DNA from: Chitinophagales bacterium
GTDB taxonomy: Bacteria; Bacteroidota; Bacteroidia; Chitinophagales; Chitinophagaceae
Length of the DNA stretch: 64,000 nucleotides
Direction of reading: 5' to 3'
NCBI GenBank assembly: GCA_017303395.1
Contig: JAFLBN010000010.1
Location: 45,726 to 109,725, forward strand
Part shown: in pieces, positions 1 through 64,000 of the stretch
How the letters are laid out: the number at the start of each line of letters is the position of its first letter
Numbering within the stretch: the stretch's first letter is position 1
Translations under genes and position numbers: made by a program
The notes under the pieces: generated by a model
What the model was told of the DNA's origin: nothing
Databases searched by the model: none
The model's input: the letters and a program-made list of their open reading frames with translations, nothing else

Positions 1-499
1 CGATATAGATATTGTGATGCACCTGGTGAAGAGCCCTGTGCGCCGTATATCTGCAAGTGGTGTATCCGTTATCAGCGAAACGGCAGATATCGCCAACGCA
101 CGCATAGAGTTTGATAACGGTTGTGTGGCAAACCTTACAGCAAGCCGTATATCGCTGAAGAAAATGCGCAAGCTACGCCTCTTCCAACGCGATGCTTATA
201 TCAGTGTAGATTTTCTGGATAAGAAAACAGAAATAGTACGCCTGAAGGATGATGACGGCCCGCGTGGCATGTTCGATTTTCCGCTGGATATGCCAAACGG
301 CGAAAAGAAAGTAATATCCATGCAAATGCCGGAGGTTACCCCATCCAACGCTATCCGTAGCGAACTGGCAGAATTTGCAGATGCCATCATAAATGACAAA
401 CCTGTGAAAGTAAGTGTGTATGACGGCTTTCAGGCTATGGATGTAGCCCATCAGATTCTGAAGAAAATGAGCCTTCATAACGAATTACATAACGTTTAG
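1..499 (+). CDS. Gfo/Idh/MocA-family oxidoreductase, C-terminal part (5' truncated by window)
   Basis: The frame is open from base 2, so this is the 3' end of a gene that starts before the window. The GTG at 14 is probably internal. The visible part is about 165 residues and matches the C-terminal alpha/beta domain of NAD(P)-dependent sugar oxidoreductases in Bacteroidota: a DIVMHLVKSP start, then ETADIANARIEFDNGCVANL and SRISLKKMRK. The Rossmann nucleotide-binding half lies outside the window. The neighbouring sugar-phosphate transferase at 1410 suggests nucleotide-sugar or surface-polysaccharide metabolism. The substrate cannot be told from this fragment. Confidence 0.8.
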   Translation, partial: DIDIVMHLVKSPVRRISASGVSVISETADIANARIEFDNGCVANLTASRISLKKMRKLRLFQRDAYISVDFLDKKTEIVRLKDDDGPRGMFDFPLDMPNGEKKVISMQMPEVTPSNAIRSELAEFADAIINDKPVKVSVYDGFQAMDVAHQILKKMSLHNELHNV

Positions 500-546
500 C
501 ACAATTATTGCTTATAGAATAGACAGGTACTTTGACAGATTACATA

Positions 547-1404
547 ATGAGAGTATTAACAACAGCAGTAATAGCTGCGGCCTTCTTTGTGCAGGGCTGC
601 AATCTGATTAATCCGGCAGAAAAGATACCAACCTATATAAGGGTGGATTCCTTCAAGGTAAAGACGAACGAACCAAGCCGTACAGGCAGTGCCAGCAGCC
701 GCATTACCAGTGCTTTTGTATATGTTGACAACTCTTTTATCGGAGCATACGATGTGCCTTCAACTATTCCATTACTGATAGACAGAGATGCAGTAGTTAC
801 ATTAGGTCCAGGCATTAACTACAGTGGGCTGAAGACCTATCAGTATTTATATTCTTTTTATAATAATGATACCGTTACCGTAAAGCATGCACCAGGGAAG
901 ACTGTTAACTATGGAGCATATGCAAAGTACACAGATGCTGCACAGTTTCGTTGGATAGAGGATTTTGAAACCGGTAATTCATTAACCGAGCTTGATGAAA
1001 ATAGCGACACTGATACATCACTGATACGTAGTACAGACCCTGCAAAGATATACGAGGGTGGTGGTGTAGGGCAGATAATACTGACAGGTACCAAAACGAA
1101 ATCAGAGTCTATCAATAATAAAGACATTACTGTAAAACAAGGTGAAGGTTTTATTGAGGTAAACTACAAGTGCAATGTACCTTTTGAATTTGGCTTACAA
1201 ACAACTATCAACGGAGCCATTTATTATGAGCCGATAGCTGGTGCCAATGTCAGTGAAAGCTGGAATAAAATATATATAGGTATCCAATCTTTTCTTGGCT
1301 CGTATAATGCCACAGCCGTAAGGGTAGTAATAAAAACCAAACTGCCGGATGGACAAAGTAGTGGGTATGTATATCTCGATAACATCAAACTGATTACGTA
1401 CTAA
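547..1404 (+). CDS. Predicted lipoprotein of unknown function
   Basis: The gene encodes about 285 residues. I chose the ATG at 547 over the TTG at 532 because it gives a compact lipoprotein signal: MRVLTTAVIAAAFFVQGC, with the lipidated Cys at residue 18. The mature part is rich in Thr, Ser and aromatic residues, as in beta-sandwich surface proteins. It ends with a GYVYLDNIKL stretch like those in carbohydrate-binding-type jelly rolls. It lies between an oxidoreductase and a sugar-phosphate transferase, 5 bp before the latter, so a role at the cell surface is plausible. I do not recognise a named family. Confidence 0.7.
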   Translation: MRVLTTAVIAAAFFVQGCNLINPAEKIPTYIRVDSFKVKTNEPSRTGSASSRITSAFVYVDNSFIGAYDVPSTIPLLIDRDAVVTLGPGINYSGLKTYQYLYSFYNNDTVTVKHAPGKTVNYGAYAKYTDAAQFRWIEDFETGNSLTELDENSDTDTSLIRSTDPAKIYEGGGVGQIILTGTKTKSESINNKDITVKQGEGFIEVNYKCNVPFEFGLQTTINGAIYYEPIAGANVSESWNKIYIGIQSFLGSYNATAVRVVIKTKLPDGQSSGYVYLDNIKLITY

Positions 1405-1409
1405 GGCCG

Positions 1410-2831
1410 ATGCTGACTCCACTCAAAAAGAGAGCTATCCGCCGATTGGCAATTGCAGACTATTTTACGGCGGCTGTATCCTGGATGGTATTCTGGGCAT
1501 ATCGCCATACGCTGTTAGATGGTATCAGTTTTGCCGATTCATTCAGCCATTTTCAGATAAGGGATTACTTGTTTGGTATCTTATTGATTCCCGGTGGTTG
1601 GTTGTTGCTTTATCTTTTTTCGGGTACTTATTTCGATCTTTATCGCAAATCGCGCCTAAACGAAATCAACCGTACACTTATATCCTGCATATTGGGTAGT
1701 ATCATGGTGTCGTTGTTTGTATTTGCAAATGATGCAACTCACTATTCCTACTTCATCCGTATGACGGGGCGCTACCTGCTTATACACACTGCTATCACAT
1801 TATTCGTCAGAATGATTATCCTTAACAGGGTAAAGGCAAATATCATTAGTGGTAAAGTAGGTTTCAATACACTCATCATTGGTGGCAATCAGAAAGCTAT
1901 TGATGTATATCAACAAATGAAGGATAGCCCGAAGGCTTTGGGCAATTTCTTCAAAGGCTTTATCTATTCCAATCTGGAATCTGCCAATGGTATGAGCAAA
2001 TACCTGCCGCAACTTGGCAATCTTGCAGAGCTGGAGAGTATTATTGATGAGCATGGCATTGAAGAAGTAGTTGTAGCTGTAGACTCATCAGAACACCACC
2101 TCTTAGAAAACATACTGACACGTCTCAGTTATCGCCCTGTAGTGGTAAAAGTACTGCCCGATTTGTACGATATCATATCAGGTTCTGTAAAGACCAGCAA
2201 TGTGTACGATGCCGTGCTGATACATATACATCCCGACCTGATGCCAGACTGGCAAAGGGTTTGCAAACGTACTATAGACATCATAGCATCATTGTTTGCA
2301 CTGCTATTGCTATCGCCTGTGTACATCTTTGCAGCTATCAAAGTCATGTTGTCTTCCAAAGGCCCCATCATCTATAAGCAAGAACGCATCGGGCTTTTTG
2401 GGCGTCCGTTCTACATCTACAAGTTCCGCTCTATGTACACAGATGCTGAAGTAAGAGGGCCTGCGCTAAGTAGTAAAGACGATAAGCGCATCACACCGTG
2501 GGGGCGTATCATGCGCAAATGGCGTATAGATGAGTTACCTCAGTTTGTGAACATTCTGAAGGGCGATATGTCGCTTGTAGGTCCGCGTCCGGAGCGTAAG
2601 CACTTTATTGATATCATCAGCCAGACACACCCACACTACAAATACCTGCACAAAGTAAAGCCCGGGCTTACCTCATGGGGTATGGTACAATTTGGCTATG
2701 CTGAAAACGTAGGTGAAATGATGGAGCGTATGAAGTACGACCTGCTTTATATCGAGAACTGCTCACTCGCACTCGATATCAAAATCATGCTCTATACCTT
2801 AATGGTGATTTTCCAGGGACGTGGGAAATAG
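1410..2831 (+). CDS. Polyprenyl-phosphate sugar-1-phosphate transferase (exopolysaccharide-initiating type)
   Basis: The 473-residue membrane protein has the three-part build of WbaP/WcaJ-like initiating transferases. Hydrophobic helices fill the first ~140 residues. A CoA-binding-like Rossmann domain follows (FNTLIIGGN, ~150-260). The C-terminal sugar-transferase domain starts near residue 285 with CKRTIDIIASL, then has YKFRSMYTDAE near 340 and the hallmark LVGPRPE near 390. Such enzymes move a sugar-1-phosphate from a nucleotide sugar to undecaprenyl phosphate at the inner membrane, the first step of exopolysaccharide or O-unit assembly. The specific sugar is not predictable here. Its 3' end overlaps the convergent folC by 33 bp. 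Confidence 0.88.
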   Translation: MLTPLKKRAIRRLAIADYFTAAVSWMVFWAYRHTLLDGISFADSFSHFQIRDYLFGILLIPGGWLLLYLFSGTYFDLYRKSRLNEINRTLISCILGSIMVSLFVFANDATHYSYFIRMTGRYLLIHTAITLFVRMIILNRVKANIISGKVGFNTLIIGGNQKAIDVYQQMKDSPKALGNFFKGFIYSNLESANGMSKYLPQLGNLAELESIIDEHGIEEVVVAVDSSEHHLLENILTRLSYRPVVVKVLPDLYDIISGSVKTSNVYDAVLIHIHPDLMPDWQRVCKRTIDIIASLFALLLLSPVYIFAAIKVMLSSKGPIIYKQERIGLFGRPFYIYKFRSMYTDAEVRGPALSSKDDKRITPWGRIMRKWRIDELPQFVNILKGDMSLVGPRPERKHFIDIISQTHPHYKYLHKVKPGLTSWGMVQFGYAENVGEMMERMKYDLLYIENCSLALDIKIMLYTLMVIFQGRGK

Positions 2832-4157
2832 CTTACCGTTATTTACATTCAGGTATTCAATTGCCTCACCTACAATAAAGAAACTACCTGTTATCAACAC
2901 AGCATCATTCTGTCCTATTGCATTGCGTGCAGCACTTACAGCATCTGCCACGCTTACATACATTTCGCCCTGCAAGCCACATGCTTCAGCTCGCTTCTTC
3001 AGTTCTGATGCCGGCAATGCACGTATGATGTTGGCATTGCAGAAATAGTAGGTGTTGTCTTGCGGCAGCAGTGCCAGCACATTGTCTATATCCTTGTCTT
3101 TTACAAAGCCTATTACAATGTGTTTATTATCGGCAACTACGTTCTTCCATTGATTGGTTACTTCTGTTATGCCTGCAATATTATGCCCCACATCTGCAAT
3201 GATGAGTGGCTTGTCTTGCAACACATCCCAACGGCCAAACAGGCCTGTCAGTTTCTTCACTTTGCTAAGTGCGCGTTGCACATTTGCAAATGGTATGTCC
3301 ATCCCCTGATTGGCACGTAGTACATCTACAGCAGCCAACACAGTTTTAATATTGTAGTATTGATAGCTGCCCGGCAAATCACTTGTCAGGTCGTGCATTT
3401 CGCGCATGGCACGGTTCACTACTTTGTAGTATTGCAAAGACGGTGTGCTGCCCGTGCGTACAAGGTCCCACATCGCATCGGCATAGTAAACAGTGCTTTG
3501 CATGTGTACACTTTTTTCAAAGAATACACGTTCTGTTTCTGTATGTTGTTGTCCTATTACTACAGGTACTTTATGTTTGATGATGCCTGCTTTCTCACCT
3601 GCTATTTCGGGCAGTGTTTTGCCCAGCAGGTCAGTATGGTCGTAACTGATATTGGTAATGATAGATAGAATAGGGGTGATGACATTGGTACTATCCAGCC
3701 TGCCGCCAAGTCCTGTTTCTATAATAGCATAGTCTACTTTCTCTTCTGCAAAGTAGGCAAATGCCATAGCCACTGTTATCTCAAAAAACGATGGCTCAAT
3801 TTCTTCTATGTTTGTTGTGTATTTGTCAACAAAGTCAACCACCCATTGCTTACCTACCATAGCACCGTTGATGCGGATGCGTTCTCTGAAATCGACCAGA
3901 TGAGGAGAAGTGTAGAGGCCTACTTTATAGCCGCATTCCTGCAGAATGGCTGCCAGCATATGGCTGGTGCTGCCTTTGCCGTTGGTGCCTGCAATATGTA
4001 TCGACTTAAATTGGCTGTGCGGATTACCGAGCAGTTCGCACATTTTGATGGTATTATCCAAATTGGGTTTCAGTGCCGCCGCGCCCTGACGGGAAAACAT
4101 CGGGAGTTTTTCGTAGAGGTAGTTAAGTGTCTTTTCGTAGCGGTTGTCTGTGTCCAT
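2799..4157 (-). CDS. folC: Folylpolyglutamate synthase / dihydrofolate synthase
   Basis: The 452-residue product has the Mur-ligase fold of FolC: the ATP P-loop GTNGKGST at residues 57-64, then YTSPHLVDFRERI, IIETGLGGRLDSTNV and the Mg/folate region YDHTDLLG. It adds glutamate to dihydropteroate or folate in the cytoplasm. I chose the ATG at 4157, which leaves a 10 bp gap to the upstream tonB-like stop codon; a longer reading to 4205 would overlap that gene and adds a residue run unlike FolC. It is the last gene of a minus-strand operon reaching back to about 7947. Its 3' end runs 33 bp into the convergent sugar transferase. Confidence 0.93.
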   Translation of the reverse strand: MDTDNRYEKTLNYLYEKLPMFSRQGAAALKPNLDNTIKMCELLGNPHSQFKSIHIAGTNGKGSTSHMLAAILQECGYKVGLYTSPHLVDFRERIRINGAMVGKQWVVDFVDKYTTNIEEIEPSFFEITVAMAFAYFAEEKVDYAIIETGLGGRLDSTNVITPILSIITNISYDHTDLLGKTLPEIAGEKAGIIKHKVPVVIGQQHTETERVFFEKSVHMQSTVYYADAMWDLVRTGSTPSLQYYKVVNRAMREMHDLTSDLPGSYQYYNIKTVLAAVDVLRANQGMDIPFANVQRALSKVKKLTGLFGRWDVLQDKPLIIADVGHNIAGITEVTNQWKNVVADNKHIVIGFVKDKDIDNVLALLPQDNTYYFCNANIIRALPASELKKRAEACGLQGEMYVSVADAVSAARNAIGQNDAVLITGSFFIVGEAIEYLNVNNGKLFPTSLENHH

Positions 4158-4167
4158 ACTATATAGC

Positions 4168-5040
4168 TCAGGTACGTGTTTTGAATACAAAAGTAACATC
4201 GCCAAACTGTTCTTCCGGCGCGTTATCGCTCTTGTTGAACTTTATCTTATCGGCTTTGCGAAGTGCTATGGCTCTTATCTCTGCATTGCTGGCAGATTTT
4301 ACCTGCTTGTTTACAATAGCTCCTTCTTTATTCACCGTAATGCGTATTACTACTTTGCCACCTTCTTTAAAGTCTGCATCGGGTGGTGGGTAAGCTACTA
4401 TGTTGCGACCTGCAAGGTTGTAGCTGATACCGCCTGTGCCTCTGCCCGGTGTACCTGTATAGTTGCTAGCACCCGGTGTACCACCCGGTACGCCACGGTC
4501 GCCATTGCCTTGTGTATTGCCCTCGCCTGTGCCGGGTTTGTTTATCGCAGCACTGTTACCACCACGACCTGTGCCGCCATTATATACATAACGTGGCTGC
4601 TGCACTTGTGGCTTGGGTTGTGGTTGCACGGGCTGTGTCGTTGTGGGCTTGTCCTTCTTTTTAGGTATCGGCTTTGTCTCAGCAACAACAGGACGTTGTT
4701 GCTGTTTCTTTGGTTGTTCCGGTTTCGTGTTGATAACAGGAGCATCAGGTTCTTCTGTCTTCAAAACCTCTTGCGGAGTATTGGTTGCTGTTTGTACATG
4801 TGGTACAACCGCAGTTTCTGGCTGCCTGTTGTCGGGTGCAGGGTCTTCCATTACCATTGGCTGGTCTGTGCCAGAACCATCGGCATCTGTACCCAGATTT
4901 ACCTCCATGCCCAGCTCCTGTACAGGCACTTCAGTTACCGTATTGTACTTAACGAAGAAGAATAGCAGCAACAGCAATACATGCACACCTACCGTCCATG
5001 CAGTTGCTTTTATGTTGATGCCTTGTTGTGTTGCTTCCAT
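4168..5040 (-). CDS. TonB-like energy transducer / periplasm-spanning protein
   Basis: The 290-residue protein has one N-terminal membrane helix (VHVLLLLLFFFVKY, ~18-32). A long linker rich in Pro, Gln, Lys and Gly follows (~60-200), with GTGRGGN-like runs. A C-terminal TonB-type domain begins around GGKVVIRITVNKEGAIV and ends FGDVTFVFKT. TonB proteins couple the inner-membrane proton-driven motor to outer-membrane receptors. No exbB or exbD is adjacent; the motor operon at 40.3-43.4 kb has its own tonB, so this would be an accessory copy or a TolA-like variant. It sits 37 bp after the radical SAM gene and 10 bp before folC in the same operon. Confidence 0.8.
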   Translation of the reverse strand: MEATQQGINIKATAWTVGVHVLLLLLFFFVKYNTVTEVPVQELGMEVNLGTDADGSGTDQPMVMEDPAPDNRQPETAVVPHVQTATNTPQEVLKTEEPDAPVINTKPEQPKKQQQRPVVAETKPIPKKKDKPTTTQPVQPQPKPQVQQPRYVYNGGTGRGGNSAAINKPGTGEGNTQGNGDRGVPGGTPGASNYTGTPGRGTGGISYNLAGRNIVAYPPPDADFKEGGKVVIRITVNKEGAIVNKQVKSASNAEIRAIALRKADKIKFNKSDNAPEEQFGDVTFVFKTRT

Positions 5041-5077
5041 CGTTAACTAAAATAACTAATCTATTGCAAGAATACTG

Positions 5078-6361
5078 TTAATGTGCGAAATCGGTATCGT
5101 AGTTTACCATACGTTCTTTCGGCGGGTTGTAGTAGCCGTATTTCAGATTAGGGAATTCTTCCCTTATCAGCTCCATCATTTGTTTTACACCCAGACATTC
5201 GCCTGTATCTGTAACGCCTATCTTGCCCAGATACCAATCGGGATCGATATTGAAATTGCGCCACTGTATCATGCTGATGTCTGTGTACTTGATGAACTCG
5301 CGCAGTGCTTCGTATTCAGCCACACTATCCGTCATACCGGGGAATACAAAATAGTTGATAGAAGCCCAGCCACCATGCTGACGCACGATGCGTGCACTCT
5401 CGCGGATGTCTTCAAACTTGTAGTTGTTCGGCAGATAGTATTTGGTATATACATCAGGGCGAACAGAGTTGAGGCTGACACGAATACTGTCTAAACCTGC
5501 CTGCATCAGTTTTTCAACCGCATCTGGCTTGCTGCCGTTTGTGTTGATATTGATGCTGCCTTTGTTGGTATGTTTACGTATTTCAATAATAGCTTCGCGG
5601 ATGGTTTCCCACATCAGCAGCGGTTCGCCCTCGCAACCCTGTCCGAAACTAACTATCGGGAAAGGTGCAGTTTCCAGATGCGGAACGGTAAACTCTACTA
5701 TCTCAGCAGCAGTAGGCTTGAAGGTAAGCCTGTCTTGTGATGAGAAGATTTCTTCTGTTTCCGGCTGGAAAGAAATACAGCCAATACAGTTGGCATTGCA
5801 CGCAGGCGATGAAGGAATAGGACATTCCCAGCGGCCCATGAAATAGTTGCGTGCAGCAGGACAATGATAGGTGAGCGCACAGTTGTTGGCAAGGTGTTGC
5901 ACAAGACGATTGTGCGGGTATGCTTCCAACATTTGTTCTACACCATTGTGAATCAGCGTATCGTTATAGCCACTACATTCCTGACGGATATCGCGTTCTA
6001 TACGCGTAGCGGTAACATAGAATTTATCATTGTGCCAGCCTGTAGCCGTATAGCAAAACAGTGGCAGGGTAGGTGCATCGGGCAGTGCCTCGAAAGCAGC
6101 CATATAAAAACCTGTATGTGCGGGTGGTATGAAAGCAGCTACTGCCCAGCCTTTTTCGCAAAGGCGCATTTCGCCGGTTTTTACATCTATACCAATACCC
6201 CTGCGCATAGGCAGGTGATAAAGTGAGCCACCTTCAGGCAGTTCTATCCATTCATCCTCTTCTACAGGAAGCGCATCCCAACCACTGCGGCCAATGGCAT
6301 ACAGTGTGGTGTCTTCGTATATCTTCCCTTCGTCGTCTGCGTATAATAAGTAAGGTGTCAT
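5078..6361 (-). CDS. Radical SAM protein with a long N-terminal extension
   Basis: The 427-residue protein carries the 4Fe-4S-binding CxxxCxxC motif as ACNANCIGC (Cys188, 192, 195). Further radical SAM features follow: FGQGCEGEPLL in the glycine-rich position and NINTNGSKPD. The first ~180 residues are not part of the SAM barrel and contain six more cysteines, including a CALTYHC pair near 161-167 and Cys180. A C-terminal region ends YGYYNPPKERMV. Catalysis starts from S-adenosylmethionine cleavage, but the substrate is unknown. It shares an operon with a DUF1835 protein, a membrane protein and a TonB-like protein. Confidence 0.82.
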   Translation of the reverse strand: MTPYLLYADDEGKIYEDTTLYAIGRSGWDALPVEEDEWIELPEGGSLYHLPMRRGIGIDVKTGEMRLCEKGWAVAAFIPPAHTGFYMAAFEALPDAPTLPLFCYTATGWHNDKFYVTATRIERDIRQECSGYNDTLIHNGVEQMLEAYPHNRLVQHLANNCALTYHCPAARNYFMGRWECPIPSSPACNANCIGCISFQPETEEIFSSQDRLTFKPTAAEIVEFTVPHLETAPFPIVSFGQGCEGEPLLMWETIREAIIEIRKHTNKGSININTNGSKPDAVEKLMQAGLDSIRVSLNSVRPDVYTKYYLPNNYKFEDIRESARIVRQHGGWASINYFVFPGMTDSVAEYEALREFIKYTDISMIQWRNFNIDPDWYLGKIGVTDTGECLGVKQMMELIREEFPNLKYGYYNPPKERMVNYDTDFAH

Positions 6362-6364
6362 GTC

Positions 6365-6392
6365 TTAGTTGATTTGTTGAATAGTTGATTTG
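6365..6392. repeat. Dispersed TTGATTAGTTGACTTG-type intergenic repeat, copy 1
   Basis: TTAGTTGATTTGTTGAATAG continues with TTGATTTG between the membrane-protein and radical SAM genes. It is a tandem of 8-10 base units on the core GTTGA. Confidence 0.6.
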
Positions 6393-6404
6393 TAAAATGT
6401 TCAA

Positions 6405-7070
6405 CTACCAATCGTTTTTGTCTCTTTTCTCTCTCGCTTTATCTACCTGACGTATACAGAACACTTCAAACACCTCGGGTTCGAAGGCTGTGTTGCCGAT
6501 GTTCCATTGATAAAGCCTGTTGTCTGCACAGTTGATGGTGAGTGTGCCGAAGCGAAACAGCACGTGCTCTACTTCTTTCCAGTCTATAAAACGCCTGCGC
6601 GAATTGACAGGTGGTTTAATACCTTCTTTATCTACCACTATGATGAGTGGTGTATCTTTCTTGCGTTCCCAATTGATGGCAAACACAATAGCTGCTGCCA
6701 GCAGTGTAAAGATGATAGCAGGCACGGTAGTACCTGTGCTCCACGCATAGCCTGCAAACACCAGCATGATGATAAGCTCTGCTATACGCATGATGAGGTT
6801 ATTGACAGGCTGCTGCAGCCACCTGTTTTTGAATAGTATAAGCGTAAGCATAATAGCAGACACAGCATAGATGCCCATTGCTACTGCAAGGCCGTAGTAA
6901 AGCACAGTGCGGTAGTTGAGTGCTTTGTCTTCCGGCAGATGGCTTACTGCATAGTAGCTGACCATGATAACAGAAGCTGTAATGATCATAGCCAATACTA
7001 TGAACAAATGCAGCGCAGTAACCTGATGTGGCTTTACTCTTTCTTCCGTTAATGGCAGTTCGAATGTCAT
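6405..7070 (-). CDS. Four-helix membrane protein with cytoplasmic PH-like C-terminus
   Basis: The 221-residue protein has hydrophobic segments near 21-45, 57-80, 90-107 and 113-131. A soluble tail then reads PLIIVVDKEGIKPP and RRRFIDWKEVEHVLFR, resembling the bacterial PH-like (YdbT/YcxB-type) beta fold seen in small membrane proteins. No catalytic residues are visible. It starts 28 bp after the DUF1835 gene, and the 43 bp before the radical SAM gene hold one copy of a dispersed repeat. Function is unknown. Confidence 0.7.
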   Translation of the reverse strand: MTFELPLTEERVKPHQVTALHLFIVLAMIITASVIMVSYYAVSHLPEDKALNYRTVLYYGLAVAMGIYAVSAIMLTLILFKNRWLQQPVNNLIMRIAELIIMLVFAGYAWSTGTTVPAIIFTLLAAAIVFAINWERKKDTPLIIVVDKEGIKPPVNSRRRFIDWKEVEHVLFRFGTLTINCADNRLYQWNIGNTAFEPEVFEVFCIRQVDKAREKRDKNDW

Positions 7071-7098
7071 GATTGTGATTCTGATAACTAAGTCCTTT

Positions 7099-7947
7099 TT
7101 ATTGGTTAGCGGTTTCTTCTGCGACAGTACCTTCTGCCACAGCTACATCGCCGCCCGGTATTTTTATCTCAAAGTCTTTCAATGTTTTTGAAGTATCGCC
7201 CTGCAATGCAAGCTTTCCTTCTTCTGCCATTTTGCGTAGTCGCCAGCCCAGATACAGATCGCCCGTAGGTACGTTGTATTTGTTGATGGCCTGATTGACG
7301 ATTTTGTGTGCCTTCTGGAATTGCTGCGAGCAGAAGCTGAGCAATACACTGTCGTAGAAGTCTTCGCCACGCGGTGCTGTTTTCTTACCACCTTCATGTG
7401 TGCGGATGCCCGCATTGTCGTTTACCATCTTCAGCCATTCGTCGCCGTCTACTTCGAACTCTGCAGGTGTTACCTGACGTGCCAGCCTGCGTGCCTTTAC
7501 CAGTTCACGCGGCAGTATCTCGCTGATGTTTTTAGGGAAGTAAACCTTGCCATCCTGATTGAGGAATGGCAAGCCTGCTATGCTGACGAGGTAGAACCTG
7601 CCGGGGTGCTTGCTCATATATGGCAGCATCCAGTGGTAGGCGCAAACGTCTGCAGGCCAAGGGGCCATCCACAGCCATACTTTGGCATCGGGATTGTCGT
7701 ACAGGTGTTTTGATACCTCCAGCAGCCTTTCCATATCGGTTACTTCTACGGGCTCGTTGCTATTGGTAACCTGCTGCCAGAAGGCGCCACGCAGTGTGCT
7801 GAAGCCTTGTCCTTCTTCTTTCTGAAGCGGGCCTACGTGCAGAATATCTTTCAGTACTATTACTTCGCCTTGTATAGATGGTTCGCTTAGTATGGCTTCC
7901 AGCAAAGGTTGCGCAGCCATATCACCCACTACAAAATGGTAAATCAT
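7099..7947 (-). CDS. DUF1835 domain protein
   Basis: The 282-residue cytoplasmic protein opens with MIYHFVVGDMAAQPLL and LKDILHVGPL, the start typical of DUF1835 proteins. VWLWMAPWPADVCAYHWML follows, and a helical C-terminal part (~190-260) resembles the DUF3658 companion domain. No biochemical role is established. It is the first gene of a five-gene minus-strand operon. A -7 box (TAACTTTG) lies only four bases before the ATG, so the transcript probably begins at or almost at the start codon. Confidence 0.78.
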   Translation of the reverse strand: MIYHFVVGDMAAQPLLEAILSEPSIQGEVIVLKDILHVGPLQKEEGQGFSTLRGAFWQQVTNSNEPVEVTDMERLLEVSKHLYDNPDAKVWLWMAPWPADVCAYHWMLPYMSKHPGRFYLVSIAGLPFLNQDGKVYFPKNISEILPRELVKARRLARQVTPAEFEVDGDEWLKMVNDNAGIRTHEGGKKTAPRGEDFYDSVLLSFCSQQFQKAHKIVNQAINKYNVPTGDLYLGWRLRKMAEEGKLALQGDTSKTLKDFEIKIPGGDVAVAEGTVAEETANQ

Positions 7948-7951
7948 GCCG

Positions 7952-7959
7952 CAAAGTTA
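7952..7959 (-). promoter_or_regulatory. -7 promoter box TAACTTTG for the DUF1835-folC operon
   Basis: TAACTTTG read on the minus strand matches the Bacteroidota consensus TAnnTTTG exactly. Only CGGC separates it from the ATG at 7947, which implies a leaderless mRNA. Confidence 0.6.
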
Positions 7960-8021
7960 ATTTGATAATGTGATAAACCGATGATTTGGACAGGGCATTT
8001 GCCCACATTATGAAATAATTG

Positions 8022-8966
8022 CTATGACGCACGGGCAAGCCTTTGCGGGTAGTTTTTCACATCTTGCAGGTGCTGTTGCAACGGGCGGATGAGGCTTTGC
8101 TGCGCAGCGGGTTTCATACGGCGGAAATTGGCCTCACGGATGCGGAGTGCTTCGGGTGGCAGATGAGCAAGCTGCGGGTCGAGGTGGAGATAGGTTTGCC
8201 AGCGGCGAGTGGTTTCGGCATCCTGCTCGGTTTCAGGCTCGATTTGGTTACAAACGGTTACGGAATTTTCGGGTGGGGGTGGTTGTAACATTTCGGGCAA
8301 TTGGTCTGTAAGCATACCGTCATTGTATTTCGGATTGGTAAGATAATCTGCAGGCAGGTGCGGAAACATTTTAAAGAAAGCATCCACATCGCGCTGATAT
8401 GCTTCTTCATAACCAGGTTCGCCACGATAATATACTTGTTGAGAGTCGGGTGTTTGGGGTTCGGTTTGCACAGGTTTTGTGGTTACCGCATCGGCAGGGG
8501 GCTTTTGGATTGTGGGTTGTGTTGTATGTGCAGGTTGTTCTGCGGGTTGAATTTTCTCTTTGTATTTATTGGCTGCCAGTTTGCTATCGAGGTCTATAGC
8601 GCGGATGATGGCATAAGGGCTTACGTCATCATACACTTCCTGAATGGTGTCCTTCAGGCGTATGTGTTTCTTTACCTGCATCTTGCCGAGTATGATTTTT
8701 GCCAATGCCTCGCGCCTTTGCTGCAGGGTGCATATTTCTTCTTTGATGCGCTGTGTGGCAGTTGCTTCCAGCTCTGCGGCGGCTTTTTCGCGTAGTGGCT
8801 GCAATATGCTATTGATAGTTTGCTGAATATGTGGTTTGTTCAGTAATCGGGTGGCAGCTGTGCGCAGGGCTTCGCCAGTGGCATCGGGGTAGGCGGCAAG
8901 GTAGGCTTGTGTTTTGTTGCCGTGGCGAATCATTTCGCGGACGAAGATTTCATGTTGCGGTTTCAT
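8022..8966 (-). CDS. Orphan terminase-small-subunit-like DNA-binding protein
   Basis: The first ~55 residues of this 314-residue protein read like the helix-turn-helix of phage terminase small subunits: HEIFVREMIRHGNKTQAYLA, AAYPDATGEALRTAATRLL and NKPHIQQTI. A helical region follows (~60-130, TATQRIKEEICTLQQRREAL and LAKIILGK). After it comes a low-complexity Pro/Gln/Thr linker (~140-175) and a basic C-terminus. No large terminase, portal or capsid gene is near. It may be a domesticated phage-derived DNA binder or a relic. It stands alone with its own -7 box. Confidence 0.65.
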   Translation of the reverse strand: MKPQHEIFVREMIRHGNKTQAYLAAYPDATGEALRTAATRLLNKPHIQQTINSILQPLREKAAAELEATATQRIKEEICTLQQRREALAKIILGKMQVKKHIRLKDTIQEVYDDVSPYAIIRAIDLDSKLAANKYKEKIQPAEQPAHTTQPTIQKPPADAVTTKPVQTEPQTPDSQQVYYRGEPGYEEAYQRDVDAFFKMFPHLPADYLTNPKYNDGMLTDQLPEMLQPPPPENSVTVCNQIEPETEQDAETTRRWQTYLHLDPQLAHLPPEALRIREANFRRMKPAAQQSLIRPLQQHLQDVKNYPQRLARAS

Positions 8967-8989
8967 GGGATAAACAGGTTTTATTATAG

Positions 8990-8997
8990 CAAAAATA
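8990..8997 (-). promoter_or_regulatory. -7 promoter box TATTTTTG for the terminase-like gene
   Basis: An exact TAnnTTTG match on the minus strand, 23 bp before the ATG at 8966, implying a leader of roughly 15-20 nt. Confidence 0.5.
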
Positions 8998-9134
8998 CGA
9001 AAATTTGAGTTTATATGTTGTTGATTGTGTCTTTTTGATAGGATTGATAAATCTTGCTATTTACAATTTGATGACAATGTGTGCGGCGAAGCAATGGCAT
9101 TTCATCCATAGCTTTATGATAGAAGACTGAGGCA

Positions 9135-9827
9135 TTGTTTAATTATATCCCCATAGCTACGGCACTATTCTGCGCTTTCTTTTTTGTTGAGCTCTATCAA
9201 CATTGGCGCAAACATCCGCAATCGCTGCACATACTGTGGTGGACGGTTGGCATATTCTTTTATGGTGCAGGCACTGTTACAGAAAGCATACATGCATTGA
9301 TAGGATACTATCCGCTAAACTTCAGGTTGTGGTATATACTGGGCGCTATTATGGGCGCTGCACCGTTGGCACAGGGCACGGTATATCTGTTGCTGAAAAG
9401 GCGCACGGCGCATGTACTATCAGCAGTGCTGCTTGCAGTTATGATGATAGCATCTGTATCTGTAATGCTATCGCCATTGAAACCAATCAGCGAAACGAAT
9501 GGCAGGTTGGGCGGCAAGCTGCTTGAGTGGACTTTTATTCGCGGCATCACACCGTTTCTGAATATTTATGCTTTTATATTTCTGGTTGGTGGAGCTATCT
9601 ATTCTGCCATACAGTATTATAAAACCGTGATAGACAAGACCAAATTCTGGGGGAATGTATTGATAGCCATTGGCGGATTGTTGCCGGGTATTGGTGGTGC
9701 TGCCTCAAAGTTCGGGCATATACAAGTGTTGTATGTTACAGAGTTTATAGGCATATGCCTGATACACGCGGGCTACCAGAAAATGAAGGAAAGTAATGCG
9801 CCATCTATACATGCTAACCAGCAATAG
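9135..9827 (+). CDS. Multi-spanning membrane protein of unknown function
   Basis: The 230-residue protein is almost wholly hydrophobic, with about seven segments alternating with short polar loops (for example WWTVGIFFYGAGTVTESIHA and FIFLVGGAIYSAIQYY). The start is a TTG at 9135: an in-frame stop lies at 9120 and the next ATG would remove three helices. The seven-helix pattern resembles small sensory or histidine-kinase-like membrane domains, but there is no partner domain and no recognisable active site. Confidence 0.65.
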   Translation: MFNYIPIATALFCAFFFVELYQHWRKHPQSLHILWWTVGIFFYGAGTVTESIHALIGYYPLNFRLWYILGAIMGAAPLAQGTVYLLLKRRTAHVLSAVLLAVMMIASVSVMLSPLKPISETNGRLGGKLLEWTFIRGITPFLNIYAFIFLVGGAIYSAIQYYKTVIDKTKFWGNVLIAIGGLLPGIGGAASKFGHIQVLYVTEFIGICLIHAGYQKMKESNAPSIHANQQ

Positions 9828-9859
9828 TTTTTTCGTAGATTCATAAAAAAATATAGCCT

Positions 9860-10624
9860 ATGAATCGCATTCTGCTGTTGCTATTATTATTTCCTGTATT
9901 GGCTTTTGCACAAACATCAGGATTTATCAAGCCGGACTATGCAGAGATAGAAAAAGCCATTGCCAATAAAGAGTCTGCTTATTACTATCCTCCATTGCTG
10001 AAAAGGTATAAAGCCAACGATACTACCCTTAAAAAAGATGAGTACAAGTATCTGTACTATGGCAATCACTTTTATGATAACACTACTGGTATTGATGCAG
10101 GCGATGATACTGTTACCACAAACAGGTTGCGTGTAATAGACAATAAGGATAGCCTGAGTGTAGAAGAGCATAAAGAACGAATTGCACTATACAAGAAATT
10201 GTTAGACAAGCATCCATTCAGTATGGAAGATATGGACCAGATTTATATCTCAGCCAAGATTATCAAGGATAGCGTGAATACTAAAATATACCTGCATAAA
10301 CTGAGGAAACTTGTATCTGTAATAATGAGTACCGGAGATGGCAAAACAGATGAAACTGGCCTGCATGTACTTGCTGTGCCAGATGAGTATTTTATGTTGA
10401 AAGTATTGGGATATAGATTTGGAGGCTCGCAAAAATTAACTCCTCACCCATGCGATTACCTGACGGTAAAATCAAATAAAGACAATGTACAGGGCGTGTA
10501 TTTTGACGTAACACAAATGATGGCATCACTAGAGAAGATGTTGATGGGTGAAGGGGTAGGCAAGGATTTTTTGAAGATGCTGGAAGAAGAGGACAAAAAA
10601 TCGAAAACAAAAAAGAAGAAATAA
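9860..10624 (+). CDS. DUF4919 family secreted protein
   Basis: The 254-residue product has a clear signal peptide (MNRILLLLLLFPVLAFAQ). The mature protein opens FIKPDYAEIEKAIANKESAY and contains KRYKANDTTLKKDEYKYLYY, the arrangement typical of DUF4919 proteins. It is expected in the periplasm; function is unknown. The C-terminus is a run of Lys/Glu/Asp. A strong hairpin with a T-tract follows the stop codon. Confidence 0.75.
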   Translation: MNRILLLLLLFPVLAFAQTSGFIKPDYAEIEKAIANKESAYYYPPLLKRYKANDTTLKKDEYKYLYYGNHFYDNTTGIDAGDDTVTTNRLRVIDNKDSLSVEEHKERIALYKKLLDKHPFSMEDMDQIYISAKIIKDSVNTKIYLHKLRKLVSVIMSTGDGKTDETGLHVLAVPDEYFMLKVLGYRFGGSQKLTPHPCDYLTVKSNKDNVQGVYFDVTQMMASLEKMLMGEGVGKDFLKMLEEEDKKSKTKKKK

Positions 10625-10629
10625 AAAAA

Positions 10630-10656
10630 GCGGGATGATTCATCCCGCTTTTTTTA
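10630..10656. terminator. Bidirectional intrinsic terminator
   Basis: An 8 bp stem GCGGGATG/CATCCCGC with loop ATT, flanked by A7 and T8. It sits between the convergent DUF4919 and ccmF genes and can serve both. Confidence 0.85.
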
Positions 10657-10676
10657 TTGAACTATGTTATTGCGCA

Positions 10677-13169
10677 CTATGCAGTGGCAGCTTTTTCTTT
10701 TTCCTTTTTTGTAATCCTGTTTACCATTGCCAGGAAGAAACCGAGGCTCATAATGATAACACCCAGCCATACCAGATTAATGTAAGGGAATATCAGTGCC
10801 TTCATTACGATATAGTCATCATCGGCAGATGATTGTTTTATTGTCAGCTCTACTGCTTTATCATCGGGGATGATGTTTTCCAGACGTGCATACAGGTTGG
10901 ATGCTTTCAGTGTGTCTGTTACCTGATAAGCATACTGGCCGCGTATGTAATAGATAGGATGCAGTGTATCTGTGATGCCATTTGTATTGTAAGCAAACAC
11001 AGTAGCGCTAACTGCTACATCGCCCGGCTGATGCGGATATGCGTTTGCATCAACATTCGGGTTGAGTCCTGCGAAAATCAGGTAGCCGTCATTAGTAAAC
11101 ACAGTATCACCCTCGTGTACCTTGTGCGATTTGAATTGAGATGTATCATCTTTCTTCATCTTCGGGTCGTAGGCTTTGGTTACGTAGGTGAAGATATCGC
11201 GCGTCAGGTAGTGCTTAGAATCCGGGTTAGGACTCATGCTGTTTTCTTCCATGCCCTTAGCATTTACAAATGCATCCGGATAAAGTGTGAAAGATTCTTT
11301 GAGTTCTTTTGTTGCCGTATCGCGGCGCTCGTAGGCTACTTTGTAGAATATACGCGGGTCGTTTTCGGCAGTAGAGTCGCCGAGGAAAGTAGCAGTGTAT
11401 TCGCCCATAACAACAGGGTTGTTTTTGTAGAGCAATACATTCTCCATGCTTTCGCGTGCATTTTCAGATGCGTTCTTTTTACCAAAGTCCATCATGATGC
11501 CCATTGTATTGATAGACATTACCTCTTTGTTGTAAGAAGAGAATAGCACACCCAATATGAATACACCGAAGCCAAAGTGCGTTGATGCCGCACCCAGTTT
11601 TTTGATTTGTCCCTTTTGTACTTTGATGGCGTAGTATATCATACCAACAATGGTATAGTTGCAACCAAATAACAGAGTGATGTAGCGTGCATCGCCGATA
11701 CGCTCTGTATATGCCATGACAGCAGACAGCACAACAGCTATGCCTGCAGTAAGGCCGAGGCGTTTCAGTACTGTTTTGTTATCGCTTGTTTTGAAGCGCA
11801 GGTAGAGTATAGATGCGGTGAGCAGCGTAATGATAATAGCTACCCACACCTGTATATCGTTGTAGTGTTTTACCACATCGGCAGGTGGTGCTACGTCTTT
11901 GCCTGTTATGGCTTTTGCCAGTGGCGACCATACAGGAATAGAAGTAGTGATGCTGATTTGGAAAGCAGACAACAGCAGAATGAAAGAGCCGATGAACATC
12001 CAGAACTCACGGCTGTTGATGGCTTCTTCTGTTTTTACACGCGGGAAACCCTTCCAACGGTATATCAGCAGACCTATGGCAATTATCATCAGGATACCTA
12101 ATACAACCAGCAAGTGCCAGTAGAGCGCTTTGCCCTCGTCTGTAAATGCGTGCACAGAAGTATCGCCCAGCACACCTGTACGAGTAAGGAATGTAGAATA
12201 CCATACAAACAGGTAGGTAAGCGACATCAGTATTACTGTAATGATGAAAGAGCGGCCTGTAGCTTTAAATATCACGAGTGTGTGCAGCGCAGCTACAAGC
12301 AGCAACCACGGCACGAGCGATGCATTTTCAACAGGATCCCATGCCCAGTAACCGCCGAACGTGAGCGACTCATAAGCCCATGCACCACCCATCATAATAC
12401 CTGTACCCAGAATGCCACCGCAGAAGAGCGACCATACCAATGTAGGTTTTAGCCATTGTTTGTATTCGCCTTTCCATACGGCAGCAATGGTGTATGCAAA
12501 TGGTATAAGTGTAGATGCGAAACCGAGGAACAGGATAGGCGGGTGGATAACCATCCAATAGTTTTGGAGTAATATGTTCAGCCCCTTACCATCTTTGATG
12601 GAAGCCAGATAGTTGGGTTGGGAGAAGATTGGCGCATCCTGCATTTGTGTGCGCAGGAGGATGAACGGATCGCTACCGATTTTTATATCTGGGCCGAAGT
12701 AGAAGCCCAGAAGCATACTAGCCAGTGCCACCTGTACCAGCGATATCACCGTCATGACACGGCTTTCAAGACCTTTGGCGGTGAACATCACAATCAACCC
12801 CAATACACAATGCCATATAGACCACAGCAGGAAGCTACCTTCCTGGCCTTCCCAGAAACAAGAAAGCAGGTATTTGGGAGAGAGCGACAAATCTGAATGT
12901 CGCCAAACATAGAAATATTCGAAGTAGTGATTTTGAATAATATAGAAGAGTGTAAAAAACACACCGGCAGTAGCCGCACTGTGTATTACAAAGCTGTTGC
13001 GGCCCAGCAACAACCAACTACGGCTGCTTGTCAGGTCTTTGTTTTCGGTAGCTGCAGCACGCCAGTAAGTAAAGGTGCCGAACAGCGCCATTACAAAAGA
13101 TAGTATTGCAAAAAAATGGCCGAGTTTCCCCGGCGCGAGATGTTCTCCTATAAATTGTACTTGTTCCAA
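10677..13169 (-). CDS. ccmF: Cytochrome c maturation heme lyase CcmF/CcsA
   Basis: The 830-residue polytopic membrane protein carries family signatures: FWEGQEGSFLLW near residue 106 and the WWD heme-handling motif GGYWAWDPVENASLVPWL near 273-290. Conserved histidines lie in WMVIHPPILFLG and DTSVHAFTDEG. A large periplasmic domain (~560-790) precedes the last helix. CcmF transfers heme from CcmE to the CxxCH sites of apocytochromes on the outer face of the inner membrane. It lies 58 bp downstream of ccmE, and that gap contains the dispersed TTGAT repeat. Other ccm genes are outside this window. Confidence 0.93.
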   Translation of the reverse strand: MEQVQFIGEHLAPGKLGHFFAILSFVMALFGTFTYWRAAATENKDLTSSRSWLLLGRNSFVIHSAATAGVFFTLFYIIQNHYFEYFYVWRHSDLSLSPKYLLSCFWEGQEGSFLLWSIWHCVLGLIVMFTAKGLESRVMTVISLVQVALASMLLGFYFGPDIKIGSDPFILLRTQMQDAPIFSQPNYLASIKDGKGLNILLQNYWMVIHPPILFLGFASTLIPFAYTIAAVWKGEYKQWLKPTLVWSLFCGGILGTGIMMGGAWAYESLTFGGYWAWDPVENASLVPWLLLVAALHTLVIFKATGRSFIITVILMSLTYLFVWYSTFLTRTGVLGDTSVHAFTDEGKALYWHLLVVLGILMIIAIGLLIYRWKGFPRVKTEEAINSREFWMFIGSFILLLSAFQISITTSIPVWSPLAKAITGKDVAPPADVVKHYNDIQVWVAIIITLLTASILYLRFKTSDNKTVLKRLGLTAGIAVVLSAVMAYTERIGDARYITLLFGCNYTIVGMIYYAIKVQKGQIKKLGAASTHFGFGVFILGVLFSSYNKEVMSINTMGIMMDFGKKNASENARESMENVLLYKNNPVVMGEYTATFLGDSTAENDPRIFYKVAYERRDTATKELKESFTLYPDAFVNAKGMEENSMSPNPDSKHYLTRDIFTYVTKAYDPKMKKDDTSQFKSHKVHEGDTVFTNDGYLIFAGLNPNVDANAYPHQPGDVAVSATVFAYNTNGITDTLHPIYYIRGQYAYQVTDTLKASNLYARLENIIPDDKAVELTIKQSSADDDYIVMKALIFPYINLVWLGVIIMSLGFFLAMVNRITKKEKEKAATA

Positions 13170-13170
13170 A

Positions 13171-13200
13171 GTTGATGCGTTGACTTGTTGAATAGTTGAT
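13171..13200. repeat. Dispersed intergenic repeat, copy 2
   Basis: GTTGATGCGTTGACTTGTTG then AATAGTTGAT, in the 58 bp gap between ccmE and ccmF. Confidence 0.6.
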
Positions 13201-13227
13201 AAGGGTTTAGATAGTAGTATTCAGCTA

Positions 13228-13623
13228 CTAACTCGCGTTCCCTATTACTACCTGGTCGTTCTGGTATTTAGAAGGACACTTCATTTGTATTTTATTGCAA
13301 CGGAAAGCATCGCCCTGCATAGTGCCCGTCATCACAATCTGTTCAGATTTTTCGATGTCTGTAGGCTTTGCACCGTTGAATACTACTTTGCTCAGGTTGC
13401 CCGCTTTGTCTTTTACGTAAAAAGTGCAGTGGTTAGGGTCTTTTACAGGGTCGTACTCGAAAGGTTTGCTATTGTCCAGAAAGCCGATAACATGGTATTG
13501 CTTGCCCGGCTCTTTGGATGCAGAAGCAAAAGTCTCGTACGTGCTGAAATCTGCAAACTGTGAAACGATGATAGTAACCGCAGCGGCTACCAAAACCAAC
13601 AGAATGATGTGCGTCCTTTTCAT
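13228..13623 (-). CDS. ccmE: CcmE heme chaperone, CxxxY type
   Basis: This 131-residue protein has a single N-terminal membrane anchor (HIILLVLVAAAVTIIVSQF) and a small OB-fold periplasmic domain (YHVIGFLD, FYVKDKAGN, IVMTGTMQGDAF). CcmE holds heme covalently before CcmF passes it to cytochrome c. The classic proteobacterial enzyme uses the His of HxxxY. Here the equivalent position is CPSKY (Cys116 to Tyr120), the CxxxY variant described for archaea and some sulfate reducers. It is the first gene of the ccmE-ccmF operon. Confidence 0.9.
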   Translation of the reverse strand: MKRTHIILLVLVAAAVTIIVSQFADFSTYETFASASKEPGKQYHVIGFLDNSKPFEYDPVKDPNHCTFYVKDKAGNLSKVVFNGAKPTDIEKSEQIVMTGTMQGDAFRCNKIQMKCPSKYQNDQVVIGNAS

Positions 13624-13637
13624 AAAAACCTACCTGT

Positions 13638-13693
13638 TTATACCCTGAAACAGAATAGCAAATGGCCATTTTGCCTCAGGCTATGCAAAGTTA
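13638..13693 (-). promoter_or_regulatory. ccmE promoter with a palindromic leader
   Basis: On the minus strand a -7 box TAACTTTG (13686-13693) precedes ccmE by about 62 bp. The leader holds nested inverted repeats, outer CCTGA/TCAGG and inner GCAAA-TGGCCA-TTTTGC, which could fold in the RNA or serve as an operator. Confidence 0.45.
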
Positions 13694-13794
13694 AGCCTAA
13701 AAGCACTAAAAACTGATTTATAGATAAAGATTAAGTATTTATAGAAACCACCTTAATATATGACGAAAGTTATGGTTTGATAGTTGAGAAACCC

Positions 13795-13802
13795 TAATTT
13801 TG
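13795..13802 (+). promoter_or_regulatory. -7 promoter box TAATTTTG for the ureohydrolase gene
   Basis: Exact TAnnTTTG match 23 bp before the ATG at 13826. It overlaps the in-frame TTG-initiated extension, which argues for the ATG start. Confidence 0.5.
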
Positions 13803-13825
13803 CGCCTCAAATTAAAACAAAGACA

Positions 13826-14872
13826 ATGACTGACCTTTCTCAGTTCGACCCCAATTCCGTAGGACTGAAATCAAACAACATTTTCGGGCTTCCTTTTAAG
13901 GAAGAAGATGCACAACTGGTATTGCTGCCTGTACCTTGGGAAGTAACCGTATCTTACAGAAACGGAACATCACGTGGGCCTGAACATATATTTGATTCTT
14001 CGATGCAGGTAGACCTGTACGATCCGGATGTTATGGACGGATGGAAGAAAGGTTTCTATATGCTGCCTGTTGACAAGGTGATAAAGAAGAAGAGCGATTT
14101 TCTGCGTCAGTGTGCAGAGCTTATCATTTCTCATCTGGTAGATGGTGGAGTAGTGGCAGAAAACGAACAACTGTCTGAAAAACTGGAAACAGTAAACGCA
14201 GGCAGCCGCCTGATGATAGACTGGGTAGAGGAGATGACAGGCAACCTGCTGAAAGAAGGCAAGAAAGTAGGCCTGATAGGTGGCGACCACAGCACACCGC
14301 TTGGTTTCATCAGGGCACTCAGCAAAGTACACAGCGACTTTGGTATACTGCAGATAGATGCGCATGCCGACCTGCGTGAGGCTTACGAAGGCTTCACCTA
14401 CTCGCATGCTTCTATTATGTACAACGTACTGAAAGAAGTACCGCAGATGAGCAAACTGGTACAGGTAGGTATTCGTGATTATTGCGATGAAGAACTGCTG
14501 ATAATCCGCCAGAACCCTGACCGTGTGGCTACTTATTTTGATAAAGACATAAAAGAGCAGCAATACGAAGGTGCTACATGGAAACAAATCTGCCAGAACA
14601 TCATCAACGAACTGCCAGAGAAAGTATACATCAGTTTTGACATTGATGGTCTGGACCCGAAACTGTGTCCTAACACGGGTACGCCGGTACCGGGTGGTTT
14701 TGAGATGGACCATATTTTCTACCTCTTCAAGCAACTGCATCAGAGCGGTAAGGAAATCATCGGCTTCGACCTGAATGAGGTTTCTTGCGGTGAGCATGCA
14801 CAGGATGGCATAGACAGTATAGTAGGCGCACGCGTGCTGTATAAGATGTGCAATTTTATGGTTGCCCGCTAA
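13826..14872 (+). CDS. Arginase/agmatinase/formimidoylglutamase family hydrolase
   Basis: The 348-residue protein shows the binuclear manganese signatures of ureohydrolases: LIGGDHSTPLG (His155), LQIDAHADLREAYEG (178-182) and SFDIDGLDPKLCPNTGTPVP near 271. It splits a guanidino or related C-N bond, probably of agmatine or arginine; the exact substrate is not decided by these motifs. The ATG at 13826 was chosen because the upstream TTG reading passes through the promoter box. A TauE/SafE protein gene follows after 38 bp and asnS after that. Confidence 0.88.
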   Translation: MTDLSQFDPNSVGLKSNNIFGLPFKEEDAQLVLLPVPWEVTVSYRNGTSRGPEHIFDSSMQVDLYDPDVMDGWKKGFYMLPVDKVIKKKSDFLRQCAELIISHLVDGGVVAENEQLSEKLETVNAGSRLMIDWVEEMTGNLLKEGKKVGLIGGDHSTPLGFIRALSKVHSDFGILQIDAHADLREAYEGFTYSHASIMYNVLKEVPQMSKLVQVGIRDYCDEELLIIRQNPDRVATYFDKDIKEQQYEGATWKQICQNIINELPEKVYISFDIDGLDPKLCPNTGTPVPGGFEMDHIFYLFKQLHQSGKEIIGFDLNEVSCGEHAQDGIDSIVGARVLYKMCNFMVAR

Positions 14873-14910
14873 GGAGTTTGTATATTACAGCCATTGCACA
14901 AACTAACTAA

Positions 14911-15291
14911 ATGAAGCAAATGAGCCTGACAACCGTATTATTGCTGATGCTGATAGGCGTTATTGCCGGTATGATGAGCAGCCTTGTAGGTATAGGTGGT
15001 GGTGTCATCATAGTACCCGCATTGGTACTGATGTTCGGGCTGAACCAGAAAACTGCGCAAGGCACATCATTGTTGTTGCTATCGCTACCCGTAGCATTTG
15101 CAGGAGCATACAACTACTACAAGGCAGGGCATGCAGATTGGAAGATAGCATTGATACTGGCAGTTACATTTGTAATAGGCGGTTTCTTTGGCAGTAAGAT
15201 AGCATTGGGTTTGGAGGCAAGTGTGGTTAAAAAGATATTCGCGGTATTCATGATAATAATAGCAGTGAAATACCTGTTTTTCGATAAATAA
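14911..15291 (+). CDS. Half-length TauE/SafE-type membrane permease
   Basis: The 126-residue protein has four hydrophobic helices and one copy of the TauE/SafE repeat: LVGIGGGVIIVPALVLMFGL followed by KTAQGTSLLL. Full TauE/SafE exporters are about 250 residues with two such halves. This would be a single half, working as a dimer if functional. The family exports organosulfur or other anions; the substrate is unknown here. It ends 6 bp before asnS. Confidence 0.8.
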   Translation: MKQMSLTTVLLLMLIGVIAGMMSSLVGIGGGVIIVPALVLMFGLNQKTAQGTSLLLLSLPVAFAGAYNYYKAGHADWKIALILAVTFVIGGFFGSKIALGLEASVVKKIFAVFMIIIAVKYLFFDK

Positions 15292-15297
15292 TAACTT

Positions 15298-16731
15298 ATG
15301 TCACGTACGAAGATTAAAGACATTTTACAGAGTGAGCAGGCAGATTATAGTGTAACAGTAAAGGGGTGGGTGCGCTCATTCCGTAATAATCAATTCATAG
15401 CATTGAATGATGGTAGCTGCATGAAAAGCCTACAGGTTGTTGCAGAGCTTGGCAAGTTTGACGACAGCATTCTGAGTAAAATAAATGAAAGCGCTTCGCT
15501 TGCAGTAACGGGTAAAATTGTACTGTCTCAAGGTAAAGGCCAGAAGTATGACCTGATGGCTGAAACAATAGAAGTGCTGGGCGAGTGCGACCCTAACGTA
15601 TACCCACTGCAACTGAAAAACAAACCAAGCCTTGAATACCTGCGCGAAAAAGCGCACCTGCGTTTCCGTACCAATACATTCGGTGCGGTGTTTCGCGTAC
15701 GTCATACACTGGCTTATGCCATTCACAAATTCTTTAACGACAAAGGATTTGTGTACATGCATACACCTATTGTAACGGCGAGCGATGCGGAAGGTGCAGG
15801 CGAAATGTTCCGTGTTACTACACTGCCATTTGACGGTGCACCACGCAACGAAGATGGTACGGTAGATTTCAGGGAAGATTTCTTTGGGCGCAGCACCAAC
15901 CTGACTGTGAGTGGTCAGCTGGAAGCGGAACTTGGTGCAACAGCATTTGGTGAAGTATATACATTCGGGCCTACCTTCCGTGCAGAGAACAGTAATACTG
16001 CTCGCCACCTGGCAGAGTTCTGGATGATTGAACCTGAGGTTGCCTTCAACGACCTGAATGATAACATGGACCTTGCTGAGGAGTTCATCAGGTACGTGAT
16101 AAAATACGCGCTGGATAATAACCGCGAAGACCTGGAGTTTTTGCAACAACGCCTGCTGGACGAAGAAAAACAAAAGCCACAGAACGAGCGTAGCGAAATG
16201 GCATTGCTGGAAAAACTGGAGTTTGTATTGAACAATAAGTTTGAACGCATTACCTATACCGAAGCAATAGATATACTGCTGGATTCTCCTGCATACAAGA
16301 AGAAGAAATTCCAGTATGATGTGAAGTGGGGCATAGATATGCAGAGCGAACACGAGCGCTATCTGGTAGAGAAACACTTTAAGAAACCTGTTATTGTTAC
16401 CAACTATCCTAAGGACATCAAAGCATTCTACATGCGCCAGAACGAAGACGGAAAAACGGTAGCAGCGATGGATATACTTGCACCGGGTATCGGTGAAATA
16501 GTTGGTGGTTCGCAAAGGGAAGAACGTCTGGAAAAACTGGAGCAGCGTATGGCAGAGATGCATATACCTGCTGAAGAGCTATACTGGTATCTGGATACGC
16601 GCCGCTTTGGTACAGTGCCGCATGCAGGCTTCGGGCTTGGCTTTGAGCGCCTTGTGTTGTTTGTAACAGGTATGACCAACATCCGCGACGTAATACCTTT
16701 TCCACGTACGCCGAAGAATGCAGAGTTCTAG
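15298..16731 (+). CDS. asnS: Asparaginyl-tRNA synthetase
   Basis: The 477-residue class IIb synthetase begins with an OB-fold anticodon-binding domain ([20 protein letters not shown]). The catalytic core has motif 2 around [20 protein letters not shown] (~226-245) and motif 3 [12 protein letters not shown] (~444-455). The AEFWMIEPE signature and the [16 protein letters not shown] loop favour AsnRS over AspRS. It charges tRNA-Asn in the cytoplasm. The stop codon overlaps the start of a dispersed repeat, followed by a terminator hairpin. Confidence 0.95.
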
Positions 16732-16763
16732 TTGATTAGTTAATCAGTTGATTAGTTGACTGG
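16731..16763. repeat. Dispersed intergenic repeat, copy 3
   Basis: Starts at the last base of the asnS stop codon: GTTGATTAGTTAATCAGTTG then ATTAGTTGACTGG, before the terminator. Confidence 0.6.
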
Positions 16764-16781
16764 TTATTTATAGATATTATT

Positions 16782-16812
16782 AAGCCACCTTTTCCGGTGG
16801 CTTTCTTTTTTA
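16782..16812. terminator. Intrinsic terminator after asnS
   Basis: Stem AAGCCACC/GGTGGCTT with a six-base loop, followed by a T-rich run. It separates asnS from the convergent adhesin gene. Confidence 0.8.
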
Positions 16813-18789
16813 TCTTATCACTACTATTTTATAAACCGATTCATTACCGGCTGTAATGAAGTGCAGCGTGTATTCTCCACTTGCCAGATACGCTTTGAGG
16901 TTGAGTGCTGTATTAATCTGATGATTGGTAACCGTAAGCGTCGTGGTATATACCAGCCTTCCCCTTGAATTCAAAATATTCACTACAATATTGCCGTTTG
17001 TTGCGTAGCTGCTTTTGATGAAAAAATTACCATCGTTCGGGCTTGGGTAGAGGGTGAATTTATCGGTAGTTTCTTTTGTGTACACATCTACGCTTAGTGT
17101 ATTAGCGTTGATGCATCCATCGAGTATAGCTGTGATAGTGTACGGTCCTTTATTATCCAATGCGGCATTGTTAATAATGCCATTTGCAGCAGATAAAGAA
17201 AAGCCGGCGGGTCCTTTCCATGCATAGCTTACACCAGATTGGCTGTTGTTAAGGTTCAGCATAATATCCTCGCCAACCAATACCGGGCTGTTGCTGCTAA
17301 TTTCAGGCAGTATTGGTTTTGGTTTGATGCTGATATTGGCAGTATCGTATTGTGTACAATTATTCAAGCTGGCAGTGATGGTGTATTTGCCTGCGTAGCT
17401 TGTGGTGACATTTGCCAGCGCTGCAGTAGCATTGTTATTTACGTAGCCATTAGGACCTGTCCATGTATATGTAGTGCCTGCAGCGGTAGTTGATACAGAT
17501 AGTTTCAACGAGTCGCCTTCGCACACATTGTTATTGAAGATTGCAATAGGTTTTGCAGGTAGCGGGTTTACTATAATAGTAACGCTGTCTTTCGATACAC
17601 AACCATAGTTGTTGGCTGTAACAATGTATTTACCCGCATTTATTTGCGCCACGTTATTTACAGCAGCAGTTTGTGTGCTTGCACTAAAGCTATTTGGCCC
17701 CGACCAAGTATGCGTTGTGCCAGAAGGATTGAAGCCTGTGCTGAGATTGAGTGTTGCCGTTTCGCAAATAGGGTTGTTTGCTTGCAGTTTCATACTGTCG
17801 GCAAGTATGCCGATTGCAATGTCTGTACCATTGTCAACAGACGTGATGGGTTGATTGCTGGCTACAATGCGTATGCGGTATTTATTGCCGGGTGTTATGA
17901 TGGTAGGTATGGTACAACGGATAGTGCCCGAAGTATTGCCAGTGGTGCTGCCAATGTTTATAGGTGCATTGAAGCTGCCTGTATTATCTGATAGCTGAAC
18001 GGTAAATGTATTGGATGGTGTAAAGAGTTGCGGATAGTTGAGCTTATATGGTACTGCAAGTGTTTCTCTGTTGCATAAACTAGTATCGATATGTAGGATT
18101 TCTATTTCGTTGATGCGGCGTACTACAATATCGTCTATCAGATAATAAGCACTGTTATCAATAGTGCCGCTGCCGTGATTGGTAGCACCCTGAAAGGCAG
18201 ATGTGGCATTACCAAAACCACCGATAACGAGATTGTCGTAAGCAGAGTCTGCAGTGAAAGTATCTGTAAGCCTCACCCAGAGTGTGGTGTCAGTCACAGC
18301 ACCGTATTTACCATAAGCTATCTGTGGAGTGTTAGTTATAAAAGAAACATTACCCGATATGGTGGCAGATGGTCCGTTGTCATAAAACCATACACCCAGA
18401 TTGTTGGAATAGTAACCGCTATTGTTGGCAAGCGATACGGACATTGATACTTCGTACTTAGCACCTTTTACCATCGGCAACATAGTGCCTGCAATGTATT
18501 CTCTGTAGTAGGTATTGCCTGCGCTGTAGGTAATACAGCCCATATAGCCTGTGCCCTGTGTTGCAACCTGATAGCCTGCCCAGTTGGCGGGTGTGGCTAC
18601 GGGTGCAGTTGTACAGTTAAAATAATCGGAAGTGCCATCGTGATACATGCGCCAACCTGTACTGTAGTATGCCTGCGCCAGGTTGTCGGGGCATGAAGTA
18701 TATGCCTCAAAGCTACCATTGGTAACCAGATTCTGTGCATTGGCGACGCCGCAAAACAGCAATAACAGGAAGCCAATGAGCTTGTACAT
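16810..18789 (-). CDS. Secreted Ig-like repeat protein with T9SS sorting tail
   Basis: The 659-residue protein starts with a signal peptide (MYKLIGFLLLLFCGVANAQ). An N-terminal jelly-roll-like domain follows (LVTNGSFEAYTSCPDNLAQA, to ~225). Three Ig/PKD-like repeats of about 80 residues then run between ~330 and ~565, each with a TYTWTGPNG-type core (HTWSGPNSF, YTWTGPNGY, YAWKGPAGF) and a preceding CxxDSV/CEGDSLKL segment. The last ~80 residues (FTLYPSPNDGNFFIKS to YKIVVIR) are a typical T9SS type A sorting tail. It is likely a cell-surface adhesin. A perfect palindrome lies upstream of the start. Confidence 0.85.
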   Translation of the reverse strand: MYKLIGFLLLLFCGVANAQNLVTNGSFEAYTSCPDNLAQAYYSTGWRMYHDGTSDYFNCTTAPVATPANWAGYQVATQGTGYMGCITYSAGNTYYREYIAGTMLPMVKGAKYEVSMSVSLANNSGYYSNNLGVWFYDNGPSATISGNVSFITNTPQIAYGKYGAVTDTTLWVRLTDTFTADSAYDNLVIGGFGNATSAFQGATNHGSGTIDNSAYYLIDDIVVRRINEIEILHIDTSLCNRETLAVPYKLNYPQLFTPSNTFTVQLSDNTGSFNAPINIGSTTGNTSGTIRCTIPTIITPGNKYRIRIVASNQPITSVDNGTDIAIGILADSMKLQANNPICETATLNLSTGFNPSGTTHTWSGPNSFSASTQTAAVNNVAQINAGKYIVTANNYGCVSKDSVTIIVNPLPAKPIAIFNNNVCEGDSLKLSVSTTAAGTTYTWTGPNGYVNNNATAALANVTTSYAGKYTITASLNNCTQYDTANISIKPKPILPEISSNSPVLVGEDIMLNLNNSQSGVSYAWKGPAGFSLSAANGIINNAALDNKGPYTITAILDGCINANTLSVDVYTKETTDKFTLYPSPNDGNFFIKSSYATNGNIVVNILNSRGRLVYTTTLTVTNHQINTALNLKAYLASGEYTLHFITAGNESVYKIVVIR

Positions 18790-19129
18790 GCGAATTATCG
18801 AAAAGTGTTAGCTATTAAAGTTAACCTTTAATAGCGCTAAGTGCAATTAAACAAGCATTAAAATATTGAATGAATTTTACTTTTAAATAAAAATTAATAT
18901 AATTAATGATTTTTGCATTACGTAGTTATTGCATTTGGTAATACAGGTGAGTAGTGATGCATATATCCTTATATATCAGGGTATCTATCTTCAATACCTG
19001 AAGAAAGATATTTGTTGTCAAATAACCACTTATTACAGTATCTAATCTTTTTTCCTAAACCCGGCCCTGAAATATTAACTTTTTCATTTCTTTAGTTATA
19101 TTTACGCTAATAAGCAGCCGAAAACTGAT
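18790..19129. other. Divergent intergenic region
   Basis: This 340 bp AT-rich stretch separates divergent genes and must hold both promoters. It contains a perfect 10 bp inverted repeat near the adhesin start and, for the rightward lipoprotein gene, only a weak -7-like TATATTTA. No open reading frame of note is present. Confidence 0.6.
18811..18835. promoter_or_regulatory. Perfect inverted repeat upstream of the T9SS adhesin gene
   Basis: Arms GCTATTAAAG (18811-18820) and CTTTAATAGC (18826-18835) flank TTAAC, 22-46 bp before the ATG at 18789. The symmetry nearly extends further (TTAGC and GCTAA, offset by two bases). It could be an operator or a 5' leader hairpin. Confidence 0.55.
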
Positions 19130-19894
19130 ATGAATAAGAAGACTTTACCATTATTACTGCTGGCAGTTTTGTTTACAATTGCATACACGTCTTGTAAAAA
19201 AGCCGATGAAGTACCTGCTGTGAAAGAGAGTGACTCCTACTTTCCGCTGGAGATTGGTAAGTACGTGATATACAACGTAGACAGCACCATCTGGGATGAC
19301 AGTAACTGTGTGAAAATCACACGCCGCTTCCAGATGATGTACACGGTTGCAGATACATTTACAGATGGTAAAGGCCGTGCTTCGCGCAGAATAGATATCC
19401 GCGTTCGTAAAAAAGCTGAAGAGGCATGGAACATCCAGTCTGTGATATATGTTACGAATACAAGTCAGGAATTGGAAATAGCTCATTCAGGCCAGAATTT
19501 CATAAAAATGATTTACCCTGTTGAGGAAAACCGTACATGGAAGGGTAATGCATACATAGATACCCGGGATAAGGACTATGCATTCTATAATGACTGGACA
19601 TATCGTTATGTAAATGTTGATCAGGATTTCAATAACGGACTGGTTAACTACAACCATACTGCAACTGTATTGCAGATAGACGAAAAACAAAATGATCCTG
19701 AAACACAACCACGCGACAACGCTGTTCGTACCTTCTCGAAAGAAGTATTCAGCAAAGGCGTAGGTATGGTGTACAGAGAATACTATCGCTGGACGTATGA
19801 TGCGAACTCGCCTAGCAATCTTGATATCAACAACATTGATACAAGATGCCTGAAGGGTGACGGTGTTATCATGCGTGCAGTAGATCATAACTAA
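19130..19894 (+). CDS. Predicted lipoprotein of unknown function
   Basis: The 254-residue protein has a lipoprotein signal (LLLLAVLFTIAYTSC, Cys22) followed by KKADEVPAVKESDSYFPLEI. The mature portion, with FPLEIGKYVIYNVDST and VYREYYRWTYD, resembles the beta-rich lipoproteins often found beside T9SS substrates in Bacteroidota. It lies 35 bp before a T9SS subtilase, so the two are probably co-transcribed. Confidence 0.72.
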   Translation: MNKKTLPLLLLAVLFTIAYTSCKKADEVPAVKESDSYFPLEIGKYVIYNVDSTIWDDSNCVKITRRFQMMYTVADTFTDGKGRASRRIDIRVRKKAEEAWNIQSVIYVTNTSQELEIAHSGQNFIKMIYPVEENRTWKGNAYIDTRDKDYAFYNDWTYRYVNVDQDFNNGLVNYNHTATVLQIDEKQNDPETQPRDNAVRTFSKEVFSKGVGMVYREYYRWTYDANSPSNLDINNIDTRCLKGDGVIMRAVDHN

Positions 19895-19929
19895 TATACG
19901 GACAACCGTATTTATAACCTGTTTTGTGT

Positions 19930-21585
19930 ATGAGAGGCCTGAGGTTTGTATTGTGTGGCGTGATAATGATGAGCGCATTTTTAGTAAATGCCCAGACACC
20001 ACAATATGCATACCGTATAGGTTTTAAAGACAAACAGGGGGCTCCAGATCTCAGCAATCCACTCAGCTTATTTTCTCAACGTGCGCTTGACAGGCGTAAT
20101 GCTCAAGGTATATCGCTTGATAGCACTGACCGCCCTGTGTCGCCCGTTTATGTCAATGATATTTTTACTACCATCAGCGGAAAGTTGCATGTAACATCGC
20201 GTTGGCTGAATCAGATAGTAGTATTGCTTACAGATACCAGTAATATAGCGGCTGTGCGCAGCAAACCATTTGTTGCATATGCCGAGTATGTAGGTTATTT
20301 CGGTTCGGGGCTATACAAGCAAATCTCTGAAGGTGATACCGGTAAAATGCAAAAAACAACCGGCAGCAGTGCATACTACGGTACTGCATACGACCAGACT
20401 AAACTTGTAAATGGAGACTATCTGCACGACAGAGGCTACAAAGGTAAAGGCAAGCTGATAGCTGTAATGGATGAAGGCTTTGCGGGTGTAAATACAGGGC
20501 CTGTATTTGACAGCCTGATGAAAAGCGGACGGTTGGCAGATACACGAAATTTTGTTTATAACAACAATGATGTTTTTACTTCTTTCAATCATGGTACGGG
20601 TTGCCTATCTACCATAGCAGGCAATATACCCGGCACCTATGTGGGTAGTGCGCCCGAAGCAGATATCGCATTGTATGTAACAGAGTATGCCTACGGCGAT
20701 ATGCCAATAGAGATGGACAATATGCTTGCAGCGGCAGAACGTGCAGATAGTGTTGGAGCAGACGTGATATCGGCATCTGTGGGTTATAATACATTCAGCT
20801 CGCCGTTTAAGTCGTTGGTGTATGCCGACATAGATGGTAAGACAACAGTAGCAGCCAAGGCAGCCAATATGGCTACGAAGAAGGGTATATTGTTTGTGAT
20901 AACAGCAGGCAACGAAGGTGGCGGCGGATGGAACTATGTACTGACACCGGGAGATGCAGATAGTGCCATAACAATAGGTGGCGCAACCTTAAACAGATCT
21001 GCAGTGTCTAGCAGTGGTAATGGCCCTAATGCCGCAGGAAGGGTAAAACCCGATGTGTGCATGCTGGGTAGCAATGTGAGTGTTATGTTCACATCTACCA
21101 CGCCAAGCTATCTGGGCGGTACGTCTTATGCTACACCTCAACTGGCAGGTTGGGCAGCATGCCTCATACAGGCTACCAGTACCAATGCCACACCATACAG
21201 AATTAGAACAGCCATTATAAAGAGCGGTCATTTATATGCAACACCCGGACCACAAATGGGGTATGGTGTGCCTGATTTTGGAATGGCGCATAATTTGCTG
21301 AATGTAAACGACACACCTAAAGAAGAGCTCACATCTGTAAATTGGGTAATGGCAACGCCTAATCCTACAAAAGATGTTGTAACAGTGAGATTGTTGATGC
21401 AGCAAACTGGTAATGCAACCATCAGCCTGATAGATGCAAGCGGCAGATTGGTGAGCAAGAATCAATACAATTTTAATGCAGGCAAGCAAAGTATTCAACT
21501 GAACATGCCGGCATCGGCTGGTATGTATCTGCTAAAGGTGAATGCGAATGATAAGCAAAAAACTATTCGCCTTGTGAAGCAGTAG
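19930..21585 (+). CDS. Subtilisin-like serine protease (S8) with T9SS tail
   Basis: The 551-residue protein begins with a signal peptide (MRGLRFVLCGVIMMSAFLVNAQ) and an ~135-residue propeptide-like segment. The S8 catalytic triad is visible: Asp181 in AVMDEGF, His221 in FNHGTGCLSTIAG and Ser399 in GGTSYATPQLAG. ITAGNEGG supplies the oxyanion-hole Asn region. The C-terminus (~470 on, VMATPNPTKDVVTVRLL to TIRLVKQ) is a T9SS type A sorting tail. The ATG at 19930 was preferred to a TTG two codons earlier. Its last 23 bp overlap the convergent methyltransferase gene. Confidence 0.9.
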   Translation: MRGLRFVLCGVIMMSAFLVNAQTPQYAYRIGFKDKQGAPDLSNPLSLFSQRALDRRNAQGISLDSTDRPVSPVYVNDIFTTISGKLHVTSRWLNQIVVLLTDTSNIAAVRSKPFVAYAEYVGYFGSGLYKQISEGDTGKMQKTTGSSAYYGTAYDQTKLVNGDYLHDRGYKGKGKLIAVMDEGFAGVNTGPVFDSLMKSGRLADTRNFVYNNNDVFTSFNHGTGCLSTIAGNIPGTYVGSAPEADIALYVTEYAYGDMPIEMDNMLAAAERADSVGADVISASVGYNTFSSPFKSLVYADIDGKTTVAAKAANMATKKGILFVITAGNEGGGGWNYVLTPGDADSAITIGGATLNRSAVSSSGNGPNAAGRVKPDVCMLGSNVSVMFTSTTPSYLGGTSYATPQLAGWAACLIQATSTNATPYRIRTAIIKSGHLYATPGPQMGYGVPDFGMAHNLLNVNDTPKEELTSVNWVMATPNPTKDVVTVRLLMQQTGNATISLIDASGRLVSKNQYNFNAGKQSIQLNMPASAGMYLLKVNANDKQKTIRLVKQ

Positions 21586-22804
21586 CCCTGCGTTGCAACA
21601 CGGCTATAAACATACTGTCTGCAGCCACATCACTACCGTTTATCAGGTGCATTTCCTTCACCTCCAGACTGTGCTTGTATTTCAGCAAATAAGCAACTAT
21701 ATCCTCATTTTCTTCTTTGAATACCGAGCATGTAATGTAATACAATGTGCCATGCGCATCCAGATGCGATACTGCATTCATGGCAATGTCTTTCTGTAGC
21801 TTGCTTATCTCTTTCAGTTTTTCGGGGTTGAAGAAATATAGCTGTTCGGGTGTGCGCGCCCATGTGCCGCTGCCTGTACAGGGAACATCGCAAATAATGG
21901 CGTTGAATTTTTTGCTACCCATTTTATCTGCCACATCTTTTTTAGAAGACATATCGAGCTGCACTTGTTTGGGCATTGGCAGGTTGTATAGCTTGAAGCG
22001 CTGTGCAAGATTGTGGAGTATGGTACTGCGGGTATCAGATACTGTTAGTTTTATTTCAGGGTATTTATCGCACAGCAAAAGCGACTTGCCGCCTGCACCG
22101 CTGCAGCAGTCCCACCAATTGTTTTTGGGCTGTAGCCTGAAGTAGTTGCCTGTTTTTTGTGATGATGCATCCTGTACAGCATAGTCGGCCTCTGGCAATA
22201 GCTTATCTATTGCACTGCCGTTGGGGATAGATATACAATTGTTTTCAAGCTCCTGATACGGTATATCGTTTTGAGCGAGTATGCTTAGAATGGCCTCTTT
22301 ATTGCGGCGAATACGTATAAACATGCGCGGCTGCGATAGCATGGTTTGCAGCCATTGGTATTTGTCTATGCCTTTTGAAAAGCCATTGGTATGCGGCCAC
22401 ATATTCTGAAAGTGGAATACAGAGTTTCCTGTTAGGAAATGTTTGAATTCAGCATCGGCCTTTGTCTTTGGGGGTATTTTATAAAAGGTGTTCAGTATGT
22501 TTAGCTTTTGCGGGCGTGTCTGTGTATCGTTCAGCTTCAGTTCTTCCGGCAATACCAGATTGGCAATTTTATGATTGGCAGCACATAAAAACAAAGTAGC
22601 ATGTATGCGGTCTTCGAAAGACAAAGTATTATCTATACTGCGCTCTGCCCTATACCAGCAATATGCCATTTCGCTCAGTAGCTTTCTGTCCCTGCTACCA
22701 AGCTTAGGGTGTTGCTTGTAGTAGTTTTTCAGAAAGTGGGTGAGTGGCAGGCTGCCATCGTAGCTGCTGAGTATGGTTGCTATATGTTGGTATATGTAAC
22801 GCAA
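21563..22804 (-). CDS. RsmB/NOP2-Sun family RNA cytosine-C5 methyltransferase
   Basis: The 413-residue enzyme has an N-terminal helical part (GSRDRKLLSEMAYCWYR) and a SAM-dependent fold: motif I DCCSGAGGKSLLLCD near 230, the DVPCTGSGTWARTPE motif near 305 and the TCSVFKEENE nucleophile motif near 357. These are the hallmarks of rRNA/tRNA m5C methyltransferases that use two cysteines. The start is a TTG at 22804. No ATG lies near the N-terminus, and a -7 box ends eight bases upstream, so the transcript may be leaderless. It converges on the S8 protease gene with a 23 bp overlap. Confidence 0.87.
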   Translation of the reverse strand: MRYIYQHIATILSSYDGSLPLTHFLKNYYKQHPKLGSRDRKLLSEMAYCWYRAERSIDNTLSFEDRIHATLFLCAANHKIANLVLPEELKLNDTQTRPQKLNILNTFYKIPPKTKADAEFKHFLTGNSVFHFQNMWPHTNGFSKGIDKYQWLQTMLSQPRMFIRIRRNKEAILSILAQNDIPYQELENNCISIPNGSAIDKLLPEADYAVQDASSQKTGNYFRLQPKNNWWDCCSGAGGKSLLLCDKYPEIKLTVSDTRSTILHNLAQRFKLYNLPMPKQVQLDMSSKKDVADKMGSKKFNAIICDVPCTGSGTWARTPEQLYFFNPEKLKEISKLQKDIAMNAVSHLDAHGTLYYITCSVFKEENEDIVAYLLKYKHSLEVKEMHLINGSDVAADSMFIAVLQRRATASQGE

Positions 22805-22812
22805 AGCGGAGC

Positions 22813-22820
22813 CAAAAATA
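22813..22820 (-). promoter_or_regulatory. -7 promoter box TATTTTTG for the RNA methyltransferase
   Basis: Exact consensus match on the minus strand, eight bases before the TTG start codon. It lies just downstream of the terminator of the preceding minus-strand gene. Confidence 0.5.
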
Positions 22821-22826
22821 ATAAGA

Positions 22827-22853
22827 AAACCGTCAGCTTGCGACTGACGGTTT
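22827..22853 (-). terminator. Intrinsic terminator of the first T9SS paralogue
   Basis: A 10 bp stem AAACCGTCAG/CTGACGGTTT with a seven-base loop. Read on the minus strand it is followed by TTTTCTTATT. Confidence 0.8.
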
Positions 22854-22878
22854 GAAGGAGTATTGAAACCAGGTAATA

Positions 22879-24156
22879 TTATTCTATTACAAGCTTTTGT
22901 GTAGCTATGTGAACATCTTGATTATAAAGACTTAGTACATAGTTGCCGGGGGGTAATTGTGTATTGAGTGCTACAGTATTGGCAACAGGTATTGATTTTG
23001 TGTAAATGTTGCGTCCTTGCATATCCGTAATGATAATGCGGCTAAAACTAATATCTCCGGCATTTATATTGATTAGGCCTTTTGACGGGTTGGGAGACAC
23101 AACGATGCTGTTATGTCTGATGACAGAAGTAACAGATGCGGGGTCGTATGTCTGAAAATAAAAGTAATTTTCTGACATAGGTATAAATTCGTAGTCGCCT
23201 GCCCCCTGGTATCTGTATATTTTAATAGCTGTGATGAGGCCGCCAGGGCTATCGTAGTATCTTATTTTCCTGTGGAATGTATCCAACATTTGCCCTTGTT
23301 GGAAAATCAAAGTATCAGTCAGCTTGTTGCTGCTGAATATTATATCTTTTTTCTCTGCAGGTAGCCATATTGATAAGTTGTTATCCCACGAATAAGTAAT
23401 GTGAGAATTGAAAAAAGTATCTGTGCCGCGATAGGCAAAGCTATCGAGTTGGGTGTTTATGAATGACCCAAGAACAAAGTACAGACTCAAACGGCTTACT
23501 AAACGATTTCTTGAATCGAAAGATTGTCTGATGATAGATGTATGCTCCCATATGCCACTGTTATACATGTACATATCGCAAACTGTGTCATTACCATTGG
23601 CATCGTACTTGTATATTTTTTTGCTGACAGGTAAAGCGTTCTGCACATCGTAGTTGCTATCTACAGATAGTTTGCCAATACTATTGTAGGAAAGTGAGCG
23701 GATATATGCACTTGCAGGTGTACCGTTGCCCAGCGTGTCTTTGCTGTTTACAACTGTTATTTTTCCTGTGGTATTATATGTTATGTCGGTATGCTTCCTG
23801 TAGTTTTGTATGTCCTTATACAGCACTTTTTGAGCAAGATTGTTACTGTTGTATTGATATGCCTTGCCGGAAAATCTGATAAGCCCCATGCCGGGAAACA
23901 CTTCGTAATGAACAGTAGAGTCGCAAAAGATATTTTGTGCATCAATGCTGTTATTCAAAAACAGGTCGTAATAACTGTTTTCGTCTGTATGGAAAGAACC
24001 GCGACTGCCTGTACTGTAATAGTGACGGTTGCTGTCTACCATTACTGTATTGGAATAATTGGCAGATGCAATGATGCGCTTTTTTACAGCTGTTGTTTTT
24101 TGTGCATATGCAGATGCGCATAACGATATGAGTGCTATTGATAAATATGATTTCAT
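22879..24156 (-). CDS. T9SS-exported YD-repeat-like protein, paralogue 1
   Basis: The 425-residue protein has a signal peptide (YLSIALISLCASAYAQ). A conserved N-terminal block follows (KKRIIASANYSNTVMVDSNR, then HYYSTGSRGS and ENSYYDLFLNN). The middle (~90-330) repeats short tyrosine-rich units such as YKYDANGNDT, degenerate relatives of YD/RHS strands. The C-terminus (~350-425, VSPNPSKGLININAGD, IITDMQGRNIYTKSIP) is a T9SS tail. It is one of four tandem relatives and shares its promoter layout with two of them. Function unknown; likely surface-bound or secreted. Confidence 0.78.
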   Translation of the reverse strand: MKSYLSIALISLCASAYAQKTTAVKKRIIASANYSNTVMVDSNRHYYSTGSRGSFHTDENSYYDLFLNNSIDAQNIFCDSTVHYEVFPGMGLIRFSGKAYQYNSNNLAQKVLYKDIQNYRKHTDITYNTTGKITVVNSKDTLGNGTPASAYIRSLSYNSIGKLSVDSNYDVQNALPVSKKIYKYDANGNDTVCDMYMYNSGIWEHTSIIRQSFDSRNRLVSRLSLYFVLGSFINTQLDSFAYRGTDTFFNSHITYSWDNNLSIWLPAEKKDIIFSSNKLTDTLIFQQGQMLDTFHRKIRYYDSPGGLITAIKIYRYQGAGDYEFIPMSENYFYFQTYDPASVTSVIRHNSIVVSPNPSKGLININAGDISFSRIIITDMQGRNIYTKSIPVANTVALNTQLPPGNYVLSLYNQDVHIATQKLVIE

Positions 24157-24171
24157 AAGTGTTGATTTATA

Positions 24172-24215
24172 CGAATGTATGTGTGAAGCAAATATGAAAA
24201 ATTGACGTATGTCAA
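24172..24215 (-). promoter_or_regulatory. Palindrome plus -7-like box upstream of paralogue 1
   Basis: On the minus strand TTGAC-ATAC-GTCAA (24202-24215) is followed after exactly 22 bp by TACATTCG (24172-24179), then 15 bp to the ATG. The palindrome resembles a Crp/Fnr-family half-site pair. The spacing places its centre about 41-42 bp before the likely transcription start. Confidence 0.65.
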
Positions 24216-24288
24216 ATAAAAGTAAGTGGCTATAATAATGAAGTTTACTATTAGTTTGTAGTTAATAGCAGTAATAGATATTGTACAA

Positions 24289-24313
24289 AAAAGCCACCGT
24301 TGAGGTGGCTTTT
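24289..24313 (-). terminator. Intrinsic terminator of T9SS paralogue 2
   Basis: Stem AAAAGCCACC/GGTGGCTTTT with loop GTTGA, directly after the stop codon at 24316. Nearly the same hairpin follows paralogue 3. Confidence 0.8.
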
Positions 24314-24315
24314 AC

Positions 24316-25602
24316 TTACTGAATAATTATTTGTGTGGAGTTAATTTTTGTTTGTTTATCGTGTATGGATAGTATGTAGGAACCTGCAGATAGTTGGGTA
24401 TTGATAATTGCATTGTGGGTTTCGGGTAGTGATTGAGTATAAACTATTCGCCCTTGCATATCTGTAATGACAACACCATTAAAATTTGCAGTACCGGCAT
24501 TTATGTTTATCGTGCCTTTTGACGGATTTGGGGCAATCGTTACCGGAATGTTCGCACTAACACTGCCGACAGATGTCAGGCCATAGGTTTGAAAATAAAA
24601 GTAGTTTTCAGTGAATGGTAATGTGGCATACCTGTTTGCCCCAAGGTGCTTGTAGTACTTGATGGCTGTTATGAGTTTGTATGCTGTGTCGTAGTAGGTG
24701 ATTTTTCTGTGTAGTGTATCTAATGACGGACCATACTGATAGATAAGTGTATCGGTAAGTTTATTGCTGCTGAAAAACACAGATTTTTGTTCGCCTTTCT
24801 GCCATATTGCCTGGTTATCATTCCAGTCGTAAATGCTGTGTTTATTAAATACAGTATCTGTACCGCGATAGGTAAAGCTGTCTAATCGTGTATTGATAAA
24901 GACACCATTGATGTTGTACAGGTGCAGGATGCTGATAAGTCTGTTTCGGCTATCGAACTTTTTTGTAGTAATAGATGCATGCCCCCATAGTGTACCGTCA
25001 AAGTAATAGGTGTTGCACAAAGTATCATTGCCTCTGACATCATAACTGTAAAGTTTTTTTGTGTGAGGTGATGCGTATTGGATGTAATAATTGCTGTCTT
25101 GTATCAATTTACCTGCAGTGTTATAGGCAAATGTACGATTGTAAGCATTGGTGAGTGTGCCGTTCATGTCAGTGTCCACGAAGTTTAATAAAACAGGCTT
25201 GCCGAGTGTATTGTATGTAATGTTGCAATGCTTTCTCTGGTTGTCAATATCTTTTATAACAAATCCTTCTGTTTGATTTCGGGAATTGTATTTGTAAGTC
25301 CTGTTGAAGAATCTGGTTAGTCCTTTCCCTGGTACTAAGGAGTAGTTTACAGTAGAGTCGCAAAAAATACTTTGTGGTTCTATGTCGCTGTTCAGATATA
25401 AATCGTAGTAGCTTTTTTCGGTAGTATGTACAGAACCTCTGGTTAAACTGCTGTAGTAGTGGATGTTACTATCCATCAACATAGTCTCTGAGTATGAGGA
25501 CGATGCAATAAGGCGCTTTTTAGCAGCAGTTGTTTTTTGTGCCGGCTGTGCATATGCCGATGCGTATAATGACAACAGGAGTATTGAAATGTAAAGTTTC
25601 AT
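24316..25602 (-). CDS. T9SS-exported YD-repeat-like protein, paralogue 2
   Basis: The 428-residue protein has signal peptide MKLYISILLLSLYASAYAQ. The conserved opening is KKRLIASSSYSETMLMDSN, then HYYSSLTRGS and EKSYYDLYLNS. Tyrosine-rich repeat units follow, such as YSYDVRGNDT and FTYRGTDTVFNKH. The T9SS tail contains IAPNPSKGTININAG and VVITDMQGRIVYTQSLP. The ATG at 25602 was chosen because the 41-codon upstream extension runs through the conserved palindrome and -7 region and has no signal peptide. It is closest to paralogue 1, including the flanking intergenic DNA. Confidence 0.78.
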   Translation of the reverse strand: MKLYISILLLSLYASAYAQPAQKTTAAKKRLIASSSYSETMLMDSNIHYYSSLTRGSVHTTEKSYYDLYLNSDIEPQSIFCDSTVNYSLVPGKGLTRFFNRTYKYNSRNQTEGFVIKDIDNQRKHCNITYNTLGKPVLLNFVDTDMNGTLTNAYNRTFAYNTAGKLIQDSNYYIQYASPHTKKLYSYDVRGNDTLCNTYYFDGTLWGHASITTKKFDSRNRLISILHLYNINGVFINTRLDSFTYRGTDTVFNKHSIYDWNDNQAIWQKGEQKSVFFSSNKLTDTLIYQYGPSLDTLHRKITYYDTAYKLITAIKYYKHLGANRYATLPFTENYFYFQTYGLTSVGSVSANIPVTIAPNPSKGTININAGTANFNGVVITDMQGRIVYTQSLPETHNAIINTQLSAGSYILSIHDKQTKINSTQIIIQ

Positions 25603-25618
25603 AGAATATCGATTTATA

Positions 25619-25662
25619 CGAATGTATGCGCCATGCCAATTCGAAAAATTGACGTTTGTCAA
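25619..25662 (-). promoter_or_regulatory. Palindrome plus -7-like box upstream of paralogue 2
   Basis: TTGAC-AAAC-GTCAA (25649-25662), a 22 bp spacer, then TACATTCG (25619-25626) and 16 bp to the ATG, all on the minus strand. The spacer sequence differs from paralogue 1 over most of its length while its size is kept. Confidence 0.65.
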
Positions 25663-25734
25663 ATAAGAGAGTGTGGTTGTAATAACACGGCTTACTATTA
25701 GTTCGCAGTTAATTATACTATACAATATTGCATA

Positions 25735-25763
25735 AAAAGAGCCACCGTTCAGGTGGCTCTTTT
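25735..25763 (-). terminator. Intrinsic terminator of T9SS paralogue 3
   Basis: A 12 bp stem AAAAGAGCCACC/GGTGGCTCTTTT with loop GTTCA, five bases beyond the stop codon at 25769 in the direction of transcription. Confidence 0.82.
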
Positions 25764-25768
25764 CGTAC

Positions 25769-27046
25769 TTACTGTATAACTAATTGTGTGGAATTGATTT
25801 TTGTTTGCTGCTTGTTGTGTATGGTTAGTATATAAGTACCTGCCACTAGCTGCGTATTGATGACTGTATTGTTGGTTTCAGGTATAGCTTTGTTATAAAC
25901 AATGCGCCCTTGCATATCTGTAATGCTAACATGGCTGAATGTAGTAGTATTAGTATTCACAGATATAATGCCTTTTGAAGGGTTGGGTGTAACGGTGATA
26001 TTGTGAGTGATTGCAGTATTGCTGATAGATAATGATGGGTCATAATCTTCGTAGTATATTTTTAACTCATCGTAGTTGTTGGCACGATAAGTACCTGTTG
26101 CAGTATTGTACTGGTATGATTTGCTGTAGAGTAGCAGTCCAGCAGTATCGTAGGTATTCACGTTCATTTCGGTAGTATCCCACTGTGTACTGTATTTATA
26201 TAAATAAGTCGTGTCTATCAGGTCTTTACTATTGTAGTGGTATATGTGGTAATAATCATTCTTCCAGGAAGATGTAAGTGTATCCCATGTGTAGTGATGT
26301 TTAGTGGCGGGAAATTTGTAAGTGCCGGCATAGCTAAAGCTATCTTTAGATTCATATATTTTTGATGCGTTAATCGTGCCGAAATCTGAGCGATATAGTG
26401 TTTTACGGTCTTGTGCGTCATAGCTGTGGAAAGAAGTATTGTCTAATATCCAGCCTGTAAATATGAAAACATAACTCTCCTCTTTTGTAAGGTAGTTTTT
26501 GATGTTGTAACTATATTTAATAACAGAAACAGGGAAGTTGTTCTTTTGGCTATATTGACTATCTACAGTCAATTTGCCTGATGTATTGTAGAAATAGTAG
26601 CGAAAGTCGTTTGCTATTTCTGTGCCATTCATGGTATCGGTATAGTTTTGGCCCACTAGTTGTTTTGATGAGTTGTAATATCTTTCAGATCTGCTTGATG
26701 TAGCATAAGATGTATTTTTCAATACCATGTCAATAAGCGTACCATCACTATTGTATTTATATATGCGTGTCTCATTTCTTAATAAGCTGGAAGAGCCACT
26801 TGTCCAACTGATGGAAGAATCGCTCCTGATATCCTGAGGGCCGGTAGATAAACAAGAGTAATTATCAAAATAACTTTCTTTGGTAGTATTAGCAGAACCG
26901 CGGCCCATGCTGTAGTAATAGTGGTTGCTATCGGAGATACCACCATTTATGGAATATGATGTGGCTATTACGCGTTTCTTTAATGTTGGTTGTGCTAAAG
27001 CCGTAATGCTTAACAAAATCAGCAGTATTGATAAAAAAGATTTCAT
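25769..27046 (-). CDS. T9SS-exported YD-repeat-like protein, paralogue 3
   Basis: The 425-residue protein has signal peptide MKSFLSILLILLSITALAQ. The conserved block is KKRVIATSYSINGGISDSNH, then YYYSMGRGSANT and KESYFDNYSC. Repeat units such as YKYNSDGTLIDMVLKN, YFYNTSGKLTVDSQY and YHYNSKDLIDTTYLY give a clear YD-like periodicity. The tail has VTPNPSKGIISVNTN and VSITDMQGRIVYNKAIP. It is more diverged in the middle than paralogues 1 and 2, yet keeps the same upstream palindrome. Confidence 0.78.
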   Translation of the reverse strand: MKSFLSILLILLSITALAQPTLKKRVIATSYSINGGISDSNHYYYSMGRGSANTTKESYFDNYSCLSTGPQDIRSDSSISWTSGSSSLLRNETRIYKYNSDGTLIDMVLKNTSYATSSRSERYYNSSKQLVGQNYTDTMNGTEIANDFRYYFYNTSGKLTVDSQYSQKNNFPVSVIKYSYNIKNYLTKEESYVFIFTGWILDNTSFHSYDAQDRKTLYRSDFGTINASKIYESKDSFSYAGTYKFPATKHHYTWDTLTSSWKNDYYHIYHYNSKDLIDTTYLYKYSTQWDTTEMNVNTYDTAGLLLYSKSYQYNTATGTYRANNYDELKIYYEDYDPSLSISNTAITHNITVTPNPSKGIISVNTNTTTFSHVSITDMQGRIVYNKAIPETNNTVINTQLVAGTYILTIHNKQQTKINSTQLVIQ

Positions 27047-27061
27047 AGAAAATAATTTGCG

Positions 27062-27105
27062 CTAATGTAGGTGTATGCTACAGGCAAAAACTTGACTTAA
27101 GTCAA
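27062..27105 (-). promoter_or_regulatory. Palindrome plus -7-like box upstream of paralogue 3
   Basis: TTGAC-TTAA-GTCAA (27092-27105, a fully symmetric 14-mer), a 22 bp spacer, then TACATTAG (27062-27069) and 15 bp to the ATG on the minus strand. Outside these two boxes the sequence has diverged from the other two promoters, so the boxes appear to be selected. Confidence 0.68.
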
Positions 27106-27152
27106 AATGGGATTGCTGTGACTGATATTTGACGCTATTGTTACAATAGGCT

Positions 27153-27194
27153 AGGAATAATATAGCCGCTCAATTGTGCGGCTATATTATTCCT
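27153..27194 (-). terminator. Long hairpin downstream of paralogue 4
   Basis: A 17 bp perfect stem (27153-27169 with 27178-27194, core ATATAGCCGC) with an eight-base loop, 10 bp after the stop codon at 27204. No T-tract follows on the minus strand, so it may act as an RNA-stabilising hairpin as much as a terminator. Confidence 0.6.
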
Positions 27195-27203
27195 ATTGTT
27201 TTG

Positions 27204-28562
27204 TTAATGCTTAATAAATTGTTGATAGGCTGTTTGTGTTTTGTCTTTGTTGAAGATGGTGAGTATGTAATTGCCCGCAGGTAGTTGTTGTGTGTTAACG
27301 GTTTGTCGTTGGTCGATTAATTGTTCGCTGTGTATAGTTTGCCCTTTGATATTTGTTATGTTGATGTTGCCCTTTGATATGGAGGTTTGAACGAAAAGCA
27401 TATTGTTTGCAGGGTTGGGGTATAATGTCAACAATGGTTTATTGTTTTGTTTTGGAATTGTAAGCGGGTCATATTCCTGATAATACATGGTTGTTTGGTC
27501 GTATGGTATAGTAGCAAAATTGCCATTACCGTTATACAGGTAACCATTAACGCGTTGCAATAGCCCGTTCGTATCGTGTATCATTATATCACGCTCAACA
27601 GTATCCCATTGGGTTGTGTATTGGTGTATGTAATATGTATCAACTAAACCGGCAGTGTTGTATTGGTAAGTATAAGCGGCATCTGGTACCCATTGTGCGA
27701 GTCCGTTGTCCCAGTTAATTTCTACTTCGTAGTATGGTTGTGTATTTGCACCCATATATGCAAAGCTGTCTTTGGTTTGATAAAGTGTAGAGCCTAAAGT
27801 GTACCGGATGTGGCTTAGGACAAGCCTGTCGCTTGCATCGTAGCTATATATGGTTTCATATGTTTGTTCCCAATTATTATTTTGAAACCTATAGGATGTA
27901 AAAGATGCGATATTTCCTGCTGCATTGTAGGTGTATGTTCTTTTGAATTCTGATTTGTTTTTTATAAGGTCAAAAGTGCTGTCGGCTATACGCTTGTTTT
28001 GTGCATCATAGGTCATGTACATTATTGCCTCGGGTATGAAAGTATTATTTACAAAAGAGTCGGAACTAGTAACCTGTGCGATAGTACCTGTGCTGTTATA
28101 AACAATGCTGTGCTGAAGGTTGTATGCTGTAGCAAGATATATATGATTAATTACCCGGTTATTAGCATCGTAGGTATATACATCATCGTGGGTTTTATTC
28201 AGGCTTCCGTTATAGTATCTCCAGCTCGAATTCGTATCGCTCATGATATTTTTTGTAGTGGTGTTTGTGCCCAGCGCATAAAAATTGTCGTAATAGCTTG
28301 CCAAGTTTGTGTGTGTTGAGCCCTTGCCATAAGTGTAGTAGTAGTGATTGCTGTCTTGCATTTGCCCATTAGATGTGTATGAGCTTGCAATCAATCTTTT
28401 TTGTAGTGCAGTTGTTTTAAATGCAAGATTTGATTGTTTATGAAAAATACCTTTTAGTATTTCTCGGTGCATAGCATTGTCTAGCTTTTTGCCGCCCAAT
28501 GGTGCTGCATCTGCAGTGTGAAAAACTAAGGCAAGCAGTAGTGTTTGTGTAAATGGTTTCAT
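27204..28562 (-). CDS. T9SS-exported YD-repeat-like protein, paralogue 4
   Basis: The 452-residue protein has signal peptide MKPFTQTLLLALVFHTADA. An extra ~30-residue segment (LDNAMHREILKGIFHKQSNL) precedes the family block QKRLIASSYTSNGQMQDSNH, then YYYTYGKGSTHT and LASYYDNFYA. Repeats include YTYDANNRVINHIYL, YTYNAAGNIASFTSYRF and YSYDASDRLVLSHIRY. The T9SS tail reads LYPNPANNMLFVQTS and ITNIKGQTIHSEQLID. It lacks the upstream palindrome of the other three, so it is probably the outgroup copy or is controlled differently. Confidence 0.76.
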   Translation of the reverse strand: MKPFTQTLLLALVFHTADAAPLGGKKLDNAMHREILKGIFHKQSNLAFKTTALQKRLIASSYTSNGQMQDSNHYYYTYGKGSTHTNLASYYDNFYALGTNTTTKNIMSDTNSSWRYYNGSLNKTHDDVYTYDANNRVINHIYLATAYNLQHSIVYNSTGTIAQVTSSDSFVNNTFIPEAIMYMTYDAQNKRIADSTFDLIKNKSEFKRTYTYNAAGNIASFTSYRFQNNNWEQTYETIYSYDASDRLVLSHIRYTLGSTLYQTKDSFAYMGANTQPYYEVEINWDNGLAQWVPDAAYTYQYNTAGLVDTYYIHQYTTQWDTVERDIMIHDTNGLLQRVNGYLYNGNGNFATIPYDQTTMYYQEYDPLTIPKQNNKPLLTLYPNPANNMLFVQTSISKGNINITNIKGQTIHSEQLIDQRQTVNTQQLPAGNYILTIFNKDKTQTAYQQFIKH

Positions 28563-28705
28563 GCTTTTTAATAATTTTTATCAAAATGACATCAAAACCA
28601 TCAGACAGTATGGGGGGATTTTGTTTTGTTAAGAATGTAATGACAATAGTATTGCATTTGTAGGCGTTAATGTCATGGTAGTATCATTACAATGTCAGAT
28701 AAATA

Positions 28706-28733
28706 ACAAAGCCGCTCAACAGAGCGGCTTTGT
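28706..28733 (-). terminator. Intrinsic terminator of odhB
   Basis: A 12 bp stem ACAAAGCCGCTC/GAGCGGCTTTGT with loop AACA, 25 bp beyond the odhB stop codon on the minus strand. Confidence 0.8.
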
Positions 28734-28757
28734 TTATGAAAAAGTGTGTGTTATACA

Positions 28758-29978
28758 TTATACACCCAGCAATGCTTTTACAGGGTCTTGGCCTATCAGC
28801 ATCAGTTCAGGGTTTTCTAATAGTTCTTTTACACGAACCAGGAAGCTAACAGATTCGCGGCCATCAATGATGCGGTGATCGTAGCTAAGGGCTACATACA
28901 TCATAGGGCGAGCTTCTATCTTGCCGTTAACAACCATAGGGCGCTCCTGTATTTTGTGCATACCCAAGATTGCAGACTGCGGAATGTTGATGATTGGTGT
29001 TGACATTAGCGAGCCGAATACACCACCATTTGTGATGGTGAATGTACCACCTGTCATTTCATCTATGCCCAATTTGTTATCGCGGGCTTTACCTGCCAGT
29101 TCCATCACTTTAGCTTCTATTTCAGCCATGCTCAGGCTTTCTGCATTGCGGATAACAGGTACTACCAAGCCTTTTGGTGCTGATACTGCAATAGATATAT
29201 CGCAATAGTCGTGGTAAACGATTTCTTCGCCATCTATGTATGCATTTACAGCAGGCCATTCAGCCAATGCGTACGTACAAGCTTTTGTGAAGAAAGACAT
29301 GAAGCCGAGGTTTACACCGTGTGACTCTTTGAACTTGTCTTTGAATGTTTTACGTATCTCCATGATGCGTGTCATATCTACTTCGTTGAAAGTAGTCAGC
29401 ATCGCAGTTGTGTTCTTAGCTTCTACCAGACGACGAGAAACCGTTTTACGCAGGTTGCTCATTTTTTCGCGCCTGTCGTTGCGGGTGAAGGCACCTGCAC
29501 CTTTTTTGCCCGGATTTGCCAGTGCATCCAGTACATCCTGCTTCAGGATGCGGCCCATAGAGCCACTGCCTTTTACCTCAGTAGGTTTCACTTGCTTATC
29601 TGCCATGATAGCACTTGCCACAGGTGTCGCTTTTACATCTGCAGGCAGTGCAGCTTTCGGCGCTTCGGCCTTCGGAGCCTCTGCTTTTGCAGCAGGTTTT
29701 GCTTCTGCCGCAGGGGCAGGCGCAGCAGCACCTTCAGGGCGTGCAGCCTTATCGTCTATTTTACAAGCCAGTTCGCCAATAGCTAGTGTAGCGCCTTCTG
29801 CCGCAACAATGTGCAGAATACCCGCTTGCTCGGCATTCAGTTCGAAAGTAGCTTTTTCAGATTCCAGTTCGCAAAGCAACTCATCGCGTTCTACCCACGC
29901 GCCTTCCGGTTTCAGCCATTTAACAAGGGTCACCTCACTGATAGATTCCCCAACTGTAGGCACTTTTATTTCAATCAT
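28758..29978 (-). CDS. odhB: 2-oxoglutarate dehydrogenase E2 (dihydrolipoyl succinyltransferase)
   Basis: The 406-residue E2 has one lipoyl domain with the lipoylated Lys42 in ESEKATFEL, an Ala/Pro/Lys linker (~80-115), a peripheral E1/E3-binding domain ([25 protein letters not shown]) and the catalytic domain ending in [12 protein letters not shown] (His368, Asp372). It transfers succinyl groups to CoA in the TCA cycle. The single lipoyl domain and the [18 protein letters not shown] segment favour the oxoglutarate enzyme over pyruvate. E1 is often adjacent in other bacteria but is not in this window. It has its own terminator. Confidence 0.92.
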
Positions 29979-30136
29979 GGAAAAAAATCTCGTTGTACGG
30001 AGCGCTAAATTATGAAAAATGCGGGGGATTTAAGAATGCAACTATAGTATATTATGCTGATTTGATATAGTTTACTCTATATATGTCGTAAAACCGCTAT
30101 GGATACTACGATGCGGGATTATTCGTTACATTTAGA

Positions 30137-30796
30137 ATGCTAAAACACAGGCGTATGGAATGGTACACACCCGAACTGGAAAAAGTATTATTGTCAGCAC
30201 TTTTGGGGGCTATTATAGGTCTGGAAAGGGAATGGAGTGGTAAATCTGCAGGTTTCAGGACCGTAATATTAGTAAATATTGGGGCTACGCTATTTACCAT
30301 CGTATCGAATGCTATGGCAGAACCGGGCACGAGTGGCGGCGACAGGATAGCATCAAATATTGTAACAGGCATCGGTTTTTTAGGTGCAGGGCTGATTTTT
30401 AAGAGCGATACAAATGTACGTGGGCTTACCACTGCGGCTACCGTATGGGCATCGGCTGCCATAGGTATGGCAGTTGGGGTGGGGGCTTATGAAATAGCCG
30501 TAATGAGTACGATACTGGTATGGTTGGTACTGGTGGTGTTCTACAGATTGCAACGCGTGTTTGACGATATGATGATAACCCGTCAGTACAGGATAACGCA
30601 CGAAGGGGCCGATGGCGTAGAGTTGGATTACGACCAGTATTTTAATGTGCCTGAAAGAAGGGTGCTGGAAAGTAAGCTGATAAAAACAAGAGATGGATTG
30701 GTGTATCTATGGACGGTACGCGCATCGCGCAAAAAACACGATCAGGCTTTAAAATTGTTGATACACGACCCGAAAGTGACCAGCCTGGAGTACTAG
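30137..30796 (+). CDS. MgtC/SapB family membrane protein
   Basis: The 219-residue protein has the MgtC N-terminal membrane region: LLSALLGAIIGLEREWSGKS, GFRTVILVNIGATLF, then RIASNIVTGIGFLGAGLIF and VRGLTTAATVWASAAIGMAVG. A short ACT-like cytoplasmic C-terminus follows (~145-219). MgtC-type proteins relate to magnesium homeostasis and ATP synthase modulation in other bacteria. Translation could begin at 30137 or at the ATG six codons later. A dispersed repeat lies just after the stop codon, before the convergent crcB. Confidence 0.88.
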   Translation: MLKHRRMEWYTPELEKVLLSALLGAIIGLEREWSGKSAGFRTVILVNIGATLFTIVSNAMAEPGTSGGDRIASNIVTGIGFLGAGLIFKSDTNVRGLTTAATVWASAAIGMAVGVGAYEIAVMSTILVWLVLVVFYRLQRVFDDMMITRQYRITHEGADGVELDYDQYFNVPERRVLESKLIKTRDGLVYLWTVRASRKKHDQALKLLIHDPKVTSLEY

Positions 30797-30800
30797 TATT

Positions 30801-30834
30801 TTAGTTGATTGGTTGACTTGTTGATTAGTTGTCT
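30801..30834. repeat. Dispersed intergenic repeat, copy 4
   Basis: TTAGTTGATTGGTTGACTTG then TTGATTAGTTGTCT, between the convergent mgtC-like and crcB genes. Confidence 0.6.
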
Positions 30835-30843
30835 TAAGATGCA

Positions 30844-31215
30844 CTAAGATGTAAGTACGATACCCAATCGGCACAGTAGAATGCCGACAATTACAGATGC
30901 TGCAATATATAGCAGGGCAGTGATATTGAGTTGTCCTTTCAGCAGGTTTACATTCTCCAAAGCAAAGGCAGAGAACGTAGTAAAACCACCGCAGAAGCCT
31001 GTGGCAAGCACCAGCCATAAGTCTGACTGCTGATTGCTGTTTTTTTGCACAAAGCCGAATAGCAGGCCTATCAGCAAACAGCCAACAATATTGATGATGA
31101 AAGTTGCCAGCGGGAAAGACAGTGCGTAGCGAGCATTAATGATACGCGACACACCATACCTTGCCATACTGCCAATGGCACCACCAAGACCTACTAATAA
31201 CAGACTGCGTATCAT
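30844..31215 (-). CDS. crcB: Fluoride exporter CrcB/Fluc
   Basis: The 123-residue protein has four membrane helices and the Fluc signatures: GLGGAIGSMARYGVSR, FPLATFIINIVGC with the pore Asn42, and GFCGGFTTFSAFALE (73-87) with the phenylalanine track. It works as a dual-topology dimer that lets fluoride leave the cytoplasm. A -7 box (TACTTTTG) ends five bases before the ATG, leaving no room for a fluoride riboswitch. Confidence 0.92.
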   Translation of the reverse strand: MIRSLLLVGLGGAIGSMARYGVSRIINARYALSFPLATFIINIVGCLLIGLLFGFVQKNSNQQSDLWLVLATGFCGGFTTFSAFALENVNLLKGQLNITALLYIAASVIVGILLCRLGIVLTS

Positions 31216-31220
31216 ACCCT

Positions 31221-31228
31221 CAAAAGTA
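31221..31228 (-). promoter_or_regulatory. -7 promoter box TACTTTTG for crcB
   Basis: Exact TAnnTTTG match with only AGGGT between it and the ATG, implying a leaderless transcript. It abuts the terminator hairpin of the upstream gene. Confidence 0.55.
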
Positions 31229-31265
31229 AAAAAGCAAAAAGTAATACACTTACTTTTTGCTTTTT
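31229..31265 (-). terminator. AT-rich hairpin terminator of the TolB-like gene
   Basis: A 15 bp stem (AAAAAGCAAAAAGTA with TACTTTTTGCTTTTT) and a seven-base loop, running directly into the crcB -7 box. Confidence 0.72.
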
Positions 31266-31288
31266 AGTTTTTTATAAAAGTGTTGTTA

Positions 31289-32392
31289 CTAATCTACCCA
31301 ATCGCAGATAAACAAGTTGGTTTCGTTGGTACCACCGTTGTTTCTGTTTGAGGAGAAGATGAGTTTCTTGCCATCGGGAGAGAACATAGGGAATGCATCG
31401 AAGCCACCATCATGCGATATTTTTTCAAGGCCTGTGCCATCAAAATTGATAAGGTACATATTAAACGGAAACCCGCGCGGATATTCATGGTTTGATGCGA
31501 AGATGATGCGCTTGCCATCTGCAGTAAAGTTTGGCGCCCAGTTGGCTTTGCCCAGTTTGGTAACCTGCTGTACATTGCTGCCATCTGCATCTGCAATAAA
31601 CACTTCCATGTTTGTAGGCGCTACCATGCCTTGTGCCAGCAGGTCTTTATATTCTTTTACTTCTTCTTCCGTTTTTGGGCGAGACGCGCGCCATACTATT
31701 TTTTTGCCATCAGGTGAAAACCATGCACCACCATCATAACCAAGGTCTTTTGTGACCTGCTTTACGTTCTTACCGTCAATATCCATCACATACAAATCAA
31801 GGTCGCCGTTGCGGGTAGATGTGAAGATGATTTTATCGCCTTTGGGTGATACAGTTGCCTCGGCATCATAACCGGGTTCTGTGGTCAGTTGTTTGGTGAT
31901 TTTACCATTCAGGTCGGCAACAAATATGTCGTAGCTTTCGTAGATAGGCCATACATATTTTTTCAAAACCTTACGGTCTGGCACAGGCGGGCATGTATCT
32001 GCACCAAGATGTGTGGATGCATATACTACAGATTTGCCGCCGGGCATCAGGTAGGCACATGTAGTGCGGCCTTTGCCGGTGCTTACCATTTTGTATTCAA
32101 ACTTATCGTTTGCAGACTTTGGTACTTTGGCATAGAATATCTGGTCGCAGTTCAGCCCTTCTTTCGGATTGGTACGCTGGAAGATGATTGCTTTACCGTC
32201 GAGGCCAAAATATGCCTCAGCATTGTCGCCGCCAAATGTCAGCTGGCGTACGTTCTTGAAGTGCTTTTCATCATCATATTGCAGTTTGCCTTCGTATTTG
32301 GCATTGGTAGTATGCGTACCATGCTGCGCATTGGCAGTATTTACCAATGCAGATGCCAGTATCAAAGCCGGCAGTAAACGGGAAATCATCAT
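31289..32392 (-). CDS. Secreted TolB-like beta-propeller (PD40) protein
   Basis: The 367-residue protein has a signal peptide (LLPALILASALVNTANAQ) and at least five WD40-like/PD40 repeats with SPDGKKIVW-type cores (VSPKGDKIIFTSTRNG, FSPDGKKIVWRAS, FTADGKRIIFASNHE, FSPDGKKLIFSSNRN). This is the propeller seen in TolB and in PD40 proteins of Bacteroidota, probably acting in the periplasm in ligand or protein binding. It is not the true tolB: no pal or tol genes adjoin and the TolB N-terminal domain is absent. Confidence 0.82.
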   Translation of the reverse strand: MMISRLLPALILASALVNTANAQHGTHTTNAKYEGKLQYDDEKHFKNVRQLTFGGDNAEAYFGLDGKAIIFQRTNPKEGLNCDQIFYAKVPKSANDKFEYKMVSTGKGRTTCAYLMPGGKSVVYASTHLGADTCPPVPDRKVLKKYVWPIYESYDIFVADLNGKITKQLTTEPGYDAEATVSPKGDKIIFTSTRNGDLDLYVMDIDGKNVKQVTKDLGYDGGAWFSPDGKKIVWRASRPKTEEEVKEYKDLLAQGMVAPTNMEVFIADADGSNVQQVTKLGKANWAPNFTADGKRIIFASNHEYPRGFPFNMYLINFDGTGLEKISHDGGFDAFPMFSPDGKKLIFSSNRNNGGTNETNLFICDWVD

Positions 32393-32411
32393 CTTCTTAG
32401 CAATTTGCGCG

Positions 32412-32419
32412 CAAAGTTA
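32412..32419 (-). promoter_or_regulatory. -7 promoter box TAACTTTG for the TolB-like gene
   Basis: Exact consensus match on the minus strand, 19 bp before the first of two tandem ATG codons at 32392. Confidence 0.5.
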
Positions 32420-32491
32420 GTTGTAGCAGTGTTTATATACTTATAAATGAGGGAAATGGTTTGTCATGGTATTGTAATTGTATGACAAAGA

Positions 32492-32519
32492 TGAATGTCG
32501 GGTATGTGCCCGACATTCA
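32492..32519. terminator. Hairpin downstream of the cytochrome c gene
   Basis: An 11 bp stem TGAATGTCGGG/CCCGACATTCA with loop TATGTG. The T6 run lies on the plus side; on the minus strand, where it follows the cytochrome gene, the trailing sequence is only partly T-rich. Confidence 0.6.
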
Positions 32520-32533
32520 CTTTTTTGCAAACA

Positions 32534-33136
32534 CTAAGACTGCTTAGGGGCAGGTGGTGGAGGGTTGAGGTGTGCCTGTGGCACAAGATTATTTACCGGT
32601 TTAATGGTCTTCAAATACTCGAAAATAGACTTCAGATCATCTTCAGACAGGTTGGCAAAGTTTTGCCACGGCATTGGTGGCATAATAGGGCGGGAATTGT
32701 CAATCCCTTTGTATTTGCCCTCTTTCATCACTTTTCTGAAGTTGTCGTAGGTCCAGTTGCCCAGCCCGGTAGGGTCGGGAGTTAGGTTTGACGCGAAAGT
32801 GAGTCCCCAAGGACCGGCAGCAGCTGTGAGGTCGCCATAAAACAATGCCCAGCGACCACTGTTTGCCAGTGTGGTATCGTACTCGCCCAATGGTGTGGAC
32901 GCATTATAACCAGACAGAAATCTATCCATATCGGGAACAGGGCCACGGTCTGTCATTTTTTTAGGTGTGTGGCAATCTCCGCAGCCAATAGTAGCTACGA
33001 GATACCCACCACGTTTTATCATTGAATCGACAGATGTAACAGGTGTCTGTTCACTTTCTTTATTTGTGCCAGTGTTTGTACATGCAACAACTGTAGCTAT
33101 AATACAGCTTGCGATAATGTAAATTGTTTTTTTCAT
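32534..33136 (-). CDS. Monoheme cytochrome c lipoprotein
   Basis: The 200-residue protein has a lipoprotein signal (IIASCIIATVVAC, Cys19). One c-type heme site, CGDCH, follows (Cys52, Cys55, His56). The PIMPPMPW segment supplies candidate axial Met residues and LSEDDLKSIFEYLKTIKPV is the typical C-terminal helix. It should be membrane-tethered in the periplasm and needs the Ccm system, two genes of which lie at 10.7-13.6 kb. It is followed on the minus strand by a TolB-like gene with its own promoter. Confidence 0.88.
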   Translation of the reverse strand: MKKTIYIIASCIIATVVACTNTGTNKESEQTPVTSVDSMIKRGGYLVATIGCGDCHTPKKMTDRGPVPDMDRFLSGYNASTPLGEYDTTLANSGRWALFYGDLTAAAGPWGLTFASNLTPDPTGLGNWTYDNFRKVMKEGKYKGIDNSRPIMPPMPWQNFANLSEDDLKSIFEYLKTIKPVNNLVPQAHLNPPPPAPKQS

Positions 33137-33214
33137 TTTTAAATATAATTTATGTTTTATTGTTATTTATATGATACACGGAACCAGATCGACTCATATA
33201 GTGTTTCTATATTG

Positions 33215-34054
33215 CTATGAGAGAGCGTATTTGGGAGCTACCTGGCAAAACTGCATATTGCTGTCTTCTACAATAGAGGGTGTAATGCCGGCAAACTCTT
33301 TAAAATCGCGGATAAAATGTGCCTGGTCTGCGTATCCGCAGTTATAAGATATATCAGCCATTGATACTTTATCGTTCTTAGTTTGCTGAATATACTCGTA
33401 TGCATTGCGGAAGCGAATGATACGCGTATATGTTTTGGGGCTTGTACCCAGCATGTCTTTAAAACTGCGTTGCAATTGTCTTTCGCTTACATACAACCTT
33501 TTACAAAGAGAGTCTATAGATATATTCCCCTTTTCTATCCTTATTATATTGGTAGCCTCTTCCAGATAGGTTCTTTCTTCATTTGTGCTTTTCAGCCTGC
33601 TGATTAGAAAATCTTCAGCAATCTTTATCAGCATTGCAGGATCGGAAAGCCCCATCATTTTATCAGCCATCGTATTCACGCGCTTGTTGAGGAAGTTGCT
33701 GATGTCTGTATAATCATTAAATAAAGTTGATACCGGAATTTTAAAAAGTTGCATCAGGCATTCCGGTTTCAGGTTCATACCAAAGAGTACCGCATTGCAA
33801 TTGGCACGCCATGTAACTGCATCTTTATAAATGCCTACAAAATAGGCATCCGGCAAGGGTGTCCATTCCCCATCCAGATAGATATCGCAGTCTCTGCCCA
33901 TGGTATGGATGATAACCTGTGCCATACCCAGTGGCATACATTTCTGAATGCTCAGATGATGCGATGGTGCTTCAGTAAATGAGCTAATCCAATACTTGTC
34001 TACGTACTGTTGTAGCGCAGGGGATGGATTAAATTCTTTGTAGCTGATAATCAT
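33215..34054 (-). CDS. AraC-family transcriptional regulator
   Basis: The 279-residue protein has an N-terminal ligand/dimer domain (~1-150, SPALQQYVDKYWISSF, CMPLGMAQVIIHTMG). A C-terminal AraC double helix-turn-helix (~170-265) shows ISIDSLCKRLYVSERQLQRS, FKDMLGTSPKTYTRIIRF and DISYNCGYADQAHFIRDFKE. It is followed by the cytochrome c gene and preceded by a hemerythrin gene, all on the minus strand, so it may regulate one of them. Its own -7 box is about 55 bp upstream. Confidence 0.88.
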   Translation of the reverse strand: MIISYKEFNPSPALQQYVDKYWISSFTEAPSHHLSIQKCMPLGMAQVIIHTMGRDCDIYLDGEWTPLPDAYFVGIYKDAVTWRANCNAVLFGMNLKPECLMQLFKIPVSTLFNDYTDISNFLNKRVNTMADKMMGLSDPAMLIKIAEDFLISRLKSTNEERTYLEEATNIIRIEKGNISIDSLCKRLYVSERQLQRSFKDMLGTSPKTYTRIIRFRNAYEYIQQTKNDKVSMADISYNCGYADQAHFIRDFKEFAGITPSIVEDSNMQFCQVAPKYALS

Positions 34055-34108
34055 AGTTAACGGTATTGTTATGACAAATAATGATTATGTGAGCCAATTG
34101 GGGTGGTG

Positions 34109-34116
34109 CAAAGGTA
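34109..34116 (-). promoter_or_regulatory. -7 promoter box TACCTTTG for the AraC regulator
   Basis: Exact consensus on the minus strand, 54 bp before the ATG at 34054. Confidence 0.5.
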
Positions 34117-34156
34117 AGATGATTAATTTTCAGAACATTGAAAAAAACCGACATAT

Positions 34157-34840
34157 TTATGCTGCAACAAGTTCTGGTTTCAAGCCACTAATGACTGATT
34201 GGTACCTGTTTGCGGGTAATTCTTCTTCAGCCATTTTCAGGTATATGTTATATACTTCTTCTGGTGCACCAATTTTAATGCCGGTAAGCCATTTAATGAT
34301 TTCATCATTATTAAGGCTTCGCATCATCCACCTGCTTTCTATCATTAGTATTTCAGGGTTTATGCTTGCAATGATTGCTTGTTGCGCCTGTAATAATGTT
34401 TCATCTGAATTGTGTTTCCAGAGCGAATACAGGAGCTGGTTTTCTTCTTTGTTCATGTGATAGAGGTTGAATGCCACAAATTCATTAAAGGAAAAGAAAA
34501 GACTTTGCCCGATTGCGATGCGTTCTGACTTTGTAGCAGCTTTTGTCCATTCATTTACTTGCTCGCGCAGGGCATCAGAAAGTTTATGGTCTATTTCATG
34601 GTCTTTTTCGAAATCATCTACCATTGCGGTATCATGTGCTGCTACCAACGGCAGGATGTAAGTGTCTTCATGATGAGCATGTTCATCAAAAAGATCTACA
34701 ACAAGGGAGATTTTATTAATGGTTTCTGATGCATCGTCTTTACTGAAATCTGTTTGTTGGATGCACAATGCAGTGTCATATAATAAAGCCCGAAGGCCTT
34801 TGTGAATCTGGTTGAATACATTGTAACGATTGTCTGTCAT
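34157..34840 (-). CDS. Hemerythrin-like HHE-domain protein
   Basis: The 227-residue cytoplasmic helical protein has the diiron ligand pattern of hemerythrins in its first 135 residues: His13 (QIHKGLR), the HAHHEDTY cluster (His54-Glu58), DHEIDH (His81, His85) and YHMNKEEN (His128, Glu132). Such proteins bind oxygen or nitric oxide or protect iron. The C-terminal ~70 residues (WLTGIKIGAPEEVYNIYLKM) are less conserved. It sits between two AraC regulators. Confidence 0.85.
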   Translation of the reverse strand: MTDNRYNVFNQIHKGLRALLYDTALCIQQTDFSKDDASETINKISLVVDLFDEHAHHEDTYILPLVAAHDTAMVDDFEKDHEIDHKLSDALREQVNEWTKAATKSERIAIGQSLFFSFNEFVAFNLYHMNKEENQLLYSLWKHNSDETLLQAQQAIIASINPEILMIESRWMMRSLNNDEIIKWLTGIKIGAPEEVYNIYLKMAEEELPANRYQSVISGLKPELVAA

Positions 34841-34857
34841 ATATTTTAAATTTTATG

Positions 34858-34865
34858 CAAAACTA
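34858..34865 (-). promoter_or_regulatory. -7 promoter box TAGTTTTG for the hemerythrin gene
   Basis: Exact consensus on the minus strand, 17 bp before the ATG at 34840. Confidence 0.5.
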
Positions 34866-34920
34866 TTGTAGCCCCACAACGTGGGATTGAAAAAAAGCGA
34901 CAAGTTTGTTATGAAAATGT

Positions 34921-35742
34921 TTATTTAATTGGCATAAGCCACTCTATCAACTGGTTGTCAGGATTTTCATAATCGGGTAACGATAGAAATTTAAAGTATG
35001 ATACACCTGCGCCGTGCTGCAACTGTGTCTCTTCGCTCATGTGTTTATTAATAAGCAATGTATTTTCCTTGTATTTGCTGACAGGGCAGCAAAACCTATA
35101 TCGTACAAACTTGCCACCCGGTATTTCTGATTTAAAGAAACGGGATGTTGTTAGCTTGTTTTTAGTGCGAGGTATTATAACGGCATCATAACGTGCAGGG
35201 GAGGGGGTTACGTTCTGACAGGCATGCAGCACAGCATAGTAGTCAAAGTCTTTTTCGATTAAACCTTCATGATTGATAAAAGCTTGTACCTCCTTCCATA
35301 TGGTGTAGATGTCTTTACTGAAATAGTTGCCTATGGCAGGAAAGACGATTGCTTCTTGTTTGGGTAAATGGGTAACCTCGTAGCTTAGTGACACATAGTT
35401 GTTGGATGATAGTTTTCCGGATGCAGCTTTCAGTACATTGCTTGCTCTGAAGGTGCGGGGAGATACATTCATCAGGCTTTTGAATGCTTTTGAAAATGCA
35501 CTGTCGTTATTATAGCCTACCAAGTATTTGATGTCTGCCACAGGAATACTTGTGAGTACTAATAGCTGTGCCGCAGTTTCTATCCGTTGGCGTTTTATGA
35601 AATCACCGACAGGTTCGCCAAGTTCTTCTTTTATTTTGCGATGAAGGTGGAAAGGGGAATATCCAGAAATACGCGAAAGGTCTTCAAGCGTTATTTCTTC
35701 GCTCAATCTATGGCTTATATATGTTAGTAATTCCTTTACCAT
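34921..35742 (-). CDS. AraC regulator with GyrI-like effector domain
   Basis: The 273-residue protein has the reverse layout of most AraC members: the double HTH is N-terminal (~5-100, EITLEDLSRISGYSPFHLHR, VADIKYLVGYNNDSAFSKAF, LMNVSPRTF). A C-terminal GyrI/SOUL-like small-molecule domain follows (~120-273, VTHLPKQEAIVFPAIGNY, YDAVIIPRTKN, GGKFVRYRFCC). This matches Rob/BmrR-type multidrug-sensing regulators. I chose the ATG at 35742, since a -7 box lies seven bases before it and a longer reading would include that box. Confidence 0.87.
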   Translation of the reverse strand: MVKELLTYISHRLSEEITLEDLSRISGYSPFHLHRKIKEELGEPVGDFIKRQRIETAAQLLVLTSIPVADIKYLVGYNNDSAFSKAFKSLMNVSPRTFRASNVLKAASGKLSSNNYVSLSYEVTHLPKQEAIVFPAIGNYFSKDIYTIWKEVQAFINHEGLIEKDFDYYAVLHACQNVTPSPARYDAVIIPRTKNKLTTSRFFKSEIPGGKFVRYRFCCPVSKYKENTLLINKHMSEETQLQHGAGVSYFKFLSLPDYENPDNQLIEWLMPIK

Positions 35743-35749
35743 TACGAAG

Positions 35750-35757
35750 CAAAAGTA
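35750..35757 (-). promoter_or_regulatory. -7 promoter box TACTTTTG, decides the AraC/GyrI start
   Basis: Exact consensus on the minus strand with CTTCGTA before the ATG at 35742, suggesting a leaderless or near-leaderless mRNA. Confidence 0.5.
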
Positions 35758-35934
35758 GATAGCATCCTGCAAACGGACTTTGCCGATATTGCTGCGTTGG
35801 AAAGAAGAAAAAACGAAGCCCTGCATTTGGTAAGTATGATTACGAGGCAAAACTATATCGCCTTATTTCCAAAAATCTTTGCTTAAGCGAAGATTTCAGA
35901 AACTGTAAAATACTTTTATATGCAGGGCTTGTTA

Positions 35935-36141
35935 TTAAAAACCTTGTTTTGCTACGCCGTCTTTGATGGCTTGCAATGCTTTAGCTTCGTTCATGATGGC
36001 AGCCATTTTATTGCCTTTGCCATCGTTGCCGCTTGCCATGTAGCCGCCACGAGCTGTTTTCGTGATTACTGCATCGTGCATTGGCACATTCTTTTCTTTT
36101 GTCTTCAGGCAGTATGCCTTTATCATTTTAGAGGTATCCAT
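35935..36141 (-). CDS. Small conserved-looking protein (68 aa)
   Basis: The reading frame encodes a basic, well-ordered sequence: KMIKAYCLKTKEKNVPMHDA, VITKTARGGYMASGNDGKGN and KMAAIMNEAKALQAIKDGVA. It starts at an ATG and has codon use like its neighbours. The AYC-K-K-K, M-DA and G-G-G pattern recalls DUF5679-like small domains in which the zinc cysteines have been lost, but this is a tentative resemblance. No partner gene is evident. It could be a nucleic-acid-associated small protein. Confidence 0.6.
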   Translation of the reverse strand: MDTSKMIKAYCLKTKEKNVPMHDAVITKTARGGYMASGNDGKGNKMAAIMNEAKALQAIKDGVAKQGF

Positions 36142-36280
36142 AATTCCAGATGTTGTTTTTAGTGAGTTAATAATGTCTGAAAGTACTATTTAATAAGGCC
36201 TTTAAAAACATCCACCCAAGTTTTAACGGCAATAGGTGGATATATTATTAATTTTTGTGGATAAAACAGTGATTTTAAGC

Positions 36281-37084
36281 CTAAAAGTGCACTAACAGGT
36301 CTTTTTCTTCGTCTGCCAACATGCCTGCAGACCTTATTTTGTTGTTGATATACTGCAGCGAAACTGTTTCGTTGACGCGATTGGTAACATGCGGGAACGC
36401 TGCAAGTGCTGCTGTAAGCTCCTTGTGCACTTTTATCATCTTCAGCCTGCGCTTCAGTTTATTCATGATAGAATTGCCCTTGATGCTATTGGCTATAATC
36501 TGCGGGTGCATGGCAAGGAAAATGGTAGGCTTGTGCTGTATGATGTGTGGGATGAGTCGTTTTACCAGCTCATACTCATAGCCTTCGATGTCAATTTTAA
36601 GAAAAAGCTTTTCGGCTTTGTGATTTTCGTTGATGAACTTGGCAAGGTCTATCAGCTTTACTTCCCAACTGCTTTTAAAGTCGTTTATCATAATGCTGCT
36701 ACCTGCATTGCCGCCACTGGCAGTGCTTTTGATATACACTACGCCTTCTTCTGTACCTGCAGCCTGGTTGTAGATGTGCAGGTTTTTTATCTGCGGATTG
36801 CAGGCAAGGTTTTGTTCCAGATATTTATACACCACAGGGTCGGGCTCGAAGGCAAAAGCCTCTGCTGCCAGCTGCGCGCAATATAAAGATGTGCCACCTA
36901 TGTATGCACCAAGGTCTATAAACGTGGTTTTGTTGTCTACATACCTGTTGAACATTTCGAATGTTTCAGGCTCATAGGCACCACTCTCAATGTCCTTCCA
37001 GTTTTGGCGGAAGTATTCAGGAGATTCTTCTGATTTGGCAGCATGGATGGTGATGCCGTGTAACTGTATTGTGATATCTGTCAT
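36281..37084 (-). CDS. FkbM-family SAM-dependent methyltransferase
   Basis: The 267-residue enzyme has FkbM-type motifs: TTFIDLGAYIGGTSLYCAQL (SAM-binding, ~53-72), AFAFEPDPVVYKYLEQNL and LFLKIDIEGYEYELVKRL. The family methylates hydroxyl groups on sugars or polyketides. No sugar gene cluster is adjacent, so the substrate is open. It has its own -7 box (37111-37118), about 26 bp upstream. Confidence 0.85.
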   Translation of the reverse strand: MTDITIQLHGITIHAAKSEESPEYFRQNWKDIESGAYEPETFEMFNRYVDNKTTFIDLGAYIGGTSLYCAQLAAEAFAFEPDPVVYKYLEQNLACNPQIKNLHIYNQAAGTEEGVVYIKSTASGGNAGSSIMINDFKSSWEVKLIDLAKFINENHKAEKLFLKIDIEGYEYELVKRLIPHIIQHKPTIFLAMHPQIIANSIKGNSIMNKLKRRLKMIKVHKELTAALAAFPHVTNRVNETVSLQYINNKIRSAGMLADEEKDLLVHF

Positions 37085-37110
37085 GTAAATAGCTGATATA
37101 GCGTCAGTTG

Positions 37111-37118
37111 CAAAAATA
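37111..37118 (-). promoter_or_regulatory. -7 promoter box TATTTTTG for the FkbM methyltransferase
   Basis: Exact consensus on the minus strand, 26 bp before the ATG at 37084. Confidence 0.5.
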
Positions 37119-37127
37119 TAATTGTTA

Positions 37128-37967
37128 TTACATAGATGCTAATGTTACAACCTCACCCATTTTTACTCTGCCATTATCATTGATAAGTGTGCAGGCTTCA
37201 TTTTTAGCATCGTGCTCAAAAAAGAGTATCCAGTTATTGTCTGCAGCTTCTTTCAGTATAGCGCGTTTTTCGTTCAGTGTGTCCAGCGGACGCATGTCAT
37301 ATGCCATTACCCAAGGCATAGAAATATGTGCAGTGCTAGGTATCAGGTCGGCACAGAAGAAAATGGTTTGTCCGTTGTAATCTATTTGCGGTAGCATCAT
37401 ATTGTCTGTATGCCCCTGTACATAACGTATGCGTATGCCGGGTGCCCATTCTTCGCCATCAGCAACTTCTACCCATTGCAGTTTGCCGCTTTCCTGTATT
37501 GGTAAGATGTTCTCTTTCAGGAAAGATGCTTTTTCGCGTTCGTTGGGTTCTGTTGCGCTGTTCCAGTGTGCTTTGTTGCTCCAGTAAGTAGCATTAGGAA
37601 ATGCAGGCACTAGTTTATCTCCATTGCGCACAATAGAACCACCACAGTGGTCGAAGTGCAGGTGCGTGAGGAATACGTCGGTAATATCTGCATGTGTAAA
37701 GCCATGCTTGGCTAAAGAGCTTGCAACGCTATCCTCTCCGTGCGGAAAGTAGTGACCAAAGAATTTGGCATCCTGCTTATCGCCCATACCATTGTCTATC
37801 AGTATTTTTCTATCGCCTGTATCTATCAGCAGGCAGCGCATAGCCCAGCTGCACATGTTGTTATCATCAGCAGGGTTTACTTTTTGCCACATGCTCTTTG
37901 GTACAACACCGTGCATGGCACCACCATCCAGTTTAAAATATCCTGCGTTAATACTATATAGTTTCAT
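37128..37967 (-). CDS. Metallo-beta-lactamase-fold hydrolase
   Basis: The 279-residue protein carries the zinc motif THLHFDHCGG (His102, His104, Asp106, His107), a later VQGHTDNMM (third-strand His) and FFCADLIPST. FEHDAKNEA supplies the last His. This is the quorum-quenching-lactonase/AHL-lactonase-like branch of the fold, though the substrate cannot be assigned. The start at 37967 is an ATG; a TTG lies two codons upstream. It follows the MFS gene by 12 bp and is probably co-transcribed with it. Confidence 0.85.
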   Translation of the reverse strand: MKLYSINAGYFKLDGGAMHGVVPKSMWQKVNPADDNNMCSWAMRCLLIDTGDRKILIDNGMGDKQDAKFFGHYFPHGEDSVASSLAKHGFTHADITDVFLTHLHFDHCGGSIVRNGDKLVPAFPNATYWSNKAHWNSATEPNEREKASFLKENILPIQESGKLQWVEVADGEEWAPGIRIRYVQGHTDNMMLPQIDYNGQTIFFCADLIPSTAHISMPWVMAYDMRPLDTLNEKRAILKEAADNNWILFFEHDAKNEACTLINDNGRVKMGEVVTLASM

Positions 37968-37979
37968 CTTCAAATATTG

Positions 37980-39302
37980 TTAAATAACTGTTGATTGTAA
38001 ATGTTGCTTTTTGGCTGTACGTAGCGCTACGAAAAGTATAATTGCACCCAACGTAAAGAACGTGATGAGTGCAAGAATAGAGTTGCGCATGCTGCCGGTA
38101 GCCTCTTCTATAAAGCCGAAAGAGAACATACCCGCAACGATGGCCAGTTTTTCTGTAACATCGTAAAAGCTGAAGAAAGAAGTTGTGTCTTTGGTTTCGG
38201 GCATCAGCTTGCTGTAGGTAGAACGGCTGAGCGATTGTATACCACCCATTACCAAACCTACTACTGTTGCTATGATGTAGAACTGTGTAGCTGTTGTAGT
38301 GTAGTATGCTGCTATGCATACACCTATCCATATCAGTACCACTATCAGCAGTACTTTCAGGTTGCCTATTTTCTCTGATAGTTTAGACATGAGGAATGCA
38401 CCCGCGATAGCCACCAGTTGTATGATGAGAATAGTGCCGATTAATTGGCCTGTTGCCAGTTTCAATTCTTTGCTGCCAAAAATAGTAGCTGCCAGCATTA
38501 CCGTTTGCACACCCATGCTATACATGAAGAATGCACCCAGGTATGTTTTGAGCACAGGCAGTTTTTTTACCTGTTGCCATACTTTCTGCAATTCATGAAA
38601 ACCATTGGTGAGTATGCTGACCTCGTTGTGTTCTTCCATTGGGTTACCGTCCGGTAGTTTGCGCATAGAAAGTATGCCGAATACCAACCACCATATACCG
38701 ACCAAGAGGAATGAAAGACGTGGTGCAAATGTATCGTCCTGGATACCGAATGTTTCGGGGCTGAGGACGAATACAAAACAAACCAATTGCAACAATACAC
38801 TACCAATATAGCCATAAGCAAAGCCCATGGCACTTACACGGTCGCGCTCTTTTTCTACTGCAATCTCCGGAAGGAAGGCATTGTAGAAAACGATGCTGCC
38901 ACAATAACCAAGAGCGGCTATGGCAAAGAGTATAATACCCAGTTCTACTGTACTGCCCTTGAAGAAATACAAACCACAACATGCTGCAGAACCCAGATAA
39001 CAGAACAGTTGCATGAAGCGTTTCTTATTTCCGCGATAGTCGGCAATAGAAGATAGTATGGGCGATATGATAGCTATTACCAGATAAGCTGCCGCCAATG
39101 CGTAATCGAACAATGCTGTGTTGGAAAATGTAGCACCGAAGAAATTGACCTTATCGTTTACCACGATGCCATCTTCTTTTACAGATGTTACGGCAACATA
39201 GTATGCGGGGAATATGGTAGAGGTAATAACCAGATTGTAGGCAGAGTTGGCCCAGTCGTACATAGCCCATGCACGCTGCACCTTTTTAGTGCTTTGGTTC
39301 AT
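37980..39302 (-). CDS. MFS transporter, UMF1/Atg22-like
   Basis: The 440-residue protein has about twelve membrane helices. Its start RAWAMYDWANSAYNLVITST and PAYYVAV, followed by SPILSSIADYRGNKKRFM and GGIQSLSRSTYSKLMPE, are characteristic of the UMF1 branch (vacuole effluxer Atg22-like). FFSFYDVTEKLAIVAGMFSF lies near the end. Substrate unknown. Upstream lies a long repeat-containing spacer before ppa, and the MBL-fold hydrolase gene follows after 12 bp. Confidence 0.87.
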   Translation of the reverse strand: MNQSTKKVQRAWAMYDWANSAYNLVITSTIFPAYYVAVTSVKEDGIVVNDKVNFFGATFSNTALFDYALAAAYLVIAIISPILSSIADYRGNKKRFMQLFCYLGSAACCGLYFFKGSTVELGIILFAIAALGYCGSIVFYNAFLPEIAVEKERDRVSAMGFAYGYIGSVLLQLVCFVFVLSPETFGIQDDTFAPRLSFLLVGIWWLVFGILSMRKLPDGNPMEEHNEVSILTNGFHELQKVWQQVKKLPVLKTYLGAFFMYSMGVQTVMLAATIFGSKELKLATGQLIGTILIIQLVAIAGAFLMSKLSEKIGNLKVLLIVVLIWIGVCIAAYYTTTATQFYIIATVVGLVMGGIQSLSRSTYSKLMPETKDTTSFFSFYDVTEKLAIVAGMFSFGFIEEATGSMRNSILALITFFTLGAIILFVALRTAKKQHLQSTVI

Positions 39303-39320
39303 AGCAACAAAATAAGATAA

Positions 39321-39420
39321 TTAGTTGGTTTGTTGATTAGTTGGTCTGTTGATTAGTTGACTTGTGTTGAGTTAAGAATGTATTAACGGACAAATCAACT
39401 AATCAATCACTCAACTAAAC
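39321..39420. repeat. Dispersed intergenic repeat, copy 5, with an inverted partner
   Basis: Several units (TTAGTTGGTTTGTTGATTAG, then GGTCTGTTGATTAGTTGACT) are followed by an inverted set at 39390-39418. The arms 39347-39365 and 39390-39408 pair at 16 of 19 positions, giving a long hairpin between ppa and the MFS gene. Confidence 0.65.
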
Positions 39421-39423
39421 GGG

Positions 39424-39963
39424 CTATTTCTTCGCCATCAGGTTTTCGTAGTCCTTGATGCTGTGTTGCAGGATTTTCTTTGCCAACCTTGCCCCTTGAA
39501 ACTCTTCGATTTTCACCACTTTGTTTTCCAGTTTCTTATACTCTTCAAAGAAGTGGCGCAGCTCTTCGATAAAATGTGAAGGCAGCTCGCTGATATCGTT
39601 CATGTGGGCAACACTCATATCGTTTGCACAAACAGCAATCAGTTTATCATCCGCCTCACCCTGGTCAAGCATGCGCATTACGCCGATAATTTTAGCCTCG
39701 ACAAGGCACAGCGGTTGCATTTCTATCTGCGAAAGCACCAGAATATCCAGCGGATCCTTGTCGTCGCAATATGTACGTGGTATAAAACCGTAGTTGGCAG
39801 GGTAGTAAACAGAAGAATAAAGTACACGGTCCAGCTTCAGCAGTCCTGTTTCCTTATCCAGTTCGTATTTGGCCCTTGAATTCTTAGGGATTTCGATGAT
39901 TGCGTTTACTGTTTCGGGTACATTTTCACCGTAACTAACGGAATGCCATGGGTTGAAATTCAT
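39424..39963 (-). CDS. ppa: Inorganic pyrophosphatase (family I)
   Basis: The 179-residue enzyme has the family I signature [12 protein letters not shown] (Asp67, 68, 70, 73), with YPANYGFIP before it and [10 protein letters not shown] (Asp ligands) after. It hydrolyses pyrophosphate to drive biosynthetic reactions in the cytoplasm. A -7 box at 40073-40080 gives a leader of about 100 nt. The 3' side carries a hairpin formed by the dispersed repeat. Confidence 0.95.
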
Positions 39964-40072
39964 CTTAATGTCATTTTTTCTTTAGAAACCTGCTGCATCC
40001 TGCTCTTCAATTGTGGTGGTAAAACCTGAAAAACAACACGTATGGCGGGATAGCAACTATTGTTGAACGCCG

Positions 40073-40080
40073 CAAAGATA
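40073..40080 (-). promoter_or_regulatory. -7 promoter box TATCTTTG for ppa
   Basis: Exact consensus on the minus strand, about 109 bp before the ATG at 39963. Confidence 0.5.
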
Positions 40081-40236
40081 AATGTTAAAATCGTCACAGA
40101 GTGTTGGCTATTGCCTCAAAAAAATAATATCTTGCCTCTCCCTTGCGTTTATTGCGAGTGTGAAATCTTCTGAAAGCGTTGCTTGTCACGGGTTTGTAAG
40201 GTGTATTAACTTTATGAGAAAAAATGAACCCTCAAG

Positions 40237-40266
40237 TTGTTTTTTTGAAGTGTACCTATATCTTTG
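40237..40266 (+). promoter_or_regulatory. exbB operon promoter (TTG-N19-TATCTTTG)
   Basis: A -33 TTG (40237-40239) and a -7 TATCTTTG (40259-40266) are spaced by 19 bp, close to the expected Bacteroidota layout. The exbB ATG follows at 40333. Confidence 0.6.
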
Positions 40267-40332
40267 CAGGCACACAAGGGATGTATTAAAATAATTAATC
40301 AACCAAAGTAAAAACTAATAAAAATCAGAATT

Positions 40333-41163
40333 ATGGCAGACGTAAAAACAGCCGCTAAGCCGTCATCTCAAGCAGGCAAACCAAAGAACGCGAACAATTT
40401 CATGCTTAACCTCATCATCGTGGTTGCGTGTATCGCCATAGGCCAAATTGTTTATCACGTAGTATTTGGTAGTGCTTCAAACTTCTTGGATGCCGAGAAA
40501 CACAAGCCTAAAAACTTTATGGGTAATATGTATCTGGGTGGTATGATTGTACCATTCCTGATAGCTACATTCCTTACTATGCTTAGCTTCGTAGTTGAGC
40601 GTTTCATGACAATTTTCAAAGCAAATGGTAAAATGAATGCAGGTGAATTTGTACGTAAAGTACAGTATCACCTGGCTAATAAAAATGTTGATGCTGCACT
40701 GGCTGAGTGTGATAAACAAGCGGGTAGCGTAGGTAACGTAATGCGTGCAGGCCTGGTTAAGTATCGTGAAATGACTACTAACCACGAACTGGATACAGAA
40801 CAAAAAGTTATCAGCATCCAGAAAGAAATTGAAGAAGCAACTGCACTGGAACTGCCAATGCTGGAAAAGAATCTTGTATTCCTGTCAACTATCGCATCAG
40901 TAGCAACCCTATTGGGTCTGTTGGGTACGGTATTGGGTATGATTAAATCATTCCAGGCGATGGGTACTTCAGGTGCGCCTGATGCATCTGCGTTGGCTGC
41001 GGGTATCTCTGAAGCCCTGTATAACACAGCACTGGGTATCGGTACATCATTCTTCGCAATCATCGGTTACAACTTCTTTACCACTATTATAGATGGTATC
41101 ACATTTGGTATCGACGAAAGCGGTTTCACGCTGACACAAAGCTTCGCTGCTAACTACAAGTAA
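40333..41163 (+). CDS. exbB: ExbB/TolQ/MotA-family proton channel
   Basis: The 276-residue protein has membrane helices near 22-42, 70-90, 175-200 and 225-250 and the signature SVATLLGLLGTVLGMIKSF, followed by GISEALYNTALGIGTSFFAI. It forms the pentameric inner-membrane motor that energises TonB. It has an N-terminal helix and extension (~1-50, VVACIAIGQIVYHVVFG) beyond the three helices of E. coli ExbB, as is common in Bacteroidota. It is first in an operon of two exbD genes and tonB. Confidence 0.93.
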   Translation: MADVKTAAKPSSQAGKPKNANNFMLNLIIVVACIAIGQIVYHVVFGSASNFLDAEKHKPKNFMGNMYLGGMIVPFLIATFLTMLSFVVERFMTIFKANGKMNAGEFVRKVQYHLANKNVDAALAECDKQAGSVGNVMRAGLVKYREMTTNHELDTEQKVISIQKEIEEATALELPMLEKNLVFLSTIASVATLLGLLGTVLGMIKSFQAMGTSGAPDASALAAGISEALYNTALGIGTSFFAIIGYNFFTTIIDGITFGIDESGFTLTQSFAANYK

Positions 41164-41255
41164 TAGTTGCTGCCGTTGAGTACATAATTTGTTTTATGGA
41201 AAAACGACATTATCGGATCTTATTACTATTAACAGTTGAAGAAAAAAAATAAGCG

Positions 41256-41918
41256 ATGCCAAAATTAAAAATGCCAAGGAAAAGCACCCATGTGGATATG
41301 ACCGCCATGTGTGACGTTGCCTTCCTGCTTCTTACCTTCTTCATGCTGGCTACCAAGTTTAAACCTGACGAGCCAGTAACGGTAACGACGCCTAACTCTA
41401 TATCTGAAATTCCTTTGCCTGATGCAGACATCATGATGATAACTGTAGATGAAAAAGGCAGGATGTTTTTCTCTGTTGACAATGTGAACGTGAGGAAAGC
41501 GCTGATTGATGATATGGATGAGTACAAAAAGCTCGGCCTTTCTGAAGAGGAGAAGACAAAGTTTGCTAAAGGTTCATCTATTGGTGTTCCGCTGAGCCAA
41601 TTGAAATCTTATCTGGCTGCAGACCCTGCACAACAGAAAGAGTTTGATAAAACGGCTACGGGCATACCTACTGATACTGTGGTAACGTCTGACGCAAATG
41701 AACTGGCTGCATGGATACGTCTGGCAAGGAATAACAATCCTAAGCTGCGTATTACCATCAAAGCAGATGCTGATGCGGCTTACCCTGAAATCAAAAAAAT
41801 AATCACTACGTTGGAAGGTTGGAAGATTTTTAAATTCAACCTGATAACTGGTCTGAAGGCTGTGCCTCCGGGTACTGCAGCTTACGACATCCAAATGGGT
41901 GCGCCTGCTAAGAAGTAG
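41256..41918 (+). CDS. exbD: ExbD/TolR-family biopolymer transport protein, first copy
   Basis: The 220-residue protein has the ExbD anchor with its membrane Asp: HVDMTAMCDVAFLLLTFFML. A periplasmic domain of about 180 residues follows, longer than E. coli ExbD (141 aa) by an insert around DDMDEYKKLGLSEEEKTKFA and SDANELAAWIRLARNNN. The core folding strands RITIKADADAAYPEIKKIIT and FNLITGL are present. It pairs with ExbB and with the next gene, a second ExbD. Confidence 0.92.
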   Translation: MPKLKMPRKSTHVDMTAMCDVAFLLLTFFMLATKFKPDEPVTVTTPNSISEIPLPDADIMMITVDEKGRMFFSVDNVNVRKALIDDMDEYKKLGLSEEEKTKFAKGSSIGVPLSQLKSYLAADPAQQKEFDKTATGIPTDTVVTSDANELAAWIRLARNNNPKLRITIKADADAAYPEIKKIITTLEGWKIFKFNLITGLKAVPPGTAAYDIQMGAPAKK

Positions 41919-41966
41919 TTTTCAGAAGAAAATAATATTAGTTAACCACTATAAAAAAGTTTTTCC

Positions 41967-42560
41967 ATGGCTGAAATGGATACCTCCAGTGGCGGAGGTC
42001 ATAAGAAAGGGCCCGGGGTCAAGAAAGGAAAGAAACTTTCTACGCGCATAGACCTTACTCCCATGGTGGACTTAGGCTTTTTGTTGATTACATTCTTTAT
42101 GTACACAACAACCATGTCGAAGCCTAAGACTATGGAGATAAACATGCCGTATAAGGATGAGAAGATAACGGAAGAAGAACAAACCAAGATTAAAGCAAGT
42201 ACGGTTATATCAGTGCTTTTGAGCAAAGACCATCGTATTTACTATTATGAAGGTATAGGTGACGACCCTACGAAGCCACCACAACTGAACGTTACTTACT
42301 TCAAACCGAAAGACGGTATTCGTGATGTGCTCATCAACAAGAAAAAAGCCATCGAAGAGATGAAAGCTTCAGGTGCGTTAGGTGCCAAAGATCAGGCTAC
42401 GATTATCATCAAGCCAGACGTGACCAGTACCTACGAAGACTTGGTTAACATGCTTGACGAGATGAGTATCAACGATATAAGGGTATATGCAATTGTTGAC
42501 ATTACACCTGTTGACAAGGAATTTATCCAGATGACAGAGCAGGCAAACGGTGTGCAGTAA
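41967..42560 (+). CDS. exbD: ExbD/TolR-family biopolymer transport protein, second copy
   Basis: The 197-residue protein has an N-terminal Gly/Lys-rich cytoplasmic tail (GGGHKKGPGVKKGKK), then the anchor RIDLTPMVDLGFLLITFFMY with the conserved Asp. Periplasmic strands include HRIYYYEGIGDD and TIIIKPDVTSTYEDLVNMLD. It is 48 bp after the first exbD. Two distinct ExbD subunits are usual in Bacteroidota and may form a heterodimer in the motor. Confidence 0.92.
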   Translation: MAEMDTSSGGGHKKGPGVKKGKKLSTRIDLTPMVDLGFLLITFFMYTTTMSKPKTMEINMPYKDEKITEEEQTKIKASTVISVLLSKDHRIYYYEGIGDDPTKPPQLNVTYFKPKDGIRDVLINKKKAIEEMKASGALGAKDQATIIIKPDVTSTYEDLVNMLDEMSINDIRVYAIVDITPVDKEFIQMTEQANGVQ

Positions 42561-42620
42561 TGCAAGCCGATTATGGGAAATGAACTTCTTTGCATCTAAC
42601 AATTAAAAGGAATTTTTAAA

Positions 42621-43406
42621 ATGGATATCAATAAAATACTCAACAGCGACTACCTCGACATCTTGTTCGAGGGCCGTAACAAAGCTTACGGTGGCTACGA
42701 GTTGCGTAAAAACTATCCGAAGCGTGTAGCAAGGTCTATGATGGTATTGGCCGGCATAGCAGTTGTTACCGTTGGTTATGGTTTTATATCGAAGCTGAAG
42801 CCGAAAGAGAAGGCGAAGGTTGCTATCATAAAAGAGGTGACATTGGCAGAACCACCGCCAATAGATCCTAAGAAGCCACCACCACCACCACCACCACCGC
42901 CACCACCACCGGTGAAGCCAACGGTGAAATTCACTCCTCCTGTTATTAAGAAGGATGAAGAGGTGAAGGAAGACGAGAAGCCACCTGAACAACAGGAAAT
43001 TACCAATGTGGGTGTAAAAACACAAGAAGGTGATGCAAATGCAATTGAAGCACCTATTGATGCCCCAGGTACAGGTGTTGTGGAAGCACCGCCAACGGAA
43101 ATTTTCCGCTATGTGGAACAAATGCCGGAAGCGCCATATGATATTCCTACTTTCCTGCAAAAAAACCTGAATTATCCGCCTGCAGCTAAGGAAAACAACA
43201 TAGAAGGTACTGTAACTGTACAGTTTGTTGTTACTGAAGACGGTAGTGTAACAGATGCTAAGGTGGTAGGTAAGAAAATAGGTGCCGGTTGTGAGGAAGA
43301 AGCAGTACGTGTGGTATCAAGCTTCCCTAAATGGAAACCTGGTAAACAAAACGGACGTCCGGTGCGTGTTTACTATACACAGCGTATCACATTCAGGCTC
43401 GAGTAG
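42621..43406 (+). CDS. tonB: TonB energy transducer with 12-proline run
   Basis: The 261-residue protein begins with a ~35-residue cytoplasmic part typical of Bacteroidota TonB (YLDILFEGRNKAYGGYELRK), one membrane helix (RSMMVLAGIAVVTVGYGF), then a Pro/Lys/Glu linker. The linker contains 12 consecutive prolines (residues ~86-97), encoded by a CCA/CCG tract. The C-terminal TonB domain reads LNYPPAAKENNIEGTVTVQF and KWKPGKQNGRPVRVYYTQRI. It couples the ExbB/ExbD motor to TonB-dependent outer-membrane transporters. The polyproline run would be expected to need EF-P. Confidence 0.93.
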   Translation: MDINKILNSDYLDILFEGRNKAYGGYELRKNYPKRVARSMMVLAGIAVVTVGYGFISKLKPKEKAKVAIIKEVTLAEPPPIDPKKPPPPPPPPPPPPVKPTVKFTPPVIKKDEEVKEDEKPPEQQEITNVGVKTQEGDANAIEAPIDAPGTGVVEAPPTEIFRYVEQMPEAPYDIPTFLQKNLNYPPAAKENNIEGTVTVQFVVTEDGSVTDAKVVGKKIGAGCEEEAVRVVSSFPKWKPGKQNGRPVRVYYTQRITFRLE

Positions 43407-43427
43407 TAGCTTGGTAATAATAACATT

Positions 43428-43466
43428 AAATGGGTTGTCTTAAACAGGCAGCCCATTTGTTTTTTA
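43428..43466 (+). terminator. Terminator of the Ton motor operon
   Basis: A 12 bp stem AAATGGGTTGTC/GGCAGCCCATTT (two G-U pairs) with a seven-base loop, followed by GTTTTTT. Confidence 0.78.
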
Positions 43467-43522
43467 CAGATATTATAAAACATTTAAGAAAGCCGGTAGG
43501 TGCAAACTGGCAGAATAGATAT

Positions 43523-43530
43523 TACTTTTG
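43523..43530 (+). promoter_or_regulatory. -7 promoter box TACTTTTG for the ompH-like gene
   Basis: Exact consensus 29 bp before the ATG at 43560. Confidence 0.5.
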
Positions 43531-43559
43531 CAACACAATAATCAACAGAAACTGATATA

Positions 43560-44171
43560 ATGAAAAATCTTTCAACAATACTTAGCGCGCTTGCACTGGC
43601 AGGTGTTATTGCACTGTTTGTAATGAAAACAGGTGGCGATAAGCCAAAGGCTGTAAGCACAACACCTGCCGGTGAAGCAACGGCTACCAAGATAGCCTAT
43701 GTGAACATAGACACGCTGGAGTCTAAGTATGAGTATCTGAAAGAGCAACGCAAGAAATTTGAAGCTCGCCAGGAAGGTATGAAGGCAGAACTGCAACGCA
43801 GTGCACAACAGTTGCAAAACGACTATGCAGCAGCACAGCGTAAAGCACAGGCGGGTACAATGACAGAAGCGGAGCAACAGAGCATTGGCAAGCGCCTGAT
43901 GCAAATGGAACAAAGCCTCAAGACAAGGGAAGAGTCGCTGACTGTGCAGCTAATGAAAGAGCAGGAAGAGTTTAATACAAAGCTGCAACAACAATTGGAC
44001 AAGATAATAGGTGACTATAATAAGGATGGTAAGTATGACTACATCCTATCTTATACAAAGAGCGGTTCTATCATGTATGCCAACAAAGCATTGGATATTA
44101 CAGAAGACATCGTAAAAGCAATGAATGAAGACTCTAAAAACCTGCAGGCAGAAACAGAGAAGAAAAAGTAG
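43560..44171 (+). CDS. OmpH/Skp-like periplasmic chaperone
   Basis: The 203-residue protein has an N-terminal membrane or signal segment (STILSALALAGVIALFVM), the Skp start IAYVNIDTLESKYEYLK and a long charged coiled-coil (~60-150, rich in Gln, Glu, Lys). A C-terminal strand region reads YDYILSYTKSGSIMYANKAL. Skp/OmpH carries unfolded outer-membrane proteins across the periplasm. The retained hydrophobic N-terminus with no clear cleavage site suggests membrane anchoring. It is followed 24 bp later by an amino-acid permease gene. Confidence 0.82.
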   Translation: MKNLSTILSALALAGVIALFVMKTGGDKPKAVSTTPAGEATATKIAYVNIDTLESKYEYLKEQRKKFEARQEGMKAELQRSAQQLQNDYAAAQRKAQAGTMTEAEQQSIGKRLMQMEQSLKTREESLTVQLMKEQEEFNTKLQQQLDKIIGDYNKDGKYDYILSYTKSGSIMYANKALDITEDIVKAMNEDSKNLQAETEKKK

Positions 44172-44195
44172 TATTTTTCTTGAAAATAACGCTGC

Positions 44196-45638
44196 TTGGA
44201 AAACAAGTCTTCTTTTCAACGATCGCTGACATTAATGGATGGAGCCCTGCTGGTTATCGGCTCCATGATAGGTTCAGGAATATTTATTGTTAGTGCAGAT
44301 ATAGCACGCAATGTAGGCAGCGCAGGCTGGTTGGTAGTTGTGTGGCTTGTATCGGGTTTCATTACACTGTCTGCTGCGCTAAGCTACGGAGAGCTTAGTG
44401 GTATGTATCCACAGGCGGGTGGGCAGTATGTGTACCTGCGCGAAGCATTCGGCAAGATGTATGGCTTCCTGTACGGGTGGGCATTTTTTGCCGTTATACA
44501 AACAGGAACTATCGCAGCTGTAGGTGTGGGCTTTGGTAAATTTACCGGCTATTTGATACCTGCACTTGGAGAAGAGAATGTATTTGTTGGACCTATGAAG
44601 CTGGGGCCTATTAACGATTTTAAGATTACCGCTGCACAACTTACCGGTTTAGCAACCATTATACTGCTCACATACATCAATACACAAGGCGTAAAAAATG
44701 CCAAGTGGATACAATTCATCTTTACCAGTGCCAAAATACTGGCAATGGCTGCTTTGGTGGTATTTGGTTTTGCATTGGTAAAAGACGGTAGCATCTGGAC
44801 GAATAACTGGACAGACGCATGGTTTGCAAAAAAGATAACAACAAGCACTACGGTAATCAATCATGAAAGCCTTTCAGGCATGGGGCTGGTAGCAGCACTA
44901 TGTGTGGCGATGGTTGGTGCGCTGTTCTCCAGCGATGCATGGAATAACGTAACATTTATAGCAGGTGAAATAAAAAAGCCTGAGCGTAATATTGGTTTGA
45001 GCTTGTTTATAGGTACAGTAGTGGTAACGCTGCTGTATGTGTCTATGAACTTCATGTACCTGAATGTGATGAGCATCAGCGAGATTGCCAATGCACCATC
45101 TGACAGGGTAGCACTGGCTGCTGCACTGAAGATATTTGGTGGTATAGGTACTACTGTCATAGCACTACTGATAATGGTATCTACATTTGGGTGCAATAAC
45201 GGGTTGATACTTTCGGGGGCACGTGTGTACTATACAATGGCGAATGATGGTCTGTTTCTCCCCGCAGCAGGCAAGCTGAATAAAAACGGTGTGCCTTCAA
45301 AAGCATTGTGGATGCAATGTATATGGGCGTGTCTGCTATGCCTTAGCGGACAATATGGTAATCTCTTAGATTTCATCATCTTCACCGTATTGCTGTTTTA
45401 TGCACTTACTATCGCGGGCATCTTTAAGCTACGCAAAACACAACCGGATATGCCAAGACCATACAAAGCGTTTGGATATCCTGTCATACCTTTGATTTAT
45501 ATTTTGCTGGCTTCATTCATATGCGTGGTGCTGCTGCAATACAAACCTGAATACACGTGGCCGGGATTGATAATAGTATTGGCAGGTATACCTGTATACT
45601 ACTATCTGAACAGGAGAGGTAATAAAACCAATGGATAA
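44196..45638 (+). CDS. APC-family amino acid permease
   Basis: The 480-residue transporter has about twelve helices and the APC opening FQRSLTLMDGALLVIGSMIG then SGIFIVSADIARNVGSAGW and YGELSGMYPQAGGQYVYLRE. The DAWNNVTFIAGEIKKPERNI motif in helix 6 is typical of LAT-like amino acid exchangers. The start is a TTG at 44196: a stop lies at 44187 and the next ATG would cut into helix 1. Its last 8 bp overlap the rfaE1 start. Confidence 0.88.
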   Translation: MENKSSFQRSLTLMDGALLVIGSMIGSGIFIVSADIARNVGSAGWLVVVWLVSGFITLSAALSYGELSGMYPQAGGQYVYLREAFGKMYGFLYGWAFFAVIQTGTIAAVGVGFGKFTGYLIPALGEENVFVGPMKLGPINDFKITAAQLTGLATIILLTYINTQGVKNAKWIQFIFTSAKILAMAALVVFGFALVKDGSIWTNNWTDAWFAKKITTSTTVINHESLSGMGLVAALCVAMVGALFSSDAWNNVTFIAGEIKKPERNIGLSLFIGTVVVTLLYVSMNFMYLNVMSISEIANAPSDRVALAAALKIFGGIGTTVIALLIMVSTFGCNNGLILSGARVYYTMANDGLFLPAAGKLNKNGVPSKALWMQCIWACLLCLSGQYGNLLDFIIFTVLLFYALTIAGIFKLRKTQPDMPRPYKAFGYPVIPLIYILLASFICVVLLQYKPEYTWPGLIIVLAGIPVYYYLNRRGNKTNG

Positions 45639-46629
45639 ACAAGGACTGCATAAGCTGTTTGATGATATGCAACAACTACATGTTGTTGTAATAGGAGATG
45701 TAATGCTGGATAACTACAGGTGGGGTGTCGTAGAGCGCATGTCGCCTGAAGCGCCTGTGCCTATAGTAACCGTAAAGAAAAGAGATAATCGCCTGGGTGG
45801 TGCAGCTAATGTGGCACTGAACTGTATAGCGCTTGGTGCTAAAGTAACGCTGGCAAGTGTTGTAGGCGATGATAATGATGGGCTGATATTGGAACAGCTT
45901 GCAAACGATGCAGGTATTGATACCACACTACTTGTAAGGAGCCACCACAGGCCAACGACTACTAAAACACGTGTGATAGTAGATGACAAACACATGATGC
46001 GACTGGATGAAGAGATTTGCGATGACCTGACAACTGCAGAAGAACATCCGTTTATAGATATGGTGATGCGCTATCTGCAAATAGAAAAACCACAGGTAGT
46101 AATATTTGAAGACTACAACAAAGGCGTGCTGAAAGAGAATGTGATAGATAAGATTACTACACACTGCAATCATCTGGGTATCGTAACAACTGTTGACCCG
46201 AAGAAAAAGAATTTTCTGACGTACAAAAATGTAACAGTATTCAAGCCGAATCTGAAAGAAGTAAGAGAAGGGTTGGATATGGAAGTTGTGAATGTGAGTA
46301 AAGAAGAATTGGATGCGGCTCATAGTAATTTGCATAGCGCATTGAAACATGATGTAACATTCATCACCCTTTCAGAAAAAGGGGTGTATTACCATAATAA
46401 ATCGAGCGAAATAATACCGACGCACAAACGCGACATAAAAGATGTGAGTGGTGCGGGAGATACAGTAATAGCTACGGCATCTGTAATCTATGCACTAACC
46501 AAAGATGCAGCGTTGATGGCGCAGGTATCGAACATAGCAGGTGGCTTGGTATGCGAGCATGTAGGTGTAGTGCCGATAGACAAGCAGCAATTGCTGCAAG
46601 AGTGTGAACGACTGATAGCCACCGTATAA
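45631..46629 (+). CDS. rfaE1: D-glycero-beta-D-manno-heptose-7-phosphate kinase
   Basis: The 332-residue PfkB-family kinase matches the kinase half of Hld[52 protein letters not shown] and, near the end, [11 protein letters not shown] with the catalytic Asp. It phosphorylates heptose-7-phosphate at C1 on the route to ADP-heptose for LPS. Only the kinase domain is present; the adenylyltransferase must be encoded elsewhere. It overlaps the permease by 8 bp and recQ by one base. Confidence 0.9.
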
Positions 46630-48800
46630 TGAAGAAATATCCTATTCACCAGGCGCTGAAGCACTTCTTTGGTTACGATAATTTCCGCCTGAATCAGCAA
46701 GTAATTATTGAAACCGTACTGAGCGGTAAAGACGTAATGGCCATCATGCCGACTGGTGGTGGTAAGTCTATTTGTTATCAGTTGCCCGCAGTATTGCTAG
46801 ATGGATTGACAATAGTAATATCTCCGCTGATAGCATTGATGAAAGACCAGGTTGATGCCTTGCAGGCAAATGGTATCAGGGCTGCGTATCTCAACTCTAC
46901 CCTAAGCAATTCTGAACAGAACACCATTATAACTGCGGTAAGGAACGGAGAAGTGAAACTATTGTATCTGGCGCCTGAAAGATTGTTTGCCAGTGGTATG
47001 CAGTTCATTAATTTTCTGACTACACTACCTTGCAGTTTGTTTGCTGTAGATGAGGCACACTGTATATCGCAGTGGGGGCATGATTTCCGTCCTGAGTATC
47101 TGGGATTGGCAGCATTGAAGCAACACTTTCCGCATGTGCCTGTCATAGCGCTTACTGCCAGTGCAGATACTATTACACAAAAAGATATTCTGGAAAAGCT
47201 GGCATTGCGCCAGCCACAGGTTTTTATATCGTCTTTCAACAGAGCGAATATCAACTACTATATTCAGCCAAAGAAGAAAGCATTTGAGCAGATAATACAC
47301 TATCTGGATAAGCATAGAAATGATAGTGGTATCATATACACACTATCGAGAGCCAGTACAGAAAGCATTGCATCTAAACTGAAAGAAGTGGGTTATGATG
47401 CAGCGTATTACCACGCGGGGATGGGTAATGATGAGCGTGCAAAGGTGCAGGAATCTTTTCAGCGAGATGATACTAAAATCATTGTAGCGACGATTGCATT
47501 TGGTATGGGTATCGATAAGCCCAACGTGCGTTTTGTACTGCACTACGATGTGCCGAAGAATATGGAAGGCTACTATCAGGAAACGGGGCGTGCAGGCAGG
47601 GATGGATTGAAGAGTGATGCGATTATGTATTATTCTTCGGGAGACATCAGTAAGCTGATGCGCTTTATAACCGTAGATGGCAATGCTGCCCAAACCAATG
47701 TGCTGAAGAAGAAGCTGATGCAAATGAAAGAGTTTGCAGAGTATGAGGGTTGCCGCAGGCAATATATACTGCAATACTTTGGTGAGCGCGCACCTGCCTA
47801 TTGCGGAAGTTGCGATTATTGTTTGAGTAATCTCGAGCATCGCACGGCTACTATCGAAGCACAGAAGATATTATCTGCTGTAACACGAACAGGTGAACGT
47901 TTTGGTGCAGAATATCTAGTAGATTTTTTAAGAGGTTCGAACAGTGCGAAGATTTTGCCTGCACACAAAGAACTGAAAACATACGGCATAGGCAAAGAGC
48001 TAAAGAAAGAAGAATGGCAGGCTATAGTGAGGCAGCTATTGCAGCAACGCTTAGTTGAACTGGAAGATGGCGCGTACCCTGCACTGAAACTGAATGAAGC
48101 CAGCAGGCGCATATTGCGTGGCGAACTGGAAGTGACACTAGTGCTGAAGAAACCGAAAGAAGAAGTAACTGATGTAAGCAGCGCACCGCAACACCATCCT
48201 GATTTGTTGAGAGAACTGAAAGAGGTACGAAGAGAAATTGCAGAACAGGAGAATGTGCCCGCCTATATCATTGTGGGCGATAACACGTTGCTTGATATGG
48301 CAACGTACCTGCCATTGACTTTTGATGGATTAAGAAAGATATCGGGCTTTGGTGATTATAAGGTAAGCAAGTACGGGCCTGCATTTATGAAAGTATTGCA
48401 AGCCTATGCAAACGAGCATAAGCTGGAAAGTAAAATACAACTGAAAGCACCGAAGAAAGAACGCGTAGCCAAGCCTGCAAAAGAAACTACTACCATCAGC
48501 AATACACAGCGCATCAGCTTCGATATGTTTAAAGATGGTTACGATATTGCAGATATTGCCCAGAAGAGAAACCTCTCTACCAATACCATAGAAACACACT
48601 TGTTGCCATTTGTAACAAGCGGAGAGCTAAGTGCAACAAAACTGGTAAACAAAGCGAAGCTGGATATTATAGTTGCACTGATAAAACAAACAGGACATAC
48701 ACAGGCATTAAAACCACTGAAGGATTTACTCCCCGATGATTATACCTACGGTGAAATAAAATTTGCACAAGCCCACTACGAATGGGTGAAAGATGCGTAG
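46629..48800 (+). CDS. recQ: ATP-dependent DNA helicase RecQ
   Basis: The 723-residue helicase has Walker A MPTGGGKS (40-47), the DEAH box with [20 protein letters not shown] and motif VI region [12 protein letters not shown]. RecQ-Ct zinc cysteines are at 374, 392, 395 and 398 (CGSCDYC). A winged helix follows, then an HRDC domain (~545-610, [20 protein letters not shown]). A further C-terminal helix-turn-helix extension (~640-715, [20 protein letters not shown]) makes it longer than E. coli RecQ. It unwinds DNA in recombinational repair. Its ATG shares a base with the rfaE1 stop. Confidence 0.93.
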
Positions 48801-48806
48801 CCTGTT

Positions 48807-50354
48807 TTATTTACTTATTGTATTCTGTTTCTGAAGAAAGGCTTCCCAATCTGCAAGCTTGCCATTTTTCAGTACGCGTGGGAATTTGTTCATTGCACCA
48901 TCTTTGCCTATAGACTTCATGTAGTCGTAAAATACTTCGTTTGGCAGTATTTCTACAAATACTTCTTTTAGAGCAGATGTACGCTCTACGGCATAGTCAT
49001 CATTTATTTCACTCAGTGTTTCGTCGATTATCTGCTTTACTTTTTGCGGGTCTACATCAGGGTCGTCGCAACCTATGTACCAACGATGTGCAAAAAGGTT
49101 CTGGTATTTGAAGCCTGCAACTGTAAACTCACGAATTGTAACACCTAGTTTGCGAGCTACAGTATCGATGGCTTTATTCATATTGTCTACAGACATGTGT
49201 TCTCCACACAGGCTGAGGAATTGTTTGGTACGGCCTACAATGGCTATCTCACCTTCCTTAGCATCTGTAAAACGTATAACGTCGCCTATGTAATAGCGCC
49301 AAGCACCACTACAGGTGCTAAGCATTACGGCGTATTCTGTATGCTCATCGACCTCGTGTATCAGGTAGCTGGTCGGGTTTTGTTTAGGATTGCCGTCCTC
49401 GTCAAAATTGTCTGATGTAAATGGAACAAATTCATAGAAGATACCCGCGTTCAGCACCAGTTTTATGCCGTGGTCTCCCGGACGGGCTTTGAAACCGAAA
49501 GAACCTTCTGAAGCCATGTAGGTTTCGATGTATTCTATTGGGCGGCCCAACAGCTTTTTGAAGCTTTCTTTATATGGTTCAAAAGATACGCCACCGTGTA
49601 TATAAATACTGAGGTTGGGCCATATCTCATGAATGTTTTTAACCTTATGGTATTTAATAACTTCTTCCAGTACTATCTGCACCCATGCAGGCACACCACA
49701 TACAGTAGCAACATCCCACTGAGGGGCTTTGCGAATGATAAGTTTGATGCGGTCTTCCCACTTGGGGCGTTGAGATATTTTCTGTCCGGGTTTGTAGAAG
49801 AAGTTAGACATCCAGCGAGGCATGTTTTTGGCACTGATGCCGCTCATATCGCCTTCGTAATAATCACCTTTTTCGAAGAGGGAAGTGGTGCCACCCAGCA
49901 TCAATACACCTTTCTGGAAGGCAATTGGCGGAATATTAAATTCCGTCATGCTGTATAGCTGTTTAAAGCCTACTTTCTTAGTAGATTTCAGCATGTCTGT
50001 TGTAACGGGAATGTGTTTGCTGGCAGATTCTGAAGTGCCAGAGCTGAGTGCAAAGTATTTTACCTTTCCGGGCCATGTAACGTTTTCCTCACCATCCAGA
50101 CATCGGTGCCACCACTGGTCGTACATCTCGTTGTAGGTATGTACGGGAACGCGCTCTTTAAAAGCCTTTACAAAATCTACTTCTTTACTAAGTATATCGC
50201 CAAAGCCATAATGCTTGCCAAACGAGGTGTATTGTCCGCGCTCCAGCAATTGCCTTAAAGTATGTCTTTGATAAGAAAATGGAGATGCAACCGGGAGTTT
50301 GAACTTTTTCCGAACCTGTAACGACCTAGATATTAAATTTCCCAACAATGCCAT
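48807..50354 (-). CDS. GH3 auxin-responsive-promoter-family acyl-adenylating enzyme
   Basis: The 515-residue protein has GH3-family motifs: a serine/threonine-rich AMP-binding loop in KYFALSSGTSESASKHIPVT, YMASEGSFGFKARPGD, and YAVMLSTCSGAWRYYIGDVI. IVGRTKQFLSLCGEHMSVDN follows in the C-terminal domain. GH3 enzymes adenylate a carboxylic acid and usually join it to an amine; in bacteria the substrates are mostly unknown. The ATG at 50354 was chosen because a minus-strand -7 box at 50403-50410 lies inside the longer reading that begins at 50405. It ends 6 bp from the convergent recQ stop. Confidence 0.85.
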   Translation of the reverse strand: MALLGNLISRSLQVRKKFKLPVASPFSYQRHTLRQLLERGQYTSFGKHYGFGDILSKEVDFVKAFKERVPVHTYNEMYDQWWHRCLDGEENVTWPGKVKYFALSSGTSESASKHIPVTTDMLKSTKKVGFKQLYSMTEFNIPPIAFQKGVLMLGGTTSLFEKGDYYEGDMSGISAKNMPRWMSNFFYKPGQKISQRPKWEDRIKLIIRKAPQWDVATVCGVPAWVQIVLEEVIKYHKVKNIHEIWPNLSIYIHGGVSFEPYKESFKKLLGRPIEYIETYMASEGSFGFKARPGDHGIKLVLNAGIFYEFVPFTSDNFDEDGNPKQNPTSYLIHEVDEHTEYAVMLSTCSGAWRYYIGDVIRFTDAKEGEIAIVGRTKQFLSLCGEHMSVDNMNKAIDTVARKLGVTIREFTVAGFKYQNLFAHRWYIGCDDPDVDPQKVKQIIDETLSEINDDYAVERTSALKEVFVEILPNEVFYDYMKSIGKDGAMNKFPRVLKNGKLADWEAFLQKQNTISK

Positions 50355-50402
50355 TTCTGAGCTATACTTATTAAATTTTTTCCTGTTACAATTAAAGGGA
50401 TA

Positions 50403-50410
50403 CAAAAGTA
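50403..50410 (-). promoter_or_regulatory. -7 promoter box TACTTTTG, decides the GH3 start
   Basis: Exact consensus on the minus strand. It overlaps the start codon of the longer open reading frame, so translation must begin downstream, at 50354. Confidence 0.55.
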
Positions 50411-50535
50411 ACCATTAGTTTCAGTTTTTTACAAGCATATTATACTTATATATAATTTATATTTGGTTTTTTAACATTTTAAAACACTTAACAAGCAAGG
50501 CAGTAATTCTATATGCTACCTACCCAATAACGCAT

Positions 50536-50543
50536 TACCTTTG
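50536..50543 (+). promoter_or_regulatory. -7 promoter box TACCTTTG for the dut operon
   Basis: Exact consensus ten bases before the dut ATG at 50554, implying a very short leader. Confidence 0.55.
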
Positions 50544-50553
50544 CGCCCTGACA

Positions 50554-50988
50554 ATGGATGTACAGATAGTTAATAAATCGCCGCACGAATTGCCGCAATA
50601 CCAAACGGCAGGATCGGCAGGTATGGATCTGAGGGCGTGGCTCACAGAAAGCATTACATTGCAGCCAATGGAACGCAGGCTGATACCGACAGGTTTATAT
50701 ATGGCATTGCCCGTAGGCTACGAAGCGCAGATACGTCCGCGTAGTGGCATGGCTATTAAAAAAGGGCTGTCGATGGTAAACACACCCGGTACGATTGACA
50801 GTGACTACAGGGGCGAGATTATGGTACCCATCATCAACCTGAGTACAGAACCACAGACAATAGAAGACGGAGAACGTATAGCGCAGATGGTAATAGCACG
50901 ATATGAACAGATAAACTGGGCTATAACAGAAACACTGGATGAAACCGAGCGCGGAGCAGGTGGCTTCGGGCACTCGGGAACGAAATAA
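50554..50988 (+). CDS. dut: dUTP diphosphatase
   Basis: The 144-residue trimeric dUTPase shows all five motifs: [48 protein letters not shown] and [11 protein letters not shown]. It hydrolyses dUTP to dUMP and keeps uracil out of DNA. It heads a four-gene operon with a sugar nucleotidyltransferase, a TPR protein and a DUF4292 lipoprotein, an arrangement common in Bacteroidota. Confidence 0.95.
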
Positions 50989-51016
50989 TATTGTAAACAA
51001 GATTCAACTATAAGAA

Positions 51017-52024
51017 ATGAATATCATTATCCCAATGGCAGGTATGGGCAAAAGGATGCGCCCGCATACACTTACAACTGCTAAACCACTGATACCGATT
51101 GCAGGCAAGCCAATAGTGCAACGCCTTGTAGAAGACATCATTGCTACCAGCAATGAAAAAGTGGAGGAGATAGCATTTATTATAGGGCCGAGTTTTGGTA
51201 AAGAAGTAGAAGACCACCTGTGTAAAGTGGCTGAAAGCCTGGGTGCAAAAGCTAAAATATGCTACCAGCACGAACCTAAAGGTACAGCGCATGCTATTCT
51301 GTGTGCAGAAGAAAGCCTAAAGGGTAATGTGTTTATCGCATTTGCAGATACATTGTTCAAAGCTACTTTCAGCATAGATAAAGATAAAGATGCGATAGTG
51401 TGGACACAGAAGGTAGATGACCCAAGCGCGTTTGGAGTTGTGAAACTGAATGCGGCTAACGAGATTGAAGCATTTGTAGAAAAACCGAAAGAGTTTGTTT
51501 CTGATCTTGCCATCATAGGTGTGTACTATTTTAAAGACGGTGAAAACCTGCGCAAAGAGCTGCAACGCCTGATTGACGAAGGCATCATGCTGAAAGGTGA
51601 ATACCAGATTACAGATGCTATGGACAACATGCTGAAAAAAGGCGTTAAGTTTTATACAGATCAGGTAACAGAATGGCTGGATTGTGGCAATAAAGATGCT
51701 ACGGTATATACCAATATGCGTATACTGGCTATCAAGGCGGAAAGCGAGCGTCTTGTATCAGAAACAGCAAGGTTGGAAAACTCTGTTATTATACCACCAT
51801 GCTTTATTGGAGAGAATGTGGTAGTCCAGAATTCTGTAATCGGACCGTTTGTATCGTTGGAAGAAGGGGTGCATATTAAAGACAGCCGCATCAACAATAG
51901 CATCGTTCAGGCTCACAGCATTGTTAAAAATGCGCGTATCGAAAACTCTTTACTTGGGAAAAGCGTAAATTACAATGAAAAGGCACGCGATATAAGCATC
52001 GGTGACTTTTCAACACATATATGA
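51017..52024 (+). CDS. Sugar-phosphate nucleotidyltransferase with left-handed beta-helix
   Basis: The 335-residue enzyme opens MNIIIPMAGMGKRMRPHTLT then TAKPLIPIAGKPIVQRLVED, the nucleotide-binding loop of NDP-sugar pyrophosphorylases. IAFADTLF carries the metal-binding Asp and EWLDCGNKDATVYTN is typical of RmlA/GlmU-like members. A hexapeptide left-handed helix forms the C-terminus (~245-330, NSVIIPPCFIGENVVVQNSV). The nucleotide and sugar are not predictable. It overlaps the TPR gene by 4 bp. Confidence 0.85.
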   Translation: MNIIIPMAGMGKRMRPHTLTTAKPLIPIAGKPIVQRLVEDIIATSNEKVEEIAFIIGPSFGKEVEDHLCKVAESLGAKAKICYQHEPKGTAHAILCAEESLKGNVFIAFADTLFKATFSIDKDKDAIVWTQKVDDPSAFGVVKLNAANEIEAFVEKPKEFVSDLAIIGVYYFKDGENLRKELQRLIDEGIMLKGEYQITDAMDNMLKKGVKFYTDQVTEWLDCGNKDATVYTNMRILAIKAESERLVSETARLENSVIIPPCFIGENVVVQNSVIGPFVSLEEGVHIKDSRINNSIVQAHSIVKNARIENSLLGKSVNYNEKARDISIGDFSTHI

Positions 52025-53763
52025 GTCTTAGTTTCCTAAAAATATTTGGTGCTGCATCGTTACTCCTCTTTAGTGGCGATGCAGTTTTGTATGCTCAGGA
52101 TAAAGAGAATAGCAATTTTAAATCGGAAGAGGTAAAAGGGCTGGAGGCTGATGTTGCATACTACGATGCACTGCGCGCACGTATAAAAGGTGATGATAAG
52201 GAAGAAGAGCGATTGCTGCTGCAGGTTATTGCCTCAAAACCACAGGCATCTGGGGCGTACTACGACCTTGCAAGGCTCTACTTTAAAGAAAACAGAAGTG
52301 ATAAGGCAACGGAGTACATAAAAAAAGCAATAGCACTGGATGGGAGCAATGTGTGGTATAAAACACAGTATGCTGAAATACTGGTGCAGAATAAGCAGTA
52401 TGAAGAAGCAGCTAAACTCTTTGATGAAATAGCAAAAACAGAAAAGTACAATGATGACTATCTGCTGAAAGCGTTCAATCTTTATCAGCATGTAGGTAAG
52501 TATGATGAAGCACTTGCTACCATCAACAAGTATCTGGAAAAAGAACCCGATAATGAAGAAGCGATAGACCTGAAAAAGAAACTATTGCTGAAGCGAAATG
52601 ATGTGGATGGTGTAGTGAAAGTGCTGGAAGGGCAGATAGCACGCAATCCGCAGGAAGGAAAATACTATGCAGAGCTGGCGGAAGTTTATGACAACAATAA
52701 GCTGACCGGCAAAGCAGCAGAGATGTACAGAAAGATAGAAGAGCAATTTAGCGAAGACCCTACTGTGCAACTGACACTTTCTGAATACTATAAAAAGAAT
52801 AACAACCAGAAGAAATACGAAGAATATGTAAAAAAACTGGTAACGAATAAGAGCCTTGATGCCGATGTACAGTTGAGTATTCTCGGGCCAATGATAATTG
52901 AAGGTGGAAATGACAGCACTATGCGCAGGCAGGGTTTGGAAATCATTACCATACTAGCAGAGCAACATCCTGAAAATGCAAGGGTGTCTGCATTCTATGG
53001 TGATGTGTTGGCTTTCAATAATAAAATAGATAAAGCAGCTGAAGCATATAAAAAATCAGTACAGATAGACCCATCTTCCTACAAAGTATGGGAGAGTTTG
53101 TTATTTGCGTACACAGACAGAGCAGGGGCTGACTCATTGATAAAATATAGTGAAAGAGCGTTGAAGTTGTTCCCCAATCAGGCTATGTTTCATTACCTGA
53201 ATGGTGTGGGCTACATGAATAAGAAGGATTATGCCAAATCTATCAAAGCTATAACAAGAGCAATAGATATGCAGCCAGAAGATAATAAAGCACAACTGGT
53301 GCAGATGTATACAGGGCTGGGTGATGCATATAACTATGCTAAGAAATATTCGGCATCTGACAGTAGCTATGACTATGCACTGAAACTGGACCCGATGAAT
53401 GCAACGGTACTGAATAACTATGCATACTATCTATCTGTACGTGGTGTGAGGCTGGAGGATGCAGAGCGAATGTCTAAGAAGTCGCTGGAAGTAAGGAAGG
53501 ATGAGCCTACATTCATGGATACTTATGGATGGATATTGTATAAACAGGGAAAGTATAAAGACGCCCAGGAGTATATACAGAAAGCAATAGATGCAAACGG
53601 CGAAAATGCCGATGGTACATTGTGGGAACATCTTGGCGATGTTTACTACAAACAAGGAAATGTAGATAAAGCCGTAGAGTGCTGGACCAAAGCAAAAGAA
53701 AAAGGAACCGAGAATACGGACATAGATAAAAAAATCAAGGACAGAAAGCTGTATGAAATTTAA
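52021..53763 (+). CDS. Exported TPR-repeat protein
   Basis: The 580-residue protein has a signal peptide (FLKIFGAASLLLFSGDAVLYAQ) and at least eight tetratricopeptide repeats, for example ASGAYYDLARLYFKENRSDK, AMFHYLNGVGYMNKKDYAKS and LWEHLGDVYYKQGNVDKAVE. TPR arrays act as scaffolds; this one lies before the DUF4292 gene, so an envelope-assembly role is plausible. It overlaps the preceding gene by 4 bp and the next by 11 bp. Confidence 0.85.
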   Translation: MSLSFLKIFGAASLLLFSGDAVLYAQDKENSNFKSEEVKGLEADVAYYDALRARIKGDDKEEERLLLQVIASKPQASGAYYDLARLYFKENRSDKATEYIKKAIALDGSNVWYKTQYAEILVQNKQYEEAAKLFDEIAKTEKYNDDYLLKAFNLYQHVGKYDEALATINKYLEKEPDNEEAIDLKKKLLLKRNDVDGVVKVLEGQIARNPQEGKYYAELAEVYDNNKLTGKAAEMYRKIEEQFSEDPTVQLTLSEYYKKNNNQKKYEEYVKKLVTNKSLDADVQLSILGPMIIEGGNDSTMRRQGLEIITILAEQHPENARVSAFYGDVLAFNNKIDKAAEAYKKSVQIDPSSYKVWESLLFAYTDRAGADSLIKYSERALKLFPNQAMFHYLNGVGYMNKKDYAKSIKAITRAIDMQPEDNKAQLVQMYTGLGDAYNYAKKYSASDSSYDYALKLDPMNATVLNNYAYYLSVRGVRLEDAERMSKKSLEVRKDEPTFMDTYGWILYKQGKYKDAQEYIQKAIDANGENADGTLWEHLGDVYYKQGNVDKAVECWTKAKEKGTENTDIDKKIKDRKLYEI

Positions 53764-54634
53764 TATAGCGTGGGTTTCGGTAGTGTTGATTGCCATTACA
53801 TCCATTTTAACATCTTGTCAGACAAATAAGCAACCCGTTCGCAAAAACGTGTGGTTCGAAAAGAAGTATGCCATCAAAGAACGTTTCGGCGCTAATACTG
53901 TAGATACACCAGGTGGTGTATCGGGAACTGTTGTGACTACACCTAAAGAGCCTAATGCACAGAAGCGGTTATTGATAAATATGCTTGCACCATTATTGCA
54001 AAATGAAATAGCATATACAACATTCAGCGGCAAAGCCAAGATGGAATATGCATCTAAAGATGGTAAAAAAGAATTCACCGCATTCATTCGCATACGTAAA
54101 GACAGTACAATATGGGTGAATGTAACTGCTGCGGCAGGCATGATAAGTGTGGCGCGCATATATATAACACCCGACAGTCTTTTCTTGTTATATCACCTTC
54201 AAAAGGAAGCATATAAAATGGCCGTTGCAGATGCAGGAAAGCTGTTGCCGATACCTGTTAGTTTCTCACTGGTGCAAAACCTGTTTATGGGTAATCTGCT
54301 ACAGAAAGGTGGCACACCGAAGGATGCTACCGATTTTGGTGGTACATGGACGGTAGATGTAGAAGACGGTGATATGCAGCAACAAATAGGGTTTAACAAA
54401 ACAGATAGTACTATCCGTACAGTACAAATGCGCTCTAAAGACAATGCCGTACAGGGAATGATGCAATACGGAACATATGAGAATACCAATGGCAGGAAAT
54501 TTTCAACTGAAAGAGTACTGAATATTACCAATGCGGGTGAACAGCACTATCTGGAAATGAGCTTCAACAAAGCTGAGTTCGACATGCCGATAGAAGTGCC
54601 GTTCAGTATTCCCAAGAACTATCAGTTAAAATAA
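53753..54634 (+). CDS. DUF4292 lipoprotein
   Basis: The 293-residue protein has a lipoprotein signal (VVLIAITSILTSC, Cys22) and a DUF4292 core: YTTFSGKAKMEYASKDGKKE, FTAFIRIRKDSTIWVNVT and AARIYITPDS-like strands. The fold is LolB/LolA-like, so a role in outer-membrane or lipoprotein handling is plausible but not shown. Homologous operons often continue with an EnvC-type murein hydrolase activator, which is missing here: a terminator follows directly. Confidence 0.85.
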   Translation: MKFNIAWVSVVLIAITSILTSCQTNKQPVRKNVWFEKKYAIKERFGANTVDTPGGVSGTVVTTPKEPNAQKRLLINMLAPLLQNEIAYTTFSGKAKMEYASKDGKKEFTAFIRIRKDSTIWVNVTAAAGMISVARIYITPDSLFLLYHLQKEAYKMAVADAGKLLPIPVSFSLVQNLFMGNLLQKGGTPKDATDFGGTWTVDVEDGDMQQQIGFNKTDSTIRTVQMRSKDNAVQGMMQYGTYENTNGRKFSTERVLNITNAGEQHYLEMSFNKAEFDMPIEVPFSIPKNYQLK

Positions 54635-54654
54635 ATAATTGCGTTAAAATTGCC

Positions 54655-54682
54655 GCCCTGCTTCAATAGCAGGGCTTTTTTT
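54655..54682 (+). terminator. Terminator of the dut operon
   Basis: Stem GCCCTGC/GCAGGGC, loop TTCAATA, followed by T7. Confidence 0.85.
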
Positions 54683-54696
54683 AGTTTATTTACGAT

Positions 54697-54704
54697 TAAA
54701 TTTG
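54697..54704 (+). promoter_or_regulatory. -7 promoter box TAAATTTG for rfbF
   Basis: Exact consensus 29 bp before the rfbF ATG, just after the terminator of the previous operon. Confidence 0.5.
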
Positions 54705-54733
54705 TTGCTGTTTAAAACGAAACTCTACTTCTG

Positions 54734-55507
54734 ATGAAGGTTGTAATATTTGCAGGCGGTCGCGGTACACGTATATCTGAGGAATCGTCTCTGAGACCCA
54801 AGCCAATGATTGAAATTGGTGGTAAGCCCATTCTTTGGCATATCATGAAAACATATGCCGCTTACGGGCATACAGAGTTTATCATTTGCCTGGGTTATAA
54901 AGGATGGATGATTAAGGAGTATTTTGCTAACTACTTCCTGCACAACGCAGATATTACAGTCGATCTTTCTAAGAATTCGCTGGAAGTTCACAACAACAAT
55001 TCAGAACCATTCAAAATAACACTGATAGATACAGGACTGGATACAATGACAGCCGGTAGGCTGAAGCGTGTACTGCCTTATGTAGGCAATGAGACCTTTA
55101 TGCTTACTTATGGTGACGGTGTGAGTGATGTAGATATTGATGAGCTGGTAAAGTTTCACAAAGAAAGCGGCAAGATATGTACCATGACAGCCATACAGGC
55201 TACCAGTCGCTTTGGTGTTATCAAAATGGAAGATAGCGGTGTGATAGACAGCTTTGAAGAAAAGCCTGCAGATAGTGGTACATGGATAAACGGCGGCTTC
55301 TTTGTAATAGAACCATCTATTGCAAAATACTTGCCCGATGATGCGGATGATATTATGTGGGAGCGCTACCCGATGGATAAACTGGCAGCTGACAAACAGA
55401 TAACTGCATACAGGCATCATGCATTCTGGAAGTGTATGGATACACTGCGCGATAAAGAAGAATTGGAACACCTTTGGCAAACAGAACCTTTATGGAAAAA
55501 GTGGTAA
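54734..55507 (+). CDS. rfbF: Glucose-1-phosphate cytidylyltransferase
   Basis: The 257-residue enzyme begins MKVVIFAGGRGTRISEESSL, continues RPKPMIEIGGKPILWHIMKT and has FMLTYGDGVSDVDIDELVKF, the RfbF pattern, which differs from RmlA (dTDP). It makes CDP-glucose from CTP and glucose-1-phosphate. The next gene is CDP-glucose 4,6-dehydratase, which supports the assignment. WKCMDTLRDKEELEHLW near the C-terminus is typical of RfbF. Confidence 0.94.
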   Translation: MKVVIFAGGRGTRISEESSLRPKPMIEIGGKPILWHIMKTYAAYGHTEFIICLGYKGWMIKEYFANYFLHNADITVDLSKNSLEVHNNNSEPFKITLIDTGLDTMTAGRLKRVLPYVGNETFMLTYGDGVSDVDIDELVKFHKESGKICTMTAIQATSRFGVIKMEDSGVIDSFEEKPADSGTWINGGFFVIEPSIAKYLPDDADDIMWERYPMDKLAADKQITAYRHHAFWKCMDTLRDKEELEHLWQTEPLWKKW

Positions 55508-56583
55508 GTGCTGCATACCTGCGTTCGGTATTTAACGGGAAGCGTGTATTTGTAACAGGGCATACAGGATTCAAAGGTTCGTGGCTGGTGCAGATATTGC
55601 AATGGCTTGGTGCAGATGTTAAAGGATATTCTTTAGCGCCAGAAAAAACAAACGATTTATACAATCTGATAGATGGCGATGAGCTATGCTACAGTTCTGT
55701 AATAGGTGATATATGCGACTTGCATAAATTGCAGGGTGAGATAGTGCGTTTCGAACCACATTTTGTATTTCATCTGGCTGCACAATCATTAGTACGCCGC
55801 AGCTACGATAAGCCGGTAGATACGTTCATTGTAAATGCACAAGGTACTTGCCATGTATTGGAAGCAATACGTTGCATGTCGCAACCATGTGTGGCATTGA
55901 TGATTACTACAGATAAAGTGTATGAAAATCCTGAGCGTGGCACACCGTTCAAAGAAGATGATAAGCTGGGTGGCTACGATCCCTACTCAGCAAGTAAGGC
56001 AGCGGCAGAGATAGTTGTAGAATCCTACACACGTTCATTCTTCAATCCTGATGATTACAGCAAACATCAAAAAGCAGTTGCTTCTGTGCGTGCAGGTAAT
56101 GTAATAGGTGGTGGCGATTTTTCTGACGACAGAATTATACCGGATATAGTACGCGCACTGGAGTTTAGCGAAACAGTAGGATTGCGCAATCCACACTCTG
56201 TGCGCCCTTGGCAGCATGTACTGGAGCCACTTGGTGCCTACCTGATGCTGGCAGCGAAGATGACAGAAGAGCCTGTTCGCCTGAGTACACCATTCAACTT
56301 TGGACCTGACGTAAATGATACGCTTACTGTAGAGGACCTGACTAAAATATTTGTTGCCCGCTATGGCACAGGGGGCTACAAAATAATAGTGCCTGATAAG
56401 CCACTGCATGAGGCTAAGCTATTATTGCTGGATAGTAATAAAGCATACAACCTGATTGGCTGGAAGCCGCAATTGAATGCCACTCAGGCTATCGAAATGA
56501 CGGCAGACTGGTATGCAGACAAAGAAAATGCCGCACACGAAAAATGCATGCGGCAGATTGAAAATTACTTCGGTAATTTCTAA
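55492..56583 (+). CDS. rfbG: CDP-glucose 4,6-dehydratase
   Basis: The 363-residue SDR enzyme has the NAD-binding loop KRVFVTGHTGFKGSWLVQIL and the active site TTDKVYEN then DPYSASKAAAE (Tyr/Lys pair). NVIGGGDFSDDRIIPDIVRA and the CDP-glucose-branch segment NPHSVRPWQHVLEPLGAYL follow. It converts CDP-glucose to CDP-4-keto-6-deoxyglucose. The ATG at 55492 is preferred to one at 55474, giving a 16 bp overlap with rfbF and a usual-length start. Its stop overlaps that of the convergent aminotransferase. Confidence 0.93.
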   Translation: MEKVVSAAYLRSVFNGKRVFVTGHTGFKGSWLVQILQWLGADVKGYSLAPEKTNDLYNLIDGDELCYSSVIGDICDLHKLQGEIVRFEPHFVFHLAAQSLVRRSYDKPVDTFIVNAQGTCHVLEAIRCMSQPCVALMITTDKVYENPERGTPFKEDDKLGGYDPYSASKAAAEIVVESYTRSFFNPDDYSKHQKAVASVRAGNVIGGGDFSDDRIIPDIVRALEFSETVGLRNPHSVRPWQHVLEPLGAYLMLAAKMTEEPVRLSTPFNFGPDVNDTLTVEDLTKIFVARYGTGGYKIIVPDKPLHEAKLLLLDSNKAYNLIGWKPQLNATQAIEMTADWYADKENAAHEKCMRQIENYFGNF

Positions 56584-58043
56584 GCCATAACGAAAGATCT
56601 GTCGAACAAGTGCTTACATTCTGCTGATTGCAGCCTGCTTTCGTCCAACTCAAAATCATTACCGCTGACCAGATATAAATCTTTGATAAGTGTTTTATTG
56701 TCGAGAATGAACTGTATAGCATCCGCTATATAGTTCATTTCTTCTTCCAGCATAGTAGGGTGTAGCGATATGCGCACCCAGCCCGGTTTTACCAGTGCAT
56801 TTCCCTTTTCAATCTCTTGCCTTATCTGTATAGATTTGCGATAGTCCAAATCGTTCAGATAGTGGCCATAGGTACCTGCACAAGAGCATCCGCCACGAGA
56901 CTGAATACCGAATATATCGTTGAGAGAACGCACTACCTGATTGAAATATAAATCGCTGAATTGTATAGAAAGTATTGCCTGACGGTGTTTTTTATTGCTT
57001 TCAAGAATGGTAACGCCATCCATTGTACTTACCCTGTCCCAAAGAATGTTCATCAACTTTTCCTCGCGTTCTGCAATATTTGCAGTGCCCATGTATTCTT
57101 TCAGCTCTATGGCTTTAGCAACACGTATTGTTTGCAGGAAGGGAGGTGTGCCACCATCTTCGCGCATTTCTATATCTGTCAGGTACAGGTGTTTTTCAAA
57201 AGGGCTTGTCCAGCGTACGGTACCACCACCGGGATGGTCAGGTACCGCATTGTTGTAAAGTTCTTTCCTGAATACTACAACGCCAGATGTGCCTGGTCCA
57301 CCCAGGAATTTGTGTGGAGACAGAAATACTGCATCCAGACGCTCTGCTTCATTTTCAGGATTCATATTGATATCAACATAAGGACCCGAACAGGCAAAGT
57401 CTACAAAACAATAGCCACCATGCTTGTGCGCAATAGCAGCTATTTTATGGTAAGGTGTGTATATGCCTGTAACGTTTGAACAGGCAGTAACAGAAGCTAT
57501 TTTGGTTTCGCGGGTTTTGTAATCTTCCATCAGGGAGTCGAAAGCCTCCAAATCAACATCGCCTTCTTTTGATGGTGGTATGATGACAACATCGCAGATA
57601 GTCTCCAACCATGTTGTATGGTTAGAGTGATGCTCCATATGTGTAATGAACACTACAGGACGCTCATTTTTGCCAATGGCTATACGGTCTTCAAACTTTT
57701 CGTGCAGTTTATAGCCGAGTATGCGCTGAAATTTATTGATAACGCCCGTCATGCCCGAATTGGAAGCTATGATAACTTCATTATTCGTTGCACCAACGTG
57801 AGACTTAATATCGTGCAGGCTATTGTGGTACAGGTTAGTCATGTATGAACCTGTGAAAGTAGTTTCGGTATGTGTATTGGCAACATACGGATATACCTCT
57901 TCCATCATATAGTCCTCAATAGGGCGGTACATACGCCCGCTGGCAGTCCAGTCGGCATATAATATCTTCTTTTTGCCGAATGGCGACGTGAAGCTATGGT
58001 TGATGCCGATAATGTTTTTACGTATATCCAGAAAGTGTTGCAT
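56580..58043 (-). CDS. Class V aminotransferase / cysteine-desulfurase-like PLP enzyme
   Basis: The 487-residue PLP enzyme reads FGKKKILYADWTASGRMYRP near the start and has HMEHHSNHTTWLETICDVVI. The Lys-containing AVFLSPHKFLGGPGTSG is the PLP attachment region. IFGIQSRGGCSCAGTYGHYL near 410 resembles the SufS-like active-site loop with cysteines. It is longer than SufS. Its substrate is unknown; it is not the DegT-type enzyme that normally follows rfbG. The ATG at 58043 was chosen because a -7 box at 58067-58074 lies within the longer reading. Confidence 0.8.
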   Translation of the reverse strand: MQHFLDIRKNIIGINHSFTSPFGKKKILYADWTASGRMYRPIEDYMMEEVYPYVANTHTETTFTGSYMTNLYHNSLHDIKSHVGATNNEVIIASNSGMTGVINKFQRILGYKLHEKFEDRIAIGKNERPVVFITHMEHHSNHTTWLETICDVVIIPPSKEGDVDLEAFDSLMEDYKTRETKIASVTACSNVTGIYTPYHKIAAIAHKHGGYCFVDFACSGPYVDINMNPENEAERLDAVFLSPHKFLGGPGTSGVVVFRKELYNNAVPDHPGGGTVRWTSPFEKHLYLTDIEMREDGGTPPFLQTIRVAKAIELKEYMGTANIAEREEKLMNILWDRVSTMDGVTILESNKKHRQAILSIQFSDLYFNQVVRSLNDIFGIQSRGGCSCAGTYGHYLNDLDYRKSIQIRQEIEKGNALVKPGWVRISLHPTMLEEEMNYIADAIQFILDNKTLIKDLYLVSGNDFELDESRLQSAECKHLFDRSFVMA

Positions 58044-58066
58044 GCGGGCTTGAATTGAATCAACTG

Positions 58067-58074
58067 CAAAAATA
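58067..58074 (-). promoter_or_regulatory. -7 promoter box TATTTTTG for the class V aminotransferase
   Basis: Exact consensus on the minus strand, 23 bp before the ATG at 58043, in the 81 bp spacer shared with the divergent epimerase gene. Confidence 0.55.
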
Positions 58075-58124
58075 TTGATTTCTTTAATTTTTTTTAGCGT
58101 CAAACACTGTAATTTACGCCCAGT

Positions 58125-58673
58125 ATGTATCATTTTGAAGCATTACCGCTGGAAGGCGCATATCTTATCACATTGCCCCGTTATACAGACGATAGGGGTG
58201 TATTTGTAAAACCATTCAATGATGACACTTTCAGGCAGGTAGGTATAGCGTTTGAGCTGAAGGAAAGCTATTTCTCTACATCCAAAAAAGATGTGATACG
58301 TGGGATGCATTTTCAGCTGCCGCCACATCAGCACAGCAAAGTAGTGTATTGTCCGCAAGGCGCTATACTGGATGTGATTGTAGATCTGCGTAAGGAATCG
58401 CCTACATACGGGCAGTACTATGCGCATGAACTATCGGAAGAAAATCATCTGGCATATTTCATTCCTGAAGGCTTTGCGCACGGGTTTAAAGCGTTGACAG
58501 AAGGTGCTATGACTTACTACCTCGTGTCATCGAGCTATCATAAAGACAGCGATACGGGTATATTATACAACAGTATTGGTTACGATTGGGGTGTGGCAAA
58601 CCCGATAATTTCTGAAAGGGATTTGTCTTTCGCAAGTTTAAGCGAATTTGATAGCCCGTTTGTAATGCCGTAA
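58125..58673 (+). CDS. RmlC-like NDP-4-keto-6-deoxyhexose epimerase
   Basis: The 182-residue cupin shows RmlC-family motifs: YTDDRGVFVKPFNDDTF, KDVIRGMHFQLPPHQHSKVV with the catalytic His62, AILDVIVDLRKESPTYGQYY and FIPEGFAHGFKAL. RmlC acts on dTDP sugars, but here rfbF and rfbG lie just upstream, so the true substrate may be CDP-4-keto-6-deoxyglucose. No rmlA, B or D is in the window. The stop codon overlaps the -7 box of the next gene. Confidence 0.83.
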   Translation: MYHFEALPLEGAYLITLPRYTDDRGVFVKPFNDDTFRQVGIAFELKESYFSTSKKDVIRGMHFQLPPHQHSKVVYCPQGAILDVIVDLRKESPTYGQYYAHELSEENHLAYFIPEGFAHGFKALTEGAMTYYLVSSSYHKDSDTGILYNSIGYDWGVANPIISERDLSFASLSEFDSPFVMP

Positions 58674-58678
58674 CTTTG
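58671..58678 (+). promoter_or_regulatory. -7 promoter box TAACTTTG for the ALDH gene, overlapping a stop codon
   Basis: The TAA of the epimerase stop codon is also the first three bases of an exact TAnnTTTG match, 23 bp before the ATG at 58702. Confidence 0.55.
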
Positions 58679-58701
58679 CGCAAGTTTTTTCAAACAACAA
58701 T

Positions 58702-60234
58702 ATGAAACTGAATAAGGTATTAGATACGCTTGGTATCAAAAAAATAAATGAAGGCGCCGGTACAGGTACAAAATGGATAAAGGCTGGTGGTGATAAAATA
58801 GTATCGTACAGCCCTGTAGATGCAAAGGAAATAGGTGCTGTAAACGGCGTTACCCGCAAAACATATGATGCTGTAGTAAAGCAAGCTGAAACTGCCTTTG
58901 CAGAATGGCGTATGTGGCCTGCACCAAAACGTGGCGAAGTAGTAAGACAGATAGGTGAGGCACTGCGCAAGCACAAAGAACCATTGGGCAGGCTGGTATC
59001 TTACGAAATGGGTAAGAGCCTGCAGGAAGGCCTTGGCGAGGTACAGGAAATGATAGATATCGCGGATTTTGCCGTGGGCTTATCTCGTCAGCTATATGGC
59101 CTGACAATGCACAGCGAGCGCCCTATGCACCGCATGTACGAGCAATGGCATCCGCTGGGTGTAGTTGGTATCATCAGTGCATTCAACTTTCCTGTTGCGG
59201 TATGGAGCTGGAACAGCTTTATAGCATGGATATGTGGTAACACCTGCGTATGGAAACCATCAGAAAAAACACCACTGACAGCTATTGCTTGTCAGAACAT
59301 AATAGCAGATGTATTTAAGGCAAACAAAGTACCTGAAGGTGTAAGTGGACTGATAGTTGGCGGACGCGAAACAGGTGAATGGATGAGTGCTGATGCACGT
59401 ATACCGTTGGTATCAGCAACAGGCAGCACACGTATGGGTAAAGCCGTAGGTGCTGCAGTAGGCGCAAGGTTGGGCCGTGCATTGCTGGAACTGGGTGGTA
59501 ACAATGCAATCATTGTTTCTGAACATGCAGATATGAATATTGCTATGCGTGCAGTAGTATTTGGTGCGGTAGGTACAGCAGGACAGCGTTGTACAACAAC
59601 GCGTCGTGTTATCATCCACGAAAGTGTGTATGAAACATTTAAGAAAAAACTGGTAGCAGCATACAAGCAACTGAACATAGGCGACCCGCTGAATGAGAAC
59701 AATCACGTAGGTCCGCTGATAGATAAAGATGCTGTACAAAACTATCTGAATGCTATTGAAGCGCTGAAAAAAGAAGGTGCAAAAGTAGTAGCGGCAGGTG
59801 GTGTGCTAAGCGGCAAAGGCTACGAAAGCGGCTGCTATGTGAAGCCATGCATCTATGAAGTAAGCAATGATATGCAGATAGTGCAGCACGAAACATTTGC
59901 TCCGCTATTGTACATCATGAAATACAAAAAACTGGAAGAAGCCATTGCGTTGCAGAACAATGTACCGCAAGGTTTGTCTTCATCTATCATGACGCTGAAC
60001 ATGCGCGAGGCAGAGACATTCCTGTCGCATAAAGGCAGCGATTGTGGTATTGCTAATGTAAACATCGGTACCAGTGGTGCTGAGATAGGTGGTGCATTTG
60101 GCGGTGAGAAAGAAACGGGAGGTGGCCGTGAAAGTGGTTCTGACAGCTGGAAAGCATACATGCGCAGACAAACGAATACCATCAACTGGAGTGAAAACCT
60201 GCCACTGGCACAAGGTATCAAATTCAATATCTGA
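58702..60234 (+). CDS. ALDH7-family aldehyde dehydrogenase (alpha-aminoadipic semialdehyde type)
   Basis: The 510-residue enzyme has the aldehyde dehydrogenase catalytic pair Glu263 (LLELGGNN) and Cys297 (GTAGQRCTTTRR). The antiquitin-specific C-terminal block NIGTSGAEIGGAFGGEKETG then GGRESGSDSWKAYMRR marks it as ALDH7, the family that oxidises alpha-aminoadipic semialdehyde in lysine breakdown. No other lysine catabolic gene is adjacent. It has its own promoter and a strong terminator. Confidence 0.9.
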   Translation: MKLNKVLDTLGIKKINEGAGTGTKWIKAGGDKIVSYSPVDAKEIGAVNGVTRKTYDAVVKQAETAFAEWRMWPAPKRGEVVRQIGEALRKHKEPLGRLVSYEMGKSLQEGLGEVQEMIDIADFAVGLSRQLYGLTMHSERPMHRMYEQWHPLGVVGIISAFNFPVAVWSWNSFIAWICGNTCVWKPSEKTPLTAIACQNIIADVFKANKVPEGVSGLIVGGRETGEWMSADARIPLVSATGSTRMGKAVGAAVGARLGRALLELGGNNAIIVSEHADMNIAMRAVVFGAVGTAGQRCTTTRRVIIHESVYETFKKKLVAAYKQLNIGDPLNENNHVGPLIDKDAVQNYLNAIEALKKEGAKVVAAGGVLSGKGYESGCYVKPCIYEVSNDMQIVQHETFAPLLYIMKYKKLEEAIALQNNVPQGLSSSIMTLNMREAETFLSHKGSDCGIANVNIGTSGAEIGGAFGGEKETGGGRESGSDSWKAYMRRQTNTINWSENLPLAQGIKFNI

Positions 60235-60255
60235 TAACAGATATGCAGATAAAGA

Positions 60256-60286
60256 AAAAGCGAAGCATCATGCTTCGCTTTTTTAT
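60256..60286. terminator. Bidirectional intrinsic terminator
   Basis: Stem AAAAGCGAAGCA/TGCTTCGCTTTT with loop TCA, between the convergent ALDH and META-domain genes. Confidence 0.85.
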
Positions 60287-60305
60287 TGGAATATTGTTGA
60301 GAAGG

Positions 60306-60752
60306 TTATTTGTAGTAACGTGCTTCGAAAGTTGCTAACAGCATGTTTTCATCATAGAGCAGCAGGAATTTATCGTTAATGACATAGCGGTTGGCCCTTA
60401 CCAGCGCTTTCAATACGTATTGTTCTATCTCCATTCGGTCTTCGCAAGCCATCAGGGTAGAGAACGGTTCGAATTTAATTGCGCCATGGCGTCCTTCTGC
60501 ATGTGTGCCGCCAATATTATTGCAACCTGCAAAACCTTCCAGCTCGCTTCTTTTACGATTCAGACGAATGAATACATCACGCGCATCGGCAGGTGTCTGT
60601 ATCTGCTTGCCATTCATTTCGTACAGGCGCCAGTAGGTATTGGTAATTTCCGCATCACCTTTGGGTACTTTAGGCGTATGAACTTTCTTTTTGCCACCGC
60701 GGCATGCTACCAGCGATAATGAAAGCATCAATAAAACAAAAAAACGCATCAT
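60306..60752 (-). CDS. META-domain lipoprotein (HslJ-like)
   Basis: The 148-residue protein has a lipoprotein signal (FFVLLMLSLSLVAC) and a META domain: ITNTYWRLYEMNGKQI, FAGCNNIGGTHAEG, LMACEDRMEIEQYVLKAL and LLLYDENMLLATFEARY. META/HslJ proteins are outer-membrane or periplasmic and linked to stress or novobiocin tolerance in E. coli. The ATG at 60752 (with a second three bases later) gives the signal peptide; the reading from 60806 adds a segment unlike a signal. Confidence 0.85.
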   Translation of the reverse strand: MMRFFVLLMLSLSLVACRGGKKKVHTPKVPKGDAEITNTYWRLYEMNGKQIQTPADARDVFIRLNRKRSELEGFAGCNNIGGTHAEGRHGAIKFEPFSTLMACEDRMEIEQYVLKALVRANRYVINDKFLLLYDENMLLATFEARYYK

Positions 60753-60860
60753 AGGAATCTGCTTTTCGGGTTGATTGCAATGCCAAGATAGCAAAAAACA
60801 ATTCAACTATTCAGGGCTGTCAATTAAATACTTATGTATAAATTGCATATAGGAGCCTAA

Positions 60861-62759
60861 ATGCCGGTTATGTTACAAAGAATGCTGTCCTTTTTGTGTT
60901 TGCTTTTGCTGCTATCGGGCAATGCTTTTGCTATAGAGAACGGCTTGTTGCAGAAAGAGATAAACCAAGCTAAAGCATCCCGGGTGATTTTTAGTGAAGT
61001 TGAGCCATTTACAGTAACAATAGCTGCAGGTTATGAGAAAGTGCTGAAAGAAGCGACGGTACTTACAATCAAAAAAGATATAACTAAGCAGCTATTACAA
61101 CAGCATCCGGAAGCGGTATCTGTTGTAATACATTCGGCTAAAGGGACAGTTTATAATCTGCAAATGCTATTAAGAAACCCATTATCCTCTAATGCAAATT
61201 TCGGAACAATTGATGGCAGCGGCAGGCATCGTACTGGTTATAATTATGGCGTGCATTATCAAGGTGTGGTAGATGGTGCAAGCAAGTCTGTAGCGGCTAT
61301 GAGTATAGAGGCAAATGGAGATGTGATGATGTTGTTTTCAGTAGATGAAGGCAATTATGTATTGGGTAAAAAAGGAGATAAGACCGGGGAGTACATATTG
61401 TATAACGATAGAGACTTTAAGGATAAACCATATTCGCCCTGTGGTGTGAATGCGAGTTTTTATGGTAAAGAACAAACAACTGCAGCTAATAAAACAACTG
61501 CTGCCTACCTGTGTAATAAAGTAAGTGTGTATTGGGAGTGCGATTACCAGTTGTATCAAAACAAAGGAAGTGTAGCCAATGTGCAGGCATACATGGTTGG
61601 GCTTTTTAATCAGGTGCAGGCATTGTACAGAAATGAACGCATTGCATTGGAATTGAAATCGCTCTATGTGTGGACTGTTAATGATAATTACATCAACAAT
61701 AATGCACTGAATGCTTTGTACGATTTTCAAGGTAAGTGGAATGTGCAGTCTGATACTTTTGATGGTGACATTGCGCATCTGGTAACAATGGATCCTGTTG
61801 CTAACGGTGGTGTAGGCTATGTTGATGTGCTTTGTAAACGCAATATGGCATATGCATACAGCCCTATCAATGCCACAACAGTACAGCCATTGCCAACCTA
61901 TTCGTGGGATGTGCAGGCATTGGCACATGAAACGGGTCATAATCTGGGTTCTAACCATACGCAGTGGTGTGGATGGATGACAGGAGCGGGTGGTACCTGC
62001 GGCGCAATAGATAGCTGTTCTAATGTAGAACCATCACTTACCTGTTCTTTCTGTACTAATGTATTGTACGATGGTAGCTTACCAAACACAAGCTGGCAGG
62101 GTACGGTGATGAGCTATTGCAATTTCATTTCCAGAGGGGTGAACTTTGCAAACGGTTTCGGGCAATTGCCTGGAGATAAAATGCGTGCCAACGTAGCTAC
62201 TGCAATATGCCTGAAGTCGGTAATAAGCGGTGCGCTGACTGTACGCCCAATTTGTAAATCGGACGGTGCTGTTACACTAAGTTATATCAGCAATACTTGG
62301 GGTACAAACAATTTCGGGACAGCCCCATATACCTATGCCTGGAGTAATGGCGCTACCACAAAAGATATCAACGGGCTGACTGTTGCCAATACTTATTCGG
62401 TTACCATTACAGATTCAAACGGGTGTACAAACCAGTATACCGCTGCTGTGCCCTATGATACGTTACCAGGGTGCGATAAAGTGGGGATAGACTTCCTAAA
62501 TCAGGCTCGTCTCAACCTTGCCTTGCGCCCCAATCCCGCAAAAACTTTGACGGAATTGAGCTTTAATACGCAGGCTGAAGGTAGCGCAATCTGTCAGGTA
62601 GCTGATATGACAGGCAGGGTAGTGAAAACTATGCAGGTTGCTTTTAAAACAGGCAGTAATAATATTTCCATCAATACTGCCGAGTTGCCAAGCGGTGTTT
62701 ATTCGGTAATACTACGTGCTGAAACTGTTTTTGGTAATGCCATGTTGGTAGTGCAGTGA
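60861..62759 (+). CDS. Secreted M12-type metalloprotease with T9SS tail
   Basis: The 632-residue protein has a signal peptide ([14 protein letters not shown]) and a ~190-residue pro-region. The reprolysin-like catalytic domain has the extended zinc motif [11 protein letters not shown] (His356, Glu357, His360, His366) and a Met-turn TVMSYC. A cysteine-rich disulfide region ([17 protein letters not shown]) lies between them. A SprB-type repeat follows ([33 protein letters not shown]), then a T9SS sorting tail ([16 protein letters not shown]). It is a likely extracellular protease. Confidence 0.9.
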
Positions 62760-62864
62760 TAACTTTATATAATGTATTTCAATATTTATATGTCATTTTA
62801 AATGATATAAATACATCAGTATACACATATTGTACAATAGATACGGCGAAATTGGGTTTATGTT

Positions 62865-62895
62865 TTGAGATTTTGGGATAGTTATCGTACTTTTG
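62865..62895 (+). promoter_or_regulatory. atpG promoter (TTG-N20-TACTTTTG)
   Basis: A -33 TTG (62865-62867) and an exact -7 box TACTTTTG (62888-62895) are spaced by 20 bp; the ATG follows 37 bp later. Confidence 0.6.
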
Positions 62896-62932
62896 CGCCC
62901 AGTTTTAACATTGATTTTCCATATATTATAAT

Positions 62933-63811
62933 ATGTCGGGACAGCTTAAAGAAGTACGCAACCGTATCAAGTCTGTAACATCTACACAGCAGATTACAAA
63001 AGCCATGAAAATGGTGAGTGCTGCAAAACTGCGCCGTGCACAGGATGCTATCATCCAAATGCGCCCTTATGCACAAAAGTTGCAGGAAATGCTGAGTAAT
63101 ATAGCAAGTGCTTCTTCTGATATGGCATTGCCACTGGCTGAAGAGCGTGCTGCAGAACGCGTGTTGCTGATACCGATAACAAGTGACCGTGGTTTGTGTG
63201 GTGCTTACAATTCAAACGTTATAAAAGCTACGCGCCAGCTGATAGCAGATAAATATGCTACACAATTTGCAAATGGTAATGTAACTATCCTGCCTATCGG
63301 TAAGAAAGGTTACGAATACTTTGTTAAGAACAACTACAAGGTAGTTGCTGATTTCTGGACAATATTTGCAGACCTTAGTTTTGATAACGTTCGTAATGCG
63401 GCTGTTTATGCACAGAAAGCATTCCTGAACAAAGAATATGACCGTGTTGAACTGGTTTACAGCCAATTTAAAAACGCGGCTACACAGAAATTTGTAACAG
63501 AAGCTTACCTGCCAATACCTAAAGTAGAAAACACTGCAGGGGGCAAAACAAATGACTTCATTTACGAACCATCAAAAGAGATACTGGTACAGGAACTGAT
63601 GCCTAAAATCCTGAATACACAGGTTTACAAGGCTGTGCTGGATGCAAACGCATCTGAACATGGTGCGCGTATGACTGCGATGGATAAAGCGAGCGAAAAC
63701 GCTAACGAACTGTTGAAAAACCTGAAGATCAGCTACAACCGTGCACGTCAGGCAGCTATTACTACAGAGCTGACAGAGATTGTGAGTGGCGCAGCTGCAT
63801 TGCAGGGATAA
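62933..63811 (+). CDS. atpG: F1Fo ATP synthase gamma subunit
   Basis: The 292-residue protein has the gamma-subunit ends: KEVRNRIKSVTSTQQITKAM, KMVSAAKLRRAQDA, then ITSDRGLCGAYNSN and, at the C-terminus, SEHGARMTAMDKASENANEL and YNRARQAAITTELTEIVSGA. It forms the rotating shaft of F1 at the inner membrane. It stands alone with its own promoter and terminator; the alpha, beta and other atp genes are not beside it on the right, and the gene to its left is a protease. Confidence 0.95.
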   Translation: MSGQLKEVRNRIKSVTSTQQITKAMKMVSAAKLRRAQDAIIQMRPYAQKLQEMLSNIASASSDMALPLAEERAAERVLLIPITSDRGLCGAYNSNVIKATRQLIADKYATQFANGNVTILPIGKKGYEYFVKNNYKVVADFWTIFADLSFDNVRNAAVYAQKAFLNKEYDRVELVYSQFKNAATQKFVTEAYLPIPKVENTAGGKTNDFIYEPSKEILVQELMPKILNTQVYKAVLDANASEHGARMTAMDKASENANELLKNLKISYNRARQAAITTELTEIVSGAAALQG

Positions 63812-63836
63812 TTCTGAAGAAAATAATACTATATAC

Positions 63837-63872
63837 AAAACCGCTGCGTGGCTTATACGCAGCGGTTTTTTT
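63837..63872 (+). terminator. atpG terminator
   Basis: A 13 bp stem AAAACCGCTGCGT/ACGCAGCGGTTTT with a seven-base loop and a T7 tract. Confidence 0.87.
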
Positions 63873-63898
63873 GTATTTTTAAGCAAAGTTGAAAACTT

Positions 63899-64000
63899 AT
63901 GCGCAAGCTACTTTTTATATGCCTCTTAGGCTGTGGTGTTTCTTACGGACAAAATGCACGTGTGAGTACACATACTGCACCACTATGTTGTACAGTTGTT
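63899..64000 (+). CDS. Start of a secreted protein or lipoprotein (3' truncated by window)
   Basis: Only 34 codons are visible. They start at an ATG and encode a signal-like sequence MRKLLFICLLGCGVSYGQ. The Cys12 could be a lipobox (LLGC) or the signal may be cut after SYG. Too little is present to name a family. Confidence 0.6.
   Translation, partial: MRKLLFICLLGCGVSYGQNARVSTHTAPLCCTVV

Follow-up and report, generated by a model that had tools for sequence, protein, structure and literature searches.

Results and Discussion

Three tandem genes share a palindrome at a fixed distance from the −7 box

Four tandem paralogous genes lie on the minus strand of the window, i.e. the whole 64-kb stretch of DNA analyzed here (Table 1), and the N-termini of paralogues 1–3 resemble signal peptides as judged by eye. 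Upstream of each of these three genes we found an exact TTGAC-N4-GTCAA palindrome on the minus strand, located where a preliminary description of this DNA had placed it and separated from a −7-like box by exactly 22 bp in 3/3 promoters. The distance of 15–16 bp from box to ATG given there was also correct (15, 16 and 15 bp for paralogues 1, 2 and 3), as was the observation that all three boxes deviate from TAnnTTTG at one common position, which is the seventh base. The 22 bp spacers of paralogues 1 and 2 are partly alike and that of paralogue 3 is unlike both, with the length kept equal as described. No such site was present upstream of paralogue 4, the fourth tandem copy. The whole window holds only these three exact palindromes. 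When up to two mismatches were allowed, 28 palindromes were seen compared to 30 expected by chance, and thus it is the exact form alone that stands out. A GC-rich stem and a T run were noted by eye between genes of the cluster, so each gene is probably its own transcription unit. In the stem scan, minus-strand stems appeared at either end of the cluster and none between its genes; a single plus-strand stem lay between paralogues 3 and 4.

Table 1. Genes, predicted operators and −7-like boxes of the window, and exact palindromes elsewhere in the genome.
Feature	Position	Strand	Sequence	Remarks
Operator 1	24202..24215	−	TTGACATACGTCAA	exact palindrome
−7-like box 1	24172..24179	−	TACATTCG	22 bp 3' of operator 1; one mismatch to TAnnTTTG
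Paralogue 1	22879..24156	−		425 aa; T9SS type A sorting tail
Operator 2	25649..25662	−	TTGACAAACGTCAA	exact palindrome
−7-like box 2	25619..25626	−	TACATTCG	22 bp 3' of operator 2
Paralogue 2	24316..25602	−		428 aa; T9SS type A sorting tail
Operator 3	27092..27105	−	TTGACTTAAGTCAA	exact palindrome
−7-like box 3	27062..27069	−	TACATTAG	22 bp 3' of operator 3
Paralogue 3	25769..27046	−		425 aa; T9SS type A sorting tail
Paralogue 4	27204..28562	−		452 aa; T9SS type A sorting tail; no operator, left out of the regulon
Exact site	C1:423889		box TAGATTTG	box at 22 bp
Exact site	C1:424782		box TAGTTTTG	box at 22 bp
Exact site	C1:206465		box GAATTTTG	box at 22 bp
Exact site	C13:51404		box TATCATTG	box at 22 bp
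Exact site	C12:37413			within a reading frame, no box; sole exception of the eight

The 22 bp distance recurs elsewhere in the genome

The preliminary description had proposed a genome-wide scan, with pairs of boxes at random positions as the outcome that would speak against it. We searched the genome (3,760,363 bases) for the plain palindrome and then read the flanks for the box. The distances were not random, as 7/8 exact palindromes (8 in the genome, compared to 4 for the reversed control) are followed by a box 22 bp away, and every other spacing from 5 to 60 bp occurs at one of the eight sites at most. At the box rate measured in the window with up to one mismatch (0.75% of positions per strand), the naive probability of this result is 1.3e-12. 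Outside the window cluster, boxes with up to one mismatch lie at 22 bp from 4/5 exact palindromes (P 2.5e-7 at the 0.75% rate and 1.2e-5 at a cautious 2% rate).

These sites also bear on the idea that the three window palindromes are functionless relics of one duplicated upstream region. Paralogues 1 and 2 do have upstream letters in common; however, the surroundings of the paralogue 3 site differ, the sites are kept in genomes G002 and G008 and, altered, in G012, and the same pair occurs at the same distance in four other places of the genome, which makes this the least probable of the explanations we considered.

Palindromes with one mismatch were rejected as additional members of the regulon, since a box at 22 bp was found in 2/42 of them (42 of 68 examined) and several other spacings equalled or exceeded that count. 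Counted with up to one mismatch, the palindrome occurs 76 times in the genome and the reversed control 173 times. The reversed control is the commoner of the two in many relatives as well, and raw counts therefore say little.

In 58 other genomes we counted 156 exact palindromes, of which 62 were scored for the box. The box was at 22 bp in 16/62, the next best spacing having 4, in a sample that includes 20 hand-picked stretches, some picked for their resemblance to the window cluster. The same genus supplied 13 of the 16.

Putative operators behind the stop codons of Crp/Fnr genes

A comparison with the genome's own Crp/Fnr regulators, also suggested in the preliminary description, showed that 3/5 of the exact sites outside the window adjoin two Crp/Fnr genes. 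One of these genes, C1:424230, lies between the sites C1:423889 and C1:424782 and has its stop codon inside the second palindrome, and the other ends directly beside C1:206465. A regulator gene adjoining the window genes was looked for and rejected, since contig C2 shows no PF00027 match. In total, PF00027 matches at 20 loci of the genome, about 16 of them of the short kind. At 11/20 of these loci, the bases from −6 to +38 around the regulator stop include an inverted repeat (4 or more of its 5 pairs intact) that has the box 22 bp away, and 2 more loci have it 23 bp away (13/20 in all). The repeats vary in sequence (TTGAY, TTAAC, TTTAC, CTAAC), and one of the 13, behind a longer regulator (L018), is unrelated. 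In G008 and G012 together, the region within 40 bp of the stop contains a repeat with its box 22 or 23 bp away in 10/21 PF00027 genes. For all 41 loci of the three genomes, the reading frame being wrong or short for at least three (L010, L024, L243), we counted 23 cases at 22 bp compared to at most 5 at any other spacing; chance may account for 5 of these 23, which lie 80–112 bp behind the stop. A search for loci of the C1:360404 type gave the repeat-and-box module in 12/26 scored loci. A code linking the recognition helix to the letters of the half-site was also sought, and no simple rule was seen by eye.

To look across the phylum, we scanned species genomes with three aligned regulators and kept the best 80 of 256 loci, among others from Chitinophagaceae, Cytophagales, Flavobacteriia, Paludibacter and Marinifilum; many are clearly orthologous and have similar genes next to them. 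We searched these best 80 of 256 loci over a stretch that starts 25 bp before the regulator stop codon and ends 250 bp behind it. The palindrome (up to one mismatch) and the box were 22 bp apart in 66 cases, none of the other spacings from 8 to 40 bp was seen more than once, and the pair thus shows the single fixed distance that marks class II promoters. The counts are not independent, because orthologues of a single regulator abound in the set. With a perfect 5-N4-5 repeat, whatever its letters, there were 45 cases at 22 bp and no more than 3 at any other spacing, and a repeat with at least 4 of 5 pairs was found at 22 or 23 bp in 73/80 of this best-80 set. Stretches away from the regulators showed no enrichment (2 at 22 bp, up to 3 at other spacings). 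A chance origin of the palindrome–box pair was ruled out by the spacing profiles of the genome, the relatives and the 80 regulator loci.

We drew a consensus from 70 of the best 80 of 256 loci (up to two mismatches, exactly 22 bp), which reads TTTTGAC/T-N4-GTCAAA with the box TAnnTTTG. The letters in the middle of the spacer show no preference while its length is fixed, and TTTG was found 18–22 bp before the box in 0/70.

Promoter geometry points to class II activation

Excerpts of PMC7349173 give −41.5 as the centre of the site in FNR class II promoters and −12 to −7 as the positions of the −10 hexamer. This places the hexamer 22 bp after the FNR 14-mer, equal to the distance seen here. In Bacteroidota the consensus consists of TTTG near −33 and TAnnTTTG at −7 (excerpts of PMC7366714). 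With the box ending at −4 or −5, the predicted centre of the operator is −40.5 or −41.5. The preliminary description had proposed that a Crp/Fnr-family protein probably activates the window genes from a class II position, and this proposal is well supported by comparative sequence, namely the 22 bp rule behind Crp/Fnr genes across the phylum. It had also taken the weak −7 box and the missing −33 element together as signs of activator dependence. The second of these is weaker evidence than claimed, because the letters of the palindrome nearly force TTTG to be absent at 19–22 bp. By position the operator appears to occupy the −33 place, so the missing TTTG is not separate evidence.

A Crp/Fnr-family repressor could also be imagined, which covers the −33 region and allows transcription once it leaves. 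The site does overlap the place where RNA polymerase presumably binds. However, a repressor has no need of one exact spacing with free spacer letters, and no palindrome with a box, in the same or divergent direction, was found within 275 bp upstream of any regulator in the best 80 of 256 loci, where a site of autoregulatory type would be placed. We regard repression as improbable.

Taken together, our results suggest that the three window genes very likely have their own class II, activator-dependent promoters, served by small Crp/Fnr proteins without a wing, and that they may be switched on together. In the proposed mechanism a small Crp/Fnr dimer would bind TTGAC-N4-GTCAA centred near −41, and the downstream half-site of the operator would replace the −33 element. 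The bound dimer would then touch the RNA polymerase as it opens the −7 box, a weak TAnnTTTG lying exactly 22 bp farther downstream. Crp/Fnr proteins of this Bacteroidota group may often act on the next gene in the same way, via an operator behind or overlapping their own stop codon.

The regulators are predicted to lack a wing

The proteins that would bind these operators belong, as judged from alignments and a structure model, to a Bacteroidota group of about 186–210 aa with a barrel of the cyclic-nucleotide-binding type, a dimer helix and a predicted helix-turn-helix without wing. The PF00027 barrel was present in 3/3 regulators scanned, and in the same three no helix-turn-helix family of Pfam matched at E 0.01. 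An ASYLGI...LSR block near the C-terminal end is common to 20 aligned regulators; E-x-x-S-R is found in the recognition helix of 17/20, and the S and R of LSR/FSR are invariant in 20/20. The model of the L207 protein (Bacteroidetes bacterium 43-93; mean pLDDT 95.8) has a Crp/Fnr fold with the helix-turn-helix formed by helices 166–173 and 177–185, and no strand follows the recognition helix, where the model ends. Its best fold match was 3DN7, with FNR and CRP structures next. The regulator profile also has 3DN7 as its best relative among solved structures (E 2.4e-50). The C1:424230 protein alone gave no solved relative at E 0.01, and its first 40 residues include no cysteine, unlike FNR with its N-terminal cysteines for an iron-sulphur cluster.

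A candidate regulator of the window genes

On sequence grounds, we slightly favour the Crp/Fnr protein C1:424230–424787 as the regulator of the window promoters, acting in trans on six promoters. Its locus holds 2/8 of the exact sites in the genome, both with a box at 22 bp, and the set of six promoters recurs in two sister species. Strict orthologues (95–96%) are found in G000, G002 and G008 of 15 genomes of the genus (2/14 others), and in the same three genomes the paralogues carry TTGAC sites, three exact in G008 and two exact plus one with one mismatch in G002. The regulator loci of G002 and G008 have palindromes at the operon start and behind the regulator gene, 4/4 at 22 bp (one of the two in G002 was read from L085), and they include genes for a hydrolase and a 222 aa protein that are missing from the operon here. 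The small membrane-protein gene C13:50907 has a site in exactly the three genomes that bear the regulator (one mismatch in G002), and no site was found at its homologues in 4 genomes that do not have the regulator. This co-occurrence may also reflect shared descent, because the three genomes are close sisters.

It is possible, if somewhat doubtful, that class II activation is right and the trans regulator is another of the about 16 small Crp/Fnr proteins, e.g. of the C1:360404 type, whose own site here is TTAACTTAAGTGAA at 23 bp. G012 has no C1:424230 orthologue and still keeps TTAAC...GTCAA forms before two of its three paralogues (22 and 23 bp), so another Crp/Fnr protein could serve these genes, and the C1:360404-type protein of G012 has the site TTAACTAAAGTGAA at 23 bp. 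Against this, the window-type sites here and in the sisters are perfect TTGAC sites at 22 bp, bar the single-mismatch site in G002, and they resemble those of the C1:424230 locus, whereas TTAAC/GTGAA at 23 bp prevails in the C1:360404 type. No site precedes the more distant single homologues of the paralogues in G004, G005, G007 and G010; the G011 homologue is at a contig end.

A possible activator class in Bacteroidota

Class II activation is classic, and for HcpR of other phyla the palindrome has been described before, as far as excerpts of the HcpR study cited below go. The 22 bp rule in Bacteroidota is apparently new, as no description of it, or of an operator layout behind the stop codon, was found for this phylum in the open-licence literature. 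It seems rather probable that activators of this wing-less Crp/Fnr kind form a class found across the phylum, with about 16 members in this genome. Many would be connected to the next gene by an operator that lies at or just behind their own stop codon and 22 bp before the −7 box (mostly 23 bp in one subgroup), and a few, such as the one proposed here, would have left this local arrangement and control small regulons in trans. If so, sequence alone would be enough to pair regulator, operator and target, and a simple rule of this kind could link the members of a large uncharacterised regulator family to their operators and targets. To our knowledge, activator-dependent promoters of Bacteroidota are little mapped, and the main sigma factor of the phylum uses an unusual −7 box. 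The 22 bp shared with proteobacterial FNR promoters would mean that the geometry of activator and polymerase has outlived a change of the promoter letters.

Comparison with known systems

CrpPg of Porphyromonas gingivalis is, like the proteins here, a Crp-type regulator of Bacteroidota, and it binds DNA without cyclic nucleotides (excerpts of PMC12040651). It is described, unlike them, as a global regulator with a box like that of E. coli Crp, and no 22 bp rule was seen in those excerpts. The operator predicted for HcpR in delta-proteobacteria and cyanobacteria, wyTTGACnnnnGTCAArw (Rodionov 2005, excerpts of PMC1274295), is practically the same motif as ours. As far as these excerpts show, HcpR differs in serving hcp and related genes. 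The neighbour genes here encode proteins with a T9SS tail, YiaA, an alpha/beta hydrolase and unnamed proteins resembling lipoproteins or membrane proteins, with no hcp or nitrogen-oxide genes among the targets looked at.

The cyclic nucleotide binding regulatory protein of Cytophaga hutchinsonii (3DN7) has 194 aa and, by sequence, the same short C-terminus. Its DNA-binding end is probably not resolved, because the library chain has about 146 residues, with 143 columns aligned. We know of no operator or regulon for this protein.

The E-x-x-S-R of the recognition helix is found in FNR as in the regulators described here. The FNR class II promoters of Proteobacteria share with the present ones a palindrome of the same size, a centre at −41.5 and 22 bp to the −10 element (excerpts of PMC7349173). 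They differ in that the fifth base of the operator here is mostly C instead of T and the promoter element is the Bacteroidota −7 box TAnnTTTG. The regulators here are, as modelled, wing-less, the C1:424230 protein does not have the N-terminal cysteines, and the wiring here appears to be often local, from one regulator to the next gene.

Elements upstream of paralogues 3 and 4

Paralogue 4, which carries a T9SS type A sorting tail and lacks the operator, is preceded by an element of another sequence (see table). A CAATACTATTGTCATTA-like element was located 83-93 bp 5' of the ATG in paralogue 4 and its relatives in G000 (the source genome), G004, G005, G010 and G012; it was matched in five of the six upstream regions of this site-less type, the exception being G007, whose upstream region showed no match to it. 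The element may represent a promoter of a different kind. The inverted repeat near operator 3, the palindrome of paralogue 3, is conserved in the sister species G002 and partly in G008.

Positions of the additional sequence elements
Feature	Position	Strand	Remark
Shared upstream element, CAATACTATTGTCATTA or near variants	window 28638-28654	minus	before paralogue 4
Separate inverted repeat CTATTGTTACAATAG	window 27135-27149		~30 bp upstream of operator 3
Two identical TTGACAATTGTCAA palindromes, 37 bp apart	L123:1215-1265		G034
Three palindromes, each behind a similar GGGCTTGACCCGCAATCTACTT-like stretch	L115:1687-2345		G009

Palindromes and regulators in other genomes

In G034 only one of the two palindromes has a box, TAGTTTTG, at 22 bp, and the GGGCTTGACCCGCAATCTACTT-like stretches in G009 are perhaps an interspersed repeat that produces the palindrome motif by chance.

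In the source genome, the operon of the candidate regulator, the small Crp/Fnr protein proposed to activate the window promoters, lacks two genes that are present in both sister species, one encoding an alpha/beta hydrolase and one encoding a 222 aa protein (L008:5890-6180 vs. L105 and L108); the promoter and the regulator are still there. A second regulator subgroup, with the signature KPESLSR/KPQSLSR/TPQSLSR, has TTMACTTAAGTGAA-type sites behind the gene at a spacing of 23 rather than 22 bp (L248, L249, L250, L252, L253, L241 and L242). Another two relatives, L267 and L275, have the same TTMACTTAAGTGAA-type repeat at 22 bp.
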